Assembly (NCBI RefSeq): GCF_900113225.1
Contig: NZ_FOZE01000001.1
Coordinates: 186,001-250,000, forward strand
Reading direction: 5' to 3'
Length of the DNA: 64,000 bases
DNA from: Mitsuaria sp. PDC51
Lineage (GTDB): Bacteria > Pseudomonadota > Gammaproteobacteria > Burkholderiales > Burkholderiaceae_C
Shown here: positions 1 through 64,000 of the stretch, piece after piece
Numbering within the stretch: the first letter of the stretch is position 1
Layout: each line of letters begins with the position of its first letter
Position numbers and translations under genes: made by a program
The notes under the pieces: generated by a model
The model's input: only the letters and a program-made list of their open reading frames with translations
Database searches by the model: none
What the model was told of the DNA's origin: nothing

Positions 1-188
1 CCGAGGGCGGGCGCCGACGGGGCGAACTGAACGCGCGCCGGGCGCAAGGCGCCCGATCACGGTGGGCAATCGCAACGGAGGTGCAACGAAGGCATCTCCG
101 GGGCGTCGTTCATGGGGTCGTCATCGCGCGTGGACAGACTCGCGGGCTTCCTCCCTCCTGTGCCCCGCCTTTGGGCGGCCTCCTCCTC

Positions 189-1895
189 GTGAACACTGTC
201 CGCACCGACTCCACCGAACCCGTCGACGCCATCGTCTCCAACGTCACGACCAACACCGACGTCACGGCGAACGCCACCGCCAACGCTGACCGCAGCCGCC
301 TCGCCGCGGCGGGCGCCATGGCCGGCCTGCTGTCCCTCGCCTTGGCCGCCTGCGGCGGCAGCGGCAACGGCAGCGGCGGTCCCGAGCCAGAAGCCGGCGC
401 CTGGACCACCGGCGACCTGCACGTGCACACCGTCCAGTCCGACGATTCGCGCACGACGCAGACGCTGGACTTCGTGCTCGGCAAGGCCTTCACCACCCAC
501 GGGCTGGACTGGATGGCGGTCACCAACCACCTGCGTTCGTCCAAGTACGACAACGACGCGAAGCTGCTGCCGGCGCCGGTGGCCTTCGCCTATGGCATGG
601 CCGCCTACGAGATGCCCCGCGTCAAGGCGCTGCAGGCAGCCGGCAGCTACACCGGCAAGCTGATCTTCTCCGGCTTCGAGTGGGACACGCCCACCCATGA
701 CCACATCGGCATCGGCATCTTCGAAGGCGACCCGACGCTCGCCACCTCCGCCAGCGCGATGAAGGAGTTCCAGTACGTCTTCACCAACGGCGACGAGTCG
801 CTGTTCCAGGCGGACGACCTGGCCCGCTGGAAGGCCAAGTACAGCCAGCGCGCCAACGCCACGGCCGCCGACGCGCTCAAGGGCATCGCCTGGCTGAAGG
901 ACAACTACCCGGACACCAGCTACGCGGTCATCAACCATCCGTCGCGCAATCCCGGCAAGTACACGATCGCCGACTTCCGGCAGATGAATGACCTCGCGCC
1001 GAAGATCGTCTTCGCGATCGAGGGCATGGTGGGCAACCAGATGGAGCCCAACCGCGGCGGCTACACCTCGGCCTACATCGACGCCAACAAGCCCAACCGC
1101 ACCTACGGCGGCACCGACTACGTCGTCGCCCAGCTCGGCGGCGTGTGGGACGCGCTGCTGGGGGAAGGGCGTCGCATCTGGAACGTCGCGAACTCCGACT
1201 CGCACTTCGAGATCGATGCCGCCGGCAACAGCAGCGGCTACTACCCCGGCGAGTACGCGAAGAACTACGTGTGGCAGCCCAAGGGCAGCACCGGCGTCGC
1301 CGGCCTGCTGGGCAGCCTGCGCGCGGGCCGCGGCTTCGGCGTGTTCGGCGACCTGATCAACGCGCTGGACTTCCGCGCCTCGGCCGGCGGCGGCCAGGCG
1401 ACCATGGGTCAGGAGCTGGTCGCCAGCGCGGGGCAGACGGTGACCGTCACCCTGCGCTTCAAGAGCCCGGCGGTGAACAACTATCAGCGGCCGGTCAACA
1501 GCGGCAACCTCGGCAACATGGTGCCCAAGGTGCATCACGTCGACCTGATCGTCGGCGACGTCGGCCCCAAGGCAGTGCCCGGCACGCCGGCCTACGACGT
1601 GGCGACGAATCCGTCGACGCGGGTGCTCAAGCGTTTCACCAGCGCCGACTGGACCCTGGGCGCGGACGGCTACTACAGCGTCACGACGACGCTGCCGGCG
1701 AGCCGGAGCCAGTACCTGCGCCTGCGCGGCACCAACCTGGCCGAGGACGTGCCCGGCCTGAGCGCCGGTGGCGAGCCGCTCGCCGACCAGCCGGTGAACA
1801 CGGCCGACAACGCGACGCGCCATGACCAGATCAACGACCGCAACTACGGCAGCCTGTGGTTCTACTCGAACCCGATCTTCGTCACCGTGAAGTGA
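189..1895 (+). CDS. PHP-like metallo-phosphoesterase lipoprotein
   Basis: Predicted outer or periplasmic lipoprotein with a PHP/polymerase-histidinol-phosphatase-like fold. After a lipobox (LALAAC followed by a GGSG linker) comes DLHVHT, the HxH metal-binding opening of PHP domains, with further candidate metal ligands in NHPSRN and NSDSHF. This suggests a metal-dependent phosphoesterase acting outside the cytoplasm; the substrate cannot be told. The start is uncertain. GTG at 189 gives a basic segment (DRSR) ahead of the hydrophobic stretch. ATG at 318 starts only 11 codons before the lipobox Cys and lacks positive charges. A GTG at 81 has its GGAG too close. The reading frame is clean to the TGA at 1893-1895. 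A GC-rich stem (GCGACGCG with CGCGTCGC) follows the stop. Confidence 0.7.
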   Translation: MNTVRTDSTEPVDAIVSNVTTNTDVTANATANADRSRLAAAGAMAGLLSLALAACGGSGNGSGGPEPEAGAWTTGDLHVHTVQSDDSRTTQTLDFVLGKAFTTHGLDWMAVTNHLRSSKYDNDAKLLPAPVAFAYGMAAYEMPRVKALQAAGSYTGKLIFSGFEWDTPTHDHIGIGIFEGDPTLATSASAMKEFQYVFTNGDESLFQADDLARWKAKYSQRANATAADALKGIAWLKDNYPDTSYAVINHPSRNPGKYTIADFRQMNDLAPKIVFAIEGMVGNQMEPNRGGYTSAYIDANKPNRTYGGTDYVVAQLGGVWDALLGEGRRIWNVANSDSHFEIDAAGNSSGYYPGEYAKNYVWQPKGSTGVAGLLGSLRAGRGFGVFGDLINALDFRASAGGGQATMGQELVASAGQTVTVTLRFKSPAVNNYQRPVNSGNLGNMVPKVHHVDLIVGDVGPKAVPGTPAYDVATNPSTRVLKRFTSADWTLGADGYYSVTTTLPASRSQYLRLRGTNLAEDVPGLSAGGEPLADQPVNTADNATRHDQINDRNYGSLWFYSNPIFVTVK

Positions 1896-1900
1896 GGCGC

Positions 1901-1931
1901 GCGACGCGGGCTCGCGCTGGGCGCGCGTCGC
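1901..1931 (+). terminator. Possible stem-loop after the PHP-like gene
   Basis: Arms GCGACGCG (1901-1908) and CGCGTCGC (1924-1931) are perfectly complementary around a 15-nt loop. A competing pair, GGCTCGC (1909-1915) and GCGAGCC (1934-1940), overlaps it. No T-run follows, so a terminator role is only inferred from its position 5 bases after the stop. Confidence 0.3.
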
Positions 1932-2010
1932 TGGCGAGCCGCCAGTCGTCCGGGCGGCACAATCGCGGCTCGGAGCTGGCCGGTTCCCAGTCCTGCGCAC
2001 CTGCATCGCC

Positions 2011-2406
2011 ATGTCCATCCGCATCGTCCAACTCGGCGTCACGCCGCGCCTGCCCGACGAGGGCGCCCGCCTCGGCACCGTGCGTCGCCCGCCGCGCGGC
2101 ATCCGCAAGGAGGACTACGCCCGCCTGGGCTACTACGACAGCTGGCTGCCGCTGCTGGCGCCCAGCGCCGAGCTGATGGCGCAGGGCAAGGCGGCTGAGG
2201 ACGACCGGCAATGGGCCGCCTTCGCCAAGGCCTACCGCAAGGAGATGGGCGAGTCCGCGCCGTCGCAGCTGCTGGATGCGCTGGCGGCGCTGTCGCACTC
2301 GGCCAACCTGTCGGTGGGCTGCTACTGCGACGACCCGAAGCGCTGCCACCGCAGCCTGCTCACGCAGCTGCTGGAGGAGCGCGGGGCCGCGCTGCGCGCC
2401 GACTGA
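2011..2406 (+). CDS. DUF488 (YeaO-like) family protein
   Basis: Small cytoplasmic protein of 131 residues in the DUF488/YeaO family. The recognisable parts are the N-terminal block with TVRRPPRGIRKEDYA and the C-terminal CYCDDPKRCHRSLL, the cysteine/histidine signature of this family. Biochemical function is not established for the family, so none is assigned. The ATG at 2011 follows the previous stop by about 115 bases. The gene converges on the reverse transcriptase, with only 6 bases between the two stop codons, so it is unlikely to be part of the same transcript. Length is normal for the family. Confidence 0.75.
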   Translation: MSIRIVQLGVTPRLPDEGARLGTVRRPPRGIRKEDYARLGYYDSWLPLLAPSAELMAQGKAAEDDRQWAAFAKAYRKEMGESAPSQLLDALAALSHSANLSVGCYCDDPKRCHRSLLTQLLEERGAALRAD

Positions 2407-2412
2407 GCCCGG

Positions 2413-3804
2413 TCAGCGATCCGCGTTGAACTGGATTGCCGCAAGCATGCGCGTCAGCTTCTCGACGCGCGACGCCGCCAGGAACTGCCGCGCCCAGGCG
2501 AGCCGGCCCAGCAGCGGCGCGCGCAAGGCCGGATCCACCGGGACGGATCGCGACCGCAGGCCGAGCTGGTGCAGTTCCGCCTTGAGGCGGTCGTAGCGCT
2601 CGCGCGCGAGATTCGGCCGCGTGTTGACGACGACGCCGGTGACGGACTGGCGCCCGCCCGCCGGCATCGCGCGCGTCTTGTCGCGCCGCAGGCGGAAGCC
2701 CTCGTCCTCGACGATGGCCGTGACCCAGGCGCGCAGCGCGCGTTGATCGCGGCGCAGCGAGGCGGGCCCCGAGAACACCAGGTCATCCGCGTAGCGCGTG
2801 TAGCGCGCACCGAAGCGCCGCGCCAATCCGTCCAGTCGCAGGTCCATCGGGAACGCGCACAGGTTGGCCAGCACCGGCGAGGTGGGCGCGCCCTGCGGCA
2901 GGTGGAAGGACGCGAGGCGCCGGGCGCCGTCGGCATCGATCGAGTCGTCCTCGCGCAGTCGCTCGCGCAGCGGCGCGGGCGTGCGGGTCAGGCACAGAAG
3001 CACGAGGCGCTCCACCACCGCGTCCGGCAGGCCCAGCGTGCGCAGCGTCGCGCGGACCCGCGCCCGGCCGATGCTCGGGAAGAAGTCGCGCAGGTCGAAG
3101 CGGATCACGAAGTCCTGGCCCGCGTGGCCGGCCGCGTGCGTCGCGACGTTGCGGCCGCGCACGAAGCCGTGCGCCGCCTCGTGGCAGGGCAACTGCTGCA
3201 GGAAGTCGTCGAGCAGGCGGCGCTGCAGGGTCTTGAGCCGCGGCATCGGGGCCTCGATGAGGCGCAGCCCGCCGCGGCGCTTGGGCACGAGCAGGCCACG
3301 GTAATGGGGCGTCGGATGCGCATGCGGTTGGCGTGGCGTCGCGGTGCGCTCGCGGTACTGGCGCGCGGGACCGGCGAAGTGATCCAGCTCGTCGAGCGTG
3401 AGGCCGAGCCAGGCCGCGAGATCCGCCTCGGTCGACCAGTCCGGCCGCACCAGCGATGCCAGCGCCAGCGGAGGCGGCCGCAGGCGAGACGGTCGCAGCA
3501 GCAGGCGGCGCACCGTCGGCCGTGGGCGCTCCGGATCGAAGCCGGCGTGGAATGCCTCGAGCGCTTGCAGCGCGTCGGCGAGGCTCGCCACCGAGTGGGC
3601 CAGCCACACGGGCCCCGCCCAGCGCGCCAGCTCGGCGCACAAGGGCGTGAGCCAAGGGCGCGCTTCGGCGCCAAGGCATTGCTCCGCGCGCGCCTGCAGC
3701 GCATGGGCCTCGCGGCCGCGTGGCGCGTCGTCGTCCGTCTGCAGCGCCCGCGCGAGCGCCAGCGCGATCCAGCGGGGATAGGTCAGCGGCGCGGCAAGGC
3801 TCAT
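2413..3804 (-). CDS. Retron-type reverse transcriptase with N-terminal extension
   Basis: 463-residue RNA-directed DNA polymerase with a complete RT core. Motifs: HYRGLLVPKRRGG (about 167-179); AHGFVRGRN (211-219); catalytic D237 in FDLRDFFPS; LPQGAPTSP (302-310); YADD with D340 and D341; GFRLRRDKT (369-377); and QSVTGVVVN (386-394), where VTG is the retron-specific domain-Y signature. The retron domain-X NAxxH motif reads HAAGH (223-227), so the usual Asn is His. About 160 residues of mostly helical sequence precede the core. Such an extension is known from myxobacterial retron RTs, which like this one have no adjacent toxin or effector gene. No group II intron maturase or integrase domain is visible. 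Composition matches the native genome. The start ATG follows GGAG by about 12 bases. Upstream lies a structured RNA candidate with its own promoter. Confidence 0.9.
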   Translation of the reverse strand: MSLAAPLTYPRWIALALARALQTDDDAPRGREAHALQARAEQCLGAEARPWLTPLCAELARWAGPVWLAHSVASLADALQALEAFHAGFDPERPRPTVRRLLLRPSRLRPPPLALASLVRPDWSTEADLAAWLGLTLDELDHFAGPARQYRERTATPRQPHAHPTPHYRGLLVPKRRGGLRLIEAPMPRLKTLQRRLLDDFLQQLPCHEAAHGFVRGRNVATHAAGHAGQDFVIRFDLRDFFPSIGRARVRATLRTLGLPDAVVERLVLLCLTRTPAPLRERLREDDSIDADGARRLASFHLPQGAPTSPVLANLCAFPMDLRLDGLARRFGARYTRYADDLVFSGPASLRRDQRALRAWVTAIVEDEGFRLRRDKTRAMPAGGRQSVTGVVVNTRPNLARERYDRLKAELHQLGLRSRSVPVDPALRAPLLGRLAWARQFLAASRVEKLTRMLAAIQFNADR

Positions 3805-3877
3805 TGGCGTGGAGGCTCTCCAGGATCAGCGACGCGACCGGGGAAAAGGGCTCGGTCCGCGGCGGACGGCAAGGGGT

Positions 3878-4037
3878 GACCTCCAGCGACCGCCAACTCA
3901 CCGGTCCCGCCGATTCAGGTCCGCGCGGCAGCGCGGCGCCGAATCCGCGCCGGATGTCTGACTGTGGAGAGCGCCGCGAGGATGCCCCGCGGCCGGAGGC
4001 GCGAACGCTTCCGAAAGGCTTGGCGGCGCCGGAGGTC
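3878..4037 (-). ncRNA. Candidate retron msr-msd RNA
   Basis: Read on the minus strand, GACCTCCGGCG (4037-4027, candidate a1) pairs with CGCTGGAGGTC (3888-3878, candidate a2) over 11 bp with a single G-U, enclosing about 138 nt. Inside, in order: an AGC at 4020-4018 whose G is a candidate branch nucleotide; a small hairpin GCG-TTCG-CGC; a hairpin with CCGCG/CGCGG arms (3992-3974); and a long hairpin of GATTC/GAATC outer arms and CCGCGC/GCGCGG inner arms with a TGCC loop (3945-3912). The RT start codon is 73 nt downstream. Order, strand, spacing and closing duplex match retron msr-msd-RT architecture. That it is reverse transcribed is inference. Confidence 0.6.
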
Positions 4038-4044
4038 GGCGGCG

Positions 4045-4074
4045 ATTATGGGTGCGGGCCGCGAGTGCGCTCAA
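4045..4074 (-). promoter_or_regulatory. Sigma-70-like promoter for the retron RNA
   Basis: Minus-strand TTGAGC (4074-4069), an 18-base spacer and CATAAT (4050-4045). The predicted start point, 7-8 bases further on, coincides with the first base of the candidate a1 segment at 4037. It lies between the LysR gene's stop and the reverse transcriptase. Confidence 0.5.
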
Positions 4075-4133
4075 GCCGGCGTTCAGGCCGCGTGAGGACG
4101 TTCCCGAGCACGCGCGCCCTCACCGCGCGAGCA

Positions 4134-5147
4134 TCACGCCGCGCTCAGCACTGCCTGCTTCGCCGCATTCGCCTCCAGCGGGATGTAGGCCTGATCGGAC
4201 TCGGCGCGCTTGGCCTCGCAGCTGGCCACCAGCTGCTTCTGCCATTGCGAGTGGCGGTCGAAGAGCTCCGCGATCCAGTCGACGAAGACCCGCAGCTTGG
4301 TGCTCAGGTGCCGGTTCGGCGGGTACACCACGTACAGCGGCAGCGGGTCCGATTCCCAGTCGCACAGGAAGGGCACGAGCTCGCCAGCGTCGATGTGCGG
4401 CTTGATCATGAAGTAGGGCGCCTGGATCACGCCCAGCCCGGTCAGGCCCGCCGTCATGTACGCGTTGCCGTCGTTGACCGAGACCTTGTAGTGGCCGTAG
4501 ATCTCGTAGCGCTGGCCGTTCTTGCTGTAGTCGAACGGGAAGCGCTTGCCGGTGCGCGTCGAGAAATAGCTCACCACGTGATGCTGGTCGGACTCCAGGT
4601 CCAGCGGATGCTGCGGCATGCCGTGGCGCTGGATGTAGGCGGGCGAGGCGCAGCAGCCGTAGCCCCAGTCGCCGATGCGCCGCGCCACCAGCGACTGGTC
4701 GGTGATCTCGCCGCCGCGCACGACGCAGTCGACGTTGTCGCCGATCAGGTCCACCGGCCGGTCCGATACGCCCAGGTCGATCTGGATGTCCGGATGTCTT
4801 GCATAAAACTCCGGAAGTGCAGGAATCAGCAGCAGCCGCGCCACGCTCGACGCGACGTCCACGCGGATCCGCCCCTTCGGCGCCGCGCGCGCGTGCGACA
4901 CGGAGCCCTCCAGCTCCTCGATGTCCGATAGCAGCCGCGTGACCCGCTCGTAATAGGCGGCGCCATCGGGCGTGACGCTGACGCGCCGCGTGGTGCGGTT
5001 CAGCAGCTTGACCTTGAGGTGCTCCTCGAGCGACTGGATCAGCCGCGTCACCGCGGTCTTGGGCAGGTCCAGCGATTCCGCCGCCCGCGTGAAGGTACCC
5101 GCTTCCACGACGCGCGCGAAAGCCTGCATGGCATTGAGCTTGTCCAT
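4134..5147 (-). CDS. bpeT: LysR-family regulator of the efflux operon (BpeT/MexT-like)
   Basis: 337-residue LysR-type transcription factor. The N-terminal helix-turn-helix spans roughly residues 1-60 (AMQAFARVVEAGTFTRAAESLDLPK), followed by a linker helix and the periplasmic-binding-protein-like effector domain (about 90-300). ATG at 5147 is chosen because the helix-turn-helix begins immediately after it; an upstream in-frame extension carries no conserved sequence. The gene is divergent from the llpE-bpeE-bpeF-oprC-like operon, the arrangement of bpeT in Burkholderia pseudomallei and ceoR in B. cenocepacia. There the regulator activates a chloramphenicol/trimethoprim/fluoroquinolone pump. 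Two dyads in the shared upstream region are candidate binding sites. Symbol assigned by synteny and family; direct orthology is not proven. Confidence 0.8.
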   Translation of the reverse strand: MDKLNAMQAFARVVEAGTFTRAAESLDLPKTAVTRLIQSLEEHLKVKLLNRTTRRVSVTPDGAAYYERVTRLLSDIEELEGSVSHARAAPKGRIRVDVASSVARLLLIPALPEFYARHPDIQIDLGVSDRPVDLIGDNVDCVVRGGEITDQSLVARRIGDWGYGCCASPAYIQRHGMPQHPLDLESDQHHVVSYFSTRTGKRFPFDYSKNGQRYEIYGHYKVSVNDGNAYMTAGLTGLGVIQAPYFMIKPHIDAGELVPFLCDWESDPLPLYVVYPPNRHLSTKLRVFVDWIAELFDRHSQWQKQLVASCEAKRAESDQAYIPLEANAAKQAVLSAA

Positions 5148-5209
5148 CCTGAACCCCTGATGTCGGCGCGAGGCCGCGACTGCTGATGTGCTTCTGAGCT
5201 GCTGTTGAT

Positions 5210-5242
5210 CGGCTGCCCATCGGCTGCCGATCGGCTGCTGAT
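5210..5242. repeat. Three tandem 11-bp repeats upstream of the LysR gene
   Basis: CGGCTGCCCAT, CGGCTGCCGAT and CGGCTGCTGAT run head to tail at 5210-5220, 5221-5231 and 5232-5242, with a degenerate partial unit before them. The 11-bp period is one helical turn, so a protein-binding or simply slippage-prone array is possible. Confidence 0.7.
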
Positions 5243-5290
5243 CGGCGCGTCTTCGTGCGCGCGCGAGGTCGCCATCCTGCCCGATCGATT

Positions 5291-5306
5291 GTTTCGTCGA
5301 TGAAAC
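5291..5306. promoter_or_regulatory. Candidate LysR binding dyad 1
   Basis: GTTTC and GAAAC around a 6-base centre, in the divergent region between the LysR gene and the lipase-like gene. Suggestive of a LysR-type site, without experimental support. Confidence 0.35.
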
Positions 5307-5330
5307 GCTGATTCGCGCCGGGCCCTGTTT

Positions 5331-5347
5331 ATCGGACGGCGTCCGAT
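5331..5347. promoter_or_regulatory. Candidate LysR operator (ATC-N11-GAT)
   Basis: ATCGGAC and GTCCGAT are a perfect 7-bp dyad with a 3-base centre. It fits the T-N11-A core expected of LysR regulators and lies 69 bases before the start of the efflux operon. Confidence 0.45.
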
Positions 5348-5415
5348 CTCTAAATTTCGCTGCATTGCAACATGAACCGGCCTGCCCCCACGCGGAGCAG
5401 GCCTTTGCTCCTGCC

Positions 5416-6264
5416 ATGGATGCGCTGCCGCTGACCTCCTGCCAAGACGACCTCCTGCCCGCCGGCGACGGCGTGGTGCCGGTGCGCGTCTACAAGGGTG
5501 CCGCGCGCCGCAAGGACGCGCCGGTCGTCATGCACCTGCACGGCGGCGCCTTCACCTGCGGCGACCTGGACAGCGGCGAACTGGTGTCGCGCCTGCTGGC
5601 CGACGCGGGCGCGGTGGTGGTGGACGTCGACTATCCGACCGGCGCCGACCACGTCTTCCCGGCCGCGCTGAAGATGCTGGACGCGTTGCTGGCCGGCCTG
5701 CACAAGGCGCGCACGCGGCTGTCCGGCAAGGGCGCGCCGCTGGTGGTCGCCGGCGAGGAGGCCGGCGGCAACCTCGCCGCGGCCCTGGCGCTGATGGCGC
5801 GCGACCAAGGCCACCGCAAACTCGCCGGCCAGATCCTGATCGGGCCGATGCTCAATCCCTGCATGGCGACGGCCTCGCTGCGCCAGGCCGAGGCCGGCTA
5901 CGGCGAGTGCCGCTGGATGCACGGCTGGCGCGCCTACCTCGGCGAGGGCGAGGACGGCGACCATCCCTATGCCGCGCCGGCCAACACCAGCCGCCTCGCC
6001 GGCCTGGTGCCGGCGCTGGTCGTCAGCGCCGAGGACGACCCGATGCGCGACGAGGCCCTGGCCTACGCCCGCGCGATGAAGCGCGCCGGCGTCGACGTCC
6101 AGCAGGCGCTGATCGCCGGCCCGAGCGGCTGGCCCTGCAGCCTGATGAAGCGGCCCTCGCTGGCCGCGCCGCCGCAGCCCTGGGCGAGCGCGCTGCGCCA
6201 GAAGCTCGCCGATTTCCTGACCCTGATTCCTCCCGCCGGCCCGCGCCGGCCGCAACCCGCCTGA
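5416..6264 (+). CDS. llpE: LlpE-like alpha/beta hydrolase, catalytic residues lost
   Basis: 282-residue protein of the hormone-sensitive-lipase-like alpha/beta hydrolase family. It keeps the oxyanion-hole HGG (42-44) and an Asp-containing SAEDDPMRDE. The nucleophile elbow that should read GDSAGG is GEEAGG (113-118), so Glu replaces the catalytic Ser. The region where the catalytic His is expected reads AGPSGWPC without His. Ordinary esterase chemistry is therefore unlikely. It is the first gene of the efflux operon, in the place of llpE, the lipase-like gene co-transcribed with bpeEF-oprC/ceoAB-opcM in Burkholderia and dispensable for efflux there. The ATG at 5416 fits the family start; a TTG at 5365 would add 17 residues. 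A regulatory or ligand-binding role is inference. Confidence 0.75.
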   Translation: MDALPLTSCQDDLLPAGDGVVPVRVYKGAARRKDAPVVMHLHGGAFTCGDLDSGELVSRLLADAGAVVVDVDYPTGADHVFPAALKMLDALLAGLHKARTRLSGKGAPLVVAGEEAGGNLAAALALMARDQGHRKLAGQILIGPMLNPCMATASLRQAEAGYGECRWMHGWRAYLGEGEDGDHPYAAPANTSRLAGLVPALVVSAEDDPMRDEALAYARAMKRAGVDVQQALIAGPSGWPCSLMKRPSLAAPPQPWASALRQKLADFLTLIPPAGPRRPQPA

Positions 6265-6353
6265 CCGGCCCATCGAGCCTTCCCCTGACCGATCCACCGA
6301 TTTCCCAGCCGTCCCGAACTCCCAACGTCTACCCCCGTCCACGGAGCACCACC

Positions 6354-7583
6354 ATGAACAAGAAGATCTTTGCCACCTCGCTCACCGCCGTCGCCGCGGT
6401 CGTCGGGGCTCTCGTCGTCGGCCTGCACAGCCAGCAGGCGGTCGCCAATCAACCGTCGGGCGCGCCGCAGGCGATCCCCGTGTCCGTCGCCACCGTCGCC
6501 AGCCAGGACGTCGCGGCCTGGGACGAGTTCTCCGGCCGCCTCGAGGCCGTCGAGCGCGTCGACGTCCGCGCCCGGGTGTCGGGCGCGGTGCAGTCGGTGC
6601 ACTTCCGGGAAGGGGCGCTGGTCAAGGCCGGCGATCTGCTGATCACCATCGACCCCGCGCCCTACCAGGCCGAGGTCGACCGCGCCGAGGCGCAGGTGCT
6701 GGCCGCGCAGGCCCGCGTCAGCTACACGAAGAGCGAGCTGGAGCGCTCCACCCGCCTGTGGAGCGAGCGCGCCATCGCGCAGCGCGAGCTCGACGAGCGC
6801 AGCAACGCCGCCAACGAGGCCAACGCCAACCTTCGCGCGGCGCAGGCGGCGCTGCAATCGGCCAAGCTGAACCTGGGCTACACGCAGGTCCGCGCGCCGG
6901 TGGCCGGCCGCGTCGGCAAGCTGGAAGTCACGCAGGGCAACCTGGTGGCCGCCGGCCCCGGCGCGCCGGTGCTGACGACGCTGGTCTCGGTCAGCCCGAT
7001 CTACGCCAGCTTCGACGCCGACGAGCGCACCGTCGCCCGCGCGCTGGGCGAGCTGCACGGCAGCGCCAAGGGCGGGACGGGCGGAGCGGGCGCGACGGGC
7101 GACCTGTCCAGCATCCCGGTGCAGATCGGCACCGCCGCCACCGCCGACACGCCCTTCAACGGCCGGCTGCAGCTGATCGACAACCAGGTCGATGCCCGCA
7201 GCGGCACGGTGCGGGTGCGCGCGGTGCTGGACAACAAGGACGGCGCGCTGATCCCGGGCCAGTTCGCCCGCATCCGCCTGGGCCAGGCCAAGTCGCGTCC
7301 GGCGGTGCTCGTCAACGAGCGCGCCGTCGGCACCGACCAGAGCAAGCGCTTCGTGATGGTGGTCGGCGCGGACAACACGCTGAGCTACCGCGAGGTGCAG
7401 CTCGGCGCCAATGTCGATGGGCTGCGCATCGTCACCACCGGGCTGAAGCCCAACGAGCGCGTGGTCGTCAACGGCCTGCAGCGGGTGCGTCCCGGCGCTC
7501 TGGTGGCGCCCACCCTGGTCCCGATGAACGCCAAGGCGGAACTCCAGGCCAAGGACGGCGCGGCGAAGGCCGACAAATCCTGA
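6354..7583 (+). CDS. bpeE: RND efflux periplasmic adaptor (BpeE/MexE-like)
   Basis: 409-residue membrane fusion protein that bridges the inner-membrane RND pump and the outer-membrane channel in the periplasm. It has an N-terminal signal/anchor (MNKKIFATSLTAVAAVVGAL), a lipoyl half-motif (VRARVSGAVQSVHFREGALVKAGDLL), an alpha-helical hairpin (about 100-165), the second lipoyl half (LGYTQVRAPVAGRVGK), then beta-barrel and membrane-proximal domains. GGAG precedes the ATG at 6354 by about 8 bases. It sits between llpE and the RND permease; the 90-base gap upstream is the only break. A perfect 10-bp hairpin follows in the gap to the permease. Symbol by family and gene order; substrates are inferred from the Burkholderia counterpart only. 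Confidence 0.85.
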   Translation: MNKKIFATSLTAVAAVVGALVVGLHSQQAVANQPSGAPQAIPVSVATVASQDVAAWDEFSGRLEAVERVDVRARVSGAVQSVHFREGALVKAGDLLITIDPAPYQAEVDRAEAQVLAAQARVSYTKSELERSTRLWSERAIAQRELDERSNAANEANANLRAAQAALQSAKLNLGYTQVRAPVAGRVGKLEVTQGNLVAAGPGAPVLTTLVSVSPIYASFDADERTVARALGELHGSAKGGTGGAGATGDLSSIPVQIGTAATADTPFNGRLQLIDNQVDARSGTVRVRAVLDNKDGALIPGQFARIRLGQAKSRPAVLVNERAVGTDQSKRFVMVVGADNTLSYREVQLGANVDGLRIVTTGLKPNERVVVNGLQRVRPGALVAPTLVPMNAKAELQAKDGAAKADKS

Positions 7584-7592
7584 CGGCACGCC

Positions 7593-7617
7593 GCGGACCG
7601 GATCGCCTCCGGTCCGC
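7593..7617 (+). other. Intercistronic hairpin between adaptor and pump genes
   Basis: GCGGACCGGA and TCCGGTCCGC form a perfect 10-bp stem with a 5-nt loop, 10 bases after the adaptor stop. There is no T-run, so it more likely tunes mRNA stability or differential expression than ends transcription. Confidence 0.6.
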
Positions 7618-7698
7618 CGTCGTGGCCGTCAGCGGGTCGGGAGCGCCTCGGCGCTGCCCGGCACCGCCTTCCATTCCCAGTCGATCTGAAAGACTGAC

Positions 7699-10600
7699 AT
7701 GAATCTCTCCAAATTCTTCATCGACCGCCCGATCTTCGCGGGCGTGCTGTCGGTGCTGATCTTCGTCGCGGGCCTGCTCGCGGTGCGGGTGCTGCCGATC
7801 TCGGAATACCCCGAGGTCGTGCCGCCCCAAGTGGTGGTCCGCGCGCAGTACCCCGGCGCCAACCCCAAGGTCATCGCCGAAGCCGTGGCCACGCCGCTCG
7901 AGGAATCGATCAACGGCGTCGAAGGCATGCTCTACATGGGCAGCCAGGCCACCACCGACGGCCTCATGACGCTGACCGTGACCTTCAAGCTGGGCACCGA
8001 CCCGGACAAGGCGCAGCAGCTGGTGCAGAACCGCGTCTCGCAAGCCGAGCCGCGCCTGCCCGAGGAGGTCCGCCGGCTCGGTCTGACCACGGTCAAGAGC
8101 AGTCCCGACCTGACCATGGTCGTGCACCTGCTGTCGCCCAACGACCGCTACGACATGACCTACCTGCGCAACTACGCGGTGCTCAACGTCAAGGACCGCC
8201 TGGCGCGGATCCAGGGCGTGGGCCAGGTGCAGCTATTCGGTTCGGGCGACTACTCGATGCGCATCTGGCTGGACCCGCAGAAGGTCGCCGAGCATGGCCT
8301 GTCGGCCAGCGACGTGGTCCAGGCGATCCGTGAGCAGAACGTGCAGGCCGCGGCCGGCGTGGTCGGCGCGTCGCCCGGCCTGCAGGGCATCGACCTGCAG
8401 CTGCCGATCAACGCGCAGGGCCGCCTGAACAGCGAGCAGGAATTCGGCGACATCATCGTCAAGTCCGGCGCGGGCGGCCAGGTGACGCGGCTGCGCGACC
8501 TGGGCCGCATCGAGCTGGGCGCGTCGGAATACGCGCTGCGCTCGCTGCTGGACAACAAGTCCGCGGTGGCGATCCCGATCTTCCAGGCGCCAGGCTCCAA
8601 CGCGATCGAGATCTCCAACAACGTGCGCGCCACGATGGCGGAGCTGAAGAAGGCGATGCCCGAAGGCGTCGACTACTCGATCGTCTACGACCCGACGCAG
8701 TTCGTGCGGGCGTCCATCGAATCGGTGATCCACACGCTGCTGGAAGCGGTGGCGCTGGTCGTGCTGGTCGTGATCCTGTTCCTGCAGACCTGGCGCGCGT
8801 CGATCATCCCGCTGCTGGCCGTGCCGGTGTCCATCATCGGCACCTTCGCGGTGATGCACCTCTTCGGTTTCTCGATCAACGCGCTGTCGCTGTTCGGCCT
8901 GGTGCTGGCGATCGGCATCGTGGTGGACGACGCGATCGTGGTCGTCGAGAACGTGGAGCGCAACATCGAGGCCGGCCTCAGTCCGCGTGAAGCCACCTAC
9001 CGCGCGATGCGCGAGGTCTCCGGGCCCATCATCGCGATCGCGCTGGTGCTGGTGGCCGTGTTCGTGCCGCTGGCCTTCATCACCGGCCTGACGGGCCAGT
9101 TCTACAAGCAGTTCGCGCTGACGATCGCGATGTCGACGGTGATCTCGGCGGTCAACTCGCTGACGCTGTCGCCCGCGCTGGCCGCGATGCTGCTCAAGGG
9201 CCATGACGAGCCCAAGGACTGGCTGACCCGCGCGATGGACAAGGTGCTGGGCCGCTTCTTCGGCGGCTTCAACAAGCTGTTCAACCGCGGTGCCAAGGCC
9301 TACAGCGGCGGCGTGACCAAGGCGATCTCGCGCAAGGTGATCATGCTGGTGGTCTACGGCGGCCTGCTGGGCCTGACCGTGGGCTTGTTCAAGGCGGTGC
9401 CCAGCGGCTTCGTGCCGGCGCAGGACAAGCAGTACCTGATCGGCTTCGCGACGCTGCCCGACGGCGCCACGCTGGACCGCACCGAGGACGTGATCCGCCG
9501 CATGAGCGAGATCGCGATGAAGACGCCGGGCGTGGAGCACGCCATCTCCTTCCCGGGCCTGTCGATCAACGGCTTCACCAACAGCTCCAACTCGGGCATC
9601 GTGTTCGCGTCGCTCAAGTCCTTCGACCAGCGCACCGGCAAGGGCCTGTCCGCGGGCGAGATCGCGGGCAACATGAACGCGCAGTTCGCGCAGATCCAGG
9701 ACGCCTTCGTCGTGATGTTCCCGCCCCCGCCGGTGCAGGGCCTGGGCACGACCGGCGGCTTCAAGCTGCAGCTCGAGGACAAGGGCGGCCTGGGCTACGA
9801 GGCGCTCGACCAGGCGGTCAAGGCCTTCATGGCCAAGGCCCAGCAGGCGCCCGAGCTGGCCGGCATGTTCACCAGCTACCAGGTCAACGTGCCGCAGCTG
9901 TATGCCGACCTGGACCGCACCAAGGCGCGCCAGCTGGGCGTGGCGGTGACGGACGTGTTCGACACGATGCAGATCTACCTGGGCTCGCTCTACGTCAACG
10001 ACTTCAACAAGTTCGGCCGCACCTACACCGTGCGGGTGCAGGCGGACGCCGCCTACCGCGCGCGCGCCGAGGACGTGGGCCTGCTGAAGGTGCGTTCGGC
10101 CTCGGGCGAGATGGTGCCGCTGTCGGCGTTGATGAAAGTCCAGCCGAGCTTCGGCCCGGAACGCGCGATGCGCTACAACGGCTTTCTCTCCGCCGACATC
10201 AACGGCGGCCCGGCCCCCGGTTACTCGACCGGCCAGGCGCAGGACGCGATCGCGCGCATCGCCGCCGAGACGCTGCCCCCGGGCATCAGCTACGAGTGGA
10301 CCGAGCTGACCTACCAGGAGATCCTGGCCGGCAACTCCGCGGTGTGGGTGTTCCCGCTCGCGATCCTGCTGGTGTTCCTGGTGCTGGCGGCGCAGTACGA
10401 GAGCCTGTCCCTGCCGGTGGCGATCATCCTGATCGTGCCCATGGGCCTGATGGCGGCGATGACCGGCGTCTGGCTGAGCCATGGAGACAACAACGTCTTC
10501 ACGCAGATCGGCTTGATCGTGCTGGTGGGCTTGTCGGCGAAGAACGCGATCCTGATCGTGGAGTTCGCCCGGGAGCTCGAATTCGCCGGCAGGACGCCGT

Positions 10601-10962
10601 TGCAGGCGGCGATCGAGGCGAGCCGGTTGCGGCTGCGTCCGATCCTGATGACCTCGATGGCGTTCGTGATGGGCGTGCTGCCGCTGGTGCTGGCCTCCGG
10701 CGCCGGTGCGGAGATGCGCAACGCGATGGGCGTGGCGGTGTTCGCCGGGATGATCGGCGTGACGGCCTTCGGCCTGTTCCTGACGCCGGTGTTCTACGTG
10801 GTGGTGCGCCGCCTGACCGGCAACAAGCCGCTCAAGCAGCATGGCGAGGTGCCGCATGACGTCGAGGCCTTCGTCCAGCCCGAGCAGGGCGCGGGCCACG
10901 ACTTCGGCCCGGGCGGCAACGCCCGTCCGCACCCGGCCGCGCCGCGCCACGAGCACGAGTGA
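7699..10962 (+). CDS. bpeF: RND multidrug efflux permease, HAE1 family (BpeF/MexF-like)
   Basis: 1087-residue inner-membrane proton/drug antiporter, the usual length of AcrB/MexF pumps. The protein opens with the canonical [18 protein letters not shown]. It has twelve membrane segments, two large periplasmic loops after TM1 and TM7, and the TM4 proton-relay segment [17 protein letters not shown] with paired Asp. A second membrane block starts near [13 protein letters not shown]. The C-terminal tail is His- and Pro-rich. It forms a tripartite pump with the adaptor upstream and the outer-membrane factor downstream. Family knowledge for the MexF/BpeF branch suggests chloramphenicol, fluoroquinolones and trimethoprim as substrates; this is not shown by the sequence. 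Confidence 0.92.
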
Positions 10963-10987
10963 TCCCGCAATCTTGATCCCCGGACTG

Positions 10988-11016
10988 CCGGCGTCCCGCC
11001 ACCGCGCGGGCGCCGG
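10988..11016 (+). other. Intercistronic hairpin between pump and outer-membrane factor
   Basis: CCGGCG (10988-10993) pairs with CGCCGG (11011-11016), continuing into CCCGC/GCGGG after a one-base bulge. No T-run. A second hairpin of this kind in the operon. Confidence 0.45.
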
Positions 11017-11067
11017 GGCCGGCGGAGCGCTTCCCGCCGCTTGCGGGGGCGCCAAGGAGTCGATGCC

Positions 11068-12483
11068 ATGAAAACGAAACTGATGATGACGACGCTGCTG
11101 GCCGCGCTGGTGCTGGCCGGCTGCGCGACGCCGCCGCCGATCGACGAGTCGCGCCTGCCGGCCACGCCGGCGGCCTTCAAGTCGACCGCCCCCGCGACGG
11201 TGGGCGAGGCGCGCTGGGCGGTGGTCCCGCCGGCCGATGCCGAGCCGCGCGGCGACTGGTGGCTGGCCTTCGGCGATGCCACGCTGAACGACCTGATCCG
11301 CCGCTCGCTGGTCGGCAACACCGACCTGCAAGGCGCCGCGGCCCGGCTGGCGCAGGCCCGCGCGCTGCTGCGCAGCGCCAACGCCGACCGCCTGCCGCAG
11401 GTCGGCGCCAGCGCCGGCGCGGCGCGCGGCACCGTGGCGGGGCAGGGCCCGGCCGCGGCGACGGTCTGGAACGCCGGCCTGGCCGCGAGCTGGGAGGTCG
11501 ACATTTCCGGCCGCCTGTCGCAGGCCAGCCGCGCGGCCTCGCTGGATGCGCAATCGCGCGAGGCGCTGTTGCAGTCGACCCGGCTGATGGTGCAGGCCGA
11601 CGTGGCGCAGACCTACCTGGCGCTGCGCTTCGCCGACCAGGAGCGTCGCCTGGTGCGAGACACGGTGGCGGCCTACCGCGAGACGCTGGCGTTGACGCAG
11701 CGCCGCTACCAGGCGGGCGACGTGGCCGAGCTGGACCTGGCACGGGTGCAGACCGAGGTGGCCGCGACCGAGGCCGAGGCGATCAGCCTGGACCGCCGCC
11801 GGGCCGAGCTGGAGAACGCCTTGTCGGTGCTGCTGGGCGAGCCGGCCTCGGGCTTCAAGGTGGCCGAGGACACGGCGCTGGCGGCCCTGCCGGCGATCCC
11901 GTCGGGCCTGCCGAGCGCGATGCTGGCGCGTCGTCCGGACGTGGCCGCGGCGCAGCGCGGCCTGCTGGCGGCGCAGGCGCGGGTGGGCGTGGCGCAGGCC
12001 GCGTGGTTCCCGAGCCTGACGCTGACGGCCAACGGCGGTTATGCCTCGCCGGAGCTGAGCGATGTGTTCCGGTGGTCGGCGCGGGCGTGGTCGGTCGACG
12101 CGCTGCTGTCGCTGCCGATCTTCGACGGTGGCCGGCGCAAGGCGGGCGTCGAATCGGCGACGGCCGGGCTGGACCTGGCGATGTCGAGCTACCGCCAGCA
12201 GTTGCTGCAGGCGCTGCGCGAGGTCGAGGACTCGCTGGTGGGTCTGCAGACCTTGTCGCAGCAGGCGGATGTGCAAGGGCAGGCGGTGCAGTCGTCGGCG
12301 CGCGCGACGGCGCTGTCGGACTCGCGCTACCGCAACGGGCTGGTCAGCCAGCTGGACCTGCTGGACGCGCGCCGCAGCGAGCTGCGCAACCGCCGCGCGG
12401 CGCTGCAGGTGCAGGCCGCGCAGTACCAGGCGACGGTGGGCCTGGTCCGTGCACTGGGCGGCGGCTGGAACGCTCCGGCCTGA
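11068..12483 (+). CDS. oprC: RND outer-membrane lipoprotein, NodT/OprM family (OprC/OpcM-like)
   Basis: 471-residue outer-membrane channel of the TolC superfamily. A lipoprotein signal ends at the lipobox LVLAGC. Two repeated OEP domains follow, with the diagnostic DWWLAFGDATLNDLI start and the internal RRPDVAAAQRGLLAAQARVGVAQAAWFP repeat. ATG at 11068 is preceded by AAGGAG at good spacing; an upstream in-frame start lacks a ribosome site and would spoil the signal peptide. It completes the tripartite efflux complex. An intrinsic terminator lies about 65 bases after the stop. Confidence 0.88.
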   Translation: MKTKLMMTTLLAALVLAGCATPPPIDESRLPATPAAFKSTAPATVGEARWAVVPPADAEPRGDWWLAFGDATLNDLIRRSLVGNTDLQGAAARLAQARALLRSANADRLPQVGASAGAARGTVAGQGPAAATVWNAGLAASWEVDISGRLSQASRAASLDAQSREALLQSTRLMVQADVAQTYLALRFADQERRLVRDTVAAYRETLALTQRRYQAGDVAELDLARVQTEVAATEAEAISLDRRRAELENALSVLLGEPASGFKVAEDTALAALPAIPSGLPSAMLARRPDVAAAQRGLLAAQARVGVAQAAWFPSLTLTANGGYASPELSDVFRWSARAWSVDALLSLPIFDGGRRKAGVESATAGLDLAMSSYRQQLLQALREVEDSLVGLQTLSQQADVQGQAVQSSARATALSDSRYRNGLVSQLDLLDARRSELRNRRAALQVQAAQYQATVGLVRALGGGWNAPA

Positions 12484-12490
12484 AACCCGC

Positions 12491-12509
12491 GGCCGGGCAA
12501 GACCCGGCC
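12491..12509 (+). terminator. Stem-loop after the efflux operon
   Basis: GGCCGGG and CCCGGCC flank a 5-nt loop just after the last stop codon. No T-run follows; it may protect the 3' end or assist the stronger terminator 40 bases on. Confidence 0.45.
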
Positions 12510-12547
12510 CCCTTCATTCGCGACCGGCTCATGACCGGTGCCCCTTT

Positions 12548-12575
12548 GGGCGTGCAGGGATGCATGCCCTTTTTT
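12548..12575 (+). terminator. Rho-independent terminator of the efflux operon
   Basis: GGGCGTGC pairs with GCATGCCC (8 bp with one G-U) around a 6-nt loop, followed directly by six T residues (12570-12575). Confidence 0.75.
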
Positions 12576-12587
12576 CATGATTCCAGT

Positions 12588-12620
12588 CAGCGCCACGGCA
12601 TGTTGCCGTGGGTGTCGCTG
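12588..12620 (+). other. Strong hairpin upstream of the Shedu-like gene
   Basis: CCACGGCA (12593-12600) and TGCCGTGG (12604-12611) close a 3-nt loop. Outer arms CAGCG (12588-12592) and CGCTG (12616-12620) extend it. It stands about 90 bases before the nuclease gene and has no T-run. Confidence 0.55.
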
Positions 12621-12707
12621 GTTTCTCCGCCAATGGAGGTGATGGCTCGCCCGTCGCGTCACGGAGATCATCTGCCGCATCGAACCCCCAAGCGACCAGG
12701 CTCCGAC

Positions 12708-13826
12708 ATGGCGACGCAAGACCTCCCCGCACCAACGGCACCCACCACGTCCTTCCGAGAGGAGGTCCCCGATGATCCCTTCGACCGGGAGATGGCGAGC
12801 CATCTTGCCGACGGCGTCTTCCCCAGCTACGAAGGACTGCCCGAGGACTACAAGCAGTGGCGGTTCGAGAACACGAAGAGCATCCTGCGGGCCATCTACA
12901 CGGCGGATCCGACGGCGTGGACGTCACTGAAGAAGAATCAGAAGAAGATCATCGTGCTGCTCCTCGACAAGCTGGCCGTCTCCAACGAGAACGACGCCAT
13001 CTTCGAGGTGCTGAACAGCGTGCTCGAGCTGGACGATGCCACGACGAAGCGGCTCGCCATGCAGCTCAAGAGCGTGTCCTTGCAAAGCGTCGTCTCCGCG
13101 ATCGAGATCCTCCGCCGCAGGCACGAGGTGGCCGAGAAGCTGAGGGCGCTGATGAACGACCACTACCTCGACACGCTTGAGACACCGGACCTGCAGGGCA
13201 TCATCGAAGCCAACACCTGGCTGTTCGGCAGTGCCTACGAGACCCTCGGGGCCGAGGAGGATACGTTCACCAAGATCGCCAAGTCGCTCCGCGATGCGGT
13301 GAAGGGCATCGACGACGTCGACGTGAGCGACCTGGATGAGAGCGAGTCAGCGTTCATCGACGGCGCGAACAAGCAGGCGGACTTGTTCCTTGCTCGCAAG
13401 GTGCCGCATTACGACTCGATGGGCCGGAGGATCTATCGCTGCATCGTGGTGGAAATCAAGCGCCCAAGCGTCGCCCTCAACTACCGGCACCTCCAGCAAC
13501 TCGACGGTTATGCACAGCTGATCAAGAAGCATGCGGAGTTCGGCAGTGAGGCCATGCACTTCGAGCTGATCCTGATCGGGCGGAAGATCTCGGAGGCGGA
13601 TACAGAGATCCGCAGCCGGATGCAGGGCCAGTTGCAAAAGGGCCTGACGGGGTTGGTCAGCGACGACAACCGCATGAAGCGCTTCGTCCTGAATTGGTAC
13701 ACCGTGCTCGACAACTTCCTGCTGAACAACCTGGCGATGATCGAGGCGCTCGAGCTGAAGCGCGAGTCCTATGCCCACGCGTCGAGGCCGGAACTCATCG
13801 CCGACATGCAGGCGCTGGCCACCTAG
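12708..13826 (+). CDS. Shedu-like DUF4263 nuclease (SduA type)
   Basis: 372-residue protein. The C-terminal half carries a PD-(D/E)xK nuclease core of the Shedu/DUF4263 kind: E167 within GIIEANTWLFG, D225 within KQADLFLAR, E249-x-K251 within VVEIKRPS, then the Gln/Tyr helix LQQLDGYAQ (262-270). The N-terminal ~150 residues are helical and unassigned. Shedu proteins are single-gene anti-phage nucleases, so a defence role is likely by family. GC counted on two 60-base lines is 60% and 53%, against 83% on a line of the preceding efflux operon, a sign of acquisition. The ATG at 12708 has a weak ribosome site; in-frame ATGs further up (for example 12633) remain possible. A terminator upstream isolates it from the efflux operon. 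Confidence 0.8.
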   Translation: MATQDLPAPTAPTTSFREEVPDDPFDREMASHLADGVFPSYEGLPEDYKQWRFENTKSILRAIYTADPTAWTSLKKNQKKIIVLLLDKLAVSNENDAIFEVLNSVLELDDATTKRLAMQLKSVSLQSVVSAIEILRRRHEVAEKLRALMNDHYLDTLETPDLQGIIEANTWLFGSAYETLGAEEDTFTKIAKSLRDAVKGIDDVDVSDLDESESAFIDGANKQADLFLARKVPHYDSMGRRIYRCIVVEIKRPSVALNYRHLQQLDGYAQLIKKHAEFGSEAMHFELILIGRKISEADTEIRSRMQGQLQKGLTGLVSDDNRMKRFVLNWYTVLDNFLLNNLAMIEALELKRESYAHASRPELIADMQALAT

Positions 13827-13844
13827 CCGCTGGCCATGCTTGGC

Positions 13845-13918
13845 TGATCGATCCGTGGACCCGCCAATCCATCAGCCGATTCGCCAATCAGCCGATCAAC
13901 CGATCTACCGATCAGCAA
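13845..13918. repeat. Degenerate CCGATC/ATCAGC repeats behind the Shedu-like gene
   Basis: A short AT-richer stretch made of variants of CCAATCAGCCGAT and CCGATCNN, directly after the nuclease stop and running into the end of the small membrane protein gene. No function can be assigned. Confidence 0.4.
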
Positions 13919-14145
13919 TGCCCGCCCGCTTTCGCCCGCAACCGCCGCCAGCCGTTGCGCATCAGCCAGGTCCCGACGCCCGCGAGCAGCAGCACGATCA
14001 CCAGCGCGCCTGTCGCGTCGCTCGGCGCGCCCGCGCCTTCCGCGGCGCCGATCAAGGGGCTCAGCGCATTCACGCCCGCCACCACCGCCGCGATCCACAG
14101 CACCGCGCCGCCCGCCAACTGCCCAAGGGCGACCAGCTTGTTCAT
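13912..14145 (-). CDS. Small two-helix membrane protein, unknown function
   Basis: 77-residue protein with two predicted membrane helices (about GQLAGGAVLWIAAVVAGVNAL and TGALVIVLLLAGVGTWLM) and a basic C-terminal tail (RRLRAKAGG), which suggests the C-terminus stays in the cytoplasm. I do not recognise the family. The ATG at 14145 is the only good start. It lies downstream of the hydrolase on the same strand, about 60 bases away, so it could be the third gene of the ltrA-dehalogenase transcript. Confidence 0.55.
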   Translation of the reverse strand: MNKLVALGQLAGGAVLWIAAVVAGVNALSPLIGAAEGAGAPSDATGALVIVLLLAGVGTWLMRNGWRRLRAKAGGHC

Positions 14146-14206
14146 GCCTTCACTCCGGATGTCGTCAAAGGACGCAGCGTAACGGTCGCGGCGCCGCTTC
14201 CTTCGG

Positions 14207-15154
14207 TCAAAGCCCCGCCCGAAGGAACGGCATCACCGCCGCCAGCAGCGCGTCGGGCGCCTCCTCGGGGATGTAGTGACCGCAGGGCAGGGCCTCGCCG
14301 TCGACCTCCGAGGCCACACGCCGCCATTCCGCCAGCGGATCGAAGCACTTGGCCACCACGCCCTGCGCGCCCCAGTAGACGCGCAGCGGCATTGCCAGCT
14401 TGACGCCCGCATCGCGGTCCGCCCGGTCGTGTTCGAGGTCGATGCCCGCCGCTGCGCGGTAGTCCTCGCACATGCCGTGCGCGGTGCCGGGCAGCGCCAG
14501 CGCCCGCTGGTACTCCACGAATGCGCGTGGGTCGAAGGCCGCCTGGCCCGCATGCCGGCGTCCCATCGTGTCCCGTGCATAGGCGGCAGGGTCGGCCTCG
14601 ATCAGCCGCTCCGGCATCGGCGCCGGCTGGATCAGGAAGAACCAGTGCCAATACGCGCGCGCGAAGGTCTCGGTGGTCTGCTCGTACATCGCCAGCGTCG
14701 GCGCGATGTCCAGCAGCGCCAGCCGCTCGACCACCGCCGGATGGTCCGCCGCCATGCGGTGCGCCACCCGCGCGCCGCGGTCGTGCGCCAGCACGCGGAA
14801 GCGCCCATGCCCCAGCGCGGCCATCACCGCGACCAGGTCCAGCGCCATGCGCCGCTTGCTGTAGTTCGCGTGGTCCGACGCGCCGGCGGGCTTGGACGAA
14901 TCGCCATAACCGCGCAGGTCCGGCATCACGACGCTGAACTGCGCCGCCAGCGCCGGCAACACGCGGTGCCAGATCGCCAGCGTCTGCGGATGGCCGTGGA
15001 TCAGCAGCAGCGGCGGCCCCTCGCCGCAGACGCGCGCATGGATGCGCACGCCGGGCTCGACCTCGACGGACAGGCGCCGCGCGGCCGGCGGGAACAGGGC
15101 ATCGGCCGGATGCGGCTCGGCGATGAACTTCGCGGTGAAGGAAGGAGCGCTCAT
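14207..15154 (-). CDS. Haloacetate-dehalogenase-like alpha/beta hydrolase
   Basis: 315-residue cytoplasmic alpha/beta hydrolase of the fluoroacetate/haloacetate dehalogenase type. Instead of Ser, the nucleophile position is Asp (D125) in HDRGARVAHRM, very close to the HDRGGR signature of those dehalogenases. HGHPQT (53-58) forms the oxyanion turn, YWHWFFLIQPAPMP matches the halide-pocket His-Trp segment, and GHYIPEEAPD provides the His. Asp-based chemistry means hydrolysis of a carbon-halogen bond or of an epoxide; the dehalogenase assignment is the better match. The start overlaps the ltrA stop by 4 bases (ATGA), so the two are translationally coupled. Confidence 0.78.
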   Translation of the reverse strand: MSAPSFTAKFIAEPHPADALFPPAARRLSVEVEPGVRIHARVCGEGPPLLLIHGHPQTLAIWHRVLPALAAQFSVVMPDLRGYGDSSKPAGASDHANYSKRRMALDLVAVMAALGHGRFRVLAHDRGARVAHRMAADHPAVVERLALLDIAPTLAMYEQTTETFARAYWHWFFLIQPAPMPERLIEADPAAYARDTMGRRHAGQAAFDPRAFVEYQRALALPGTAHGMCEDYRAAAGIDLEHDRADRDAGVKLAMPLRVYWGAQGVVAKCFDPLAEWRRVASEVDGEALPCGHYIPEEAPDALLAAVMPFLRAGL

Positions 15155-16395
15155 GGGCCGATGCTAGGGTCGCTGTCCTCGGTCGCGCTGTCGGGCACGA
15201 GACACTGCGCCCGCGAGCGCCGCTCCCAGGCCGCCAGCGCCACCAGCACGGCGCAGGCGAAGGCGCTGGTCGCCACCGGCGGCCAGGCCTGCACGAACGG
15301 ACCCGCCGCCGCCAGCACCAGCACCGCCACGCCGTGCGACCACGGCCAGTGCCCGACCACCGCGCGCTTGAACAGCCCGACGCCGACGGCATACAGCCCC
15401 ACGCCGCCGAGCAGGCACAGCGCCGTCTTCAGGTCGGTGTGGCCGTCGGGATGGGCGAGCACGAACTCGTCCGCCGCCGCGTTGACGATGATTCCGGCCA
15501 CGATGGGAAGGTGGATGTAGGTGTAGGCCAGCCGCGCCAGCCGCCCCGGATCGTCGCTGTGGGTGATGCGGCCGGTGGCGAAGTCGTTGGTGGTGTCGAA
15601 GTAGAGCCACCACAGCGCCAGGCTGCCGGCGAAGGAGACCAGGAAGGCCAGCAGGCTCATCGGCGTCAGCGGCGCCGCGGCGAAGGTCGCGCCGGTGACC
15701 AGCAGCGATTCGCCCAGCGCGATGATCACGAACAGCGCGCAGCGCTCGGCCAGGTGGCCGCCGGAGACATTCCAGTCCGCCGTCGTCGACCGGCCCAGCC
15801 CCGGCACGAAGAACCCGGCCGACGGGCCGATCACCTCGATGCCCAGGGCCACGACCCACAGCGGCACCCGCAGGTCCTCATGCAGCGCGCCGGCGATCCA
15901 CAGCGCCGCCGACACCGACAGCCATGCGCCGATGCGCTGGAAGTTGCGTACCAGGGCCAGGTCGGCGCCGCGCGCCGCCCAGAGGAAGAACAGCGTGCGG
16001 CCGACCTGCAGGGCGGTGAAGGACAGCGCGAACATCAGCGCGCGCTCGCCGAAGGCCTCGGGCAGCGACACCGACATCAGCAGCCCGGCCAGCATCATCG
16101 CGAACAGGCACAGCCGCACCGGCAGCCGCTCCGGGTCCAGCCAGTTCGTCACCCAGGAGGTGAAGATCCACACCCACCAGACCGCCAGCATCAGGAAACC
16201 GGTCTGCGCCGCGCCGCGCAGCGTGACGCCGTCGTGGGCGAAATGCCCGATCAGCGTGTGCGACAGCTGCGTGACGGCGAAGACGAAGACGAGGTCGAAG
16301 AACAGCTCGACGAAGCTGACCTTGGCATGGCCGTGCGGGTCGGGACGGCGCAGGAGGGGAATCCGGGACATCCCCGGACTGTCGCACGCGGCCAT
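15151..16395 (-). CDS. ltrA: Low temperature requirement protein A (LtrA family)
   Basis: 414-residue integral membrane protein of the LtrA family, with a dozen or so hydrophobic segments. Recognisable family sequence starts at KVSFVELFFDLVFVFAVTQLSH and includes RCALFVIIALGESLLVTG. The family is named from Listeria growth at low temperature; the molecular activity is unknown. GGAGG lies 4 bases before the ATG at 16395, which is preferred to an internal ATG at 16371. It is the first gene of a transcript coupled by ATGA overlap to the haloacetate-dehalogenase-like hydrolase. Confidence 0.85.
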   Translation of the reverse strand: MAACDSPGMSRIPLLRRPDPHGHAKVSFVELFFDLVFVFAVTQLSHTLIGHFAHDGVTLRGAAQTGFLMLAVWWVWIFTSWVTNWLDPERLPVRLCLFAMMLAGLLMSVSLPEAFGERALMFALSFTALQVGRTLFFLWAARGADLALVRNFQRIGAWLSVSAALWIAGALHEDLRVPLWVVALGIEVIGPSAGFFVPGLGRSTTADWNVSGGHLAERCALFVIIALGESLLVTGATFAAAPLTPMSLLAFLVSFAGSLALWWLYFDTTNDFATGRITHSDDPGRLARLAYTYIHLPIVAGIIVNAAADEFVLAHPDGHTDLKTALCLLGGVGLYAVGVGLFKRAVVGHWPWSHGVAVLVLAAAGPFVQAWPPVATSAFACAVLVALAAWERRSRAQCLVPDSATEDSDPSIGP

Positions 16396-16538
16396 GAGCC
16401 CTCCACCGGGGCCGATGCCAGCTTGACGCAGATCGCACGGCCGCACCCATAATCGCCCGCACTCCTCTCTACCGCCGGCACCCGCCGGACCCGTCCCGCC
16501 GATCCGCCTTCAAGAGACCGACCCGCCCGAGACGTCGC

Positions 16539-18455
16539 ATGCGTTCCTCCGCCGAGCCGATCCACCGCACCAGCCTCGGTCGCGGCGTGGGGCTCCTGAT
16601 GGTGGCCCTGGTGGCCATGGGCGTGATCGTGGCGCTGCTGGCCTGGCGGGCGCGGGCGACGCTGGACGACCTGCGCCGCGCCGACCGCATCAACAACGTG
16701 CTGCCGTCGATGACCACGCTGATGGAGGACCTGCTCAATGCGGAAACCGGCCAGCGCGGCTACCTGCTGACCCAGCGCGCCAGCTACCTGCAGCCCTACC
16801 GCGACGCCGTGCGCAACCTCGACCGCCGCGTCGAGGAGCTCGGCGCCCGCGACCAGGACCCCGCCCACGCGCCGAAGCTGGCGCGTGTGCGCGAGCTGGT
16901 GAACCTCAAGCTCGGCGAGATGAACCAGACGATCCGGCTGCACGATTCGGGCCGGCAGGACGAGGCGCTGGAACTGGTGCTCAACGACCAGGGCCTGCAC
17001 CACATGGACGAGCTGCGCGACGTGCTGGGCGAGCTGACCTCGTCGCTGCGCGCCGAGCGCGCCGCGATCAGCGAGCGGCTGTCGCGCGAGGCCGGCCACA
17101 CCGAGCTGCTGATGCTGGCCGGGCTGGCGATGCTGGGACTGTTCACCGTGATGGCGACCTCCCAGGTCGTCCTGCGCTCGCGCGAGCTGATGCGGACGCA
17201 GAAGCGCCTCAAGGGCATCACCGACAACGTGCCCGCGCTGATCAGCCATTACGACGCCGACGGCCTGCTGCGCTTCGCCAATGCCGAGGTCGGCCGCGTC
17301 TTCCACGCCGATCCCGCCGCGCTGCGGGGCCGCACGCTCGAGCAGGTGCGCGGGACCGAGAACGCGGCGCAGATGCGCCCCTTCGTCGAGCGCGTGATGC
17401 GCGGCGAGGCGGTGTCCTTCGACGCCGAGCAGGTGATCGACGGCGAGACGCTGCACTTCCACCAGCGCTTCGTGCCGGAGCTGGTCGACGGCCGCGTCGA
17501 GGGCTTCTACGCCTGCTCGATGGACATCACCGAGCGCAAGCGCGCCGAGGCGCTGGTCGCCGCGAGCGAGCGTCGCATGAAGGCCGTCACCGACAACCTG
17601 CCGGTGTTCATCACCTACATCGACGCCGAGCGCCGGATGCGCTACGTCAACGAGACCCTGCGCACCTGGTTCGGCCTGGACCCGCAGGCGGCGATCGGCC
17701 TGCACATCGACGACGTGTTCGGGCAGGCCAGCACCCGTCAGCGCAGCGCGCAGCTGGACCTGGCGCTGAGCGGCGAGCGGGTCGAATTCGAGATCACCTC
17801 GGTGATGCTGGGCAAGCAGCGGCACCTGCGCACCGTGTACGTGCCCGACGTGGTCGCGGACGGTCGCGTGCAGGGCATCTTCACCCTGTCCGTCGACATC
17901 ACCGTCATGAAGCAGGCCGAGGCGCAGCTGGCGCGGCTGGCCAGCTCGGACGCGCTCACCGGGCTGCCCAACCGGCGCGAGTTCGACCAGGCGCTGGCCG
18001 CGGCGCTGGCGCGGCAGCGTCGGCTCGCGCGCGAGGGCCGCGTGATGGCATTGCTGTTCCTGGACATCGACCGCTTCAAGGCCATCAACGACACGCACGG
18101 TCACGGCGTGGGCGATGTCGTGCTGCGCGAGTTCGCGGCGGTGCTGCGTCGCGCGGTGCGCGGCAGCGACCACGTGGCCCGCATCGCGGGCGACGAGTTC
18201 GTCGCGGTGCTGGAGGGCCTGAACCGGCCCGAGGAGGCGGAGCAGGTCGCCGCCAAGATCGTCGACGCGGTGCGCGCGGCGCGGCCGGCCGAGGTGGCGA
18301 TCACGACCAGCATCGGCATCGCCACCGTCGCCGACGTCGAGGCGCCGGCGATGGACCTGATCGCCCTGGCCGACCGCGCGCTGTACCAGGCCAAGCACCA
18401 GGGGCGCGACGGCTGGACCGCGCTGCGATGGCCGGCACAGGACCAGCGGCGATGA
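16539..18455 (+). CDS. Membrane diguanylate cyclase with CHASE3 and two PAS domains
   Basis: 638-residue sensor enzyme expected to make cyclic di-GMP from GTP. Order: TM helix (about 18-40), periplasmic CHASE3 domain with AETGQRGYLL (about 65-75), second TM (about 190-212), PAS 1 (about 220-330), PAS 2 (about 340-465) and GGDEF domain (about 475-630). The active-site motif near residue 550 is AGDEF rather than GGDEF, a substitution tolerated in several active cyclases. The inhibitory-site RxxD (RGSD) is present 9 residues upstream, so product inhibition is expected. No EAL domain. It begins a co-directional run with the cytochrome c genes 7 bases downstream, though the functional link is unclear. 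Confidence 0.9.
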   Translation: MRSSAEPIHRTSLGRGVGLLMVALVAMGVIVALLAWRARATLDDLRRADRINNVLPSMTTLMEDLLNAETGQRGYLLTQRASYLQPYRDAVRNLDRRVEELGARDQDPAHAPKLARVRELVNLKLGEMNQTIRLHDSGRQDEALELVLNDQGLHHMDELRDVLGELTSSLRAERAAISERLSREAGHTELLMLAGLAMLGLFTVMATSQVVLRSRELMRTQKRLKGITDNVPALISHYDADGLLRFANAEVGRVFHADPAALRGRTLEQVRGTENAAQMRPFVERVMRGEAVSFDAEQVIDGETLHFHQRFVPELVDGRVEGFYACSMDITERKRAEALVAASERRMKAVTDNLPVFITYIDAERRMRYVNETLRTWFGLDPQAAIGLHIDDVFGQASTRQRSAQLDLALSGERVEFEITSVMLGKQRHLRTVYVPDVVADGRVQGIFTLSVDITVMKQAEAQLARLASSDALTGLPNRREFDQALAAALARQRRLAREGRVMALLFLDIDRFKAINDTHGHGVGDVVLREFAAVLRRAVRGSDHVARIAGDEFVAVLEGLNRPEEAEQVAAKIVDAVRAARPAEVAITTSIGIATVADVEAPAMDLIALADRALYQAKHQGRDGWTALRWPAQDQRR

Positions 18456-18462
18456 TGGCCCG

Positions 18463-19350
18463 ATGAATCGCACCCGAATCGTCACGGGCGTCCTCATCGC
18501 CGCCGTACTGGGCCTGGGACCGTCCACCGCCTCCGTCGCGTTCGCGCAGGCGTCGCCGACCTCTTCCTCCCAGGTCGCCCCGGCCGCGAAGCCCGTCCCG
18601 GCGGCGAAGCCCGCTCCGACCGCGACGGTCGCGCCGGTCCCACGGATCGCGCCAGCAGTACCGGCCGCCCCGGCGGCCTCCGCCATCGGCACGGACGAGG
18701 AAGCCGCGCCCGGCGGCCGTCCGCTGCGGCCGCTGAGCAACGACATCGCGGAGCGCGTCCAGGCCTGCACGCTGTGCCACGGCCCGCAGGGCCGGGCGAC
18801 GCCGCAGGGCTATTTCCCGCGGCTGGCGGGCAAGCCGGCGGGTTATCTCTTCAACCAGCTGCAGGCCTTCCGCGACGGGCGTCGCCATCACGCGCTGATG
18901 GCCGGGCTGCTGCGCAACATGAGCGACGACTACCTGCGCGAGATCGCCGGCTATTTCGCCGCGCTCGACGTCCCGTATCCGGCGCCCGCGCCGTCCGGGC
19001 TCGGCGCCGAGCAGCAGGCCCGGGCCGAGCGGCTGGTGACGCAGGGCGATCCGTCGCGCCGCGTGCCGGCGTGCACCGCCTGCCACGGGCCGTCGATGGC
19101 GGGTCGCCAGCCGGCGATCCCTGGCCTCTTGGGATTGCCGCGCGACTACCTCGTCGGGCAGCTCGGCGCCTGGCGCAACGGACTGCGGCGCGCGCACGCA
19201 CCGGACTGCATGGCCGACGTGGCCCGGGCGCTGTCGGCCGACGACGTCGCCGTGGTCGCGAGCTGGCTCGCGGCACGACCGGCGGGTGCGCATCCGGAGC
19301 CGCCGTCATCGGCGCCGCTCCCGGTGGCTTGCGGAGGCCTCGCGCCATGA
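18463..19350 (+). CDS. Periplasmic diheme cytochrome c
   Basis: 295-residue exported cytochrome with a signal peptide (ending near SVAFAQA), an Ala/Pro-rich linker (about 30-80) and two c-type haem sites, CTLCH (about 104-108) and CTACH (about 203-207), in a cytochrome c4-like tandem arrangement. It carries electrons in the periplasm. The stop overlaps the start of the triheme cytochrome (ATGA), so they are coupled. With the molybdenum hydroxylase genes further on it probably forms one electron path. That link is inference, because the TetR gene on the opposite strand interrupts the run. Confidence 0.85.
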   Translation: MNRTRIVTGVLIAAVLGLGPSTASVAFAQASPTSSSQVAPAAKPVPAAKPAPTATVAPVPRIAPAVPAAPAASAIGTDEEAAPGGRPLRPLSNDIAERVQACTLCHGPQGRATPQGYFPRLAGKPAGYLFNQLQAFRDGRRHHALMAGLLRNMSDDYLREIAGYFAALDVPYPAPAPSGLGAEQQARAERLVTQGDPSRRVPACTACHGPSMAGRQPAIPGLLGLPRDYLVGQLGAWRNGLRRAHAPDCMADVARALSADDVAVVASWLAARPAGAHPEPPSSAPLPVACGGLAP

Positions 19351-20747
19351 GCGGGCCGGAACACGCATCGGGGGCGGCGCCCCGCGACGCCGGCACGTGG
19401 CCGGCGCAGGACCCGGCGCGGCCGATGAAGACCTTCCTGCGCGGACTGCTCGGCCTGGCGATCGCGCTGCCCGTGATGGCGCTGCTGTTGATCGCGGGTG
19501 CCTGGGGACGGGAGCTCTGGCTGTCCGGCCGTCCGGCCCTGTCCGGCGCCGAGGACACCAACCCCGCGCTGATCGCGCGCGGCGCCTACCTGGCGCGCAT
19601 CGCCAACTGCGCCGGCTGCCACAGTCCGCGCGGCGGCGCGCCGCTGGCGGGCGGGCTGCCGCTGGGCACGCCCTTCGGCACGCTGTTCAGCAGCAACCTC
19701 ACGCCCGATCCGGAAACCGGCCTGGGTCGCTGGTCCGCCGACGACTTCTGGCGCGCGATGCACCACGGCCGCAGCCGCGATGGACGGCTGCTCTATCCGG
19801 CCTTTCCGTACACCAGCTACACGGCGATGTCGCGCGAGGATGCCGATGCGATCTTCGCGTGGCTGCGCCAGCAGCCGGCGGTCCGGCAGGCCGCGCCGGC
19901 CCACCAGCTCGGCTGGCCCTATCGCTGGCAGACCGCGCTGGCGGTGTGGCGCCTGATGTACTTCACGCCCGGCGATGCGCCGTCGCAGGACGAGCCCGGC
20001 GCCGATCGCGGCGCGTCGCGCGGGGAGGGCCCCCAGGCGGTGATCGCGCGCGGCCGCTATCTGGTCCAGGCGGTGGGTCATTGCGCCGAATGCCATGCGC
20101 CGCGCAACCGGCTGGGCGCGCTGCGGGACGCGACGGGGCTGCGCGGCGGCTGGGTCGGCGTGCAGGGCTGGACGGCGCCGTCGCTGGCGAATCCGCGGGC
20201 CGCGGGCGTGCAGGACTGGTCCGAGGACGAGGTGGCGCACTGGCTGCGCGCCGGCTGGTCGCCGCGCGGCGCGGCGCTGGGGCCGATGGCCGATGTCGTC
20301 GCCGAGAGCCTGCAGCATCTGAGCGAAGCGGACGCGCGCGCGATCGCCGTCTACCTGCGCGGCCTGCCCCGCGAGGCGACCACGCCGGCCGAATTCAAGC
20401 CGGCGCCGCCGGCGCAGCTGGACCTCGGCCGCCAGGTCTATGCGAAGCACTGCGCCGATTGCCACGGCGACCAGGGCCAGGGACGGCGCATCGACGGCCA
20501 GCCTGCCTATCCGCCGCTGGCCGGCAACCGCGCCGTCACGCTCGACGCGCCGCAGAACCTGCTGCAGACGCTGGCCGACGGCGGCTACGCGCCGACCACC
20601 GCCGCCCACCCCCGGCCCTACGGCATGCCGCCGTGGCGGCAGGTGCTGAGCGAGGAGGAGATGGCCGCGGTCGCGACGGTCATCCGTCAGAGCTGGGGCA
20701 ACCAGGCGCCGGCGGTGACGGCGCAGGACGTGCTGCGCTTGAGATGA
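19347..20747 (+). CDS. Triheme cytochrome c (dehydrogenase cytochrome subunit type)
   Basis: 466-residue membrane-anchored protein with a single N-terminal helix (about 27-52) and three haem c sites: CAGCH, CAECH and CADCH. The arrangement, with SNLTPDPETGLGRWS and FPYTSYTAMS between hemes, is that of the cytochrome subunit of alcohol, gluconate or aldehyde dehydrogenases (AdhB/GadC type), which passes electrons to ubiquinone or an oxidase. The ATG at 19347 overlaps the previous stop; GGAGG lies about 10 bases upstream. No flavin or PQQ dehydrogenase lies next to it, so its partner is more likely the molybdenum hydroxylase encoded beyond the TetR gene. Confidence 0.85.
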   Translation: MSGPEHASGAAPRDAGTWPAQDPARPMKTFLRGLLGLAIALPVMALLLIAGAWGRELWLSGRPALSGAEDTNPALIARGAYLARIANCAGCHSPRGGAPLAGGLPLGTPFGTLFSSNLTPDPETGLGRWSADDFWRAMHHGRSRDGRLLYPAFPYTSYTAMSREDADAIFAWLRQQPAVRQAAPAHQLGWPYRWQTALAVWRLMYFTPGDAPSQDEPGADRGASRGEGPQAVIARGRYLVQAVGHCAECHAPRNRLGALRDATGLRGGWVGVQGWTAPSLANPRAAGVQDWSEDEVAHWLRAGWSPRGAALGPMADVVAESLQHLSEADARAIAVYLRGLPREATTPAEFKPAPPAQLDLGRQVYAKHCADCHGDQGQGRRIDGQPAYPPLAGNRAVTLDAPQNLLQTLADGGYAPTTAAHPRPYGMPPWRQVLSEEEMAAVATVIRQSWGNQAPAVTAQDVLRLR

Positions 20748-20748
20748 T

Positions 20749-21480
20749 TCACGGCCCCCGAGGGGCTGCTCTCCGAGCGGGCTGAACGGGCGCCTTTCGC
20801 CTGGGCGAGCCACCCTGACTGACCGCAAGACTGCGCAGCAGCATCGACATGCCTTCTTCCAGGTCCTCCTGGAATCGATACCGCAGTGGCGCCAGTTCCT
20901 CGCGTGCGATGACCGCCGCGGCGACTTCCCCCTGGACAGCCAGTGGCCACAGACCGATCAGCAGCGGCAGTGCGAGGTGGATGAACCTGTCGAACGTCGC
21001 GGCCGAAATGCTTGGCACGCTGACATGGAAAGCCATCGCAGTTTCTTGACGCACCGCCAGCAGGCCGTGCTTGAACTGGACCATGCGTTCGAAGGAGACG
21101 TTGCGCTCGAGGATGGACGGGAAGATGCTGGTGAGCCGGCACAGCAGCGGACGTGCCACGAAGGTCGACGAGAACACCCCGGCGATGTGTTCGATGGTCC
21201 CTTTGCGCTTGCCGCCGCGGTTGAGCGCCTGGACCAGTTCGCCCTGCCAGGCCATGAACTCCTCGACCAGGACATCGAGCAGGACGGCTTCGCTGCTCTC
21301 GAAGTAGCGGTAGACATTGGACTTGGTCATGCCGGCCTTGCGGGCCAGCTCATTGATGCCCAGGGCGTGCACGTCCGGGATCTCCAGCAGCAGGGACTTT
21401 GCTGTGTCGAGCAGCTGACGCCGGCGCTCCTCCTTTTGCTCAGGAGATCGCGCGCGTAAATAAGGTGGTGGCGGCTTCAT
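20749..21480 (-). CDS. TetR-family repressor
   Basis: 243-residue transcription factor. The N-terminal helix-turn-helix (about 15-65) includes INELARKAGMTKSNVYRYFES, the classic TetR recognition stretch, followed by an all-helical ligand domain and a basic C-terminal tail. It is divergent from the molybdenum hydroxylase gene, and its stop nearly touches that of the triheme cytochrome (1 base between). Two similar AGACCG-containing dyads in the 99-base divergent gap are likely operators. An effector-responsive repressor of the hydroxylase is the simplest reading. Confidence 0.88.
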   Translation of the reverse strand: MKPPPPYLRARSPEQKEERRRQLLDTAKSLLLEIPDVHALGINELARKAGMTKSNVYRYFESSEAVLLDVLVEEFMAWQGELVQALNRGGKRKGTIEHIAGVFSSTFVARPLLCRLTSIFPSILERNVSFERMVQFKHGLLAVRQETAMAFHVSVPSISAATFDRFIHLALPLLIGLWPLAVQGEVAAAVIAREELAPLRYRFQEDLEEGMSMLLRSLAVSQGGSPRRKAPVQPARRAAPRGP

Positions 21481-21502
21481 CCCTGTATCTTAGAAACAAC
21501 AC

Positions 21503-21518
21503 AAGAGACTGCCGGTCT
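21503..21518. promoter_or_regulatory. Candidate TetR operator 1
   Basis: AGAC-TGCCG-GTCT dyad. On the minus strand it reads AGACCGGCAGTCT, sharing AGACCG with a second copy 20 bases away. Confidence 0.4.
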
Positions 21519-21525
21519 GCTAAAC

Positions 21526-21544
21526 TGAGGACCATCGGTCTCTT
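21526..21544. promoter_or_regulatory. Candidate TetR operator 2
   Basis: GACC-ATC-GGTC dyad. On the minus strand it reads AGACCGATGGTCC. It overlaps the promoter region of the molybdenum hydroxylase gene (36 bases before the ATG). Confidence 0.4.
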
Positions 21545-21579
21545 ATTTGCTCGACGACGAGCGACGCAGGGGTTTGGCC

Positions 21580-23859
21580 ATGGTTACGCGAAGAACTGTG
21601 TTGCTCGGCAGTGCCGGCTTGGCGGGCGCGCTGGGGGCGCTGATGGTGGGCTGGACGGCGATGCCGCCCAGGCCGCGCCTGGTCACGTCCGATCCGCTGC
21701 CGACCGGCCCGGGACAGTCGGCGCTGAACGGTTGGGTCAAGATCGGAGCGGACAACACGGTCGGCATCGTGATGTGCAAGGCCGAGATGGGGCAGGGCAT
21801 CTACACCGGTCTGGCGATGGTGCTGGCGGAGGAACTTGATGCCGATTGGGCGCAGGTTCGCGTTGAACAGGCGCCCATCGACAAGATCTATCAGAACGTC
21901 GCTGGAATCGTCGAAAGCCTGCCCTTCCACCCCGATGACCATGGCACGCTGAAGGCCATCGCCGAGCGGATCACCGGCAAGGCGATGCGCGAGTTCGGTC
22001 TGATGCTCACGGGGACTTCCTCCAGCATGAGGGATCTCTGGTTGCCGATGCGCCAAGCCGGCGCGTCAGCGCGAGCGATGCTGTTGGCCGCCGCGTCCCA
22101 GGAATGGGGAGTGAAGGCGAGGGAATGCCGCGTTGAGGCAGGCCGCGTGATGCACCCGTCCGGCAGGAGCGCATCCTTCGGAGAATTGGCGGCCGCAGCG
22201 GCGAGCCAGCCATTGCCCGATGCCGTTGTGCTGAAGGATCCCAAGACCTTCAAGTTGATTGGCAAACCGCGTAAACGCCTCGAAGCCGCGTCGAAGATGG
22301 ACGGCAGCGCACGCTTTGGCATCGACGTGCTGCAGCCCGGCATGCAATACGCCAGCGTGGAAATGTGCCCGACCCTGGGCGGTCGCGTCGCCAGCTTCGA
22401 CGCCACCGACGCGCAGAAGTTGCCTGGTGTGAGGAAGGTGCTTGCGCTGCCGCCGCTCTACGGCAGCACCGGTGGCGTCGCGGTGATTGCCGACACGCCC
22501 TACCACGCGATGCGCGCCGTCAAGGCGGTGCGCGTCGAGTGGGACGATGGGGTGGCGGCGAACTTGTCCTCCGATGAGATCTATCAGCGTCTGGCGCAAT
22601 CGCTGGACACAGACGAAGGCTTCCACTTCTACAAGCATGGTGACGTCGATGCCGCGCTCAAGAGCGCCGTGAAGACCGTCAAGGCCGAGTACCGCGCGCC
22701 ATATCTGGCCCACACGACGATGGAGCCGATGAACTGCACTGTCCAGTTCAAGGAGGGGCGCGCCACCGTATGGGCCGCTACGCAGGTTCCCGACATGGCG
22801 CGTCGCTCCGTGGCCAAGGTTCTGGGCCTCGCGGTCGAACAGGTCGACGTGCAGACGCAGCTGCTTGGTGGCGGTTTCGGCCGGCGCTGTGAAGTCGACG
22901 TCATCGCCCAGGCGGCGGCCATCGCCCGCGAGTCGGGCGGAGCGCCGGTCCAGGTGATCTGGTCGCGCGAGCAGGACACGACGCATGACTTCTACCGTCC
23001 GGCATGCGTCTCGCGTTTCCAGGCCGGGCTTGACGCCTCCGGCCAGTTGCTGGGCTGGCTGAACACCTCGGCCGGTCAGGCCATCATGCCGCAGGTCATC
23101 GAGCGCATGCTCGGCTTGCGCGCCGCCGTGCCCGACCGGACCACCTCGGAAGGCGCCTTCGACCAGCCCTACGAGTGGCCCTCGGCACGCATCGGCCACG
23201 AGGCCGTGGAGTTGCCCGTGCCGGTCGGCTTCTGGCGCTCCGTCGGGCATTCGCACCACGCCTTCTTCAAGGAGAGCTTCCTCGATGAAGTGGCCCACGC
23301 CGCCGGGCGCGATCCAGTGGCCTTCCGCGCCGCGCTGCTGGCCAGGCATCCTCGGCACTTGAAGGTGCTGCAGCGCGCTGCCGAGTTGTCGGGCTGGGGC
23401 CAGCCCCTGCCTGCGGCCGCCGATGGCACCCAGCGTGCCCGTGGCGTGGCCCTGCATCAGTCTTTCGGCTCCATCGTGGCGCAGGTGGCGGAGGTGTCGG
23501 TGTCCCCCGACAAGCGCATCCGCGTCCACCGTGTGACCTGCGTGATCGACTGCGGCCTCGCCATCAACCCGAACCTGGTGCGCCAACAGATGGAAAGCGG
23601 CATCGTCTACGGCTTGTCGGCCGCGTTGAACGATGAGGTGCGCATCGAGAAGGGGCAGGTCCAGCAGACCAACTTCCACAACAACCCCGTGCTGCGCTTC
23701 GATGAATGTCCGGTGATCGACACCGAAGTCATCGCCAGCGACGAAAACCCCGAAGGCGTCGGCGAACCCGGTACGCCGCCGGTCGCCCCGGCCGTGGCGA
23801 ACGCCCTGTTCACCCTCACCGGCCAGCGGCTGCGCCGCCTGCCACTGAAGCTGGCTTGA
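21580..23859 (+). CDS. Xanthine dehydrogenase-family molybdopterin subunit, Tat-exported (IorB-like)
   Basis: 759-residue large subunit of a molybdenum hydroxylase of the isoquinoline 1-oxidoreductase/nicotinate dehydrogenase type. The ATG at 21580 places a twin-arginine signal (TRRTVLLG followed by a hydrophobic stretch) at the N-terminus, so the enzyme works in the periplasm. Molybdopterin motifs include [14 protein letters not shown], the [17 protein letters not shown] segment and the C-terminal GVGEPGTPP, whose Glu is the catalytic base. Substrate is probably an N-heterocycle or aldehyde; which one cannot be told. It is followed 14 bases later by its 2Fe-2S subunit. GC is visibly lower than in neighbouring operons. 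No MoCo-insertion XdhC gene is present here. Confidence 0.88.
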
Positions 23860-23873
23860 CCCGGAGAAGTCTC

Positions 23874-24332
23874 ATGACCCCGTTGACGATCAATCGCAAG
23901 CCTGTGGAAGTGCTGGCCGAGCCCGACACACCGCTGTTGTGGGTGTTGCGTGGCGAGCTGCAGCTGACCGGCACCAAGTTCGGTTGCGGCATGGCGCTGT
24001 GCGGCGCATGCACCGTGCACATCGATGGCGAGCCGACGCGCTCCTGCGTCACGCCGATCTCGGCGGTCGGCCTGCGCGAGGTGACCACCATCGAAGGGCT
24101 GTCCGGGCCGCAGGTGGCCACGCTGAAGGCGGCGTGGACCGATGTCGACGTGGTGCAGTGCGGCTACTGCCAGAGCGGGCAACTGATGGCCGCGGCTGCG
24201 CTGCTGAGGCAGAACCCCAAGCCGACCGATGCGGACATCGACGCCGCCATGGCCGGCAACATCTGCCGCTGCGGTACCTACCCGCGCATCCGTGCGGCCA
24301 TCCATCAAGCGGCCGCGATGGCCGCAGCGTGA
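23874..24332 (+). CDS. 2Fe-2S subunit of the molybdenum hydroxylase (IorA-like)
   Basis: 152-residue small subunit with two iron-sulfur clusters. The plant-ferredoxin-type N-terminal cluster uses [15 protein letters not shown] plus a following Cys (RSCVTP). The C-terminal helical cluster uses CGYCQSGQ and CRCGTYPR. It carries electrons from the molybdenum centre to cytochrome c. No signal peptide is present; it would be exported with the Tat-tagged large subunit, as known for this family. The ATG at 23874 follows GGAGAAG. Length and spacing are typical. Confidence 0.92.
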
Positions 24333-24368
24333 GCGGACCGGCACCCACGGCCACCTTCGGGAGAGAGC

Positions 24369-25031
24369 ATGTCGACATTCCCACCCACCCGCGGCTTCGG
24401 CGTGGGCCGCATGAAAACCGCCGGGATGCTCGTCGCCGGCGGCTGGCTGCTGGTGGCCGGCTGGGTTCAGGCACAGCCCGCCGCCGCCAGTGCGCCGGCC
24501 ACCACCTTGCGCTCGCCGTCGCAGTTCTCGAGCATCGCGGATGACAAGGCACGGTCGCAGGCCCTGTTTGTCGAAGCGGGCAAGGTGATCCAGCATCCCC
24601 GCTGTCTGAACTGCCATCCGAATGGCAACCGCCCACTGCAGGGCGACGGCATGCAGCTGCACCAGCCGTTGGTCTTGCGCGGCAAGGACGGTTTCGGCAC
24701 CACGGCGATGCGTTGCGCCAGCTGCCACGGCGCCCAGAACTTCCAAGCGACGCGGAGTTTCAGCGTGCCGGGCAACGAGCATTGGCACCTGGCGCCGCTC
24801 GAGATGGCCTGGCACGGCCGTGCCCTCGGCGAGATCTGCAAGCAGCTGAAAGACCGATCACGCAACGGTGGCAAGACGATGGACCAGATCATCGACCACA
24901 TGGCGCGCGATGAGTTGGTCGGCTGGGCCTGGTCTCCCGGTGCCGGCCGCGCGCCGGCGCCGGGCACCCAGAAGGAATTCACCGATCTGATCAAAGCCTG
25001 GGCGGACAGCGGCGCGCACTGTCCAACATAG
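24369..25031 (+). CDS. Exported diheme cytochrome c of the hydroxylase operon
   Basis: 220-residue protein with a signal peptide (hydrophobic stretch ending near AGWVQAQP) and two haem c motifs, CLNCH (about 78-82) and CASCH (about 118-122). A further conserved-looking NEHWHLAPLEMAW segment may provide axial ligands. It lies directly behind the two hydroxylase subunits and is the probable electron acceptor of the complex, as small multiheme partners are in other Tat-exported molybdenum hydroxylases. GGGAGAG precedes the ATG at 24369; an internal ATG at 24411 would also leave a complete signal peptide. Confidence 0.8.
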   Translation: MSTFPPTRGFGVGRMKTAGMLVAGGWLLVAGWVQAQPAAASAPATTLRSPSQFSSIADDKARSQALFVEAGKVIQHPRCLNCHPNGNRPLQGDGMQLHQPLVLRGKDGFGTTAMRCASCHGAQNFQATRSFSVPGNEHWHLAPLEMAWHGRALGEICKQLKDRSRNGGKTMDQIIDHMARDELVGWAWSPGAGRAPAPGTQKEFTDLIKAWADSGAHCPT

Positions 25032-25105
25032 CGTGCCTGTGGCGGGGTTCGGGCTCCGCGCGGCGGGCGCGGCATATGGGGACGGGCCACCCTCGATTTC
25101 AAGAT

Positions 25106-25133
25106 CTTGAAGCGCGACCGGGCGCTCCTAGTT
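25106..25133 (+). promoter_or_regulatory. Sigma-32-like heat-shock promoter
   Basis: CTTGAAG (25106-25112), a 13-base spacer and TCCTAGTT (25126-25133). It matches the sigma-32 -35 consensus well and the -10 consensus at five of eight positions, and precedes two Hsp20 genes. Confidence 0.5.
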
Positions 25134-25191
25134 GGGGAGTCATGGCGGACACCCCGCCGCGACCCATCCGCAGGAAGCCAAGGAGCCCCGC

Positions 25192-25677
25192 ATGTACCGT
25201 CAACTGTTTGCCCGTGAACTGTTCAACGACCTGGACCGCTTCCAGCGCGAGATGAGCAGCCTGTTCGAAGCCACTGCCGGCCGTGGCGTCGCGCGCGGGG
25301 GTTATCCGGCCCTCAACGTGGGCCTGTCGCCGGAGGCGGTGGAGGTCTATGCCTTCGCCCCCGGCCTGGACCCGGCCACGATCGGCGTGGACCTGGACCG
25401 CGGCGTGCTGAGCCTGTCCGGCGAGCGCGTGTCGCCGCTGGCCGCCAAGCCGTCCGCGACCGAGGGCGACGGCGAGACCGCGGCCCAACCAGCCGCGTCG
25501 GCCGGCAAGACCATCGTCCACCAGCGCGAGCGCTTCGCCGGCAAGTTCCGCCGCGTCGTCAGCCTGCCCGATGACATCGATCCGGAGCAGGTGACCGCGT
25601 CCTACAAGGACGGCGTGCTGCGCGTCAGCGTCAAGCGCCGTCCCGCGCCGCAGCCCCGCCGCATCGACATCCACTGA
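25192..25677 (+). CDS. Small heat-shock protein Hsp20 (first copy)
   Basis: 161-residue ATP-independent chaperone with an alpha-crystallin domain (about 40-150) and the closing beta-strand signature YKDGVLRVSVKR. An acidic/Ala-rich loop (about 83-105) is longer than usual. It holds unfolding proteins in large oligomers. AAGGAG precedes the ATG by 7-8 bases. A sigma-32-like promoter lies upstream, and a second Hsp20 gene follows 49 bases later, presumably in one transcript. Confidence 0.9.
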   Translation: MYRQLFARELFNDLDRFQREMSSLFEATAGRGVARGGYPALNVGLSPEAVEVYAFAPGLDPATIGVDLDRGVLSLSGERVSPLAAKPSATEGDGETAAQPAASAGKTIVHQRERFAGKFRRVVSLPDDIDPEQVTASYKDGVLRVSVKRRPAPQPRRIDIH

Positions 25678-25726
25678 TCCACGCCCGCCGCGATCAAGTC
25701 CCCGGAACCCGAGACGAAAGCATTTC

Positions 25727-26164
25727 ATGAGCACGACCGCCGTTCACACCCCCGCCACCGACACCGCCAGCGTGTCGGCTTCGACCGCCACCGCCACCGC
25801 CGCCTCGACGCAGGCCGCGCGCCGACGCGACGACTACGCGATCCAGCCCGCCGTCGACGTGATCGAGGACGCGCAAGGCCTGACGCTGTTCGCCGACCTG
25901 CCCGGCGTGCCGCGCGAGCAGCTGCAGTTGCGCGTCGACCAGGACCGCCTGGTCATCGAGGCCGAGATGCAGCTGGACCTGCCCGCCGGACTGGCCGCCG
26001 GCCATGTCGAGGTGTCGCGCCAGTTCTATCGCCGCGCGTTCACGCTGAGCAAGGAACTCGACGCCGACCAGATCAGCGCCGAACTGAATCACGGCGTGCT
26101 GCGGGTGCGCATCCCCAAGGCAGCGCACGCGCAGCCGCGCAAGATCGACGTCAAGCTGAGCTGA
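25727..26164 (+). CDS. Small heat-shock protein Hsp20 (second copy)
   Basis: 145-residue Hsp20 with a Thr/Ala-rich disordered N-terminus (1-35) and an alpha-crystallin domain containing FADLPGVPREQLQLRVDQDRLVIEAE and LNHGVLRVRIPKA. It differs substantially from the first copy, so the pair is an old duplication or two classes that may co-assemble. Expressed behind the first copy. A 13-bp perfect hairpin after the stop ends the unit. Confidence 0.9.
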   Translation: MSTTAVHTPATDTASVSASTATATAASTQAARRRDDYAIQPAVDVIEDAQGLTLFADLPGVPREQLQLRVDQDRLVIEAEMQLDLPAGLAAGHVEVSRQFYRRAFTLSKELDADQISAELNHGVLRVRIPKAAHAQPRKIDVKLS

Positions 26165-26213
26165 TCTCGCCGGGCGCGCCGGCCTGCCTCGGGCCGGCCG
26201 CGATCGTCGACAT

Positions 26214-26243
26214 GACACGGGCTCCCAGTCGGGAGCCCGTGTC
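26214..26243. terminator. Perfect 13-bp hairpin between convergent genes
   Basis: GACACGGGCTCCC and GGGAGCCCGTGTC close an AGTC loop, 50 bases after the second hsp20 and 64 before the end of the convergent amidohydrolase gene. No T-run on either side; probably a two-way barrier. Confidence 0.6.
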
Positions 26244-26306
26244 GCGTCCGGGGCCCCGACCTCTGTCGGTTTGGATCGGACGCCGCGCGACGTGTGCGGC
26301 GCGTTC

Positions 26307-27113
26307 TCAGAACCGGTACAGCCGACGCGCGTTGCCGGCCCGCAGCGCATCGAGCGTCCCGCTCGTTCCCACCGCGTCCTCGAGCCATGCGGGCGAGGTC
26401 GACGCGTCCCGCGCCTGCTCGTGCGCGGTGCAGGGCCAGTCGCTGCCCCACATCAGGCGCCCCGGGCCGATCAGGTCCCGCCAGCGGGACAGCAGCGCCG
26501 TCGCCTCGCAGCCGGCCGCCAGGCGATAGGGCGCGCTGAGCTTCACATGCAGCCGATCCCGCTGGGCGGGTGCCAAGGCCTTGAGCTCCGACGCCGCCGC
26601 GGGCTTGCCGAAGTGGTCCGCGACGACGGTCAGCGCCTGCGGTATCCGGGCCAGGACTTCCGCCAGCCGGCCGTGGTCCGTGTGGACCTGCACATGCCAG
26701 TCCAGCGCCTGGAGGCGCTCGAACAGCGGATGCCATTCCGCGCCCAGCCGGTGATCGCCGCCCACGAGATTGAGCCGCACGCCGCGCACGCCCAGCGTCT
26801 GCATGCGCTCAAGTTCAGCCATGGCGATGTCTGGCGCGACCACGACCACGCCGCGCAGTCGTCCGGCCTGCTCCGCCAGCAGCCGCAGCAGGTGGGTGTT
26901 GTCGGTGCCCAGGAAGCTTGGCTGCACGAGCACGCCCTGCGTGACGCTATGAGGCACCGTCGCCGCGACCCAGGCCTCCAGCGGCGCCGCGTAGGCCGGC
27001 ACATACCGCGCGCCGGGCGCGCCCGTGCTGGTCAGCGGGAAGGCGTGGAAATGGGCGTCGACCACGCCCGCGCCGGGCGCGGGCTTGACGTCGGAAGGGG
27101 GCGTCGGCATCAT
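26307..27113 (-). CDS. Amidohydrolase-2 family metal-dependent hydrolase
   Basis: 268-residue cytoplasmic TIM-barrel hydrolase (PF04909 type). VDAHFHAF gives the HxH metal pair, HTDHGR and VADHFGKP give further His/Asp ligands, and GSDWP near the C-terminus supplies the catalytic Asp. The nearest described relatives are 2-pyrone-4,6-dicarboxylate lactonase-like enzymes, so a lactone or carboxylated ring substrate is plausible. It is divergent from a GntR regulator and a tricarboxylate-type binding protein, suggesting uptake and hydrolysis of the same carboxylic acid under GntR control; that is inference from context. Confidence 0.78.
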   Translation of the reverse strand: MMPTPPSDVKPAPGAGVVDAHFHAFPLTSTGAPGARYVPAYAAPLEAWVAATVPHSVTQGVLVQPSFLGTDNTHLLRLLAEQAGRLRGVVVVAPDIAMAELERMQTLGVRGVRLNLVGGDHRLGAEWHPLFERLQALDWHVQVHTDHGRLAEVLARIPQALTVVADHFGKPAAASELKALAPAQRDRLHVKLSAPYRLAAGCEATALLSRWRDLIGPGRLMWGSDWPCTAHEQARDASTSPAWLEDAVGTSGTLDALRAGNARRLYRF

Positions 27114-27124
27114 GCGCGGATTCT

Positions 27125-27146
27125 AGTCCTATAGAGGACTATAGGA
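27125..27146. promoter_or_regulatory. Nested palindromic operator, probably GntR-bound
   Basis: TCCTATAG-AGGA-CTATAGGA (27127-27146) is a perfect dyad. Overlapping it, AGTCCT-ATAG-AGGACT (27125-27140) is another. It sits 9 bases before the TTG start of gntR and 12 before the amidohydrolase start on the other strand, so one bound regulator could block both genes. Confidence 0.6.
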
Positions 27147-27154
27147 AAACCACC

Positions 27155-27883
27155 TTGGACACAGGACTTCCGAACGCGGCCGGCGTGAGCCGGTATGCCC
27201 AGCTCGCGCAGGAGCTGCGCCAGCGCATCGTCGGTGGGGAATGGGCTGCCGGCGCGGCCATTCCCGCCGAGACCGAACTGGCGGAACGCTTCGGCGTGGC
27301 GCTGGGCACGGTGCGTCAGGCCGTGGCCATGCTTGCCGCCGAAGGCATCGTCCAGCGCGTGCATGGCAAGGGGACCTTCGTCACGCAGGGGCTGAACGGC
27401 CCGTCGCTGCTGCGCTTCTTCCGCTTCCGCGGGCCGACGGACGAGCCGCCGACGGCTCGCGTCCATCGCTGCCAGACGGTGCGGCTGCGCGCGGCCGAAG
27501 CGCTGGCCCTGGGCCAGCAGACCGGCGACGCGGCGCTGCGGGTGCAGCGGGTCCGGCTGCTGGCGGGGCGGCCGGTGCTGGCCGAGGACCTGCTGCTGCC
27601 GCTGGCCCGCTTCGAGGCGCTGCGCGCGCTCCCGACCCGCGAGTGGGAGGACCTGCTTTATCCGATGCTGGCTCGGCTCTGCGGCGTGACCGTGGCGCGG
27701 GCCAATGACGAGCTGAGCTTCGGGCACCTGGACGCGGCCACCGCCGCGCTGCTGGACCTGCCCGAGGGCGCGCCCGCGATCCGGGTCGACCGGCAGGCCT
27801 TCGACCTGGGCGGCCATTGCATCGAGCTGCGCACCACCTGGGGCGACGCGACCGCCTTCCACTACAGCGCCGAGATGCGCTGA
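27155..27883 (+). CDS. GntR-family regulator (HutC/UTRA subfamily)
   Basis: 242-residue transcription factor. The winged helix (about 10-75) includes AETELAERFGVALGTVRQAVAMLAAEGIVQRVHGKGTFV, the textbook GntR signature, followed by a UTRA ligand-binding domain (about 95-235). TTG at 27155 is taken as start because AGGA stands 9 bases upstream; GTG at 27186 would still leave the winged helix intact. It precedes the binding-protein gene by 21 bases and is divergent from the amidohydrolase. It probably represses both until a small carboxylate binds. Confidence 0.82.
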   Translation: MDTGLPNAAGVSRYAQLAQELRQRIVGGEWAAGAAIPAETELAERFGVALGTVRQAVAMLAAEGIVQRVHGKGTFVTQGLNGPSLLRFFRFRGPTDEPPTARVHRCQTVRLRAAEALALGQQTGDAALRVQRVRLLAGRPVLAEDLLLPLARFEALRALPTREWEDLLYPMLARLCGVTVARANDELSFGHLDAATAALLDLPEGAPAIRVDRQAFDLGGHCIELRTTWGDATAFHYSAEMR

Positions 27884-27904
27884 TCGCTTTATCAGGAGAC
27901 CACG

Positions 27905-28876
27905 ATGATCGGACGACGCCCTGCCGTGATGACGGCACTTGCCCTGGCCTGCGGCCTGTCGACGGGTGCCTGGGCGCAAGCCTGGCCCAGCAAGCCGGTG
28001 ACCTTGATGGTCAGCTACCCGCCGGGCGGCGGCGCCGACCTGATCGCACGGCTGATCGCGCCCAAGCTGGGCGAGGCGCTCGGCCAGACCGTCATCATCG
28101 AGAACCGCCCCGGCGGCAGCGGCCAGATCGCCGCCGGCGCCGTGGCGCGCGCGCCGGCCGACGGCTACACGCTGCTGTTCGACGCCTCGTCCTACGCGGT
28201 CACGCCGACGCTGTTCCCGAACTCGCCCTACAAGCAGGGCAAGGCCTTCAAGACGGTCGCGGTCACGGCGCTGTTCCCCAACGTGGTCCTGGTCAACGCC
28301 CAGTTCCCCGCGAAGACGGCCGCTGAGCTGGTCGCCGCGGCCAGGGTGAAGACCGACCAGGTGGCCTTCGCGTCGTCGGGCAACGGCTCGGCGCAGCACA
28401 TCGCCGGCGTGCTGTTCGAGCAGGCCGCGAAGGTCGAGATGATGCATGTGCCCTACAAGGGCGGCGGTCCGGCGCTGACCGATGTCATCGGCGGCCAGGT
28501 GCCGGTGTTCTTCGGCAACGTGGCCTCGACGCTGCAGTACGTGAAGCAGGGCAAGCTGCGCCCGCTGGCGGTGAGCGGCCGCCAGCGCTCGGCGGCGCTG
28601 CCCGAGGTGCCCACCGGCGCCGAGGCCGGCCTGCCCGGCTTCGAGATGTACGAGTGGAACGGCCTGTTCGCGCCGGCGGGGACGCCGGCACCGGTGGTCG
28701 AGCGCCTGTCGCGGGCCGTCCAGCAGGCGCTGGCCGCGCCGGAAGTGAAGGCCCGGATCGTGGAACTGGGCGGCGAGCCCTTCGCCGGCGGCGTCGCCGA
28801 GTCCGGCAAGTTCGTCGAGGCCGAGCTCAAGCGGATGTCGACCCTCATCAAGGAGCGGCACATCACGGTGGAGTGA
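27905..28876 (+). CDS. Bug/TctC-family periplasmic solute-binding protein
   Basis: 323-residue exported binding protein with signal peptide (cleavage near GAWAQA) and the family blocks WPSKPVTLMVSYPPGGGADLIAR, NRPGGSGQIAAGAVARAPADGYTLL and VPYKGGGPALTDVIGGQV. This family (very expanded in Burkholderiales) binds carboxylic acids for tripartite tricarboxylate transporters or for sensing. No TctA/TctB membrane genes are nearby, so it must share a transporter encoded elsewhere or act as a sensor. The TGA stop is the end of the first unit of a 14-bp tandem repeat. Confidence 0.87.
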   Translation: MIGRRPAVMTALALACGLSTGAWAQAWPSKPVTLMVSYPPGGGADLIARLIAPKLGEALGQTVIIENRPGGSGQIAAGAVARAPADGYTLLFDASSYAVTPTLFPNSPYKQGKAFKTVAVTALFPNVVLVNAQFPAKTAAELVAAARVKTDQVAFASSGNGSAQHIAGVLFEQAAKVEMMHVPYKGGGPALTDVIGGQVPVFFGNVASTLQYVKQGKLRPLAVSGRQRSAALPEVPTGAEAGLPGFEMYEWNGLFAPAGTPAPVVERLSRAVQQALAAPEVKARIVELGGEPFAGGVAESGKFVEAELKRMSTLIKERHITVE

Positions 28877-28904
28877 TCACGGTGGCGTGATCGCCGCGGC
28901 GTGA
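28863..28904. repeat. Three 14-bp tandem repeats across a stop codon
   Basis: TCACGGTGGAGTGA, TCACGGTGGCGTGA and TCGCCGCGGCGTGA at 28863, 28877 and 28891. The first includes the last codons and stop of the Bug protein; each unit ends in TGA. Confidence 0.75.
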
Positions 28905-28929
28905 TCGCCCGCGCGGCGTCGCCGGGCGA

Positions 28930-31050
28930 TCAGTTCAGCCGCGACACCGGCATCTCCGCCTCGGGCGGCGTCGCCATCGCGGCGAACGCCGCCTCCGCGG
29001 CCTGGCCCGCGCGCGCCGCGTCGTCCAGGCTGACCTGCATGCGGCGCCGCATCCACGGCCGGATGTCCTCCAGCGGGCCGACGTCCGGCAGCAGGCTCCA
29101 GTCCTGCAGCGCCTGCACCGCGTGCGGCACCGGCTCCTGGCCGGCCAGCGCGCGCTGCAGCTTCGCGGCCGCGGCCGGCATCTCGGCCATCAGGTCGCCG
29201 TCCAGCTCCTTGCCGCGCCGCATCAGGCTCTGCCGCATCATCGACAGGTGGGCCATCAGGCGGTAGCCGTGGTCCAGCACCGCATTGAGTTCGTCCTGCG
29301 GCGGCCGCACCCGGCGCGGTTCCGCCGCGCTGCGCTGCAGGGCCGCGGACAGCGCCGCCAGCGCGTCATAGGCCTGGCGCCGCGCCATGCGCTGGGTGAG
29401 CGCGCCCGCGGGCGTCATCGCCGCGGTCATCGCCTGCAGCGCGTACTGCTGCAGCGCGTGCTGCGCCCGCTTCAGCGCGCGCGGCAGGTTGCGCCGCTCC
29501 CAGGCCGGCAGCACGTAGCTGAAGGCCCAGGCCAGGACCGCGCCCAGCACCGTGTCGGCCAGCCGCTCCGAGACCGCGATCCCGTGCGACGGATCGGCCA
29601 GGTGCGACTGCAGCAGGGCCAGCATCGTCGCGGCGATGGCGGTGACCAGGTAGCGGCGGGTGACGAACGCATGCGCGATGCCGACCGCCACCTGCAGCAC
29701 GACGATCCACAGCGTCTGGCTGGGGATCAGCGACAGCGCCAGCATCAGCCCGCAACCGATCGCCGTGCCCAGCACCCGCAGGTTGCGGCGCTCCAGCGTC
29801 TGGTCCAGGCTGCCGCGCAGCACGACGGCCACCGACAGCACCAGCCAGTGCGGATGGGAGGCCCAGGGCAGCGCCAGCGCGATGAAGTAGGCCGAGGCCA
29901 GCGCCAGCGTGCTGCGCAGCGCGTGCCGCAGCACCGGTGAGTCCAGGTGCAGCTGCGCCCGCAGCAGGCCCATGGGCCAGCCGACCGGCGTGACGAACTG
30001 GCGCAGCGTGCCGGCGTCCAGCGCCAGCGGGGGCACCGGCTGGGCGAGGTCGAGCGCGCGGCCCATCGCCAGCACCTCGCCGTCCAGGTGCGAGAGCCGG
30101 TCCTGCAGCACCAGCTGCAATCGGGTGCGCGGATCCTGCGGCGGCAGCTCCGGCCAGCGTGTCGGCCGCACCGTGTTCATCGCGGGGGCGCGCTCGTCGA
30201 GCAGCGCATCGCGGTACTCGTCCAGCAGCACGCCCAGCGCCTTGAGCCGGCCCACCAGCGCCGCGCGCATCTGCTGCCCGACCGGGTCCTCGCCCAGCAG
30301 TTCCAGGTCGAGCCGGCTGGCCAGCATCAGGTCGCGCAGCTCCACCACGTGCAGCAGCACGGCGGCGCTGCGCGGATCGGTGCGGGCGCGCGGGAACACC
30401 TGGTCGCGCGCGGTCTGCAGCAGCTCGGCGAGCTGGGCCTCGTTGCCCAGCCAGTCGCGCATCGCATGGGCCGCGCCGCCGCTGCCCAGCAGCTCGGCGC
30501 GAGCGGTCAGCAGCTGGGCCAGGCCGTGCAGCGCCTCGGCCAGCGCGAGGCGATGGAAGCGCCGCTGCAGCAGCGCGCTGGTCAGCACGCTCCACAGCAG
30601 GTAGAGCGCGATGCCGGCCGCGCCGCTGGCCAGCACCACCGGCAGCGGCTGCGGCGGCCAGGCCAGCGCGAAGACCATGGCCAGGATGGGTGCGAACGAG
30701 ACCGGGCCCGCGCGCGGGCCCCAGCTCAGCAGCAAGGCGCTGCCGAAGGCGAGCGCGGCCACCAGCACGCCCATCGCGATGCGGTAGGGATGCAGCACCG
30801 CGACCAGCCCGACCGCCAGCAGCGACATCGCGCCGGCGGTGAGCACCCGGTTGCGGTTGCGCCGGACGGTGCCCGGCAGATCGGCCAGGCTGGCACAGAT
30901 GGCGCAGGCCATCGCCAGCTGCGAGGCGACGTGCGACAGCGCGGCGGGCGCCGCGTGCGACACGATCGCCTGCACCAGCATCACCCCCAGGGCGACGCTG
31001 AGGCCGTTCCACCAGTGCGCCGGCCAGTGACGCCAGCGACCGGCCGCCAT
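28930..31050 (-). CDS. FUSC-family inner membrane protein (YccS/aromatic-acid-exporter-like)
   Basis: 706-residue membrane protein with two hydrophobic blocks of about six helices each (about 10-160 and 375-510) separated and followed by long soluble helical segments, the layout of the FUSC/YccS superfamily. Members export aromatic acids or are uncharacterised. The ATG overlaps the cphA stop by one base (TGATG), so it is translated from the cyanophycin synthetase transcript. That coupling suggests a role connected to cyanophycin-producing cells, but no substrate can be read from the sequence. Confidence 0.8.
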   Translation of the reverse strand: MAAGRWRHWPAHWWNGLSVALGVMLVQAIVSHAAPAALSHVASQLAMACAICASLADLPGTVRRNRNRVLTAGAMSLLAVGLVAVLHPYRIAMGVLVAALAFGSALLLSWGPRAGPVSFAPILAMVFALAWPPQPLPVVLASGAAGIALYLLWSVLTSALLQRRFHRLALAEALHGLAQLLTARAELLGSGGAAHAMRDWLGNEAQLAELLQTARDQVFPRARTDPRSAAVLLHVVELRDLMLASRLDLELLGEDPVGQQMRAALVGRLKALGVLLDEYRDALLDERAPAMNTVRPTRWPELPPQDPRTRLQLVLQDRLSHLDGEVLAMGRALDLAQPVPPLALDAGTLRQFVTPVGWPMGLLRAQLHLDSPVLRHALRSTLALASAYFIALALPWASHPHWLVLSVAVVLRGSLDQTLERRNLRVLGTAIGCGLMLALSLIPSQTLWIVVLQVAVGIAHAFVTRRYLVTAIAATMLALLQSHLADPSHGIAVSERLADTVLGAVLAWAFSYVLPAWERRNLPRALKRAQHALQQYALQAMTAAMTPAGALTQRMARRQAYDALAALSAALQRSAAEPRRVRPPQDELNAVLDHGYRLMAHLSMMRQSLMRRGKELDGDLMAEMPAAAAKLQRALAGQEPVPHAVQALQDWSLLPDVGPLEDIRPWMRRRMQVSLDDAARAGQAAEAAFAAMATPPEAEMPVSRLN

Positions 31051-33638
31051 CAGGCTTCCCGGACGCGCTGGTTCAGGTGGGCCAGGGCTTCCTCGACCTG
31101 GTCGACCAGCACCAGGCACAGGTCGCCCGGCTGCAGGCGTTCCAGCGCGCGGTCGATCGCGACGAACTCGCCGCGGATCTCCTCGATGTGCTTCGTCCGG
31201 GTCGCGCCCTTGAGGCCTTCCTGCAGCAGCGCCAGGACCTCGCCGTCCTCGCGCCCGCGCTGGCAGGCGTCCTGGAACAGGATGGCCTCGTCGAAGGCCT
31301 CGCCCAGGATCTGCGTCTGGATGCGGATGTCCTCGTCGCGGCGGTCGCCGGCGCCCGAGATCACCACCGAGCGCTTGTTGGCCGGCAGCGCCTGCACCGC
31401 CTGCACCAGCGCGCGCATCGCGTCGCCGTTGTGGCCGTAGTCGGCGATGACGGTCGCGCCGCGGTAGTCCATCACATTGAAGCGGCCCGGCACGCTGTCC
31501 GGGTCGCTCATGAAGCTGGCCAGCCCGCGCCGGATCGTGTCCCAGTCCAGGCCCACGCCCCAGGCCGCCGCCACCGAGGCCATCGCGTTCTCGTTCTGGA
31601 ACGGGATCGCGCCGCCGCGGGTGAAGGGGATGTCGCGCAGCGGGATGGACTCGCGCCACGCGCCCTGCGCCGCGACCAGCGCGTCGCCGTCGATGTAGAC
31701 GCAGCGCTTGCCCTGCGCGCGGTGGGTCGCCATCAGCGGATGGTGACGGTCGCTGGCGAAGAAGATCACCTGGCCCGGGCAGACCTCGGCCATCTTGGCC
31801 ACGACCGGGTCGGCGGCGTTGAGCACCGCATAACCGTTGTCGGCCACGTTCTGCACGATCACGCGCTTGACCAGCGCCAGTTCCTCGACGGTGTTGAGGA
31901 AGTTCATGCCCAGGTGGTCGCCTTCGCCCAGGTTGGTCACCACCGCCACCTGGCAGCGGTCGAAGCCCAGGCCCTCGCGCAGCACGCCGCCGCGCGCGGT
32001 CTCGAAGACCGCCGCCTCGACGTCCGGATGCATCAGCACGTTGCGGGCGCTCTTCGGGCCGGAGCAGTCGCCGCTGTCGGTCTGGCGGCCGTCGACGTAG
32101 ACGCCGTCGGTGTTGGTCATGCCCACGCGCAGGCCCTGCGTCGCGAACATGTGCGCCACCAGGCGCGAGGTCGTCGTCTTGCCGTTGGTGCCTGTGACCG
32201 CGACGATGGGGATGCGGCCGTCCTCGTTCGCGCTGCCGCGGTTGCCCGGGCCGTAGATGCTCGAGATGATGGCCTCGCCGACGTCGCGGCCCTTGCCGTA
32301 GGACGGGCTCAGGTGCATGCGCAGCCCCGGCGCGGCGTTGACCTCGACGATGCCGCCGCTCTGCTCCTCGAGCGGCTTGTGCACGCTCTCGGCCACCACG
32401 TCGACGCCGCAGACATGCAGGCCGACGACCGTGGCCGCCGCGATCGCGCGCGCCGCGACCTCGGGATGCACGTCATCGGTCACGTCGGTGGCGGTGCCGC
32501 CGGTGGACAGGTTGGCGTTGTTGCGCAGGATCACGCGGCGGCCCTTGTCGGGCACCGACTCCGGCGTCAGCCCCTGCAGGTCCAGGCGCGCGATGGCGAT
32601 GTCGTCCAGGCGGATCTTCGTCAGCGAGGTCGCATGGCCGTCGCCGCGGCGCGGGTCCTCGTTGACCTTGTCGACCAACTGGCGCACCGTGTGCACGCCG
32701 TCGCCGATCACGTTGGGCGGATCGCGGCGGGCCGCGGCCACCAGCTTGTCGCCGACCACCAGCAGGCGGTAGTCGCTGCCGGGCAGGAACTTCTCGACCA
32801 TCACCGTGCCGATCTCGTCGGCCGCCTTGTAGGCCATCTCCAGATGCTCGCGGGTGGCGACGTTCACCGTCACGCCCTTGCCCTGGTTGCCGTCCAGCGG
32901 CTTGACCACGACCGGCAGGCCGATCTCCTGCGCCAGCTCCCAGGCTTCGTCGACCGAGTTCACCGGCGCGCCGATCGGCACCGGCACGCCGGCCGACTGC
33001 AGCAGGCGCTTGGACAGGTCCTTGTCCTGCGCGATCGATTCCGACACCGCGCTGGTGGCGTCGACCTCCGCCGCCCAGATGCGGCGCTGCTTGACGCCCC
33101 AGCCCAGCTGCACCAGCGAGCCCTGCGTCAGGCGACGGAACGGGATGCCGCGCTTGCAGGCGGCGTCGACGATGGAGCCGGTCGAGGGGCCGAGGCGGAT
33201 GTCCTCGTCGGTCTCGCGCAGCGCCTTGATGGCGGCGTCGGCGTCGAAGGCGCCACCGGACTGGGCCGCGGCGATCAGCTCGACGGCCTTGTCGAAGGCC
33301 ATGCGGCCGACGTCTTCCTCGCTGTACTCGACGACGACCTGGTAGGTGCCCGGCTCGGACGTGGTGTGGGTGTGGCTGAAGGTCACCGGGCAGCCGGCCT
33401 GGGCCTGCAGCGCGAGCGCCGCCTGCTCCAGCACATGGGCCAGCGTGATGGGCGACTTGGCGCTGCTGGCCGGCCGCAGCGGGCCGATGCCGGGGAAGCG
33501 CTCGCGCAGGCGGGCCTCGAAGCCGGCCATGTCGGCGAGCGCGCGCTCGGTCTCGCTGCAGTGCACGACCGCCTCGATGGCGGTGTGGCGGCTCCACATG
33601 TTGGGGCCGCGGAGGGCGCGGGTGCGGGAGACTTCCAT
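31050..33638 (-). CDS. cphA: Cyanophycin synthetase CphA
   Basis: 862-residue enzyme that polymerises Asp and Arg (multi-L-arginyl-poly-L-aspartate) using ATP. N-terminal domain with RGPNMWSRHTAIEA; central ATP-grasp domain with VVVKPLDGNQGKGV (about 240) and VEVNAAPGLRMHL; C-terminal Mur-ligase-like domain with an intact P-loop GTNGKTTTSRL (about 487-497) and DYGHNGDA. All three functional parts look intact, so it should perform both the Asp and the Arg addition. It lies 58 bases behind cphA' on the same strand and is followed by the FUSC gene with a 1-base overlap. Confidence 0.95.
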   Translation of the reverse strand: MEVSRTRALRGPNMWSRHTAIEAVVHCSETERALADMAGFEARLRERFPGIGPLRPASSAKSPITLAHVLEQAALALQAQAGCPVTFSHTHTTSEPGTYQVVVEYSEEDVGRMAFDKAVELIAAAQSGGAFDADAAIKALRETDEDIRLGPSTGSIVDAACKRGIPFRRLTQGSLVQLGWGVKQRRIWAAEVDATSAVSESIAQDKDLSKRLLQSAGVPVPIGAPVNSVDEAWELAQEIGLPVVVKPLDGNQGKGVTVNVATREHLEMAYKAADEIGTVMVEKFLPGSDYRLLVVGDKLVAAARRDPPNVIGDGVHTVRQLVDKVNEDPRRGDGHATSLTKIRLDDIAIARLDLQGLTPESVPDKGRRVILRNNANLSTGGTATDVTDDVHPEVAARAIAAATVVGLHVCGVDVVAESVHKPLEEQSGGIVEVNAAPGLRMHLSPSYGKGRDVGEAIISSIYGPGNRGSANEDGRIPIVAVTGTNGKTTTSRLVAHMFATQGLRVGMTNTDGVYVDGRQTDSGDCSGPKSARNVLMHPDVEAAVFETARGGVLREGLGFDRCQVAVVTNLGEGDHLGMNFLNTVEELALVKRVIVQNVADNGYAVLNAADPVVAKMAEVCPGQVIFFASDRHHPLMATHRAQGKRCVYIDGDALVAAQGAWRESIPLRDIPFTRGGAIPFQNENAMASVAAAWGVGLDWDTIRRGLASFMSDPDSVPGRFNVMDYRGATVIADYGHNGDAMRALVQAVQALPANKRSVVISGAGDRRDEDIRIQTQILGEAFDEAILFQDACQRGREDGEVLALLQEGLKGATRTKHIEEIRGEFVAIDRALERLQPGDLCLVLVDQVEEALAHLNQRVREA

Positions 33639-33696
33639 CTGTCGTCTTTCGGTTCGACTGTTCTTTGAAGGGGCGATCGGAACGGCGGCCGCGCGC

Positions 33697-35874
33697 TTAC
33701 TGCGGCAGGTCCGGCACGAAGGTGTCCAGGCCGGCGGAGATCAGCTCGGGCGAGATGCCCATCGCCCACGCGGTGGCGACGGCGGCCAGCACGGAGTCGG
33801 TGCCGATCTCCTGCCCGGCCGCGCGGAAGCGGGCCTGCAGCGAGTCGACATTGGCGCCCGAGGTTTCCGCCGTGCCCTGCGCCAGCATCGCGGCGCCGCC
33901 GCGCAGGAACACGCCGCGGCCTTCCCGCGCGCGGTGCGCGGACAGCGCCTCGTTGGCGGCGTCCAGGGCGTAGAAGATGACCTCGCCGTCGGAGAGCTCC
34001 GCCATCTCGGCCACCTTGGCCTCGTCGGCGTTGAGCACGGCGACGCCGTCGGACAGCACCACGTCGACCTGCGTGCGCAAGACCTTGAAGAGCTGGTCCT
34101 CGGTCTGGATGTCGTGCTGGTCGAGCTCGGGCACGCGACCCATGTCGGTGACGACGCCGACCTGGCAGCGGTCGTAGGCAAGGCCGTCGCCCAGGATGGT
34201 GCCGGCGCCGTTCTCCACGACGATCGCGTCGACCGCGCGGTTCATCAGCAGGCGGTGGCTGGCGGCCCAGGTCGCGCTGGGCTTGCGCTCGACGCGGCGG
34301 GTGCCCAGGAACAGGCCGGCGCCGCAGGCCAGGCCGACGTGGCGGCCGTTCAGGTGCAGCAGCCAGCCGACCAGGCGCGCGATCTGCGCCGTGCCGCGCG
34401 AGCCGGCCACGCCCACGATCGGGATGCGGCCGTTCTCGTCCTCGGCGAACAGGTGGTCGATGATGGCCTGGCCCACCGGCTGGGGCATGCCCTCGGCCGG
34501 CTTCAGGTGCATCAGCAGGCCGGGGCCGGCGTTGACTTCGACGATGGCGCCGCCGGTCTCGGACAGCGGCCGGGAGATGTCGCTGCAGACCAGGTCCACG
34601 CCGGCGATGTCCAGGCCAACGGTGCGCACCGCCAGCGAGACCGCATGGGCGACCTCGGGGTGGATCTGCGCGGTGCAGTCGATCGCGACGTTGCCGTTGC
34701 GCTGGATCAGCACGCGCCGGCCGGCCTCGGGCACGCCGTCGCCAGACAGGCCCTGGCGCTGCAGGTCCAGCAGCACGACCGGGTCGTCGCGGATGTCGAT
34801 GCGGTTGAGCGGGAAGTCCTCGGTCGTGCCGCGGCGCGGATCGGTGTTGATCTGCAGGTCGATCAGCTCGACGACGCTGTGCGTGCCGTCGCCGGTGATC
34901 CAGGCTTCCTCGCCGCGCGCGGCGGCGACCACCTGGCCGCCGACCACCAGCAGGCGGTGCTCCATGCCGGGGATGTAGCTCTCGACCAGCACTTCCGAGC
35001 CTTCTTTGTCGGCCAGGTGGAAGGCGGCCTCGACATCGGCCTGGTGGCGCAGGTCCAGCGTGACGCCGCGGCCGTGGTTGCCGTCCGAGGGCTTGACGAC
35101 GACCGGCAGGCCCAGGTCCTGGGCGACGTCCCAGGCCTCGGCGGCGGTCTTGACCGCCTGGCCGGCGGGCACCGGCACGCCGACCGACTTCAGCAGTTCC
35201 TTGGTCAGGTCCTTGTCGCGCGCGATGCCCTCGGCGATCGCGCTGGTCATGTCGGTCTCGGCCGTCCAGATGCGGCGCTGGCGCGCGCCGTAGCCGAGCT
35301 GGACCAGGTTGCCGTCGTTCAGGCGGATGTGGGGGATGCGGCGATCGGTCGCGGCGGCCACGATGGCGGCGGTGGAGGGACCGAGGTAGCAGTCGTCGAG
35401 CTTGTCGCGGATCGCTTCGACGGCGGCGCCGACGTCGAAGTCGTCGCCGTTGATGGTGGCCATCAGCAGCGCATGGCCCTGCTCCAGCGCGCAGCGGGCG
35501 ACCTGCTCGTCGCGGGCGCGGAAGACCATGCGATAGACGCCATGCTGCGAGGTGGAGCGGGTCTGGCCGAAGCCGGTGGGCATGCCCGCCAGGTTCAGCA
35601 GCTCGATGACGACGTGCTCCAGCACATGGCCCATCCAGGTGCCTTCGGTCAGGCGCTGCAGGAAGCCGCCGCGCTCGCCCACGCCGCAGTGGTGCTCTTC
35701 CAGCGCCGGCAGCCGCTTGCACAGGCGCTCGGTGAAGCCGGGGATCAGGTTCGAGGGATGTTCCTCCAGGCCACCCAGGTCCAACCAGGTTTCCAGCACC
35801 GGACGGTAGGTCCACATGTTGGGGCCGCGCAGGTAGTTGATGCGCAGGAGCTTGATGTCGTCGTGTCGGCTCAT
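33697..35874 (-). CDS. Second cyanophycin synthetase (CphA'/CphA2-like)
   Basis: 725-residue CphA paralogue. The N-terminal domain (LRGPNMWTYRPVLETWL) and ATP-grasp part (VVVKPSDGNHGRGV, VEVNAGPGLLMHL) are conserved. The Mur-ligase P-loop is degenerate: GSRGTAQIARL stands where CphA has GTNGKTTTSRL, and the C-terminus is about 135 residues shorter. This resembles CphA2, which re-polymerises beta-Asp-Arg dipeptides using one ATP site, and the CphA' that accompanies CphA in many betaproteobacteria. Dipeptide recycling is inferred. ATG 35874 gives the conserved N-terminus directly; no clear ribosome site is seen. First gene of the cphA'-cphA-FUSC transcript. Confidence 0.88.
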   Translation of the reverse strand: MSRHDDIKLLRINYLRGPNMWTYRPVLETWLDLGGLEEHPSNLIPGFTERLCKRLPALEEHHCGVGERGGFLQRLTEGTWMGHVLEHVVIELLNLAGMPTGFGQTRSTSQHGVYRMVFRARDEQVARCALEQGHALLMATINGDDFDVGAAVEAIRDKLDDCYLGPSTAAIVAAATDRRIPHIRLNDGNLVQLGYGARQRRIWTAETDMTSAIAEGIARDKDLTKELLKSVGVPVPAGQAVKTAAEAWDVAQDLGLPVVVKPSDGNHGRGVTLDLRHQADVEAAFHLADKEGSEVLVESYIPGMEHRLLVVGGQVVAAARGEEAWITGDGTHSVVELIDLQINTDPRRGTTEDFPLNRIDIRDDPVVLLDLQRQGLSGDGVPEAGRRVLIQRNGNVAIDCTAQIHPEVAHAVSLAVRTVGLDIAGVDLVCSDISRPLSETGGAIVEVNAGPGLLMHLKPAEGMPQPVGQAIIDHLFAEDENGRIPIVGVAGSRGTAQIARLVGWLLHLNGRHVGLACGAGLFLGTRRVERKPSATWAASHRLLMNRAVDAIVVENGAGTILGDGLAYDRCQVGVVTDMGRVPELDQHDIQTEDQLFKVLRTQVDVVLSDGVAVLNADEAKVAEMAELSDGEVIFYALDAANEALSAHRAREGRGVFLRGGAAMLAQGTAETSGANVDSLQARFRAAGQEIGTDSVLAAVATAWAMGISPELISAGLDTFVPDLPQ

Positions 35875-35930
35875 GAGGGGTGGGAACGTGGAAGGGGGCC
35901 GCCCGGCGGACCACCGGAGAGGAATGCGAA

Positions 35931-35951
35931 GCACAATTGTGCGCTTAAGCG
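35931..35951. promoter_or_regulatory. Twin palindromes in the cphA'/ABC divergent region
   Basis: GCACAATTGTGC (35931-35942, perfect 12-bp palindrome) abuts CGCTTAAGCG (35942-35951, perfect 10-bp palindrome). Placed 57 bases upstream of the cphA' start and about 100 before the ABC transporter start, a likely control point for the cyanophycin block. Confidence 0.5.
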
Positions 35952-36052
35952 AAAATCCCGCGAAAAATGCCGCATCCGGGTTGGTCCGGGTCTTGCCCTG
36001 ACCAGGGAAGCGGCGAAGAACGTCCGGTTTCGAAGATCGCAGAACAACACAA

Positions 36053-38359
36053 ATGCAGCATCAACATCCTGTCGCGTCGGCCAGTGCCGGCGGCGTTTCG
36101 CTCGCCGAGGCCTTCGCGTCACGCCTGCGGCGTGGCGAGAACGTCCGGGCCACGCTGGAGGTTGACCTCGATGCGCGATTGCGCTTTGCCCGGGGCGGTC
36201 TGCAACTCACCGATCAACGGTTGCTGTCGCTGGAGCCCTCCGAGGACGGCGCCGGCGCGCTGGTCGAGCGCGAATGGCCGCTGACGCCGGCGCTGCGCCT
36301 GGCGTTGTCGGACCATGCCGGGCTGGGCCTGCTGGAACTGGTCGACGAGCGCGGCCGGCTGGCCCAGTGGCGCTTCACGATGAAGGTCAACCTGCAGGCC
36401 CAGCGCTTCCAGGACGCCTTCAACCGCCGCGATGAACCGGCGCTGACCCAGGACGCCGAACCTGAGCTCTGCCCGAGCTGCCAGGCCGTGCTGCCCGAGG
36501 ACAGCGAGGAATGCCCCTCCTGCGCGCGGGAGCTGCACACGCCGCCCTCGACCTGGGTACTGCTGCGGCTGTGGCGCTTCGCCCGGCCCTATCGCGGCCA
36601 GCTGCTGCTGGGCTTCCTGCTGATGCTGGGCGCCACCGGCGCGACGCTGGTGTCGCCCTACCTGACCATGCCGCTGATGGACGACGTGCTGATCCCGTTC
36701 CAGCAGGGCCGCCAGATCGACACCGGGCTGGTGGCGCTCTACCTGGGCGGCCTGCTGGGCGCGGCGATCGTGTCCTGGGTCCTGGGCTGGGCCAAGACCT
36801 ACATCCTCGCGCTGGTCTCCGAGCGCATCGCCGCGGACCTGCGCACGGCGACCTTCGACCACCTGCTGGGCCTGTCGCTGGAGTACTTCGGCTCCAAGCG
36901 CACCGGCGACCTGATGAGCCGCATCGGCTCGGAGACCGACCGCATCAGCGTTTTCCTGTCGCTGCATGCGCTGGACTTCATCACCGATTGCCTGATGCTG
37001 CTGATGATCACGGTGATCCTGTTCTCCAACAACGCCTGGCTGGCGCTGGCCACGCTGGTGCCGCTGCCCTTCATCGCCTGGCTGATCCACCTGGTGCGCG
37101 ACAAGCTGCGCACCGGCTTCGAGAAGATCGACCGCGTCTGGGGCGAGGTGACCTCGGTGCTGGCCGACACCATCCCCGGCATCCGCGTGGTCAAGGCCTT
37201 CGCGCAGGAGCGCCGCGAGGCCGAGCGCTTCCGCAGCGCCAACAAGCACAACCTGCTGGTCAACGACCGGCTCAACAAGACCTGGAGCCTGTTCACGCCC
37301 AGCGTGTCGCTGCTGACCGAGATCGGCCTGCTGGTCGTGTGGGCCTTCGGCATCTGGCTGATCGCGCATTCGCAGATCACGGTCGGCACGCTGACCGCGT
37401 TCCTCGCCTACATCGGCCGCTTCTACGGGCGGCTGGACTCGATGAGCCGGATCGTCTCGGTGACGCAGAAGGCGGCCTCGGGCGCCAAGCGGATCTTCGA
37501 CATCCTCGACCACCATTCCAACGTGCCCGAGCCGGCCCAGCCGGTCCGGCTGGAGAAGGTGCGCGGCGGGCTGACGCTGCAGGACATCGGCTTCCGCTAC
37601 GGCAACCGGACGGTGATCCGCGACCTGAATCTCGAGATCCAGCCCGGCGAGATGATCGGCCTGGTCGGCCACAGCGGCTCGGGCAAGAGCACGATGGTCA
37701 ACCTGATCTGCCGCTTCTACGACGTCACCGAAGGCGCGATCAAGCTGGACGGCGTGGACCTGCGCCGCTTCTCGCTGGCGGACTACCGCCGCCACATCGG
37801 CCTGGTGCTGCAGGAGCCCTTCCTGTTCTTCGGCACCATCGCGGAGAACATCGCCTACGGCAAGCCCGACGCGACGCGCGAGGAGATCGTCGCCGCGGCC
37901 CGCGCCGCGCACGCGCATGAATTCATCCTGCGGCTGCCGCAGGGCTACGACTCGCTGGTGGGCGAGCGCGGCCAGGGCCTGTCCGGCGGCGAGCGCCAGC
38001 GCATCTCGATCGCGCGGGCGCTGCTGATCGATCCCCGCATCCTGATCATGGACGAGGCCACCTCGGCGGTGGACACCGAGACCGAGAAGGAGATCCAGAA
38101 GGCGCTGGACAACCTGGTGCGGGGCCGCACGACGATCGCGATCGCGCACCGTCTCTCGACGCTGCGCAAGGCCGACCGGCTGGTGGTGATGGACCGCGGC
38201 GAGATCGTCGAGGTCGGGCCGCACGACGAGCTGATCGCCAAGCAGGGCGCCTACTGGCGGCTGTGGGAGGCGCAGGCCCGCCGCGTCGACGCGGAGGAGC
38301 AGGACAGCGTCGTCGTCGTCGCGCCCAACGTCAATGTCCACACGGCCACGCAGGCCTGA
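36053..38359 (+). CDS. Cyanophycin-associated ABC transporter (fused permease-ATPase)
   Basis: 768-residue half-transporter. The first ~125 residues look like a small PH-like/DUF domain; a zinc-ribbon (CPSC at about 142 and CPSC at about 157) follows; then a six-helix ABC exporter membrane domain (about 180-470) and the ATPase with Walker A GHSGSGKST, signature LSGGERQR and Walker B ILIMDEATS. This fused architecture next to DUF1854 and cphA genes matches the family described as the cyanophycin metabolism-associated ABC transporter. A role in moving cyanophycin building blocks or breakdown products is plausible but unproven. It is divergent from cphA' and 18 bases ahead of the DUF1854 gene. 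Confidence 0.88.
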   Translation: MQHQHPVASASAGGVSLAEAFASRLRRGENVRATLEVDLDARLRFARGGLQLTDQRLLSLEPSEDGAGALVEREWPLTPALRLALSDHAGLGLLELVDERGRLAQWRFTMKVNLQAQRFQDAFNRRDEPALTQDAEPELCPSCQAVLPEDSEECPSCARELHTPPSTWVLLRLWRFARPYRGQLLLGFLLMLGATGATLVSPYLTMPLMDDVLIPFQQGRQIDTGLVALYLGGLLGAAIVSWVLGWAKTYILALVSERIAADLRTATFDHLLGLSLEYFGSKRTGDLMSRIGSETDRISVFLSLHALDFITDCLMLLMITVILFSNNAWLALATLVPLPFIAWLIHLVRDKLRTGFEKIDRVWGEVTSVLADTIPGIRVVKAFAQERREAERFRSANKHNLLVNDRLNKTWSLFTPSVSLLTEIGLLVVWAFGIWLIAHSQITVGTLTAFLAYIGRFYGRLDSMSRIVSVTQKAASGAKRIFDILDHHSNVPEPAQPVRLEKVRGGLTLQDIGFRYGNRTVIRDLNLEIQPGEMIGLVGHSGSGKSTMVNLICRFYDVTEGAIKLDGVDLRRFSLADYRRHIGLVLQEPFLFFGTIAENIAYGKPDATREEIVAAARAAHAHEFILRLPQGYDSLVGERGQGLSGGERQRISIARALLIDPRILIMDEATSAVDTETEKEIQKALDNLVRGRTTIAIAHRLSTLRKADRLVVMDRGEIVEVGPHDELIAKQGAYWRLWEAQARRVDAEEQDSVVVVAPNVNVHTATQA

Positions 38360-38377
38360 TCGCGCCGAGGTGTCTTC

Positions 38378-38845
38378 ATGAGCAACATCCAGTCCCTGGC
38401 GCGCAATCCGTTCGGCCGGCTGGTCCTGGTCGACGCGACCGGCCAGACCCATGACAACGTCACGCCGGTGCGGGCGCATCCGCTGTCCGCGCCGGAGGAG
38501 GGCATCTCGCTGGTCGGCACCGACGGCCATGAGATCGCCTGGATCGACCGCCTCGGCGACCTGCCCGAGGCGCAGCGCACGCTGCTGCGCGACGAACTCG
38601 ATCACCGCGAGGTCACGCCCACGGTGCTGAAGCTGCTGGCGGTGTCGACCTTCTCGACGCCGTCGCAATGGACCGTCGAGACCGATCGCGGCGCCACCGA
38701 ATTCATCCTCAAGAGCGAGGAAGACATCCGGCGCATCGGGGAAGGGCGGCTGCTGATCGCCAGCTCCCACGGCCTGCACTTCCTGGTGCCGGACCGCTTT
38801 TCGCTGGACCGGCATTCGCGCAAGCTGCTCGAGCGATTCCTCTAA
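38378..38845 (+). CDS. Cyanophycin-associated DUF1854 protein
   Basis: 155-residue cytoplasmic protein of the DUF1854 family. Recognised by [33 protein letters not shown] and the C-terminal [17 protein letters not shown]. In Burkholderiales this small protein repeatedly follows the cyanophycin-linked ABC transporter, and its beta-rich sequence resembles the N-terminal domain of that transporter. It may be a soluble partner; activity unknown. The ATG at 38378 is 18 bases after the transporter stop. Confidence 0.85.
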
Positions 38846-38914
38846 CGCCGATCCATCAGTTCCGGGGCCACCCTTACGCATTTATGCAATAGCCGAAACG
38901 GTACAGACCTGCCC

Positions 38915-38938
38915 TACAATTGACGTTTACGTAAACGT
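38915..38938 (+). promoter_or_regulatory. Promoter and LiuR-like palindrome upstream of ivd
   Basis: A -10-like TACAAT (38915-38920) is followed immediately by ACGTTTAC-GTAAACGT (38923-38938), a perfect 16-bp palindrome. Palindromes of this type upstream of isovaleryl-CoA dehydrogenase genes are bound by LiuR, a MerR-family repressor of leucine breakdown, in beta- and gammaproteobacteria. The position over the start point fits repression. No liuR gene is in the window. Confidence 0.6.
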
Positions 38939-39005
38939 AAGAGAACGAATTGCCCAGCGCGCGTCCGGAGCGGCGCGCGTGGAGGCGGTCGAGGAGACAT
39001 CCCCC

Positions 39006-40184
39006 ATGAGCCTGCCCGGTCTGAACTTCCACCTCGGCGAAGACATCGACGCGCTGCGCGACGCGGTGCGCGAATTCGCTCAAGCCGAGATCGCCCCCCG
39101 CGCGGCCGAGATCGACCGCAGCGACCAGTTCCCGATGGACCTGTGGCGCAAGATGGGCGACCTGGGCGTGCTGGGCGTCACCGTGCCCGAGGAATTCGGC
39201 GGCGCCGGCCTGGGCTACCTGGCCCACATGGTCGCGATGGAGGAGATCTCCCGCGCCAGCGCCTCGGTGGGCCTGAGCTACGGCGCCCACTCCAACCTGT
39301 GCGTCAATCAGATCAAGCGCAACGGCAACGAGGCGCAGAAGAAGAAGTACCTGCCCAAGCTGATCTCCGGCGAACACGTCGGCGCGCTCGCGATGAGCGA
39401 GCCGGGCGCCGGCTCCGACGTCGTGTCGATGAAGCTGCGGGCCGAGGACAAGGGCGGCTACTACGTCCTCAACGGCACCAAGATGTGGATCACCAACGGC
39501 CCCGATGCGGACACGCTGGTCGTCTACGCCAAGACCGAACCCGAACTCGGCGCTCGCGGCATGACCGCCTTCCTGATCGAGAAGGGCATGAAGGGCTTCT
39601 CGATCGCGCAGAAGCTGGACAAGCTCGGCATGCGCGGCAGCCACACCGGCGAGCTGGTGTTCCAGAACGTCGAGGTGCCGGCGGAGAACGTCCTGGGCCA
39701 GGTCGGCGGCGGCACCAAGGTGCTGATGTCGGGCCTGGACTACGAGCGCGCCGTGCTGGCCGCCGGTCCGATCGGCATCATGCAGGCGGTGATGGACAAC
39801 GTCGTCCCCTACATCCACGACCGCAAGCAGTTCGGCCAGTCCATCGGCGAATTCCAGCTGATCCAGGGCAAGGTCGCCGACATGTACACGGTGCTGCAGG
39901 CCGCGCGCGCGTTCTGCTACACGGTGGGCAAGAACCTGGACGCGCTCGACGGCGCGCACGTGCGCCAGGTCCGCAAGGACTGCGCCTCCGTCATCCTGTG
40001 GTGCGCCGAGAAGGCCACCTGGATGGCGGGCGAGGGCATCCAGATCTTCGGCGGCAACGGCTACATCAATGAATATCCGCTCGGCCGGCTCTGGCGTGAC
40101 GCGAAGCTCTACGAAATCGGCGCGGGCACGTCCGAGATCCGCCGCATGCTGATCGGCCGCGAGCTCTTCGCCGAAACGATGTGA
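39006..40184 (+). CDS. ivd: Isovaleryl-CoA dehydrogenase
   Basis: 392-residue FAD-dependent acyl-CoA dehydrogenase for the third step of leucine breakdown, isovaleryl-CoA to 3-methylcrotonyl-CoA, passing electrons to ETF. The catalytic Glu is found in the helix-G position typical of isovaleryl-CoA dehydrogenases ([12 protein letters not shown], Glu about 248) rather than near the C-terminus. FAD-binding [10 protein letters not shown] and WITNG are present, as is [20 protein letters not shown] precedes the ATG at 39006. A LiuR-like operator lies 68 bases upstream. The methylcrotonyl-CoA carboxylase genes usual in liu operons are absent; beta-carbonic anhydrase and aceK follow instead. Confidence 0.92.
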
Positions 40185-40240
40185 GGCCTTCGCGGGTGCG
40201 ACAGGCCGGTGTCCGCCCGCAACCGCGACAATCCCGCCCC

Positions 40241-40918
40241 ATGAGCACCAACGACCACATCGACGGACTGCTGGACAACAACCAGCGCTGGGCCACCGAA
40301 ACCGAGGAGCGCAGCCCCGGTTTCTTCTCGCGCCTGCTGAAGCAGCAGACCCCGCAGTACCTCTGGATCGGCTGCGCCGACAGCCGCGTGCCGGCCAACG
40401 AGCTGGTCGGGCTGCTGCCCGGCGAGCTCTTCGTCCACCGCAACGTGGCCAACGTCGTGGTCCATTCCGACCTGAATTGCCTCTCGGTGATGCAGTTCGC
40501 GGTCGACCAGCTCAAGGTCCAGCACATCATCATCGTCGGCCACAGCAACTGCGGCGGCGTGCGCGCCGCGCTGCAGGACCTGCGCGTCGGCCTTGTGGAC
40601 AACTGGCTGCGCCATGTGCAGGACGTGCGCAACCACCACCAGGACTGGCTGGACCAGCTGCCCGAGGAGCAGCGCGTCAATGCGCTGTGCGAGCTCAACG
40701 TGCTGGAACAGGCCCGCAACGCCTGCCAGACGACGGTGGTGCAGGACGCCTGGTCGCGCGGTCAGTCGGTGGCGGTGCACGGCTGGGTCTACGGCCTGCA
40801 CAACGGCCTGCTCAAGGACCTGAGCGTCACCGCCGCGGGACCCGAGGACGTCGGCCCGGCCTACCGCCGCGCGCTGGAAGCGCTGCAGCGCCGCTACGAG
40901 GCGGCCATGGGCCGCTGA
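40241..40918 (+). CDS. can: Beta-carbonic anhydrase
   Basis: 225-residue zinc enzyme interconverting CO2 and bicarbonate in the cytoplasm. Zinc ligands C45, H101 and C104 lie in IGCADSRVP and VGHSNCGGV, and the D47-R49 dyad is intact. It lies 56 bases behind ivd. A bicarbonate supply for methylcrotonyl-CoA carboxylase would make sense of this neighbourhood, but that link is inference. Start at ATG 40241; no strong ribosome site is seen. Confidence 0.93.
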
Positions 40919-40940
40919 GCCCGCGCGGCCAGGACCGGAC

Positions 40941-42836
40941 ATGAGCGGAACGGACGGCGGCGCCATGTTCCCCCACGAGCTCAACGACCCGCGCGCCTTC
41001 GAGATCGCGCAGGCCATGCTCGAGGGCTTCGACAAGCACTACCGGCTCTTCCGCGCCGCGTCGGCCACCGCCAAGCAGCGCTTCGAGCAGGCCGACTGGC
41101 ACGGCCAGCAGCGCGCGCAGCGCGAGCGCATCGAGTTCTACGACCTGCGCGTCGACGAGGCCGTCGCGCTGCTGGAGGCGCGCTACAAGACCAGCGAGCT
41201 GCCGAGCGAGGTCTGGCAGCAGGTCAAGCTGCACTACATCGGGCTGCTGACCCGCCACCTGCGCCCGGAACTGGCCGAGACCTTCTTCAACTCGGTCACG
41301 ACGCGCATCCTGCACCACAGCTACTTCCACAACGAGTTCATCTTCGTCCGGCCCGCCATCTCGACCGAATTCATCGAGAACGAGGAGCCCGCCGCCCAGC
41401 CGACCTACCGCTGCTACTACCCCTCGCAGGACACGCTGCGCGACACCTTCATGCGCATCGTCTGGAACTTCCAGCTGGCGCTGGAGTTCGAGGACCTGGG
41501 CCGCGACATCGACCTGGTGCTGAAGGCGGTGGGCGAGCAGCTCGGCGCCTTCCGCTGGCGCACCAACTTCCAGGTGCAGGTGCTGTCCTCGCTGTTCTTC
41601 CGCAACAAGGGCGCGTACATCGTGGGCAAGGTCGTCAACGGCTTCAGCGAGACGCCGTTCGCGCTGCCCATCCTGCACAAGGAACCCGGCCCGGGCGAGG
41701 CCGCGCCGGCCAAGGGCGCGAAGACCGATGGCGCGAAGGACGCGGCCGCGGCGCGCCGGCTCTACATCGACGCGGCGCTGTTCGGCGAGGACGAGCTGCA
41801 GATGCTGTTCAGCTTCGCGCGCGCCTACTTCCTCGTGGACATGGAGGTCCCGAGCGCCTACGTGCAGTTCCTGCGCTCGCTGATGCCGCGCAAGCCGCGT
41901 TCGGAGATCTATTCGGCGCTGGGGCTGCAGAAGCAGGGCAAGAACCTGTTCTACCGCGACTTCCTCAACCACCTGCGCCACAGCAGCGACAAGTTCCGCA
42001 TCGCGCCCGGCATCAAGGGCATGGTGATGCTGGTCTTCGATCTGCCGTCCTACCCCTTCGTCTTCAAGGTCATCAAGGACTTCTATCCGCCGCAGAAGGA
42101 CACGACGCGCGAGCAGATCCAGTCCAAGTACCTGCTGGTCAAGCAGCACGACCGCGTGGGGCGCATGGCCGACACGCTGGAGTACACCCGCGTGGCCTTC
42201 CCGCGCCATCGCTTCGAGGACGAGCTGGTCGCCGAGCTCCGGCACTTCTGCCCCTCGCTGCTGGAGGAGACGGGTGAGGACCTCGTCATCAAGCACCTGT
42301 ACATCGAGCGCCGCATGGTGCCGCTCAACATCTACCTGCAGGAAGCCTCGCCGGCGCAGCTGGCGCATGCGGTGGTCGAGTACGGCAACGCGATCAAGGA
42401 CCTGGTGGCGGCCAACATCTTCCCGGGCGACATGCTGTGGAAGAACTTCGGCGTGACGCGCCACGGCAAGGTCGTGTTCTACGACTACGACGAGATCGAA
42501 TACCTCACCGACTGCAATTTCCGCAAGGTGCCCGCGCCGCGCAACGAGGAGGAGGAGCTGTCCGGCGAGGTCTGGTACCACGTCAACAAGCTGGACGTGT
42601 TCCCCGAGACCTTCGGCCCCTTCCTGCTCGGCCATCCGGGCGTGCGCGACGTCTTCATGGCGCACCACGCCGACCTGCTCGATCCGGCGTTCTGGCAGAC
42701 CCACAAGGAACGCATCCTGGCGGGTCATGTCGAGGACGTCTTCCCCTACGACCCGCACAAGCGCTTCCACGTCCACGACGCCGCGCCGGCCCTGAAGGTG
42801 CCGGAGCCACAGGACCGGGAGCTTCCCATCCACTGA
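40941..42836 (+). CDS. aceK: Isocitrate dehydrogenase kinase/phosphatase
   Basis: 631-residue bifunctional enzyme that phosphorylates and dephosphorylates isocitrate dehydrogenase and so diverts isocitrate to the glyoxylate shunt. Family blocks: [18 protein letters not shown] and [25 protein letters not shown] (ATP-binding loop, Lys in VFKVIKD). [28 protein letters not shown] carries the catalytic and metal Asp/Asn. A Lys/Ala-rich insertion (about 252-271) is unusual. aceBA are not nearby. Its place between leucine and acyl-CoA dehydrogenases fits growth on acetyl-CoA-yielding substrates. A GC hairpin follows the stop. Confidence 0.95.
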
Positions 42837-42842
42837 TCCGCC

Positions 42843-42860
42843 GCGGCCCCGTGGGGCCGC
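42843..42860 (+). terminator. GCGGCCC hairpin between aceK and thiolase
   Basis: GCGGCCC-CGTG-GGGCCGC, 7-bp stem with a 4-nt loop, just after aceK and 26 bases before the thiolase ATG. The same arms recur at 45895-45912. No T-run; may partly terminate or mark a processing site. Confidence 0.4.
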
Positions 42861-42885
42861 ACCGCTTCCCTTGAAGGAGACCCCC

Positions 42886-44064
42886 ATGTCCGATTCCATC
42901 GTCATCGTTTCCGCCGCGCGCACGCCGATCGGCGGCCTGCTGGGCGACTTCGCCGGCCTGGCCGCGTGGGAGCTGGGCGCCGTCGCCATCAAGGCGGCCG
43001 TCGAGCGCGCCGGCGTGCCGGCCGACTCGATCCAGGAAACCTTCCTGGGCAACTGCCTGATGGCCGGCCAGGGCCAGGCGCCGGCCCGCCAGGCGGTGCT
43101 CAAGGCCGGCCTGCCGCAATCGGTGGGCGCGGTCACGCTGTCCAAGATGTGCGGCGCCGGCATGCGCGCGGTCATGTTCGCGCACGACACGCTGAAGGCC
43201 GAAAGCGCCGACGTGCTGGTCGCCGGCGGTATGGAGTCCATGACCAACGCGCCGCACCTGATGTTCGCGCGCAAGGGCGTGAAGTACGGCGCCGCGCAGA
43301 TGTATGACCACATGGCGCTGGACGGCCTGGAAGACGCCTACGAGCGCGGCAAGGCCATGGGCGTCTTCGCCGAGCAGTGCGTCGACAAGTACGCCTTCAC
43401 GCGCGAGGCGCAGGACCAGTTCGCCATCGCCTCGACCGAGCGCTCCAAGCGCGCCAACGAGGACGGTTCCTTCGCCTGGGAGATCGCGCCGGTGACGATC
43501 GCCGGCAAGGGCGGCGACACGGTGGTCTCGCGCGACGAGCAGCCGTTCAAGGCCAAGTTGGACAAGATCCCGACGCTCAAGCCGGCGTTCAAGAAGGACG
43601 GCTCGATCACCGCGGCGACCTCGTCGTCGATCTCCGACGGCGCGGCGGCGATGGTGCTGATGCGCGAATCGACCGCCAACAAGCTGGGCGTGAAGCCGGT
43701 GGCGCGCATCGTCGGCACGGCGGTGCATGCCAACGCGCCGGAGTGGTTCACGACCGCGCCGGTGGGCGCGATCCAGAAGCTGCTGGCCAAGAACCAGTGG
43801 GATGCCAAGAGCGTCGACCTCTGGGAGGTCAACGAAGCCTTCGCCGCCGTCACGATGGCCGCGATGGCCGAGTTCAAGCTGCCGCACGAGATCGTCAACG
43901 TCAACGGCGGCGCCGTGGCGCTGGGCCATCCGATCGGCGCCTCGGGCGCGCGCATCCTGGTGACGCTGCTGGGCGCGCTCAAGCATCGCGGCCTCAAGCG
44001 CGGCGTCGCGGCGCTGTGCATCGGCGGCGGCGAAGCGACGGCCGTCGGCGTCGAGCTGATCTGA
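42886..44064 (+). CDS. Acetyl-CoA C-acyltransferase (thiolase)
   Basis: 392-residue cytoplasmic thiolase. Nucleophilic Cys in LSKMCGAGMRAV (about residue 89), His in GHPIGASGAR (about 347) and the second Cys in LCIGGGEATAVG (about 377). The last motif usually reads CIGGGMG or CIGGGQG; here GGGEA is a mild deviation. It cleaves beta-ketoacyl-CoA or condenses acetyl-CoA; direction depends on pathway, and the acyl-CoA dehydrogenase downstream favours breakdown. AAGGAG precedes the ATG. First of three co-directional genes, with an SDR 11 bases later. Confidence 0.92.
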   Translation: MSDSIVIVSAARTPIGGLLGDFAGLAAWELGAVAIKAAVERAGVPADSIQETFLGNCLMAGQGQAPARQAVLKAGLPQSVGAVTLSKMCGAGMRAVMFAHDTLKAESADVLVAGGMESMTNAPHLMFARKGVKYGAAQMYDHMALDGLEDAYERGKAMGVFAEQCVDKYAFTREAQDQFAIASTERSKRANEDGSFAWEIAPVTIAGKGGDTVVSRDEQPFKAKLDKIPTLKPAFKKDGSITAATSSSISDGAAAMVLMRESTANKLGVKPVARIVGTAVHANAPEWFTTAPVGAIQKLLAKNQWDAKSVDLWEVNEAFAAVTMAAMAEFKLPHEIVNVNGGAVALGHPIGASGARILVTLLGALKHRGLKRGVAALCIGGGEATAVGVELI

Positions 44065-44075
44065 GGACGGGCCGG

Positions 44076-44744
44076 ATGGCGCAAGTCCTCATCATCGGCG
44101 CGTCGCGCGGCATCGGCCTGGAGCTGGTGAAGCAGCATCGCGCGAGCGGCGACACCGTCGTCGCCACCGCGCGCGACGAGGCCAGCCTGGAGAAGCTGCG
44201 CGCGCAGGGCGCGACGGCGATCAAGCTGGATGTCTCGGACATGATCAGCATCGCCGGCCTGGCCTGGCAGCTCGACGGCTACCAGTTCAACCGCGTCATG
44301 TACGTGGCGGGCCTGTACGGGCCCAAGACCATCGGCCTGCAGCCGCCGAGCGCGGCGGACTTCGACGCCGTCATGCACACCAACGTGCTGGGTCCGATGC
44401 GCGTGCTGCCGCAGCTGCTGGACGCGCTGGCGCCGGACGCGCGCATCGGCATCCTGTCCTCGCGGATGGGATCGCTGACGCTGCGCGCCAATTCGGCGGG
44501 CTGGGTCTACCGCGCTTCCAAGGCGGCGGTGAACTCGGTGATGAAGGACGTCGCGCTGACGCTGGACGGTCGCGCGACCTGCGTCAGCCTGCATCCGGGC
44601 TGGGTCAAGACCGACATGGGCGGGCAGGAAGCCGACATCGACGTCGCCACCAGCGCCTCCAGCCTGCGCCAGGTGCTCGACGGCCTGAAGCCGGGCGACA
44701 ACGGCGGCTTCTTCAACTACGACGGCAGCCCGCTGCCCTGGTGA
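44076..44744 (+). CDS. Short-chain dehydrogenase/reductase
   Basis: 222-residue NAD(P)-dependent oxidoreductase of the SDR family. Cofactor loop GASRGIG (7-13), catalytic Ser in ILSSRMGS (about 128-129) and YRASK (Tyr-x3-Lys, about 145-149). The shortened C-terminus and GWVKTDMGG match the C-factor/sniffer-like SDR group. Substrate unknown; position between thiolase and acyl-CoA dehydrogenase suggests a hydroxyacyl or related intermediate. ATG 44076 is 11 bases after the thiolase stop and the stop is 4 bases before the next ATG. Confidence 0.87.
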   Translation: MAQVLIIGASRGIGLELVKQHRASGDTVVATARDEASLEKLRAQGATAIKLDVSDMISIAGLAWQLDGYQFNRVMYVAGLYGPKTIGLQPPSAADFDAVMHTNVLGPMRVLPQLLDALAPDARIGILSSRMGSLTLRANSAGWVYRASKAAVNSVMKDVALTLDGRATCVSLHPGWVKTDMGGQEADIDVATSASSLRQVLDGLKPGDNGGFFNYDGSPLPW

Positions 44745-44748
44745 TCCC

Positions 44749-45879
44749 ATGATCCTTTCCGAAGACCACCGCGCCGTGCAGGACGCCGTCCGCGCCTACG
44801 TGCAGGACCAGATCGCGCCGAAGGCGGCCGAGTGGGACAAGTCCCACCACTTCCCGGCCGCAGAGCTCAAGGGCCTGGCCGAGCTCGGCTGCTACGGCGT
44901 TGCCGTGCCGCATGAATACGACGGCGCGGGCCTGGACTACCTGGCGCTGGCGATCATCCTGGAGGAGATCGGCGCCGGCGATGGCGCGACCTCGACGGTG
45001 GTCAGCGTCAACAACTGCCCGGTGTGCAGCATCCTGATGGCCTTCGGCAACGAGGATCAGAAGGAGCGCTTCCTCAAGCCGCTGGCGCGCGGCGACATGC
45101 TGGGCGCGTTCTGCCTGACCGAGCCGCATGTGGGCTCGGAGGCCGGCGGGCTGAAGACGACCGCCGTGCGTGAGGGCGACGAGTACGTCCTGAACGGCGT
45201 CAAGCAGTTCATCACCAGCGGCAAGAACGGCGATGTCGCGATCGTGATGGCGGTGACGGACAAGGCGGCCGGCAAGAAGGGGATCTCGGCCTTCCTGGTG
45301 CCGACGTCCACGCCGGGCTACGTGGTGGCGCGCATCGAGGACAAGATGGGCCAGCACGCCAGCGACACGGCGCAGATCCTGTTCGAGAACTGCCGCGTGC
45401 CCGCCGCCAACCGGCTGGGCGACGAAGGGCAGGGCCTGAAGATCGCGCTGTCGGGACTGGAGGGCGGCCGCATCGGCATCGCATCGCAGTCGGTGGGCAT
45501 GGCGCGCGCGGCCTTCGAGGCGGCGCTGCGCTACAGCAAGGAGCGGGTCGCCTTCGGCGTGCCGATCTTCGAGCACCAGGCGATGCAGCACAAACTCGCC
45601 GACATGGCCACGCAGATCGAGGCGGCGCGCCAGTTGATCTGGCATGCCGCGTCGCTGAAGGACGCCGGCCAGCCCTGCCTCAAGGAGGCGGCGATGGCCA
45701 AGCTCTTCGCCAGTGAGATGGCCGAGCGCGTCTGCTCCGCCGCCATCCAGATCCACGGCGGCTACGGCTACGTCAGCGACTTCCCGGTCGAGCGGATCTA
45801 CCGCGACGTCCGGGTGACGCAGATCTACGAAGGCACGTCCGAGGTCCAGAAGATCCTGATCGGACGCGCGCTGGGCTGA
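44749..45879 (+). CDS. Acyl-CoA dehydrogenase (short-chain type)
   Basis: 376-residue flavoenzyme oxidising an acyl-CoA to the 2-enoyl-CoA. FCLTEPHVGSEA and FITSG bind FAD. The catalytic Glu is at the usual C-terminal place (YEGTSEVQ), unlike the upstream isovaleryl-CoA enzyme, whose base lies in helix G. IQIHGGYGYVSDFP is conserved. It starts 4 bases after the SDR stop. Probably butyryl- or branched-acyl-CoA specific; the exact substrate cannot be read. Confidence 0.9.
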   Translation: MILSEDHRAVQDAVRAYVQDQIAPKAAEWDKSHHFPAAELKGLAELGCYGVAVPHEYDGAGLDYLALAIILEEIGAGDGATSTVVSVNNCPVCSILMAFGNEDQKERFLKPLARGDMLGAFCLTEPHVGSEAGGLKTTAVREGDEYVLNGVKQFITSGKNGDVAIVMAVTDKAAGKKGISAFLVPTSTPGYVVARIEDKMGQHASDTAQILFENCRVPAANRLGDEGQGLKIALSGLEGGRIGIASQSVGMARAAFEAALRYSKERVAFGVPIFEHQAMQHKLADMATQIEAARQLIWHAASLKDAGQPCLKEAAMAKLFASEMAERVCSAAIQIHGGYGYVSDFPVERIYRDVRVTQIYEGTSEVQKILIGRALG

Positions 45880-45894
45880 AGCCGGCGCCACGTC

Positions 45895-45912
45895 GCGGCC
45901 CGGGAGGGCCGC
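45895..45912. terminator. GC hairpin between convergent genes
   Basis: GCGGCCC-GGGA-GGGCCGC, nested inside a larger dyad CCGGCGCC (45882-45889)/GGCGCCGG (45930-45937). It lies between the acyl-CoA dehydrogenase and the convergent alpha-carbonic anhydrase; likely a two-way terminator without T-run. Confidence 0.5.
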
Positions 45913-45971
45913 GGCGGACTACCCGCGGCGGCGCCGGAACACCGGGCCGCCGGTCCGCGGCCCGGAAGCGC

Positions 45972-46727
45972 TCATTCGCCGCTTTCCTTGATCTCGCGAC
46001 CGTTGAGCGGCTGCACCGGCCGCGCATTGCTGCCGACCAGCTTGCGGAAGGCCTCGATCTGGGCGGCCGACAGCGTGATCGGCGCCTTCAGGACCATCCA
46101 GTGCACGCCTTCCGAGCAGGGCGGCGTGGTCAGCGAGCCGGTGAAGTCGTAGTAGCCCAGCGTCTTGGGCAGCAGCGCGGACAGGTCCAGCGACAGGCCG
46201 TCCACGCTGATCTTCTCGCCGGCGCGGGGCAGGTGCTCGAACACCGGGGACAGCGCCGGGTTGGCCTGGCCGGCTTGGACCAGCACGGCCACGACACCGA
46301 GGTCGCCGGCGGCGTTCTTGTGGACGAAGTGCACCACCATCGGCATCGACTTGCCCTTGATGAGCTCCTCGCTGGGGGTGTGGAAGTGGAACTGCAGCAG
46401 CTCGTAGCTCTGGCCGCCGACGTCCAGCGTGTTGCCGGCCGGCAGGTTCACCTGGACCGTGTGGCCGTTGTTCCAGATCGTCGGCGCGGCGCTGCCGTAA
46501 TGGAAGGCGAGCGCGGGCAGGTCCGCCTTGACCGCGTGGTCGATGTTGATCGGGCTCTGCTGGTGGCCCAGCGCGCAGGTGGCGAAGGACGGGTCGACCT
46601 CGCTCCAGTGGGCGGCGCCTTTTTCGCCGGTGTATTCCCAGTGCGCCGCCGGTGCGGCGACGGCGAGGGTGGACGACAGGAGGCCGATCGACAGGGCGGC
46701 GAACAGCGGGCGTGCGGACAGGTTCAT
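45972..46727 (-). CDS. Periplasmic alpha-carbonic anhydrase
   Basis: 251-residue secreted zinc enzyme. Signal peptide MNLSARPLFAALSIGLLSSTLAVA. Zinc His at 114 and 116 in QFHFHTPSE and at 133 in VVHFVHK. QQSPINI (56-62) is the family opening, and Cys 51 with the Cys of TTPPCSEG would form the conserved disulfide. The end at NGREIKES is normal. Converts CO2 to bicarbonate in the periplasm, complementing the cytoplasmic beta enzyme encoded 5 kb away. Confidence 0.93.
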   Translation of the reverse strand: MNLSARPLFAALSIGLLSSTLAVAAPAAHWEYTGEKGAAHWSEVDPSFATCALGHQQSPINIDHAVKADLPALAFHYGSAAPTIWNNGHTVQVNLPAGNTLDVGGQSYELLQFHFHTPSEELIKGKSMPMVVHFVHKNAAGDLGVVAVLVQAGQANPALSPVFEHLPRAGEKISVDGLSLDLSALLPKTLGYYDFTGSLTTPPCSEGVHWMVLKAPITLSAAQIEAFRKLVGSNARPVQPLNGREIKESGE

Positions 46728-46878
46728 GAGGGGCGCCAAGTGAGACGTGGGAGGAAGTCCGGCCCCCGCGTGGGGGAACCGGGCGGCGGCAGTGTGGCGC
46801 CCTGGGCGTTTCCTCTGCGTTCAGGTAACGACAAGGTGCCGTTAATAACTTCGTCCACACGTCGATCCGTGCGCCCGC

Positions 46879-47586
46879 TCACTCCTCGTCGAGGTTGAGC
46901 CCGCGCTGCCAGACCGGCAGGGCTGCATCGAACATCGACGGCGCGCTGCCCAGCGCTTGCGGGTCGCGGGCCAGCTTGAGCCAGGCCAGCGTGTCGTGGT
47001 GGCTGCCGGGCAGCAGGTCCCGGGCGCGTTCGGCGCTCAGCCAGGCATGCAGCGCGGCGTACTGCGCCGGATGGCGCTGGGCGGTCCAGCCCAGCGCGAC
47101 GAGGTCGCCGTAGCCTTCCTCGCGGCGCGCCGACTTCATCGAGAGATAGGCACGCTGCAGGTCGGGGCTGAGGCCGTCGGGCGCCGGCGCGGCCGAGAAG
47201 CCGGCCGGCAGGTTGAACCAGACGCCGTCCAGGTAGCGGCGGCAATGGCCCAGCTCGTGCGCCGCCATCAGTTCCAGCGCGCTGTCCTCCAGGCCCGCGG
47301 GCAGGCGCTGCATCGTCGCTTCGCCCTCCGGGTTGCCGCGCAGGCTCAGCACCAGCTTGCAGCGGCCGTCCCTGAAGCCCAGCGCCAGCGGCGCGGCCTC
47401 CGGCGCATCCTGCGGCTGCACGACCACGTCCACCGGCATGCCGGACGCCTTCGCATGCTGCAGCACCGGCGTCATGCCCGCGATCCAGCGCTGCTCCAGC
47501 GGTGTCAGGCCCGCGGCCGTGGCGGGGGTCGAGCACACCGTGATCACGGCGGCAAGCGCGAACAGCGCGGCGGGCAACTTCTTCAT
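46879..47586 (-). CDS. Exported HELGH-motif protein, putative metallopeptidase
   Basis: 235-residue protein with a signal peptide (MKKLPAALFALAAVITVCS, cleavage near ATAAG) and a zinc-binding HELGH at 110-114 (MAAHELGHCRRYLDG). The helix after it and the Glu in SARREEGYGD could provide the third ligand, as in gluzincin peptidases. Beyond that I do not recognise the family. A periplasmic or secreted protease or a remnant is possible. Monocistronic by appearance, 151 bases from the alpha-carbonic anhydrase start. Confidence 0.65.
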   Translation of the reverse strand: MKKLPAALFALAAVITVCSTPATAAGLTPLEQRWIAGMTPVLQHAKASGMPVDVVVQPQDAPEAAPLALGFRDGRCKLVLSLRGNPEGEATMQRLPAGLEDSALELMAAHELGHCRRYLDGVWFNLPAGFSAAPAPDGLSPDLQRAYLSMKSARREEGYGDLVALGWTAQRHPAQYAALHAWLSAERARDLLPGSHHDTLAWLKLARDPQALGSAPSMFDAALPVWQRGLNLDEE

Positions 47587-47776
47587 CACGGCTCGGGTCC
47601 TGCGGATCGATGAGGGCGGAGCACCGATGGTGACGGGCGCAGGGCGCTTGTGCGCGGTCGGCCGCCGATGACGCCGGGGTCGGCGTGACGGTTTGCCGCT
47701 TGCGCGCGGCGAGTTGTAAAACAGCTTTTGGCGCCTGCCGGCGGGCCCGTGACGCATCGCACGACCCGCCGCGCGA

Positions 47777-47820
47777 GGGCCGCGTGAGGGCCGCGTGAGG
47801 GCCGCGTGAGGGCCGCGCGA
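47777..47820. repeat. Four 11-bp tandem repeats
   Basis: GGGCCGCGTGA three times, then GGGCCGCGCGA, at 47777, 47788, 47799 and 47810, preceded by a 9-base partial unit (47768-47776). It sits in the 283-base gap between the ZIP transporter stop and the HELGH gene start. Confidence 0.85.
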
Positions 47821-47869
47821 GGCCCGTGCCGGGCGACGGCGCTCCCGCGCCGCGCCCGCCGGCGCCGTG

Positions 47870-48832
47870 TCAGCCCAGTGCCGTGTCCAGCACCATCATC
47901 AGCGCGAAGCCCAGCATCAGGCCCTGCGTCGCCCAGCGCTCATGGCCCTTGCGGTGCGACTCGGGAATGATCTCGTGGCTGATGACGAAGAGCATCGCGC
48001 CCGCCGCGAACCCCAGTCCCCAGGGCAGCAGCAGCGGCCAGGCCGAGACCACCCAGGCGCCCAGCACCGCGCCCACCGGCTCCACCAGGCCCGAGGCCGC
48101 GCCCAGCAGCAAGGCCTTGCGGCGCGAGTAGCCCACCGTCATCAAGGCCACCGCGATGACGAAGCCCTCGGGCAGGTCCTGGATCGCGATCGCCAGGCTC
48201 AGGCTGGCCGCCGCGACCGGATCGTTGGCCGCGAAGGCCACGCCGATCGCCAGGCCCTCGGGCAGGTTGTGCAGCGTGACGGCGATCACGAACAGCGTGG
48301 TGCGGCGCAGCCGCGTCGGGTCCATGCCCTCGCGGCCCTTGATGAAGTGCTCATGCGGCAGCCACCGGTCCAGCGCCATCAGCGCCCACGCGCCGAGCAG
48401 CACCGCCAGCGCCACCTGCGCCGCGGCGCCCGTCGGCGTCGCATGCGCGCGCGCCGCCTCGAGGCCGGGCAGGATCAGCGAGAACGAACAGGCCGCCAGC
48501 ATCACGCCGGCGCCGAAGCCCATCAGCGCGTCCTGTCCGCGCGCCGACAGGCTGCGCGTGCCCAGCGCCGGCAGCGTGCCGAAGGCGGTGGCCGCCGCGG
48601 CGAGCAGGCCCGCCTGCAGCGCCATCGCGATCACCGAGCCCTGGCCGATGGCGCCGGCCGGCTTGATCCAGCGCCAGCCCTGGTGCAGCAGCAGCGCCGC
48701 GCCGATCAGCAGGATCGCGAAGCCCAGCCACTGGCGCATCCGGTGGCGTCGCGCCAATGCCGGGTCGATCGCCGCGAGCGCCTGCGCCGGATCGACGGCG
48801 GCCTCGTGGGCGTGGGTCGGGTCGTGGGCCAT
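47870..48832 (-). CDS. ZIP-family divalent metal transporter
   Basis: 320-residue inner-membrane permease for Zn2+ or related divalent cations. Eight or so helices. The TM4-TM5 metal-binding motifs VTLHNLPEGLAIG and IQDLPEGFVIA are intact, and FVISHEIIPESHRKGHE follows near the end. His-rich segments at the N-terminus (MAHDPTHAHEA) and in the middle loop (LPHEHFIKG) may bind metal. ATG 48832 is preferred because AAGGA stands 6 bases upstream. It follows fumC by 22 bases on the same strand and is probably co-transcribed. Confidence 0.88.
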   Translation of the reverse strand: MAHDPTHAHEAAVDPAQALAAIDPALARRHRMRQWLGFAILLIGAALLLHQGWRWIKPAGAIGQGSVIAMALQAGLLAAAATAFGTLPALGTRSLSARGQDALMGFGAGVMLAACSFSLILPGLEAARAHATPTGAAAQVALAVLLGAWALMALDRWLPHEHFIKGREGMDPTRLRRTTLFVIAVTLHNLPEGLAIGVAFAANDPVAAASLSLAIAIQDLPEGFVIAVALMTVGYSRRKALLLGAASGLVEPVGAVLGAWVVSAWPLLLPWGLGFAAGAMLFVISHEIIPESHRKGHERWATQGLMLGFALMMVLDTALG

Positions 48833-48854
48833 CGGTGTCCTTGGGGTGTCGGCC

Positions 48855-50255
<1,401 letters not shown>

Positions 50256-50363
50256 CGGGGATCCTTCGTTCCGGGTCATTCAACGGAAGAGGCTCCAGCA
50301 AGGCAGGTGCCTGTGCCGCGACGTCGGATCCCGCCGGAGTCTTTTCGTTGGTGCAGGGATGCT

Positions 50364-50384
50364 AGATGAGAACTTCTCTCATCT
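50364..50384. promoter_or_regulatory. Inverted repeat upstream of fumC
   Basis: AGATGAGA-N5-TCTCATCT, containing TGA-N9-TCA, 109 bases before fumC. Resembles an operator for a dimeric regulator such as an Rrf2-type protein; the regulator is unknown. Confidence 0.4.
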
Positions 50385-50440
50385 GCAAGGCGGTCGCTGC
50401 AAGCGCTTGCGCCGGCTGGGGGCTTTGCGCGACCCGGCAA

Positions 50441-51760
50441 TCAGATGAGGTGAAGGTCCTTGGGACGGACGCCGGGGAACACGCGCGCGAGGGCCGCGGG
50501 CGACAGGCCGAACTGGCGTTGCCAGAGCCCGCCCAGCATCACGCGGTAATCGTTGAGCACCGGATAGTCGCGGTTCTGGAACAAGGTCCTGGCGCTCAGC
50601 GCGACCTGCTCGCCGGCCACCGGGCCACCGCTCGCCAGCCCCCCGCCCAGCAGCCAGTACACGCTGCCGTGGCCGTGGTCGGTGCCGCGGTTGCCGTTCT
50701 CGCGGAAGGTGCGGCCGAATTCGCTGATCACCATCACCGTGGTCTGGCGCCAGAGCTCCGGACCGAGTTCATCCGCGATCGCCGCCAGGCCGCGGCCGAG
50801 TTCCTCGAAGCGGTTGGCCAACTGGCCGGTCGCGCCGCCCTGGTTCACATGGGTGTCCCAGCCGCCGACATCGATGAAGCCCAGGCTGAAGCGGCCCCGC
50901 ATCAGCGTGGCGATGCGACGTGCCTCCAGCTCGAAGCCCTTGGCCGGGATCGCGTTGCGGCCGGCCGCGTCGGTCATCGCCTTCATCTTGTCGGGCGAGA
51001 GGTCGCGTGCGAGTTCCTCGCGCAGCGCCAGACCCTCCTCCACCGCCCCGCCAAGCGCCTGGCCCCGGTACATGCTCGCAATCAGCGCGCGGCTCTTGGC
51101 GTCGACCGCCGGGCGCGCCGTCTCGCGCAAGCCAGCATTGGCGATCCTCACCGGACCGCGGAACGCAATCGGCAACTCGTCCGTGAACGAGAGCGCCTGC
51201 TGCGCATCGAGCTCGGCCGCCAGGCGGTTCAGGAAACCGGAGTTGTAGTCGCGCGAACCACCGAGCGGCTGGCCCAGCTCGATGCTGTCTTGCGTCTCGA
51301 AATGGCTGCGCGACAGATCCTCGGTACCGGCGAAAGGGATGAAACGGAGCTGGCCCGATTGCGCCAGCGGGTAGAGGCTGCTTCTGAGCGCAGGATGCAG
51401 GCCCCAGTCGGCGTCCAGCGGTAGCGCGGCAGCGGCGTCCGTTGGGGACGGGCGGGCAATGGCGATGCGGGGGCGTTGCTCGTAGTAGAAGCTGCTGGAG
51501 GTGGGAACCAGCAGGTGGGTCGCGTCGTAACCGCCGCGGAGGAAGACCAGCAGGAATCGCGGGCGCTGGACTGCGCCCGAAGACGGGGACGCCGGAGCCC
51601 CCCCTCGCTCAAGCGCCTCCGCACGCTCGGCAATCGCTCGGAGGGGCTCCGGCGTCCCCGTCTTCTCCAGGGCAGCGGTCGGCGGGGTCGCGAAAAGGCG
51701 CGCCGAAGTGAGGGTGAGCGGCGCGGCGGCGAGGGCGTGCAGGAGATGGCGGCGGTGCAT
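50441..51760 (-). CDS. DUF1501 family exported protein
   Basis: 439-residue protein of the DUF1501 (sulfatase-like fold) family. N-terminal export signal with paired Arg (MHRRHLLHALAAAPLTL). Conserved blocks FLRGGYDATHLLVP, SRSHFETQD, GGWDTHVNQGG and VISEFGRTFRENGNRGTDHGHG. The Asp/His residues fit an alkaline-phosphatase-like metal site, but no activity is known. Almost always paired with DUF1800, as here (7 bases downstream of it). A segment with a perfect 23-bp inverted repeat encodes residues about 33-60, a low-complexity linker after the signal peptide. Confidence 0.87.
   Translation of the reverse strand: MHRRHLLHALAAAPLTLTSARLFATPPTAALEKTGTPEPLRAIAERAEALERGGAPASPSSGAVQRPRFLLVFLRGGYDATHLLVPTSSSFYYEQRPRIAIARPSPTDAAAALPLDADWGLHPALRSSLYPLAQSGQLRFIPFAGTEDLSRSHFETQDSIELGQPLGGSRDYNSGFLNRLAAELDAQQALSFTDELPIAFRGPVRIANAGLRETARPAVDAKSRALIASMYRGQALGGAVEEGLALREELARDLSPDKMKAMTDAAGRNAIPAKGFELEARRIATLMRGRFSLGFIDVGGWDTHVNQGGATGQLANRFEELGRGLAAIADELGPELWRQTTVMVISEFGRTFRENGNRGTDHGHGSVYWLLGGGLASGGPVAGEQVALSARTLFQNRDYPVLNDYRVMLGGLWQRQFGLSPAALARVFPGVRPKDLHLI
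51579..51665. repeat. 23-bp perfect inverted repeat inside the DUF1501 gene
   Basis: Left arm 51579-51601 and right arm 51643-51665 are exact reverse complements (key part GACGGGGACGCCGGAGCCCC), separated by 41 bases. In the protein the arms encode KTGTPEPL and GAPASPSS. Confidence 0.9.
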
Positions 51761-51767
51761 GGTGGGC

Positions 51768-53327
51768 TCAGAGATACATGAAATCGGGGCTGGATAACCA
51801 AAGGGTCAGCCACTGCTGTGGGGAGGTCGTCTGGGCGAGCGCGTCACGCGTCGACATCGCCAGCGTGGGCTCGACGCGCGCGCGTAGCACTCTCAGATCC
51901 GGCAGGGGTACCGGGACGGTCGTGCCCTCGGGGCGGTACAGCGCGGCCGCGCCGCCGCCGATCTGGCGCGCGATCTCGAAGCGCAGCGTCATCTGCCCCG
52001 GACTGTTCCAGGCCTCGGCCGTCAGCGGGTAACCGTCCGGCGTCTGCTTGTCGTAGAGGCCCTGGCCCAGTCGGCGCAGCCAGTTCTGCAGGGGCTGCGC
52101 GTTCTGCAGTTCGCGCTGCTCGAAACCGGCGCGCAGGCTCGAGAGCAGGTAGCGGTGGGGATCCTTGAACTTGGGCGCTTCGGCCGCGAGGAATGCCGGG
52201 GAGCGCAGCATCGGCTGCAGCGTGGACGGGATGTCGCCTTTGGTGCGTTGGAAGGCGGTGGCCATGGCGTCGACGACGGCCGGCGGCGGCTGGTCGCTCA
52301 GGAAATACACCGCCAGCTTGCGGGACACGAAGCGCGCCGTCGCCGGCTGCGCGACCAGCAGGTCCAGCACCTCGTCGAGTTCGTCGGCGCCGCGGCCACG
52401 GATCGTGCGGCCGAGCAGCTGCTTGTCGCCGAAGTCGTGCCGGGCCGGGTGGAACTCGAACAGGCCGTCGCGGCGGTACAGCGGCTCGAATCGGGGCGCG
52501 ATCTTCGGCGGGTCGGGATCGACGCGCACGCCGAAGCCGGTCAGCACCCGCGCCAGCTCCTGCACGTCGCGCTGGCTGTAGCCGCCGTCGACGCCCATCG
52601 TGTGCAGCTCCAGCAGCTCGCGCGCGTAGTTCTCGTTGATCGCGCGGACGGCGTTCTGGTCGTTGTCCAGGTAGCGCAGCATCGCCGGGTGACGCGCCAC
52701 CGCGCCAAGCATGAGGCGGAAGGAGCCCAGCGCGTGCGGACGCAAGGCGCGGTCCTGGTAGTCCGAGAGCAGCAGGCGGATGTCGCGCTTGCCCTGGTGG
52801 ACGTTGAAGTGGTTGAACCAGAACCACGTCATCTGCTCGAGCAGCTGCTGTTCCGAGTACAGCTCGCGCAGCAGCTGGCGCTCGCCGGTCTCCCGCGCGG
52901 CCAGGCCCTGGGCGTCCTGGTAGGCCTTGCGCGCGGCGCTGCGTTCCTCCTCGGTCGCGCCCTTGTCGCCGCCACGGCGGAAGGACTCGGCGGTCCACAC
53001 GCGCGCGGCGACCTCGCCCTGGCTGATGCCCAGCGCCTCGATGCGGGCCTGGATAGTCGCCGGCATCGGCGCCCGCGGATCGGCCTTCAACTGGCGCTCG
53101 ACGTAGCGGCCCCAGCCCAGGCGCTCGATCTCGTCCAGCTGCGCCTGTGTCGCGCCCCAGCCGATGCGGTTGGCGGCGCGCAGGCGCTGCGCCGCATCCA
53201 TCGGCACGTCGGGCGCGGTCGCCATGCCGCCGCAGGCGGCCAGCGCCGCCGATGCGGTCACGCCGAGCAGCAGCGTGCGCCGGCGCAAGGGAAGGGGCAG
53301 GGGCGGCGGGAGCGGGGACAGTGGCAT
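51768..53327 (-). CDS. DUF1800 family lipoprotein
   Basis: 519-residue exported protein with a Pro/Leu-rich, Arg-containing signal and lipobox LAACGG. DUF1800 blocks: RIGWGATQAQLDEIERLG, MTWFWFNHFNVHQGKRDIR, NENYARELLELHTMGVDGGYSQRDVQELARVLTGF and FVSRKLAVYFLSDQPP. Function unknown; the family co-occurs with DUF1501 and is thought to act with it at the cell surface. ATG 53327 gives the signal peptide at the N-terminus. Confidence 0.87.
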   Translation of the reverse strand: MPLSPLPPPLPLPLRRRTLLLGVTASAALAACGGMATAPDVPMDAAQRLRAANRIGWGATQAQLDEIERLGWGRYVERQLKADPRAPMPATIQARIEALGISQGEVAARVWTAESFRRGGDKGATEEERSAARKAYQDAQGLAARETGERQLLRELYSEQQLLEQMTWFWFNHFNVHQGKRDIRLLLSDYQDRALRPHALGSFRLMLGAVARHPAMLRYLDNDQNAVRAINENYARELLELHTMGVDGGYSQRDVQELARVLTGFGVRVDPDPPKIAPRFEPLYRRDGLFEFHPARHDFGDKQLLGRTIRGRGADELDEVLDLLVAQPATARFVSRKLAVYFLSDQPPPAVVDAMATAFQRTKGDIPSTLQPMLRSPAFLAAEAPKFKDPHRYLLSSLRAGFEQRELQNAQPLQNWLRRLGQGLYDKQTPDGYPLTAEAWNSPGQMTLRFEIARQIGGGAAALYRPEGTTVPVPLPDLRVLRARVEPTLAMSTRDALAQTTSPQQWLTLWLSSPDFMYL

Positions 53328-53401
53328 GGGGCAAGCATGCCGCCCCCGTGTCGGCTGTGTCCAGCGGTGACTGCGGCCTTTGCGCTACTTCACAGTTGCA
53401 A

Positions 53402-53423
53402 CCCTCGCACGGCGGCGCGAGGG
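53402..53423 (-). terminator. Hairpin after the indolepyruvate oxidoreductase gene
   Basis: CCCTCGC (53402-53408) pairs with GCGAGGG (53417-53423) around 8 bases, 10 bases past the stop codon on the minus strand; followed only by TTGC, so a weak intrinsic terminator at best. Confidence 0.4.
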
Positions 53424-53432
53424 ATCAGGCGC

Positions 53433-56400
53433 TCACAGCTCGGCCACGCCCTTCACGCGTTCGGGCGCCTTCGCCAGCGGCACGACGGCGATGGGCGCCT
53501 CGACCGCGCGGCCGTGGAAGCGGTCGAGCAGGTCCTTCCACTGCGCGCGCACTGTCACGACATTCGCCAGCTTCACGTGGCCGTAGCCGCGGATGCCTTC
53601 CGGCAGGCGGGCGAGCTTGATCGCGAGGTCCAGCTTCTCCGCGCTCAGGCCGGCGAGCAGCTCATCGACGAGGGCTTCGTAGTCGCGGATCAGTTGGCGC
53701 TCGATGCGGCGTTCCTCGGTCCTGCCGAAGAGGTCCAGCGCGCCGCCGCGCAGGCCCTTGAACTTGGCCAGCGTCTTCAGCGCCTTGAAGGTCCACGAGC
53801 CCAGCTCGACCTTCTTCGCGCGGCCGTCGGCGCCGGGCTTGGCGATCAGCGGCGGGGCCATGTGGAAGCTGAGGTGATCCCAGTCCTCGAACTGCGCCTT
53901 CAGCGCGGCCTCGAACTTGCCGTCGGTGTACAGGCGCGCGACCTCGTACTCGTCCTTGATCGCCAGCAGCTTCGCGTAATAGCGCGCCACCGCCTTGGTC
54001 AGGCGCAGGCCCTTGCCGGCCTCGCCCAGCGCCGCTTCGGCCGCGCGAACGCGTTGCACCAGCGCCTCGTAGCGCGACGCGTAGGCGGCGTCCTGGTACT
54101 CGGTCAGGAAGGCCTTGCGGCGCGCGATCAGGCCGGGCTGGCCGTCCTTGTCGTCGAGCTGGTCGAAGTTGAACCACTGCACGGCCGAGCCAGCCTGCTC
54201 GCCGGCCAGGCGGCGCAGCGCCTCGGGCGCGGCGATCGCCAGGCGGCCCAGCGCGAACGCCGTCTTGTTGTTCTCCACCGCCACGCCGTTGAGCTCGATC
54301 GCGCGCATCAGCGCCTCGAAGGACACCGGCACCAGGCCGCGTTGCCAGCACGCGCCCAGCATCACGATGTTGCTGGGCATGGTGTCGCCCATCAGGCGCT
54401 GCGCGATGTCCTGCGCGTCGATGCTGGCCAGCAGGTCCTGGCCCTCGCCGACGGCGTGGCGCATCTTGGCCAGCAGCGAGTCCGCCTGCAGGCTCGCATC
54501 CGGGTTGCGGACGAAGGCGGCGGTCGGCAGCTCATGCGTGTTGGCCAGGATCACCGTGCGGCCGGCCTTCACCGTCGCGAGCGCGTCGGCGCTCGCGCCG
54601 ACGACCATGTCGCAGGCCAGCAGCACGTCGGCCTGCTGCGTGTCGATGCGGACCTGGTTCAGCAGGTCCTGCGTCGGCGCCACGCGCACGAAGGACAGCA
54701 CCGCGCCGCCCTTCTGCGCGAAGCCCATGAAGTCCAGCACCGAGCTCTGCATGCCCTCCAGGTGCGCGGCCATCGTCACCAGCGCGCCCACCGTCACCAC
54801 GCCGGTGCCGCCAACGCCGGTGACCAGCATGTCGAACGGGCCGGTCCACGCCCAGGGCGAGGGCGGCTGGATCGCGGCGATCTCGCGCGCCAGGTCCGCG
54901 GGGCCGAAGGCCGCGCCGGCGCGCTTCTTCAGCTTGGCGCCATGCACCGACACGAAGCTCGGGCAGAAGCCGTTCACGCAGCTGAAGTCCTTGTTGCAGC
55001 TGCTCTGCTCGATCGCGCGCTTGCGGCCGAAGTCGGTCTCCACCGGCACCACCGACAGGCAGTTGCTGGCCTGGCCGCAGTCGCCGCAGCCCTCGCAGAC
55101 CGACTCGTTGATGAAGATGCGCTTGTCCGGGTCGGGGAACTCGCCCTTCTTGCGGCGGCGGCGCTTCTCAGCGGCGCAGGTCTGGTCGTAGATCAGCACC
55201 GTCACGCCCTGGATCTCGCGCAGCTCGCGCTGCACCGCGTCGAGCTCGCTGCGATCGTGGAAGGTCGTGCCGGCGGGGAACAGGCCGTGATGGCCGTCGT
55301 ACTTGCCGATCTCGTCCGAAACCACGACCAGGCGCTTCACGCCTTCGGCCTCGACCTGGCGCGCGATCTGCGGCACCGAGGTCTGGCCGTCGACCGGCTG
55401 GCCGCCGGTCATCGCCACCGCGTCGTTGTAGAGGATCTTGTAGGTGATGTTGGCCTTGGCCGCGATGGCCTGCCGGATCGCCAGATAGCCCGAGTGGTAG
55501 TAAGTGCCGTCGCCCAGGTTCTGGAAGACATGCTTCTCGGTCGTGAAGCGCGAGTGCGCCGCCCAGTCCACGCCCTCGGCGCCCATCTGGATCAGGCCGG
55601 ACGTGCCGCGCTCCATCCAGCTCGCCATGAAGTGGCAGCCGATGCCGGCCAGCGCGCGCGAGCCCTCGGGCAGCTTCGTCGAGGTGTTGTGCGGGCAGCC
55701 CGAGCAGAAATAGGGCTGGCGGCGCACTGCGTCGGCGCTGTTGGACAGCAGGCAGGGCGTCAGGAAATCGACGACCAGATGGCGGCGGTCCAGCGCCGGA
55801 TTCAGCCGCGCCAGCCAGTCCGCGACGGTCGGCATGATGCGCGACGGCCGCAGCTCGCCGAGCGCGCTCAGCACCGCCGCCCCGTGTTCATCGGACTTGC
55901 CGACCACGCGCGGACGCTGCGCGTCGGGCAGGTGATAGAGCAGCTCCTTGATCTGGCGCTCGACGACGGGTGCCTTCTCCTCGATCACCAGCATGTCGGT
56001 CAGGCCCTGCGCGAACTCGCGGATGCGCGTCGGCTCCAGCGGATAGACCAGGCCGACCTTGTAGACCCGCACGCCGGCCGCGGCCAGCGCGTTCGGGTCC
56101 AGGTCCAGGCGGCGCAGCACCTCCATGAAGTCGTAATGCGCCTTGCCGACGGTCACGATGCCCAGCGATGCGCGCGGGCTCACCACGATGTGCTTGTCGA
56201 TCGAATTGATCTTCGCGAACGCCAGCACCGCGTCGATCTTGTGCGCCAGGCGCGACTCCAGCTCCAGCGACGGCAGGTCCACCGAGCGGATGTGCGGGTC
56301 GGTCGGCGGCTTGTGGTCGACCGGCAGCTCGAAGTCCAGCGGCACCGCGTCCAGGTCGACGGTCATGCCCGACTCGACCACTTCCGAGATCGCCTTGAAC

Positions 56401-57020
56401 CCGACCCACGCGCCCGAGAAGCGCGACAGCGCCCAGCCGTAGAGGCCGAACTCCAGGTACTCGGCCACGTTGCCGGGATGCACCAGCGGCATCGACCAGG
56501 CCTGCAGCGCGAGGTCGCTCTGATGCGGGGTCGAGGAGGACACGCAGCCATGGTCGTCGCCGCAGACGACGAGCACGCCGCCCTGTTTCGCGGTGCCGTA
56601 GACGTTGCCGTGCTTGAGCGCGTCGCCGGAGCGGTCCACGCCGGGGCCCTTGCCGTACCACATCGCGAAGACGCCATCGACGGTGCGCTTCGGATCCAGC
56701 GCCACGCGCTGCACGCCCAGGCAGGCGGTGGCGGCGAGGTCCTCGTTGATCGCTGGCAGGAAGTTCACCTGCGCCTGGTCGAGAAACTTCTTCGCCTTCC
56801 ACAGCTGCTGGTCGACCATCCCCAGCGGGCTGCCGCGATAGCCGCTGACGAAGCCGGCGGTCCTCAGGCCCTGGCGCTCGTCCTGGGCCTTCTGGGCCAG
56901 CAGCAGCCGCACAAGGGCTTGCGTCCCGGTGAGGAACACCTGGCCGGACTGGGCGGCGAGGTTGTCCGAAAGCTGGTAGGCGCGCAGGGCCGGCGAGGCG
57001 GCAGGACGGACTTCGGTCAT
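53433..57020 (-). CDS. Indolepyruvate ferredoxin oxidoreductase, fused form
   Basis: 1195-residue single-chain 2-oxoacid:ferredoxin oxidoreductase with alpha, beta and gamma parts fused. It oxidatively decarboxylates aryl- or branched pyruvates to acyl-CoA with reduction of ferredoxin. N-terminal pyrimidine/thiamin part (FVSGYRGSPLGMVDQQLW), thiamin-diphosphate half with CSGCPHNTS and GIGCHFMASWM plus GDGTYYHSG, an iron-sulfur segment with CEGCGDCGQASNC and SCNKDFSCVNGFCPS, and the C-terminal gamma part starting VTGVGGTGVVTVG. GGGGAG precedes the ATG at 57020. Divergent from an Lrp-type regulator, which probably controls it in response to an amino acid. Confidence 0.92.
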   Translation of the reverse strand: MTEVRPAASPALRAYQLSDNLAAQSGQVFLTGTQALVRLLLAQKAQDERQGLRTAGFVSGYRGSPLGMVDQQLWKAKKFLDQAQVNFLPAINEDLAATACLGVQRVALDPKRTVDGVFAMWYGKGPGVDRSGDALKHGNVYGTAKQGGVLVVCGDDHGCVSSSTPHQSDLALQAWSMPLVHPGNVAEYLEFGLYGWALSRFSGAWVGFKAISEVVESGMTVDLDAVPLDFELPVDHKPPTDPHIRSVDLPSLELESRLAHKIDAVLAFAKINSIDKHIVVSPRASLGIVTVGKAHYDFMEVLRRLDLDPNALAAAGVRVYKVGLVYPLEPTRIREFAQGLTDMLVIEEKAPVVERQIKELLYHLPDAQRPRVVGKSDEHGAAVLSALGELRPSRIMPTVADWLARLNPALDRRHLVVDFLTPCLLSNSADAVRRQPYFCSGCPHNTSTKLPEGSRALAGIGCHFMASWMERGTSGLIQMGAEGVDWAAHSRFTTEKHVFQNLGDGTYYHSGYLAIRQAIAAKANITYKILYNDAVAMTGGQPVDGQTSVPQIARQVEAEGVKRLVVVSDEIGKYDGHHGLFPAGTTFHDRSELDAVQRELREIQGVTVLIYDQTCAAEKRRRRKKGEFPDPDKRIFINESVCEGCGDCGQASNCLSVVPVETDFGRKRAIEQSSCNKDFSCVNGFCPSFVSVHGAKLKKRAGAAFGPADLAREIAAIQPPSPWAWTGPFDMLVTGVGGTGVVTVGALVTMAAHLEGMQSSVLDFMGFAQKGGAVLSFVRVAPTQDLLNQVRIDTQQADVLLACDMVVGASADALATVKAGRTVILANTHELPTAAFVRNPDASLQADSLLAKMRHAVGEGQDLLASIDAQDIAQRLMGDTMPSNIVMLGACWQRGLVPVSFEALMRAIELNGVAVENNKTAFALGRLAIAAPEALRRLAGEQAGSAVQWFNFDQLDDKDGQPGLIARRKAFLTEYQDAAYASRYEALVQRVRAAEAALGEAGKGLRLTKAVARYYAKLLAIKDEYEVARLYTDGKFEAALKAQFEDWDHLSFHMAPPLIAKPGADGRAKKVELGSWTFKALKTLAKFKGLRGGALDLFGRTEERRIERQLIRDYEALVDELLAGLSAEKLDLAIKLARLPEGIRGYGHVKLANVVTVRAQWKDLLDRFHGRAVEAPIAVVPLAKAPERVKGVAEL

Positions 57021-57173
57021 GGCTTGTCTCCCCAACGGGAAGAGCCGGCCGGCAGGACCGGTCGGCTCGAATGTATGAATGAGGAGATTCTTTCCTAGAC
57101 AATCGGCAGTTTCTTGCTCCGTTTGCTCGCTGCATTGCAAGGATCGATAGGGACATTCTCAAAAGAGGCGGAT

Positions 57174-57644
57174 ATGGAGAACGAACGTTTCGACCGGGCG
57201 ACGCGCCTGATCCTGGAGGCGCTCCAGGCCGACGCCCGCCAGAGCACCCAGCAGCTGGCCGACAAGGTCGGACTCTCGGCGACGCCAGTCTGGCGGCGCG
57301 TCAAGGAGCTGGAGGAGCGCGGCGTCATCCGCCGCCATGTCGCGCTGGTGGACCGGGAGCAACTGGGGCTCTCGATCTGCGTGCTGGCCAATGTCAGCCT
57401 CGTCCGGCACACCGAGGGCGCGGTCGAGGCCTTCGAGGCGATGGTCGCGGGCAGCCCGGAGATCGTCGAATGCCAGGCCATCACCGGCGAGGCGGACTAC
57501 GTGCTGAAGATCGTCGCGCCCGACATGAAGGTCTACGACCAGTTCCTGCAGAGCAAGGTCTTCAGGGTGCCCGGCGTCGCGAGCGTGCGCAGCAACGTCG
57601 TGCTCCGCGAGGTCAAGTACGAGACCGCCTACCCGGTTCCCTGA
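57174..57644 (+). CDS. Lrp/AsnC-family regulator
   Basis: 156-residue feast/famine regulator. Helix-turn-helix in STQQLADKVGLSATPVWRRVKELEERGVI (about 23-51), then a RAM ligand-binding domain with CQAITGEADYVLKIVAPDM. AGAGG stands just before the ATG. Divergent from the indolepyruvate oxidoreductase by 153 bases; such a regulator usually senses an amino acid related to its target, so aromatic or branched amino acids are the likely effectors. AT-richer intergenic DNA probably contains its binding sites, but I see no convincing dyad. Confidence 0.9.
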   Translation: MENERFDRATRLILEALQADARQSTQQLADKVGLSATPVWRRVKELEERGVIRRHVALVDREQLGLSICVLANVSLVRHTEGAVEAFEAMVAGSPEIVECQAITGEADYVLKIVAPDMKVYDQFLQSKVFRVPGVASVRSNVVLREVKYETAYPVP

Positions 57645-57871
57645 TCGCCTCCCACGCCACCACCACCTCCATCCCACCGCCACGCCCCGTCTCCCGCCTC
57701 CGCCTCCCGCGGACCTCTTCCTGGAAGGCAGCGAGTGGCGATGGGGCCGGAATGATGCGAGGGGGTCCAGGAGGGAGCCCCCTCGCGTCGTGGAGAGCCC
57801 GCGCTTGGCCCTCCGGAGTTAGGCGTTCTCCTCAATGGCCCCCACCGCCTCCCCATGCCATCCTCCCCCGC
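57645..57871. other. Intergenic stretch without a recognisable feature
   Basis: 227 bases between the Lrp gene and the CBS-domain gene. GC-rich and partly purine- or pyrimidine-biased; I see no promoter, repeat or short gene I can support. Confidence 0.4.
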
Positions 57872-58561
57872 ATGTTTTCCGTCTACGGCACCTCTGGAAA
57901 GATCCTGACCGGTGGACTGGAGCAGGTCCGTGACCTCGCGCCGGTGCAGGCCGTGGCCCGCACCCGCGCGGTGGCGCCGATCGCGCGCCAGGGGGATCTG
58001 ACGCCGTCGACTGTCGTGCTGGCTGGGGTGGGTCAGGGCGGTGCCGGGGGCGGGATGGCGAGCGGCGCGTCGGCCTATGTCGCGCACGAGGCGCTGGCGG
58101 CCTATGCCGGCGACACGCAGCGCCAGGTGCTCACGCAGGTGCATCAGCTGATGAGCCGCAAGCTGATCAGCGTCATGTCGGGCGCCCCGCTGCGGAGCGC
58201 GATGCGGATGATGTCGCGCGCTGGCGTTGCGCAGGCGCCGGTGCTGGGTCCGATGGGCGAGGTGCGCGGCCTGGTGTCGCGTGGCGATCTCACGCGGGGT
58301 TTGGCGGACGACCTCGACGAGATCGCCGAGATGATGGTCATCGCGCGGCGCCTGGGCGCGCCGGTGGATGACGTGATGTGGACGCCGGTGCCGGTGGCGC
58401 AGCCGGACACGCCGTTGCGCGAAGCGGCGCAGCTGCTGCTGGACCTGGGGCTGCCTGGCTTGCCGGTCGGCGACGACAACGGCCATCCGATCGGCTTTCT
58501 CTCACGCAGCGACCTGCTTCGCGGCATGACGCACGAGCCGCCGCTGGACCTGTGGACTTGA
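57872..58561 (+). CDS. CBS-domain pair protein
   Basis: 229-residue cytoplasmic protein. A Gly/Ala-rich N-terminus (about 1-85) precedes two CBS motifs: LMSRKLISVMSGAPLRSAMRMMSRAGVAQAPVLGPMGEVRGLVSRGDLTRG in pieces, and MWTPVPVAQPDTPLREAAQLLLDLGLPGLPVGDDNGHPIGFLSRSDLLRG in pieces. Such pairs bind adenine nucleotides and act as energy sensors. No enzyme or channel domain is attached. It appears monocistronic. Confidence 0.85.
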   Translation: MFSVYGTSGKILTGGLEQVRDLAPVQAVARTRAVAPIARQGDLTPSTVVLAGVGQGGAGGGMASGASAYVAHEALAAYAGDTQRQVLTQVHQLMSRKLISVMSGAPLRSAMRMMSRAGVAQAPVLGPMGEVRGLVSRGDLTRGLADDLDEIAEMMVIARRLGAPVDDVMWTPVPVAQPDTPLREAAQLLLDLGLPGLPVGDDNGHPIGFLSRSDLLRGMTHEPPLDLWT

Positions 58562-58591
58562 GCGCGCGCCCGGACCGTCGGCGCGGCGGGG

Positions 58592-59038
58592 TCAGTACTT
58601 GCGCATGCCCCGCTCGGCTTCTTCCTGCTCGATCGCCTGCAGCGTGCGCCAGTCGGTGCAGACGAACACGCCGTCCTCGATGATCCGGTCGGGCAGGGAG
58701 CCATCGCCCCGGGCGATCCGGCCGTCCTTGCAGACCAGCGCGCCGCGCGCCTGTCCCTGCTCCGTCAGCGCCTTGCCGACCGCCATCGAGTCGCGGGTGT
58801 AGAGCGCCAGCACCAGCAGCGCGAACAGCACGCCCAGGATCAGCACCACGCCGACCATGACGTCGCTCACGTCACGCAGCGCCGAGGCCTGCGGGGCTGC
58901 GGCCTGCGCCCGCGGCGCGGCGGCGAAGCTGGCGCCGTCGCCGCGGGAGGACGACGACGGACGCGCGGTGCCGGACGAGCCGGACCGCGAGGGAGCGCGA
59001 TGGAAGCCGGGCGAGGGACGGGTGGTGGCCATGTTCAT
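58592..59038 (-). CDS. Single-helix membrane protein, unknown function
   Basis: 148-residue protein. Ser/Ala/Arg-rich disordered N-terminus (about 1-55), one membrane helix (VMVGVVLILGVLFALLVLALY), then a small domain with two Cys (LVCKDGRIARGD and VFVCTDWRTLQAIE) that could pair in the periplasm. I do not recognise the family. Start taken at ATG 59038 (MNMATT); ATG 59032 is equally possible and no strong ribosome site distinguishes them. Confidence 0.55.
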   Translation of the reverse strand: MNMATTRPSPGFHRAPSRSGSSGTARPSSSSRGDGASFAAAPRAQAAAPQASALRDVSDVMVGVVLILGVLFALLVLALYTRDSMAVGKALTEQGQARGALVCKDGRIARGDGSLPDRIIEDGVFVCTDWRTLQAIEQEEAERGMRKY

Positions 59039-59334
59039 GAGACGGATCGCTTTGCCAAGAACGGACGGCAGCAAGGACGGGCCGCGGACGGACGAAGCGA
59101 AGGCTACAGGCGCGCCGGCCAGTCGCTGAGTTAAATGCAGGACTCCTCACCAAAAATGCACGGGTGACCCTTCCCCTTTCCGTTGGTTACACCAGTTGCA
59201 GAACTAAGATTTCCGGCTATTGAAAGCGGCGCTCCAGACCGCTCCCCAGCGCCAGTGTCGATGGCGCCCGCACCGCGCCGGTGCCATCCGCAACCCCGCG
59301 TTTCCTTCGCGCCCACCCACCGCGATCCGCCGCC
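59039..59334. other. Divergent intergenic region before cheZ
   Basis: 296 bases between the membrane protein and cheZ. It contains an AT-richer segment (59165-59225) likely to hold the cheZ promoter. I looked for sigma-28 and sigma-54 consensus pairs and found none with correct spacing. Confidence 0.35.
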
Positions 59335-59889
59335 ATGTCTCAATCCGAATCCCCGCTCACGGCCGCTGCGCATCAGGCGCTGCACAAGCTGTCCCAGGAG
59401 CTGCCGGATGCCTGCGAGCGTCTGGACTACGTCAAGCGCATGACCGACCAGGCCGCCAGCAAGGTGCTGGGCATCGTGGAATCGGCGCAGGAGGATGCGC
59501 AGGCGGTGGGCCGACAAGGGCATGAGTTGTCCGAGTCGCTGCAGCGGCTGGCGGCCGCGCCGGACCTGAGCGTCGAGCGGGCGCGCGCGATGATGCGCCT
59601 GTGCGCGGCCTACGCGGCCGGCGCCGCCGGTTTCGCGGATCGGGTGAAGGGACTGCAGACCGAGATCATGATGGCCCAGGACTTCCAGGACCTGTCCGGC
59701 CAGGTGATCAACAAGGTGCTGGCCATGCTGCGGCCGGCCGAGGCGCCGCTGCAGCAGCTGCTCGCCACGCACGACCATGTCGAGCCGGCCGCCGCCGCGA
59801 CGCAGGAGCAGCTCGCCGGCGTGCAGACGCCCGACAAGGCGCTGCAGCAGGACGACGTCGACGCGCTGCTGGCCGAGATGGGGTTCTGA
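59335..59889 (+). CDS. cheZ: Chemotaxis phosphatase CheZ
   Basis: 184-residue CheZ, which dephosphorylates CheY-P to end the chemotactic signal. Long amphipathic helices form a four-helix-bundle dimer. The catalytic segment MMAQDFQDLSGQVINKV (112-128) contains D119 and Q123, equivalent to E. coli D143 and Q147. The C-terminal CheY-binding tail ends DDVDALLAEMGF. ATG 59335. It is not accompanied by cheY, cheA or flagellar genes in the window, unlike the usual cheY-cheZ pair. Confidence 0.9.
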   Translation: MSQSESPLTAAAHQALHKLSQELPDACERLDYVKRMTDQAASKVLGIVESAQEDAQAVGRQGHELSESLQRLAAAPDLSVERARAMMRLCAAYAAGAAGFADRVKGLQTEIMMAQDFQDLSGQVINKVLAMLRPAEAPLQQLLATHDHVEPAAAATQEQLAGVQTPDKALQQDDVDALLAEMGF

Positions 59890-59907
59890 TCCCCGTCGCC
59901 GCGGCGC

Positions 59908-60726
59908 TCAGGACCAGAGCAGCGGATCGACCTCGTAGAAGCGCCGCAGTTCCCCGTAGAGCGCGGGATGCGCTTGCGCCAGCGCCCACGGCTGACCGAA
60001 GAAGCGCTCGCTCGCGACCGCGAAGAACTCCGCCGGCTCGGTGGCCGCGTAGCTTCCCAGCGGATCGGGCTCCCCCGCCGCGAGCCGCGCGCGCAGCAGG
60101 TCGAAGCTCTGCTGCATCACCGCCGCCCAGCGCGCCTGCCGCGCGCGATTGCCCAGCCAGGGCGCGCCATTGGCCCATCCCTTGACCTGATCGAGCTGGT
60201 GCGCGAACTCGTGCACCGCGACGTTGTGGCCGCGCTCCGGCAGCGAGGCGTCGCGCAGCACGTCGTCCCAGGACAGCACGACCTGTCCCTCGCCCCAGGA
60301 TTCGCCGCTCAGCACCTGGCGGTCCTGCATCTGCAGCGGGCCTTGATGACGCACGCGATCGACGATGAAGGCGCCGGGATAAACCAGCACCGTGTGCAGC
60401 TTCGGGTAGTAGCCGCGGGCCCGGCCCAGCAACGGCAGCGAGGCCAGCGCGGCGATGGTGACGCGGACCTCGTCGGTGATGACCTGGCCGGCGCAGCCGA
60501 TGAAGGATTTTTCCGCCAGAAAGACCTGCATCTGGCGCTTGAGCTTGAGCTGCAGGTCCGCCGGCAGCCGCGCCGCCTGCGGCACGTTGCGGCGCAGGAT
60601 GGCGCGCCACGCGGCCGGGAAGGCCTTCGCCCGCAGCGCGGCCCGGCGCCGGGCCTGCCGCCAGGGCTGGCTCAGCAGCCAGAAGCACAGCAGCGCGGCG
60701 GTCAGCGCGAGGAAGATCAGGGCCAT
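59908..60726 (-). CDS. mtfA: MtfA-like zinc peptidase (M90 family)
   Basis: 272-residue protein of the MtfA/Mlc titration factor family. N-terminal hydrophobic helix (about 2-20) anchors it. Zinc motif HEFAHQLD (172-179) with the downstream Glu in EPAEFFAVASERFF. In E. coli MtfA binds the repressor Mlc and has aminopeptidase activity; here the N-terminal membrane helix is a difference. ATG 60726 gives near-standard length; ATG 60753 and 60768 upstream are alternatives. Confidence 0.8.
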   Translation of the reverse strand: MALIFLALTAALLCFWLLSQPWRQARRRAALRAKAFPAAWRAILRRNVPQAARLPADLQLKLKRQMQVFLAEKSFIGCAGQVITDEVRVTIAALASLPLLGRARGYYPKLHTVLVYPGAFIVDRVRHQGPLQMQDRQVLSGESWGEGQVVLSWDDVLRDASLPERGHNVAVHEFAHQLDQVKGWANGAPWLGNRARQARWAAVMQQSFDLLRARLAAGEPDPLGSYAATEPAEFFAVASERFFGQPWALAQAHPALYGELRRFYEVDPLLWS

Positions 60727-60987
60727 GGCTTCGGCGCCTGGGGCGCGTCGCATCGAAGCTTCGAACATGCGCTCAGGGAGCGATGTTTTCAAGAGCGGGC
60801 CAGGTCTTGCGCCCGCTTGTGGGTGGGGCGACGGGCGCTTCGCCCGATGCTCGAACACATCTGCGGCGTCGGCGCGACGCTGGGCGCGCGGGCGGGCGAT
60901 TGACGTCCGACGGGCAGCGGCGCATGTCGGTTTCCAGCGGCTCGCCCCGGACAATTTCGGCCTGGGCGGCGCCGGCTTGAGCGCTCG

Positions 60988-61467
60988 ATGAAGCGCGGCG
61001 CGCGGCGCTCGCCCACAGGCACACACGCATCAAGAGGGAGGGCGGCGGACGGTCGGGAAGATCGGGCGCCGTCGGGCGATTTGAAGTTTTCGGAAGTACA
61101 GGCGACGCCGCTCAGGACGTCGCCGTTCGATGTCAGTCCGCTGCAGCAGTACCGCGCCAGGATCCAGCAGGAGATGCTGGACGGGCCGCCACCGTCGGTG
61201 GTGCTGAAGCTGTCCCCGTTCATCGGGACGGAGGGGCCGCTCCAGGAGATGTACGCGCGCAACCGCGCGGACGTCACCTATGGCCGGCATCCGCTCGGCC
61301 AGGAGGCGCCGCCGGCCAGCCGCGTCGAGACGCCGGCCTATTCGCGGGGCACCTACACCGCCGCGAGCTTTCCCGACCTGCAGGTCCAGGTGACGCTGGG
61401 GCCCCTGCTCGTCAGCGAGGTGGAGCGCGCCGGCGGCACGCCGCGCGTGCTGGACGTCACCGCCTGA
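60988..61467 (+). CDS. Hypothetical protein
   Basis: 159 residues, no recognised domain. The first 30 residues are Arg/Gly-rich and may not be translated. The rest contains FEVQ-like and Pro-rich segments (FDVSPLQQYRARIQQEMLDGPPPS) and a short valine-rich C-terminal stretch (LQVQVTLGPLLVSEVER). Start is uncertain; an internal ATG at 61173 would give about 97 residues. Frame and codon use are like those of real genes, but evidence is weak. It precedes the lectin gene by 67 bases. Confidence 0.4.
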   Translation: MKRGARRSPTGTHASRGRAADGREDRAPSGDLKFSEVQATPLRTSPFDVSPLQQYRARIQQEMLDGPPPSVVLKLSPFIGTEGPLQEMYARNRADVTYGRHPLGQEAPPASRVETPAYSRGTYTAASFPDLQVQVTLGPLLVSEVERAGGTPRVLDVTA

Positions 61468-61534
61468 GGCGCCTTAGCATCGCCCGCAGTCGCGTGCGCA
61501 TGGCGCGCGACGCAGGGAGAGGCAGGAGGCGACC

Positions 61535-62359
61535 ATGGATTCCAACAACCGGCCTCGCTGCTGGACGCGGCGCGTCATCGCGCTGCCCATCGCGGCGGGG
61601 CTGCTGATCGGCAGCCTGCCCGCGCGGGCGGCGGACCAGACCATCGAACTGAGCTCGCGCGGCGGCTACCAGAGCCATCGGCTGCCGGACGGCACGACCG
61701 AGGTGGAACTCGTGCAGCAGACCGCCGGTGGCTGCCGCTTCGGACGCACCTGGGGCTATGACCTGACAAGCAAGGAGCTGTGGGTCGATGGCGGCTGCAG
61801 CGGCCGCTTCAAGATCACGACCTCCGCGGCGGCCAGCGGCGATGGCGCCAGCAGCTCCGATAACTCGAGCAACATCGGCGCGGCGGTCGCGGCGGCGGCG
61901 GTGATCGCCGGCATCGCGCTGATCGCCAGCAAGGACAAGGACAAGGATCGCGACCGCGACGACGGCTGGCAGGACGACGGCGGCTGGAATGCGCGCCAGA
62001 TCCGCGGCAAGGGCGGCCTGTGCCTGGACATCGAAGGCGGCGCCCGGCCGGGGCGCAAGCTCATCGTCTACGACTGCAACGGCGGCGGGAACCAGCGCTT
62101 CGAATGGAACCGCGACGGCGAGCTGCGCGTCGCGGGGCTGTGCCTCGATGTCGCCGACCGCAACACCGCCGATGGCGCGCGGGTGATGGCCTTCACCTGC
62201 AACGGTGGCGCCAACCAGCGCTGGCGCGCGCGTGGCGGCGAGATCCGCAGCGCCGACTCCGGCAAGTGCCTGGACATCGAAGGCGGCCGCGCCCGTCCGG
62301 GCACGGCCGTCATCCTGTATCGCTGCAACGGCGGCGACAACCAGCGCTGGTCGTGGTGA
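61535..62359 (+). CDS. Exported DUF3011/ricin-type lectin protein
   Basis: 274-residue secreted or envelope protein. Signal peptide with Arg-rich n-region (ends near LPARAAD), a DUF3011-like domain (about 35-92, with GGYQSHRL, CRFGRTWGYD and LWVDGGCSGRF), an Ala-rich hydrophobic helix (about 112-130), a charged KDKDKDRDRDDG linker, and a ricin-B beta-trefoil (about 155-274). That trefoil has three copies of the CLDIEGG/CLDV and NQRW/NQRF repeat pattern. A sugar-binding role is expected from the trefoil. The combination of a possible second membrane helix between the domains is unusual. Confidence 0.82.
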   Translation: MDSNNRPRCWTRRVIALPIAAGLLIGSLPARAADQTIELSSRGGYQSHRLPDGTTEVELVQQTAGGCRFGRTWGYDLTSKELWVDGGCSGRFKITTSAAASGDGASSSDNSSNIGAAVAAAAVIAGIALIASKDKDKDRDRDDGWQDDGGWNARQIRGKGGLCLDIEGGARPGRKLIVYDCNGGGNQRFEWNRDGELRVAGLCLDVADRNTADGARVMAFTCNGGANQRWRARGGEIRSADSGKCLDIEGGRARPGTAVILYRCNGGDNQRWSW

Positions 62360-63508
<1,149 letters not shown>

Positions 63509-63558
63509 GGGAATCACGCTTTCTATGAGGGCTGGGGGTGGCGCTCGGGCCCCGGCCG

Positions 63559-63593
63559 AAAAAAAACCGCCGGGCTTGTGGGCCCGGCGGTTT
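63559..63593 (-). terminator. Intrinsic terminator of the aroG attenuator
   Basis: On the minus strand CCGCCGGGC (63590-63582) pairs with GCCCGGCGG (63575-63567) over 9 bp, six-base loop, followed by eight U (63566-63559). AAA/UUU extend the stem. It lies 50 bases before the aroG start. Confidence 0.85.
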
Positions 63594-63617
63594 CTTGAGG
63601 ATTCTTGGCGCGCTTGC

Positions 63618-63695
63618 TTATGCGTTCGCCTCTCCTCCGCCGGGGCGGTGCGAGAACCAAAAATAAGCAAAGTAAAACTTCGGTGCGGAACGCAT
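63618..63695 (-). CDS. Aromatic attenuation leader peptide of aroG
   Basis: 25-codon reading frame starting MRSAPK, then FYFAYFWF (residues 7-14), ending in GGGEANA and TAA. Seven of eight residues are Phe, Tyr or Trp. The peptide end is immediately followed by the terminator region. Codons CCC GGC GGA (63644-63636) contain CCCGGCGG, which can pair with the 5' arm of the terminator as antiterminator. No Shine-Dalgarno sequence precedes the ATG; a promoter-like pair positions the transcript start close to or at the ATG, so it may be leaderless. Confidence 0.8.
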   Translation of the reverse strand: MRSAPKFYFAYFWFSHRPGGGEANA

Positions 63696-63703
63696 AAGGA
63701 CCA

Positions 63704-63733
63704 ATAGTGCCTGCGCGGGTCGCGGCGCGTCAA
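63704..63733 (-). promoter_or_regulatory. Promoter of the aroG leader
   Basis: Minus strand TTGACG (63733-63728), 18-base spacer, CACTAT (63709-63704). The predicted start point is 0-2 bases from the leader ATG at 63695, which would explain the missing ribosome site. Confidence 0.5.
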
Positions 63734-63823
63734 GCGCCGCGAGGGGACGGCCGCGGGTGTGGCGCGACGGCATCGGGCAAGCGAGCCTTCGCGGAACCGT
63801 GGGGATGCGCGGCCGGCATGGGG

Positions 63824-64000
63824 TCAGGCCGTGCCGCCGACGGTCAGGCCGTCGATGCGCAGCGTGGGCTGGCCGACGCCCACCGGCACGCTCTGGCCTT
63901 CCTTGCCGCAGACGCCGACGCCGGTGTCCAGCTGCATGTCGTTGCCGATCATGCTCACGCGGGTGAGCGCGTCCGGGCCGTTGCCGATGATGGTTGCGCC
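63824..64000 (-). CDS. tldD: Metalloprotease TldD, C-terminal part (cut by window edge)
   Basis: The last 58 residues of TldD, ending at the stop at 63824-63826. The sequence [32 protein letters not shown] is nearly identical to the C-terminus of E. coli TldD. TldD/TldE is a cytoplasmic peptidase that processes modified peptides such as microcin B17 and the antidote CcdA. The rest lies beyond the window. 128 bases separate it from the aroG leader. Confidence 0.93.

Follow-up and report, generated by a model that had tools for sequence, protein, structure and literature searches.

The window, by which we mean the whole 64,000-nucleotide stretch of Mitsuaria sp. PDC51 that was analysed, very probably contains a retron of an untyped reverse transcriptase (RT) clade whose unit consists of a non-coding RNA and an RT only and which is predicted to produce msDNA. 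Retrons are usually explained as three-part phage alarms. We observed a conserved RNA structure, a pairing of this RNA with the RT, a modelled RT with retron fold and phylogeny, selection on the protein and no widely shared neighbour. Judged by sequence, every feature tested appears retron-like except the N of the NAxxH motif, and three points look new: no linked effector was found, the N-terminal domain appears to be without known relatives and the RNA is without an Rfam match. The features are as follows.

2413..3804 (−): gene of the reverse transcriptase (463 aa; carries YADD and VTG)
2413..3462 (−): part with the retron-type RT fold (residues 115-463 and the stop codon)
3463..3804 (−): N-terminal extension, residues 1-114, modelled as six helices (residues 9-89) followed by a linker with conserved basic residues
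3878..4037 (−): msr-msd-like structured RNA, 160 nt; covariation, z −4.66 and a match of 133 bits to the RNA model R1, which has the window sequence among its 15 building sequences
3878..3896 (−): a2 arm, from covariation and the window fold
3909..3948 (−): msd-like hairpin with an outer and an inner stem (helices 6 and 7)
3973..3993 (−): msr hairpin 2 with a stem of 9 bp and a loop of 3 nt, which the RT is predicted to bind (helix 5, 99.1% of cells paired)
3994..4013 (−): msr hairpin 1, from the window fold (helix 4, 85% of cells paired)
4019 (−): G immediately 3' of a1, predicted to prime and form the branch; G in all 25 aligned RNAs, context mostly CAAG
4020..4037 (−): a1 arm, pairs with 3896-3878
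4045..4050 (−): −10 box CATAAT, identical in 14 of the 16 aligned relatives
4069..4074 (−): −35-like TTGAGC, 18-nt spacer to the −10 box; TTGA in only 5 of 16 aligned relatives

The TTGAGC-N18-CATAAT promoter that an earlier, sequence-only reading had proposed, with transcription predicted to start at the first base of a1, was found in the window sequence in all its parts. The promoter alignment covered 16 relatives including the window's own sequence, with three more distant loci omitted.

Structure of the RNA and its pairing with the RT

The same reading had closed the RNA with an 11-bp a1/a2 duplex. The location of the duplex holds, as a1 starts at 4037 and a2 ends at 3878, 160 nt in all. 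Its length does not: an a1 of 18 nt faces an a2 of 19 nt with a small interruption, which makes more than 11 bp. The AGC noted after a1 is present at 4020-4018, directly following the longer a1. The RNA (4037-3878) folds at −97.7 kcal/mol compared to −79.2 for dinucleotide shuffles (z −4.66, none of 200 as good). For a wider 276-nt segment the fold was not exceptional against shuffles (z −0.78; 45 of 200 as good) and thus the folding energy of a roughly bounded segment could not have decided the matter.

Covariation of the a1/a2 pair in homologues had been set as a test of the proposal, and the pair does covary. Across 15 sequences we observed changes on both sides in 19 of 44 pairs compared to a shuffled mean of 9.9 (none of 500 as high), and 91.5% of the cells pair in these relatives versus 37-49% with the structure slid. 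When 25 relatives were aligned to the RNA model, which biases the alignment towards the structure, 39 of the 44 pairs changed on both sides and 94.2% of the cells were paired. All six inner pairs of a1/a2 (helix 3) change on both sides in some of these 25 sequences, and so do all 14 pairs of the msd-like hairpin (helices 6 and 7) in at least one sequence. Hairpin 2 is the most conserved stretch of the RNA with an identity of 0.74 compared to 0.44-0.62 elsewhere. A search of Rfam gave no match to the RNA. As far as can be read from the sequence, the anatomy agrees with that given for retrons in PMC6868368 (section 6): an upstream RNA, an a1/a2 closure of 8-30 nt, a G at the inner end of a1, an msr that has 1-3 hairpins, each about 7-10 bp long, and an msd hairpin. 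According to the same section RT-Eco1 requires an msr element with an 8-bp stem and a 3-nt loop, and RT-Eco3 one with a 9-bp stem and a 3-nt loop.

From this layout we infer the following course of events. The transcript would begin at or near 4037 and fold with a1/a2 closed, and the RT would bind the msr via the 9-bp stem and 3-nt loop of hairpin 2. The 2'-OH of G4019 would then prime reverse transcription and the RT would use the stretch from a2 to hairpin 2, no more than about 76 nt, as template for a branched msDNA. The helical domain fused to the RT (residues 1-114) would stand in for a separate accessory protein.

The RNA was found at all 28 family loci (L001-L018, L034, L038-L041, L105, L106, L125, L126 and L133), a count kept apart from the remnant L024 and from re-fetched copies (L031-L033, L035, L123, L124 etc.). 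R1 was built from 15 family loci and detected the RNA at 10 loci absent from its building set, with 41-79 bits at L015-L018 and L038-L041, 46.8 bits on a Burkholderia cenocepacia replicon (L105) and 27.8 bits (E 8e-4) on a Tsukamurella plasmid (L106). The last match is weak by score; its inner a1/a2 pairing is perfect by eye. At the remaining 16 of the 18 loci in the scan that included L105 and L106 we detected nothing with R1 at E<=0.1 (best 0.12), and at the loci of other RTs (L019-L022, L036, L037, L042) nothing at E<=1. The second model, R2, was built from the first 25 of the 28 loci and found the RNA at all three new full-length members (L125, L126 and L133; 69-73 bits), which were drawn from 398 phylum and 274 class genomes and include two near-copies (L125 and L126); the other 33 of the 36 loci tested gave nothing at E<=0.7. 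A search of 100 whole genomes for the RNA resulted in 17 matches, 16 of which adjoin a family RT (the one in G066 has an in-frame stop) and one RT remnants (G010). Owing to its strict filters this search missed the family RTs of G064 and G097, both recovered by the locus scan only. The RNA accompanies the RT across genera, up to the Tsukamurella plasmid, and the pairing is strict.

On another reading the system is not a retron, and the RNA would act in cis as a regulatory leader of the RT mRNA or serve as a DRT-like template. Such a role would fit with the position of the RNA, which lies on the strand of the RT gene and ends 73 nt ahead of its start codon. We consider it improbable, given that the RT clade and fold are those of retrons, that the a1/a2 closure, invariant G and msd-like hairpin form a retron layout and that none of the other RT loci tested yielded the RNA.

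Several individual loci deserve mention. The Tsukamurella plasmid carries a family RT with its RNA in the Actinomycetota, which suggests wide transfer or great age, and a HAD-like gene follows this RT after 28 nt. At L016 (G066) the family RT contains one in-frame TGA and the RNA structure is kept. The locus in G010 (L085 / L024) is a decayed site-A copy, with part of the RNA and RT fragments between LysR and DUF488. Within the window a weak match to the RNA model (20.9 bits, E 0.056) at 45757-45887 (−) is probably due to chance.

The reverse transcriptase and its N-terminal domain

A full RT core with the retron VTG had been recognised from the sequence, and the ORF at 2413-3804 (−) bears this out with both YADD and VTG. 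YADD occurs in all 84 aligned relatives; region Y reads VTG in 60 of them, ITG in 20 and otherwise in 4. The HAAGH that had been remarked upon in region X in place of NAxxH was confirmed, and the family as a rule has HAxxH: at residue 223, 78 of the 84 relatives have H, 3 have N and 3 have F. Fourteen of 16 validated retron RTs have NAxxH, and it is a usual rather than a defining retron feature because the validated Ec48 and Mx65 RTs are also without its N. HAxxH and the lack of an evident effector gene, a usual retron part, are among the points against the retron reading.

Phylogenetic placement of the RT, suggested earlier as a check, put it among retrons. In the tree, which took in retron-type and group II intron rows and no DRT rows, 32 retron-type rows split from 4 group II intron rows at 100/100. 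In the model, residues 115-463 show the retron RT fold and align with solved retron RTs. The best PADLOC profiles for the window RT were RT_other (384 bits) and RT_outgroup (368 bits). Against RT_other two of its kin reach 501 bits (L038) and 471 bits (L041), and so the family lies in or near the source sequences of RT_other/RT_outgroup. The PADLOC profiles already cover these RTs and we do not claim the clade as undescribed. A type XIII assignment was rejected, as RT_XIII was neither the best match nor a full-length one (283 bits, third rank, residues 121-452 only); the type XIII control L042 matched this profile with 584 bits over residues 3-521. We also rejected a group II intron (40 bits) and a DRT (Drt2, 36 bits), both far below the cut-offs and the former also separate in the RT tree.

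The control L042 is itself a retron RT, the second one in the window's genome (G000:C4 near 750319), and consists of a 638-aa ORF from ATG whose C-terminal end is hydrophobic by eye and resembles membrane helices. Long RTs of this kind also occur in G001, G005, G008, G015, G033 and G091. A third retron-like RT of the genome lies at G000:C6:1186490-1187548 (389-aa frame, RT_outgroup 201 bits).

The N-terminal extension had been put at ∼160 residues. An extra domain is indeed present; it spans only about residues 1-114 because residues 115-164 already align with the solved retron RTs. Over 12 pairs dN/dS was 0.16-0.42 for residues 1-114 compared to 0.09-0.24 for residues 165-463, and both the RT and its extension are under purifying selection. 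These values, together with the YADD present in all 84 aligned relatives, speak against a selfish or decaying relic, as which the remnant in G010 and the in-frame stop in G066 could be taken and which we regard as highly improbable.

For residues 1-114 Pfam gave no match at E<=1, a search for free-standing homologues found none, the PDB sequence search gave no notable match and a fold search returned one weak row. The proposed likeness to the extended myxobacterial RTs found no support when we compared the N-termini with those of type XIII, which we take to be the myxobacterial retrons: the two do not align (hhalign probability 0.2%), and kinship with the type XIII extension was rejected. Because no linked gene fills the role, we tentatively suggest, at a little under even chances, that residues 1-114 act as a built-in partner or effector and so replace the accessory protein that other retrons encode separately. 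This role is inferred from the absence of other partners.

Neighbourhood, chromosomal sites and distribution

Within the genus we found a full-length RT in 12 of the 15 other genomes, so that the locus is intact in 13 of 16; G010 has remnants only and the family is absent from G002 and G006. RNA and RT occupy two unrelated chromosomal sites. Site A comprises 8 intact loci (own included) close to a LysR gene; a sensor kinase flanks the opposite side at 7 of the 8, and the contig of G009 ends before that position. Site B comprises 5 loci beside antiporter-like and GST-like genes (names by eye), at least one of which stands on each side in all five. In these five genomes the convergent kinase comes immediately after the site-A LysR (by eye), and we found no RNA there. 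All site-B RTs fall into a single clade (100/100), and in the LysR tree the same genomes come together at 88/87. The simplest reading of these trees would be vertical inheritance with a single relocation between the sites.

The convergent downstream neighbour was correctly named and is a DUF488-N3a protein. DUF488 was rejected as part of the unit as it occurs at 3 of the 8 intact site-A loci. We compared the neighbours in all frames for 22 of the 28 family loci, representing 11 sites (L034, L105, L106, L125, L126 and L133 were left out). The RT was present at all 11 sites and a shadow-frame-like cluster at 9; apart from these two, no neighbour family occurred at more than 3 of the 11 sites and the shared ones were seen at 2 or 3. 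Ten neighbours from six loci gave no match to PADLOC at 1e-5. Among the neighbours compared no linked or fused effector is recognisable; the N-terminal domain is a possible candidate.

A three-part retron of the conventional kind, with its effector gene at a distant place in the genome, seems unlikely to us. To our knowledge, retron effectors of the known types are linked or fused, which counts against it, and so does the scarcity of shared neighbour families. An unlinked effector would presumably escape our neighbourhood comparison, and according to PMC12548924 the known defence retrons need an effector.

Some neighbours are of interest in their own right. A Fic-like protein (name by eye) is found at L072 and L073, two of the five site-B loci, and at the unrelated L081 (2521-3678), and is the sole toxin-like-looking neighbour family seen at two sites. 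Directly downstream of the RT in G030 lies a small gene pair (L076:6420-7130) which is Phd/VapC-like by eye and has no PADLOC match. At site A in G015 a 665-aa ORF of unknown kind (L070:6797-8794 (−)) separates LysR and the retron; the gene comparison showed nothing equivalent at the other site-A loci, and the ORF has no PADLOC match.

The distribution allows for a retron with a vertically inherited housekeeping role outside defence, in which the extension would stabilise the RT or the msDNA. Its presence in most of the genus at two stable sites, the agreement of the RT and neighbour-gene trees for site B and the matching plasmid (0 of 104) and phage (0 of 29) records, none of which has a place covering 80% of the RT, are in line with this. 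The same has been argued in print for myxobacterial retrons, whose vertical inheritance is described in PMC6868368 and PMC8867640. Absence or decay in G002, G006 and G010 shows that the locus is dispensable, and its sparseness across the order at large, where a sample of 399 genomes gave 8 (own included) at E<=1e-60, looks like that of a defence system. We therefore consider a housekeeping role conceivable, with the chances somewhat against it. Equally tentative is the broadest form of the retron reading, namely a class whose effector would be a small helical RT N-terminal domain of a new type instead of a neighbouring gene or a known fused enzyme. RNA and RT would then work as a unit of their own in two phyla or more, possibly with a vertically inherited, non-defence job.

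Comparison with known retrons

The family is a compact RNA and RT pair present in many chromosomal copies and missing from a few close relatives; its extra domain is defined and conserved, and its RNA model has been tested by covariation. Together these features make the purpose of an effector-less retron directly testable. The family also supplies new RT-msr pairs for in-cell DNA production.

The retrons with solved RTs (Ec86/Eco1, Ec67/Eco2, Ec78 and Eco8) resemble the window system in the RT fold over residues 115-463, YADD and VTG; unlike them, it has an extra N-terminal helical domain and HAxxH for NAxxH. It also shares with retrons an upstream msr-msd-like RNA, a1/a2, the G after a1 and an msr hairpin with a 9-bp stem and a 3-nt loop, whereas the usual linked or recognisable fused effector was not found here. 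PADLOC RT_other and RT_outgroup are bare RT profiles with no type, RNA or partner attached. Type XIII-like retrons (PADLOC RT_XIII, L042) share the retron clade and an N-terminally extended RT. They differ in clade (the two are separate, at 98/99 and 100/100), in an extension that is unrelated by profile and in loci to which the RNA model has no match. The Variovorax 'retron type XIII' named in PMC11953036 may be either a type XIII RT or a member of the window family.

Some retrons, according to PMC8867640, are apparently without a linked effector and without a known job. The myxobacterial retrons and their kin were compared by description only: the msd of Mx162 has 162 nt compared to the at most about 76 nt predicted here, and the G after a1 stands in CAGC/GAGC (PMC6868368) rather than mostly CAAG. 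Mx162, Mx65, Sa163 and Ne144 are like the window family in having an N-terminally extended RT, there of unknown function, and in being inherited vertically (PMC6868368 and, for inheritance, PMC8867640).
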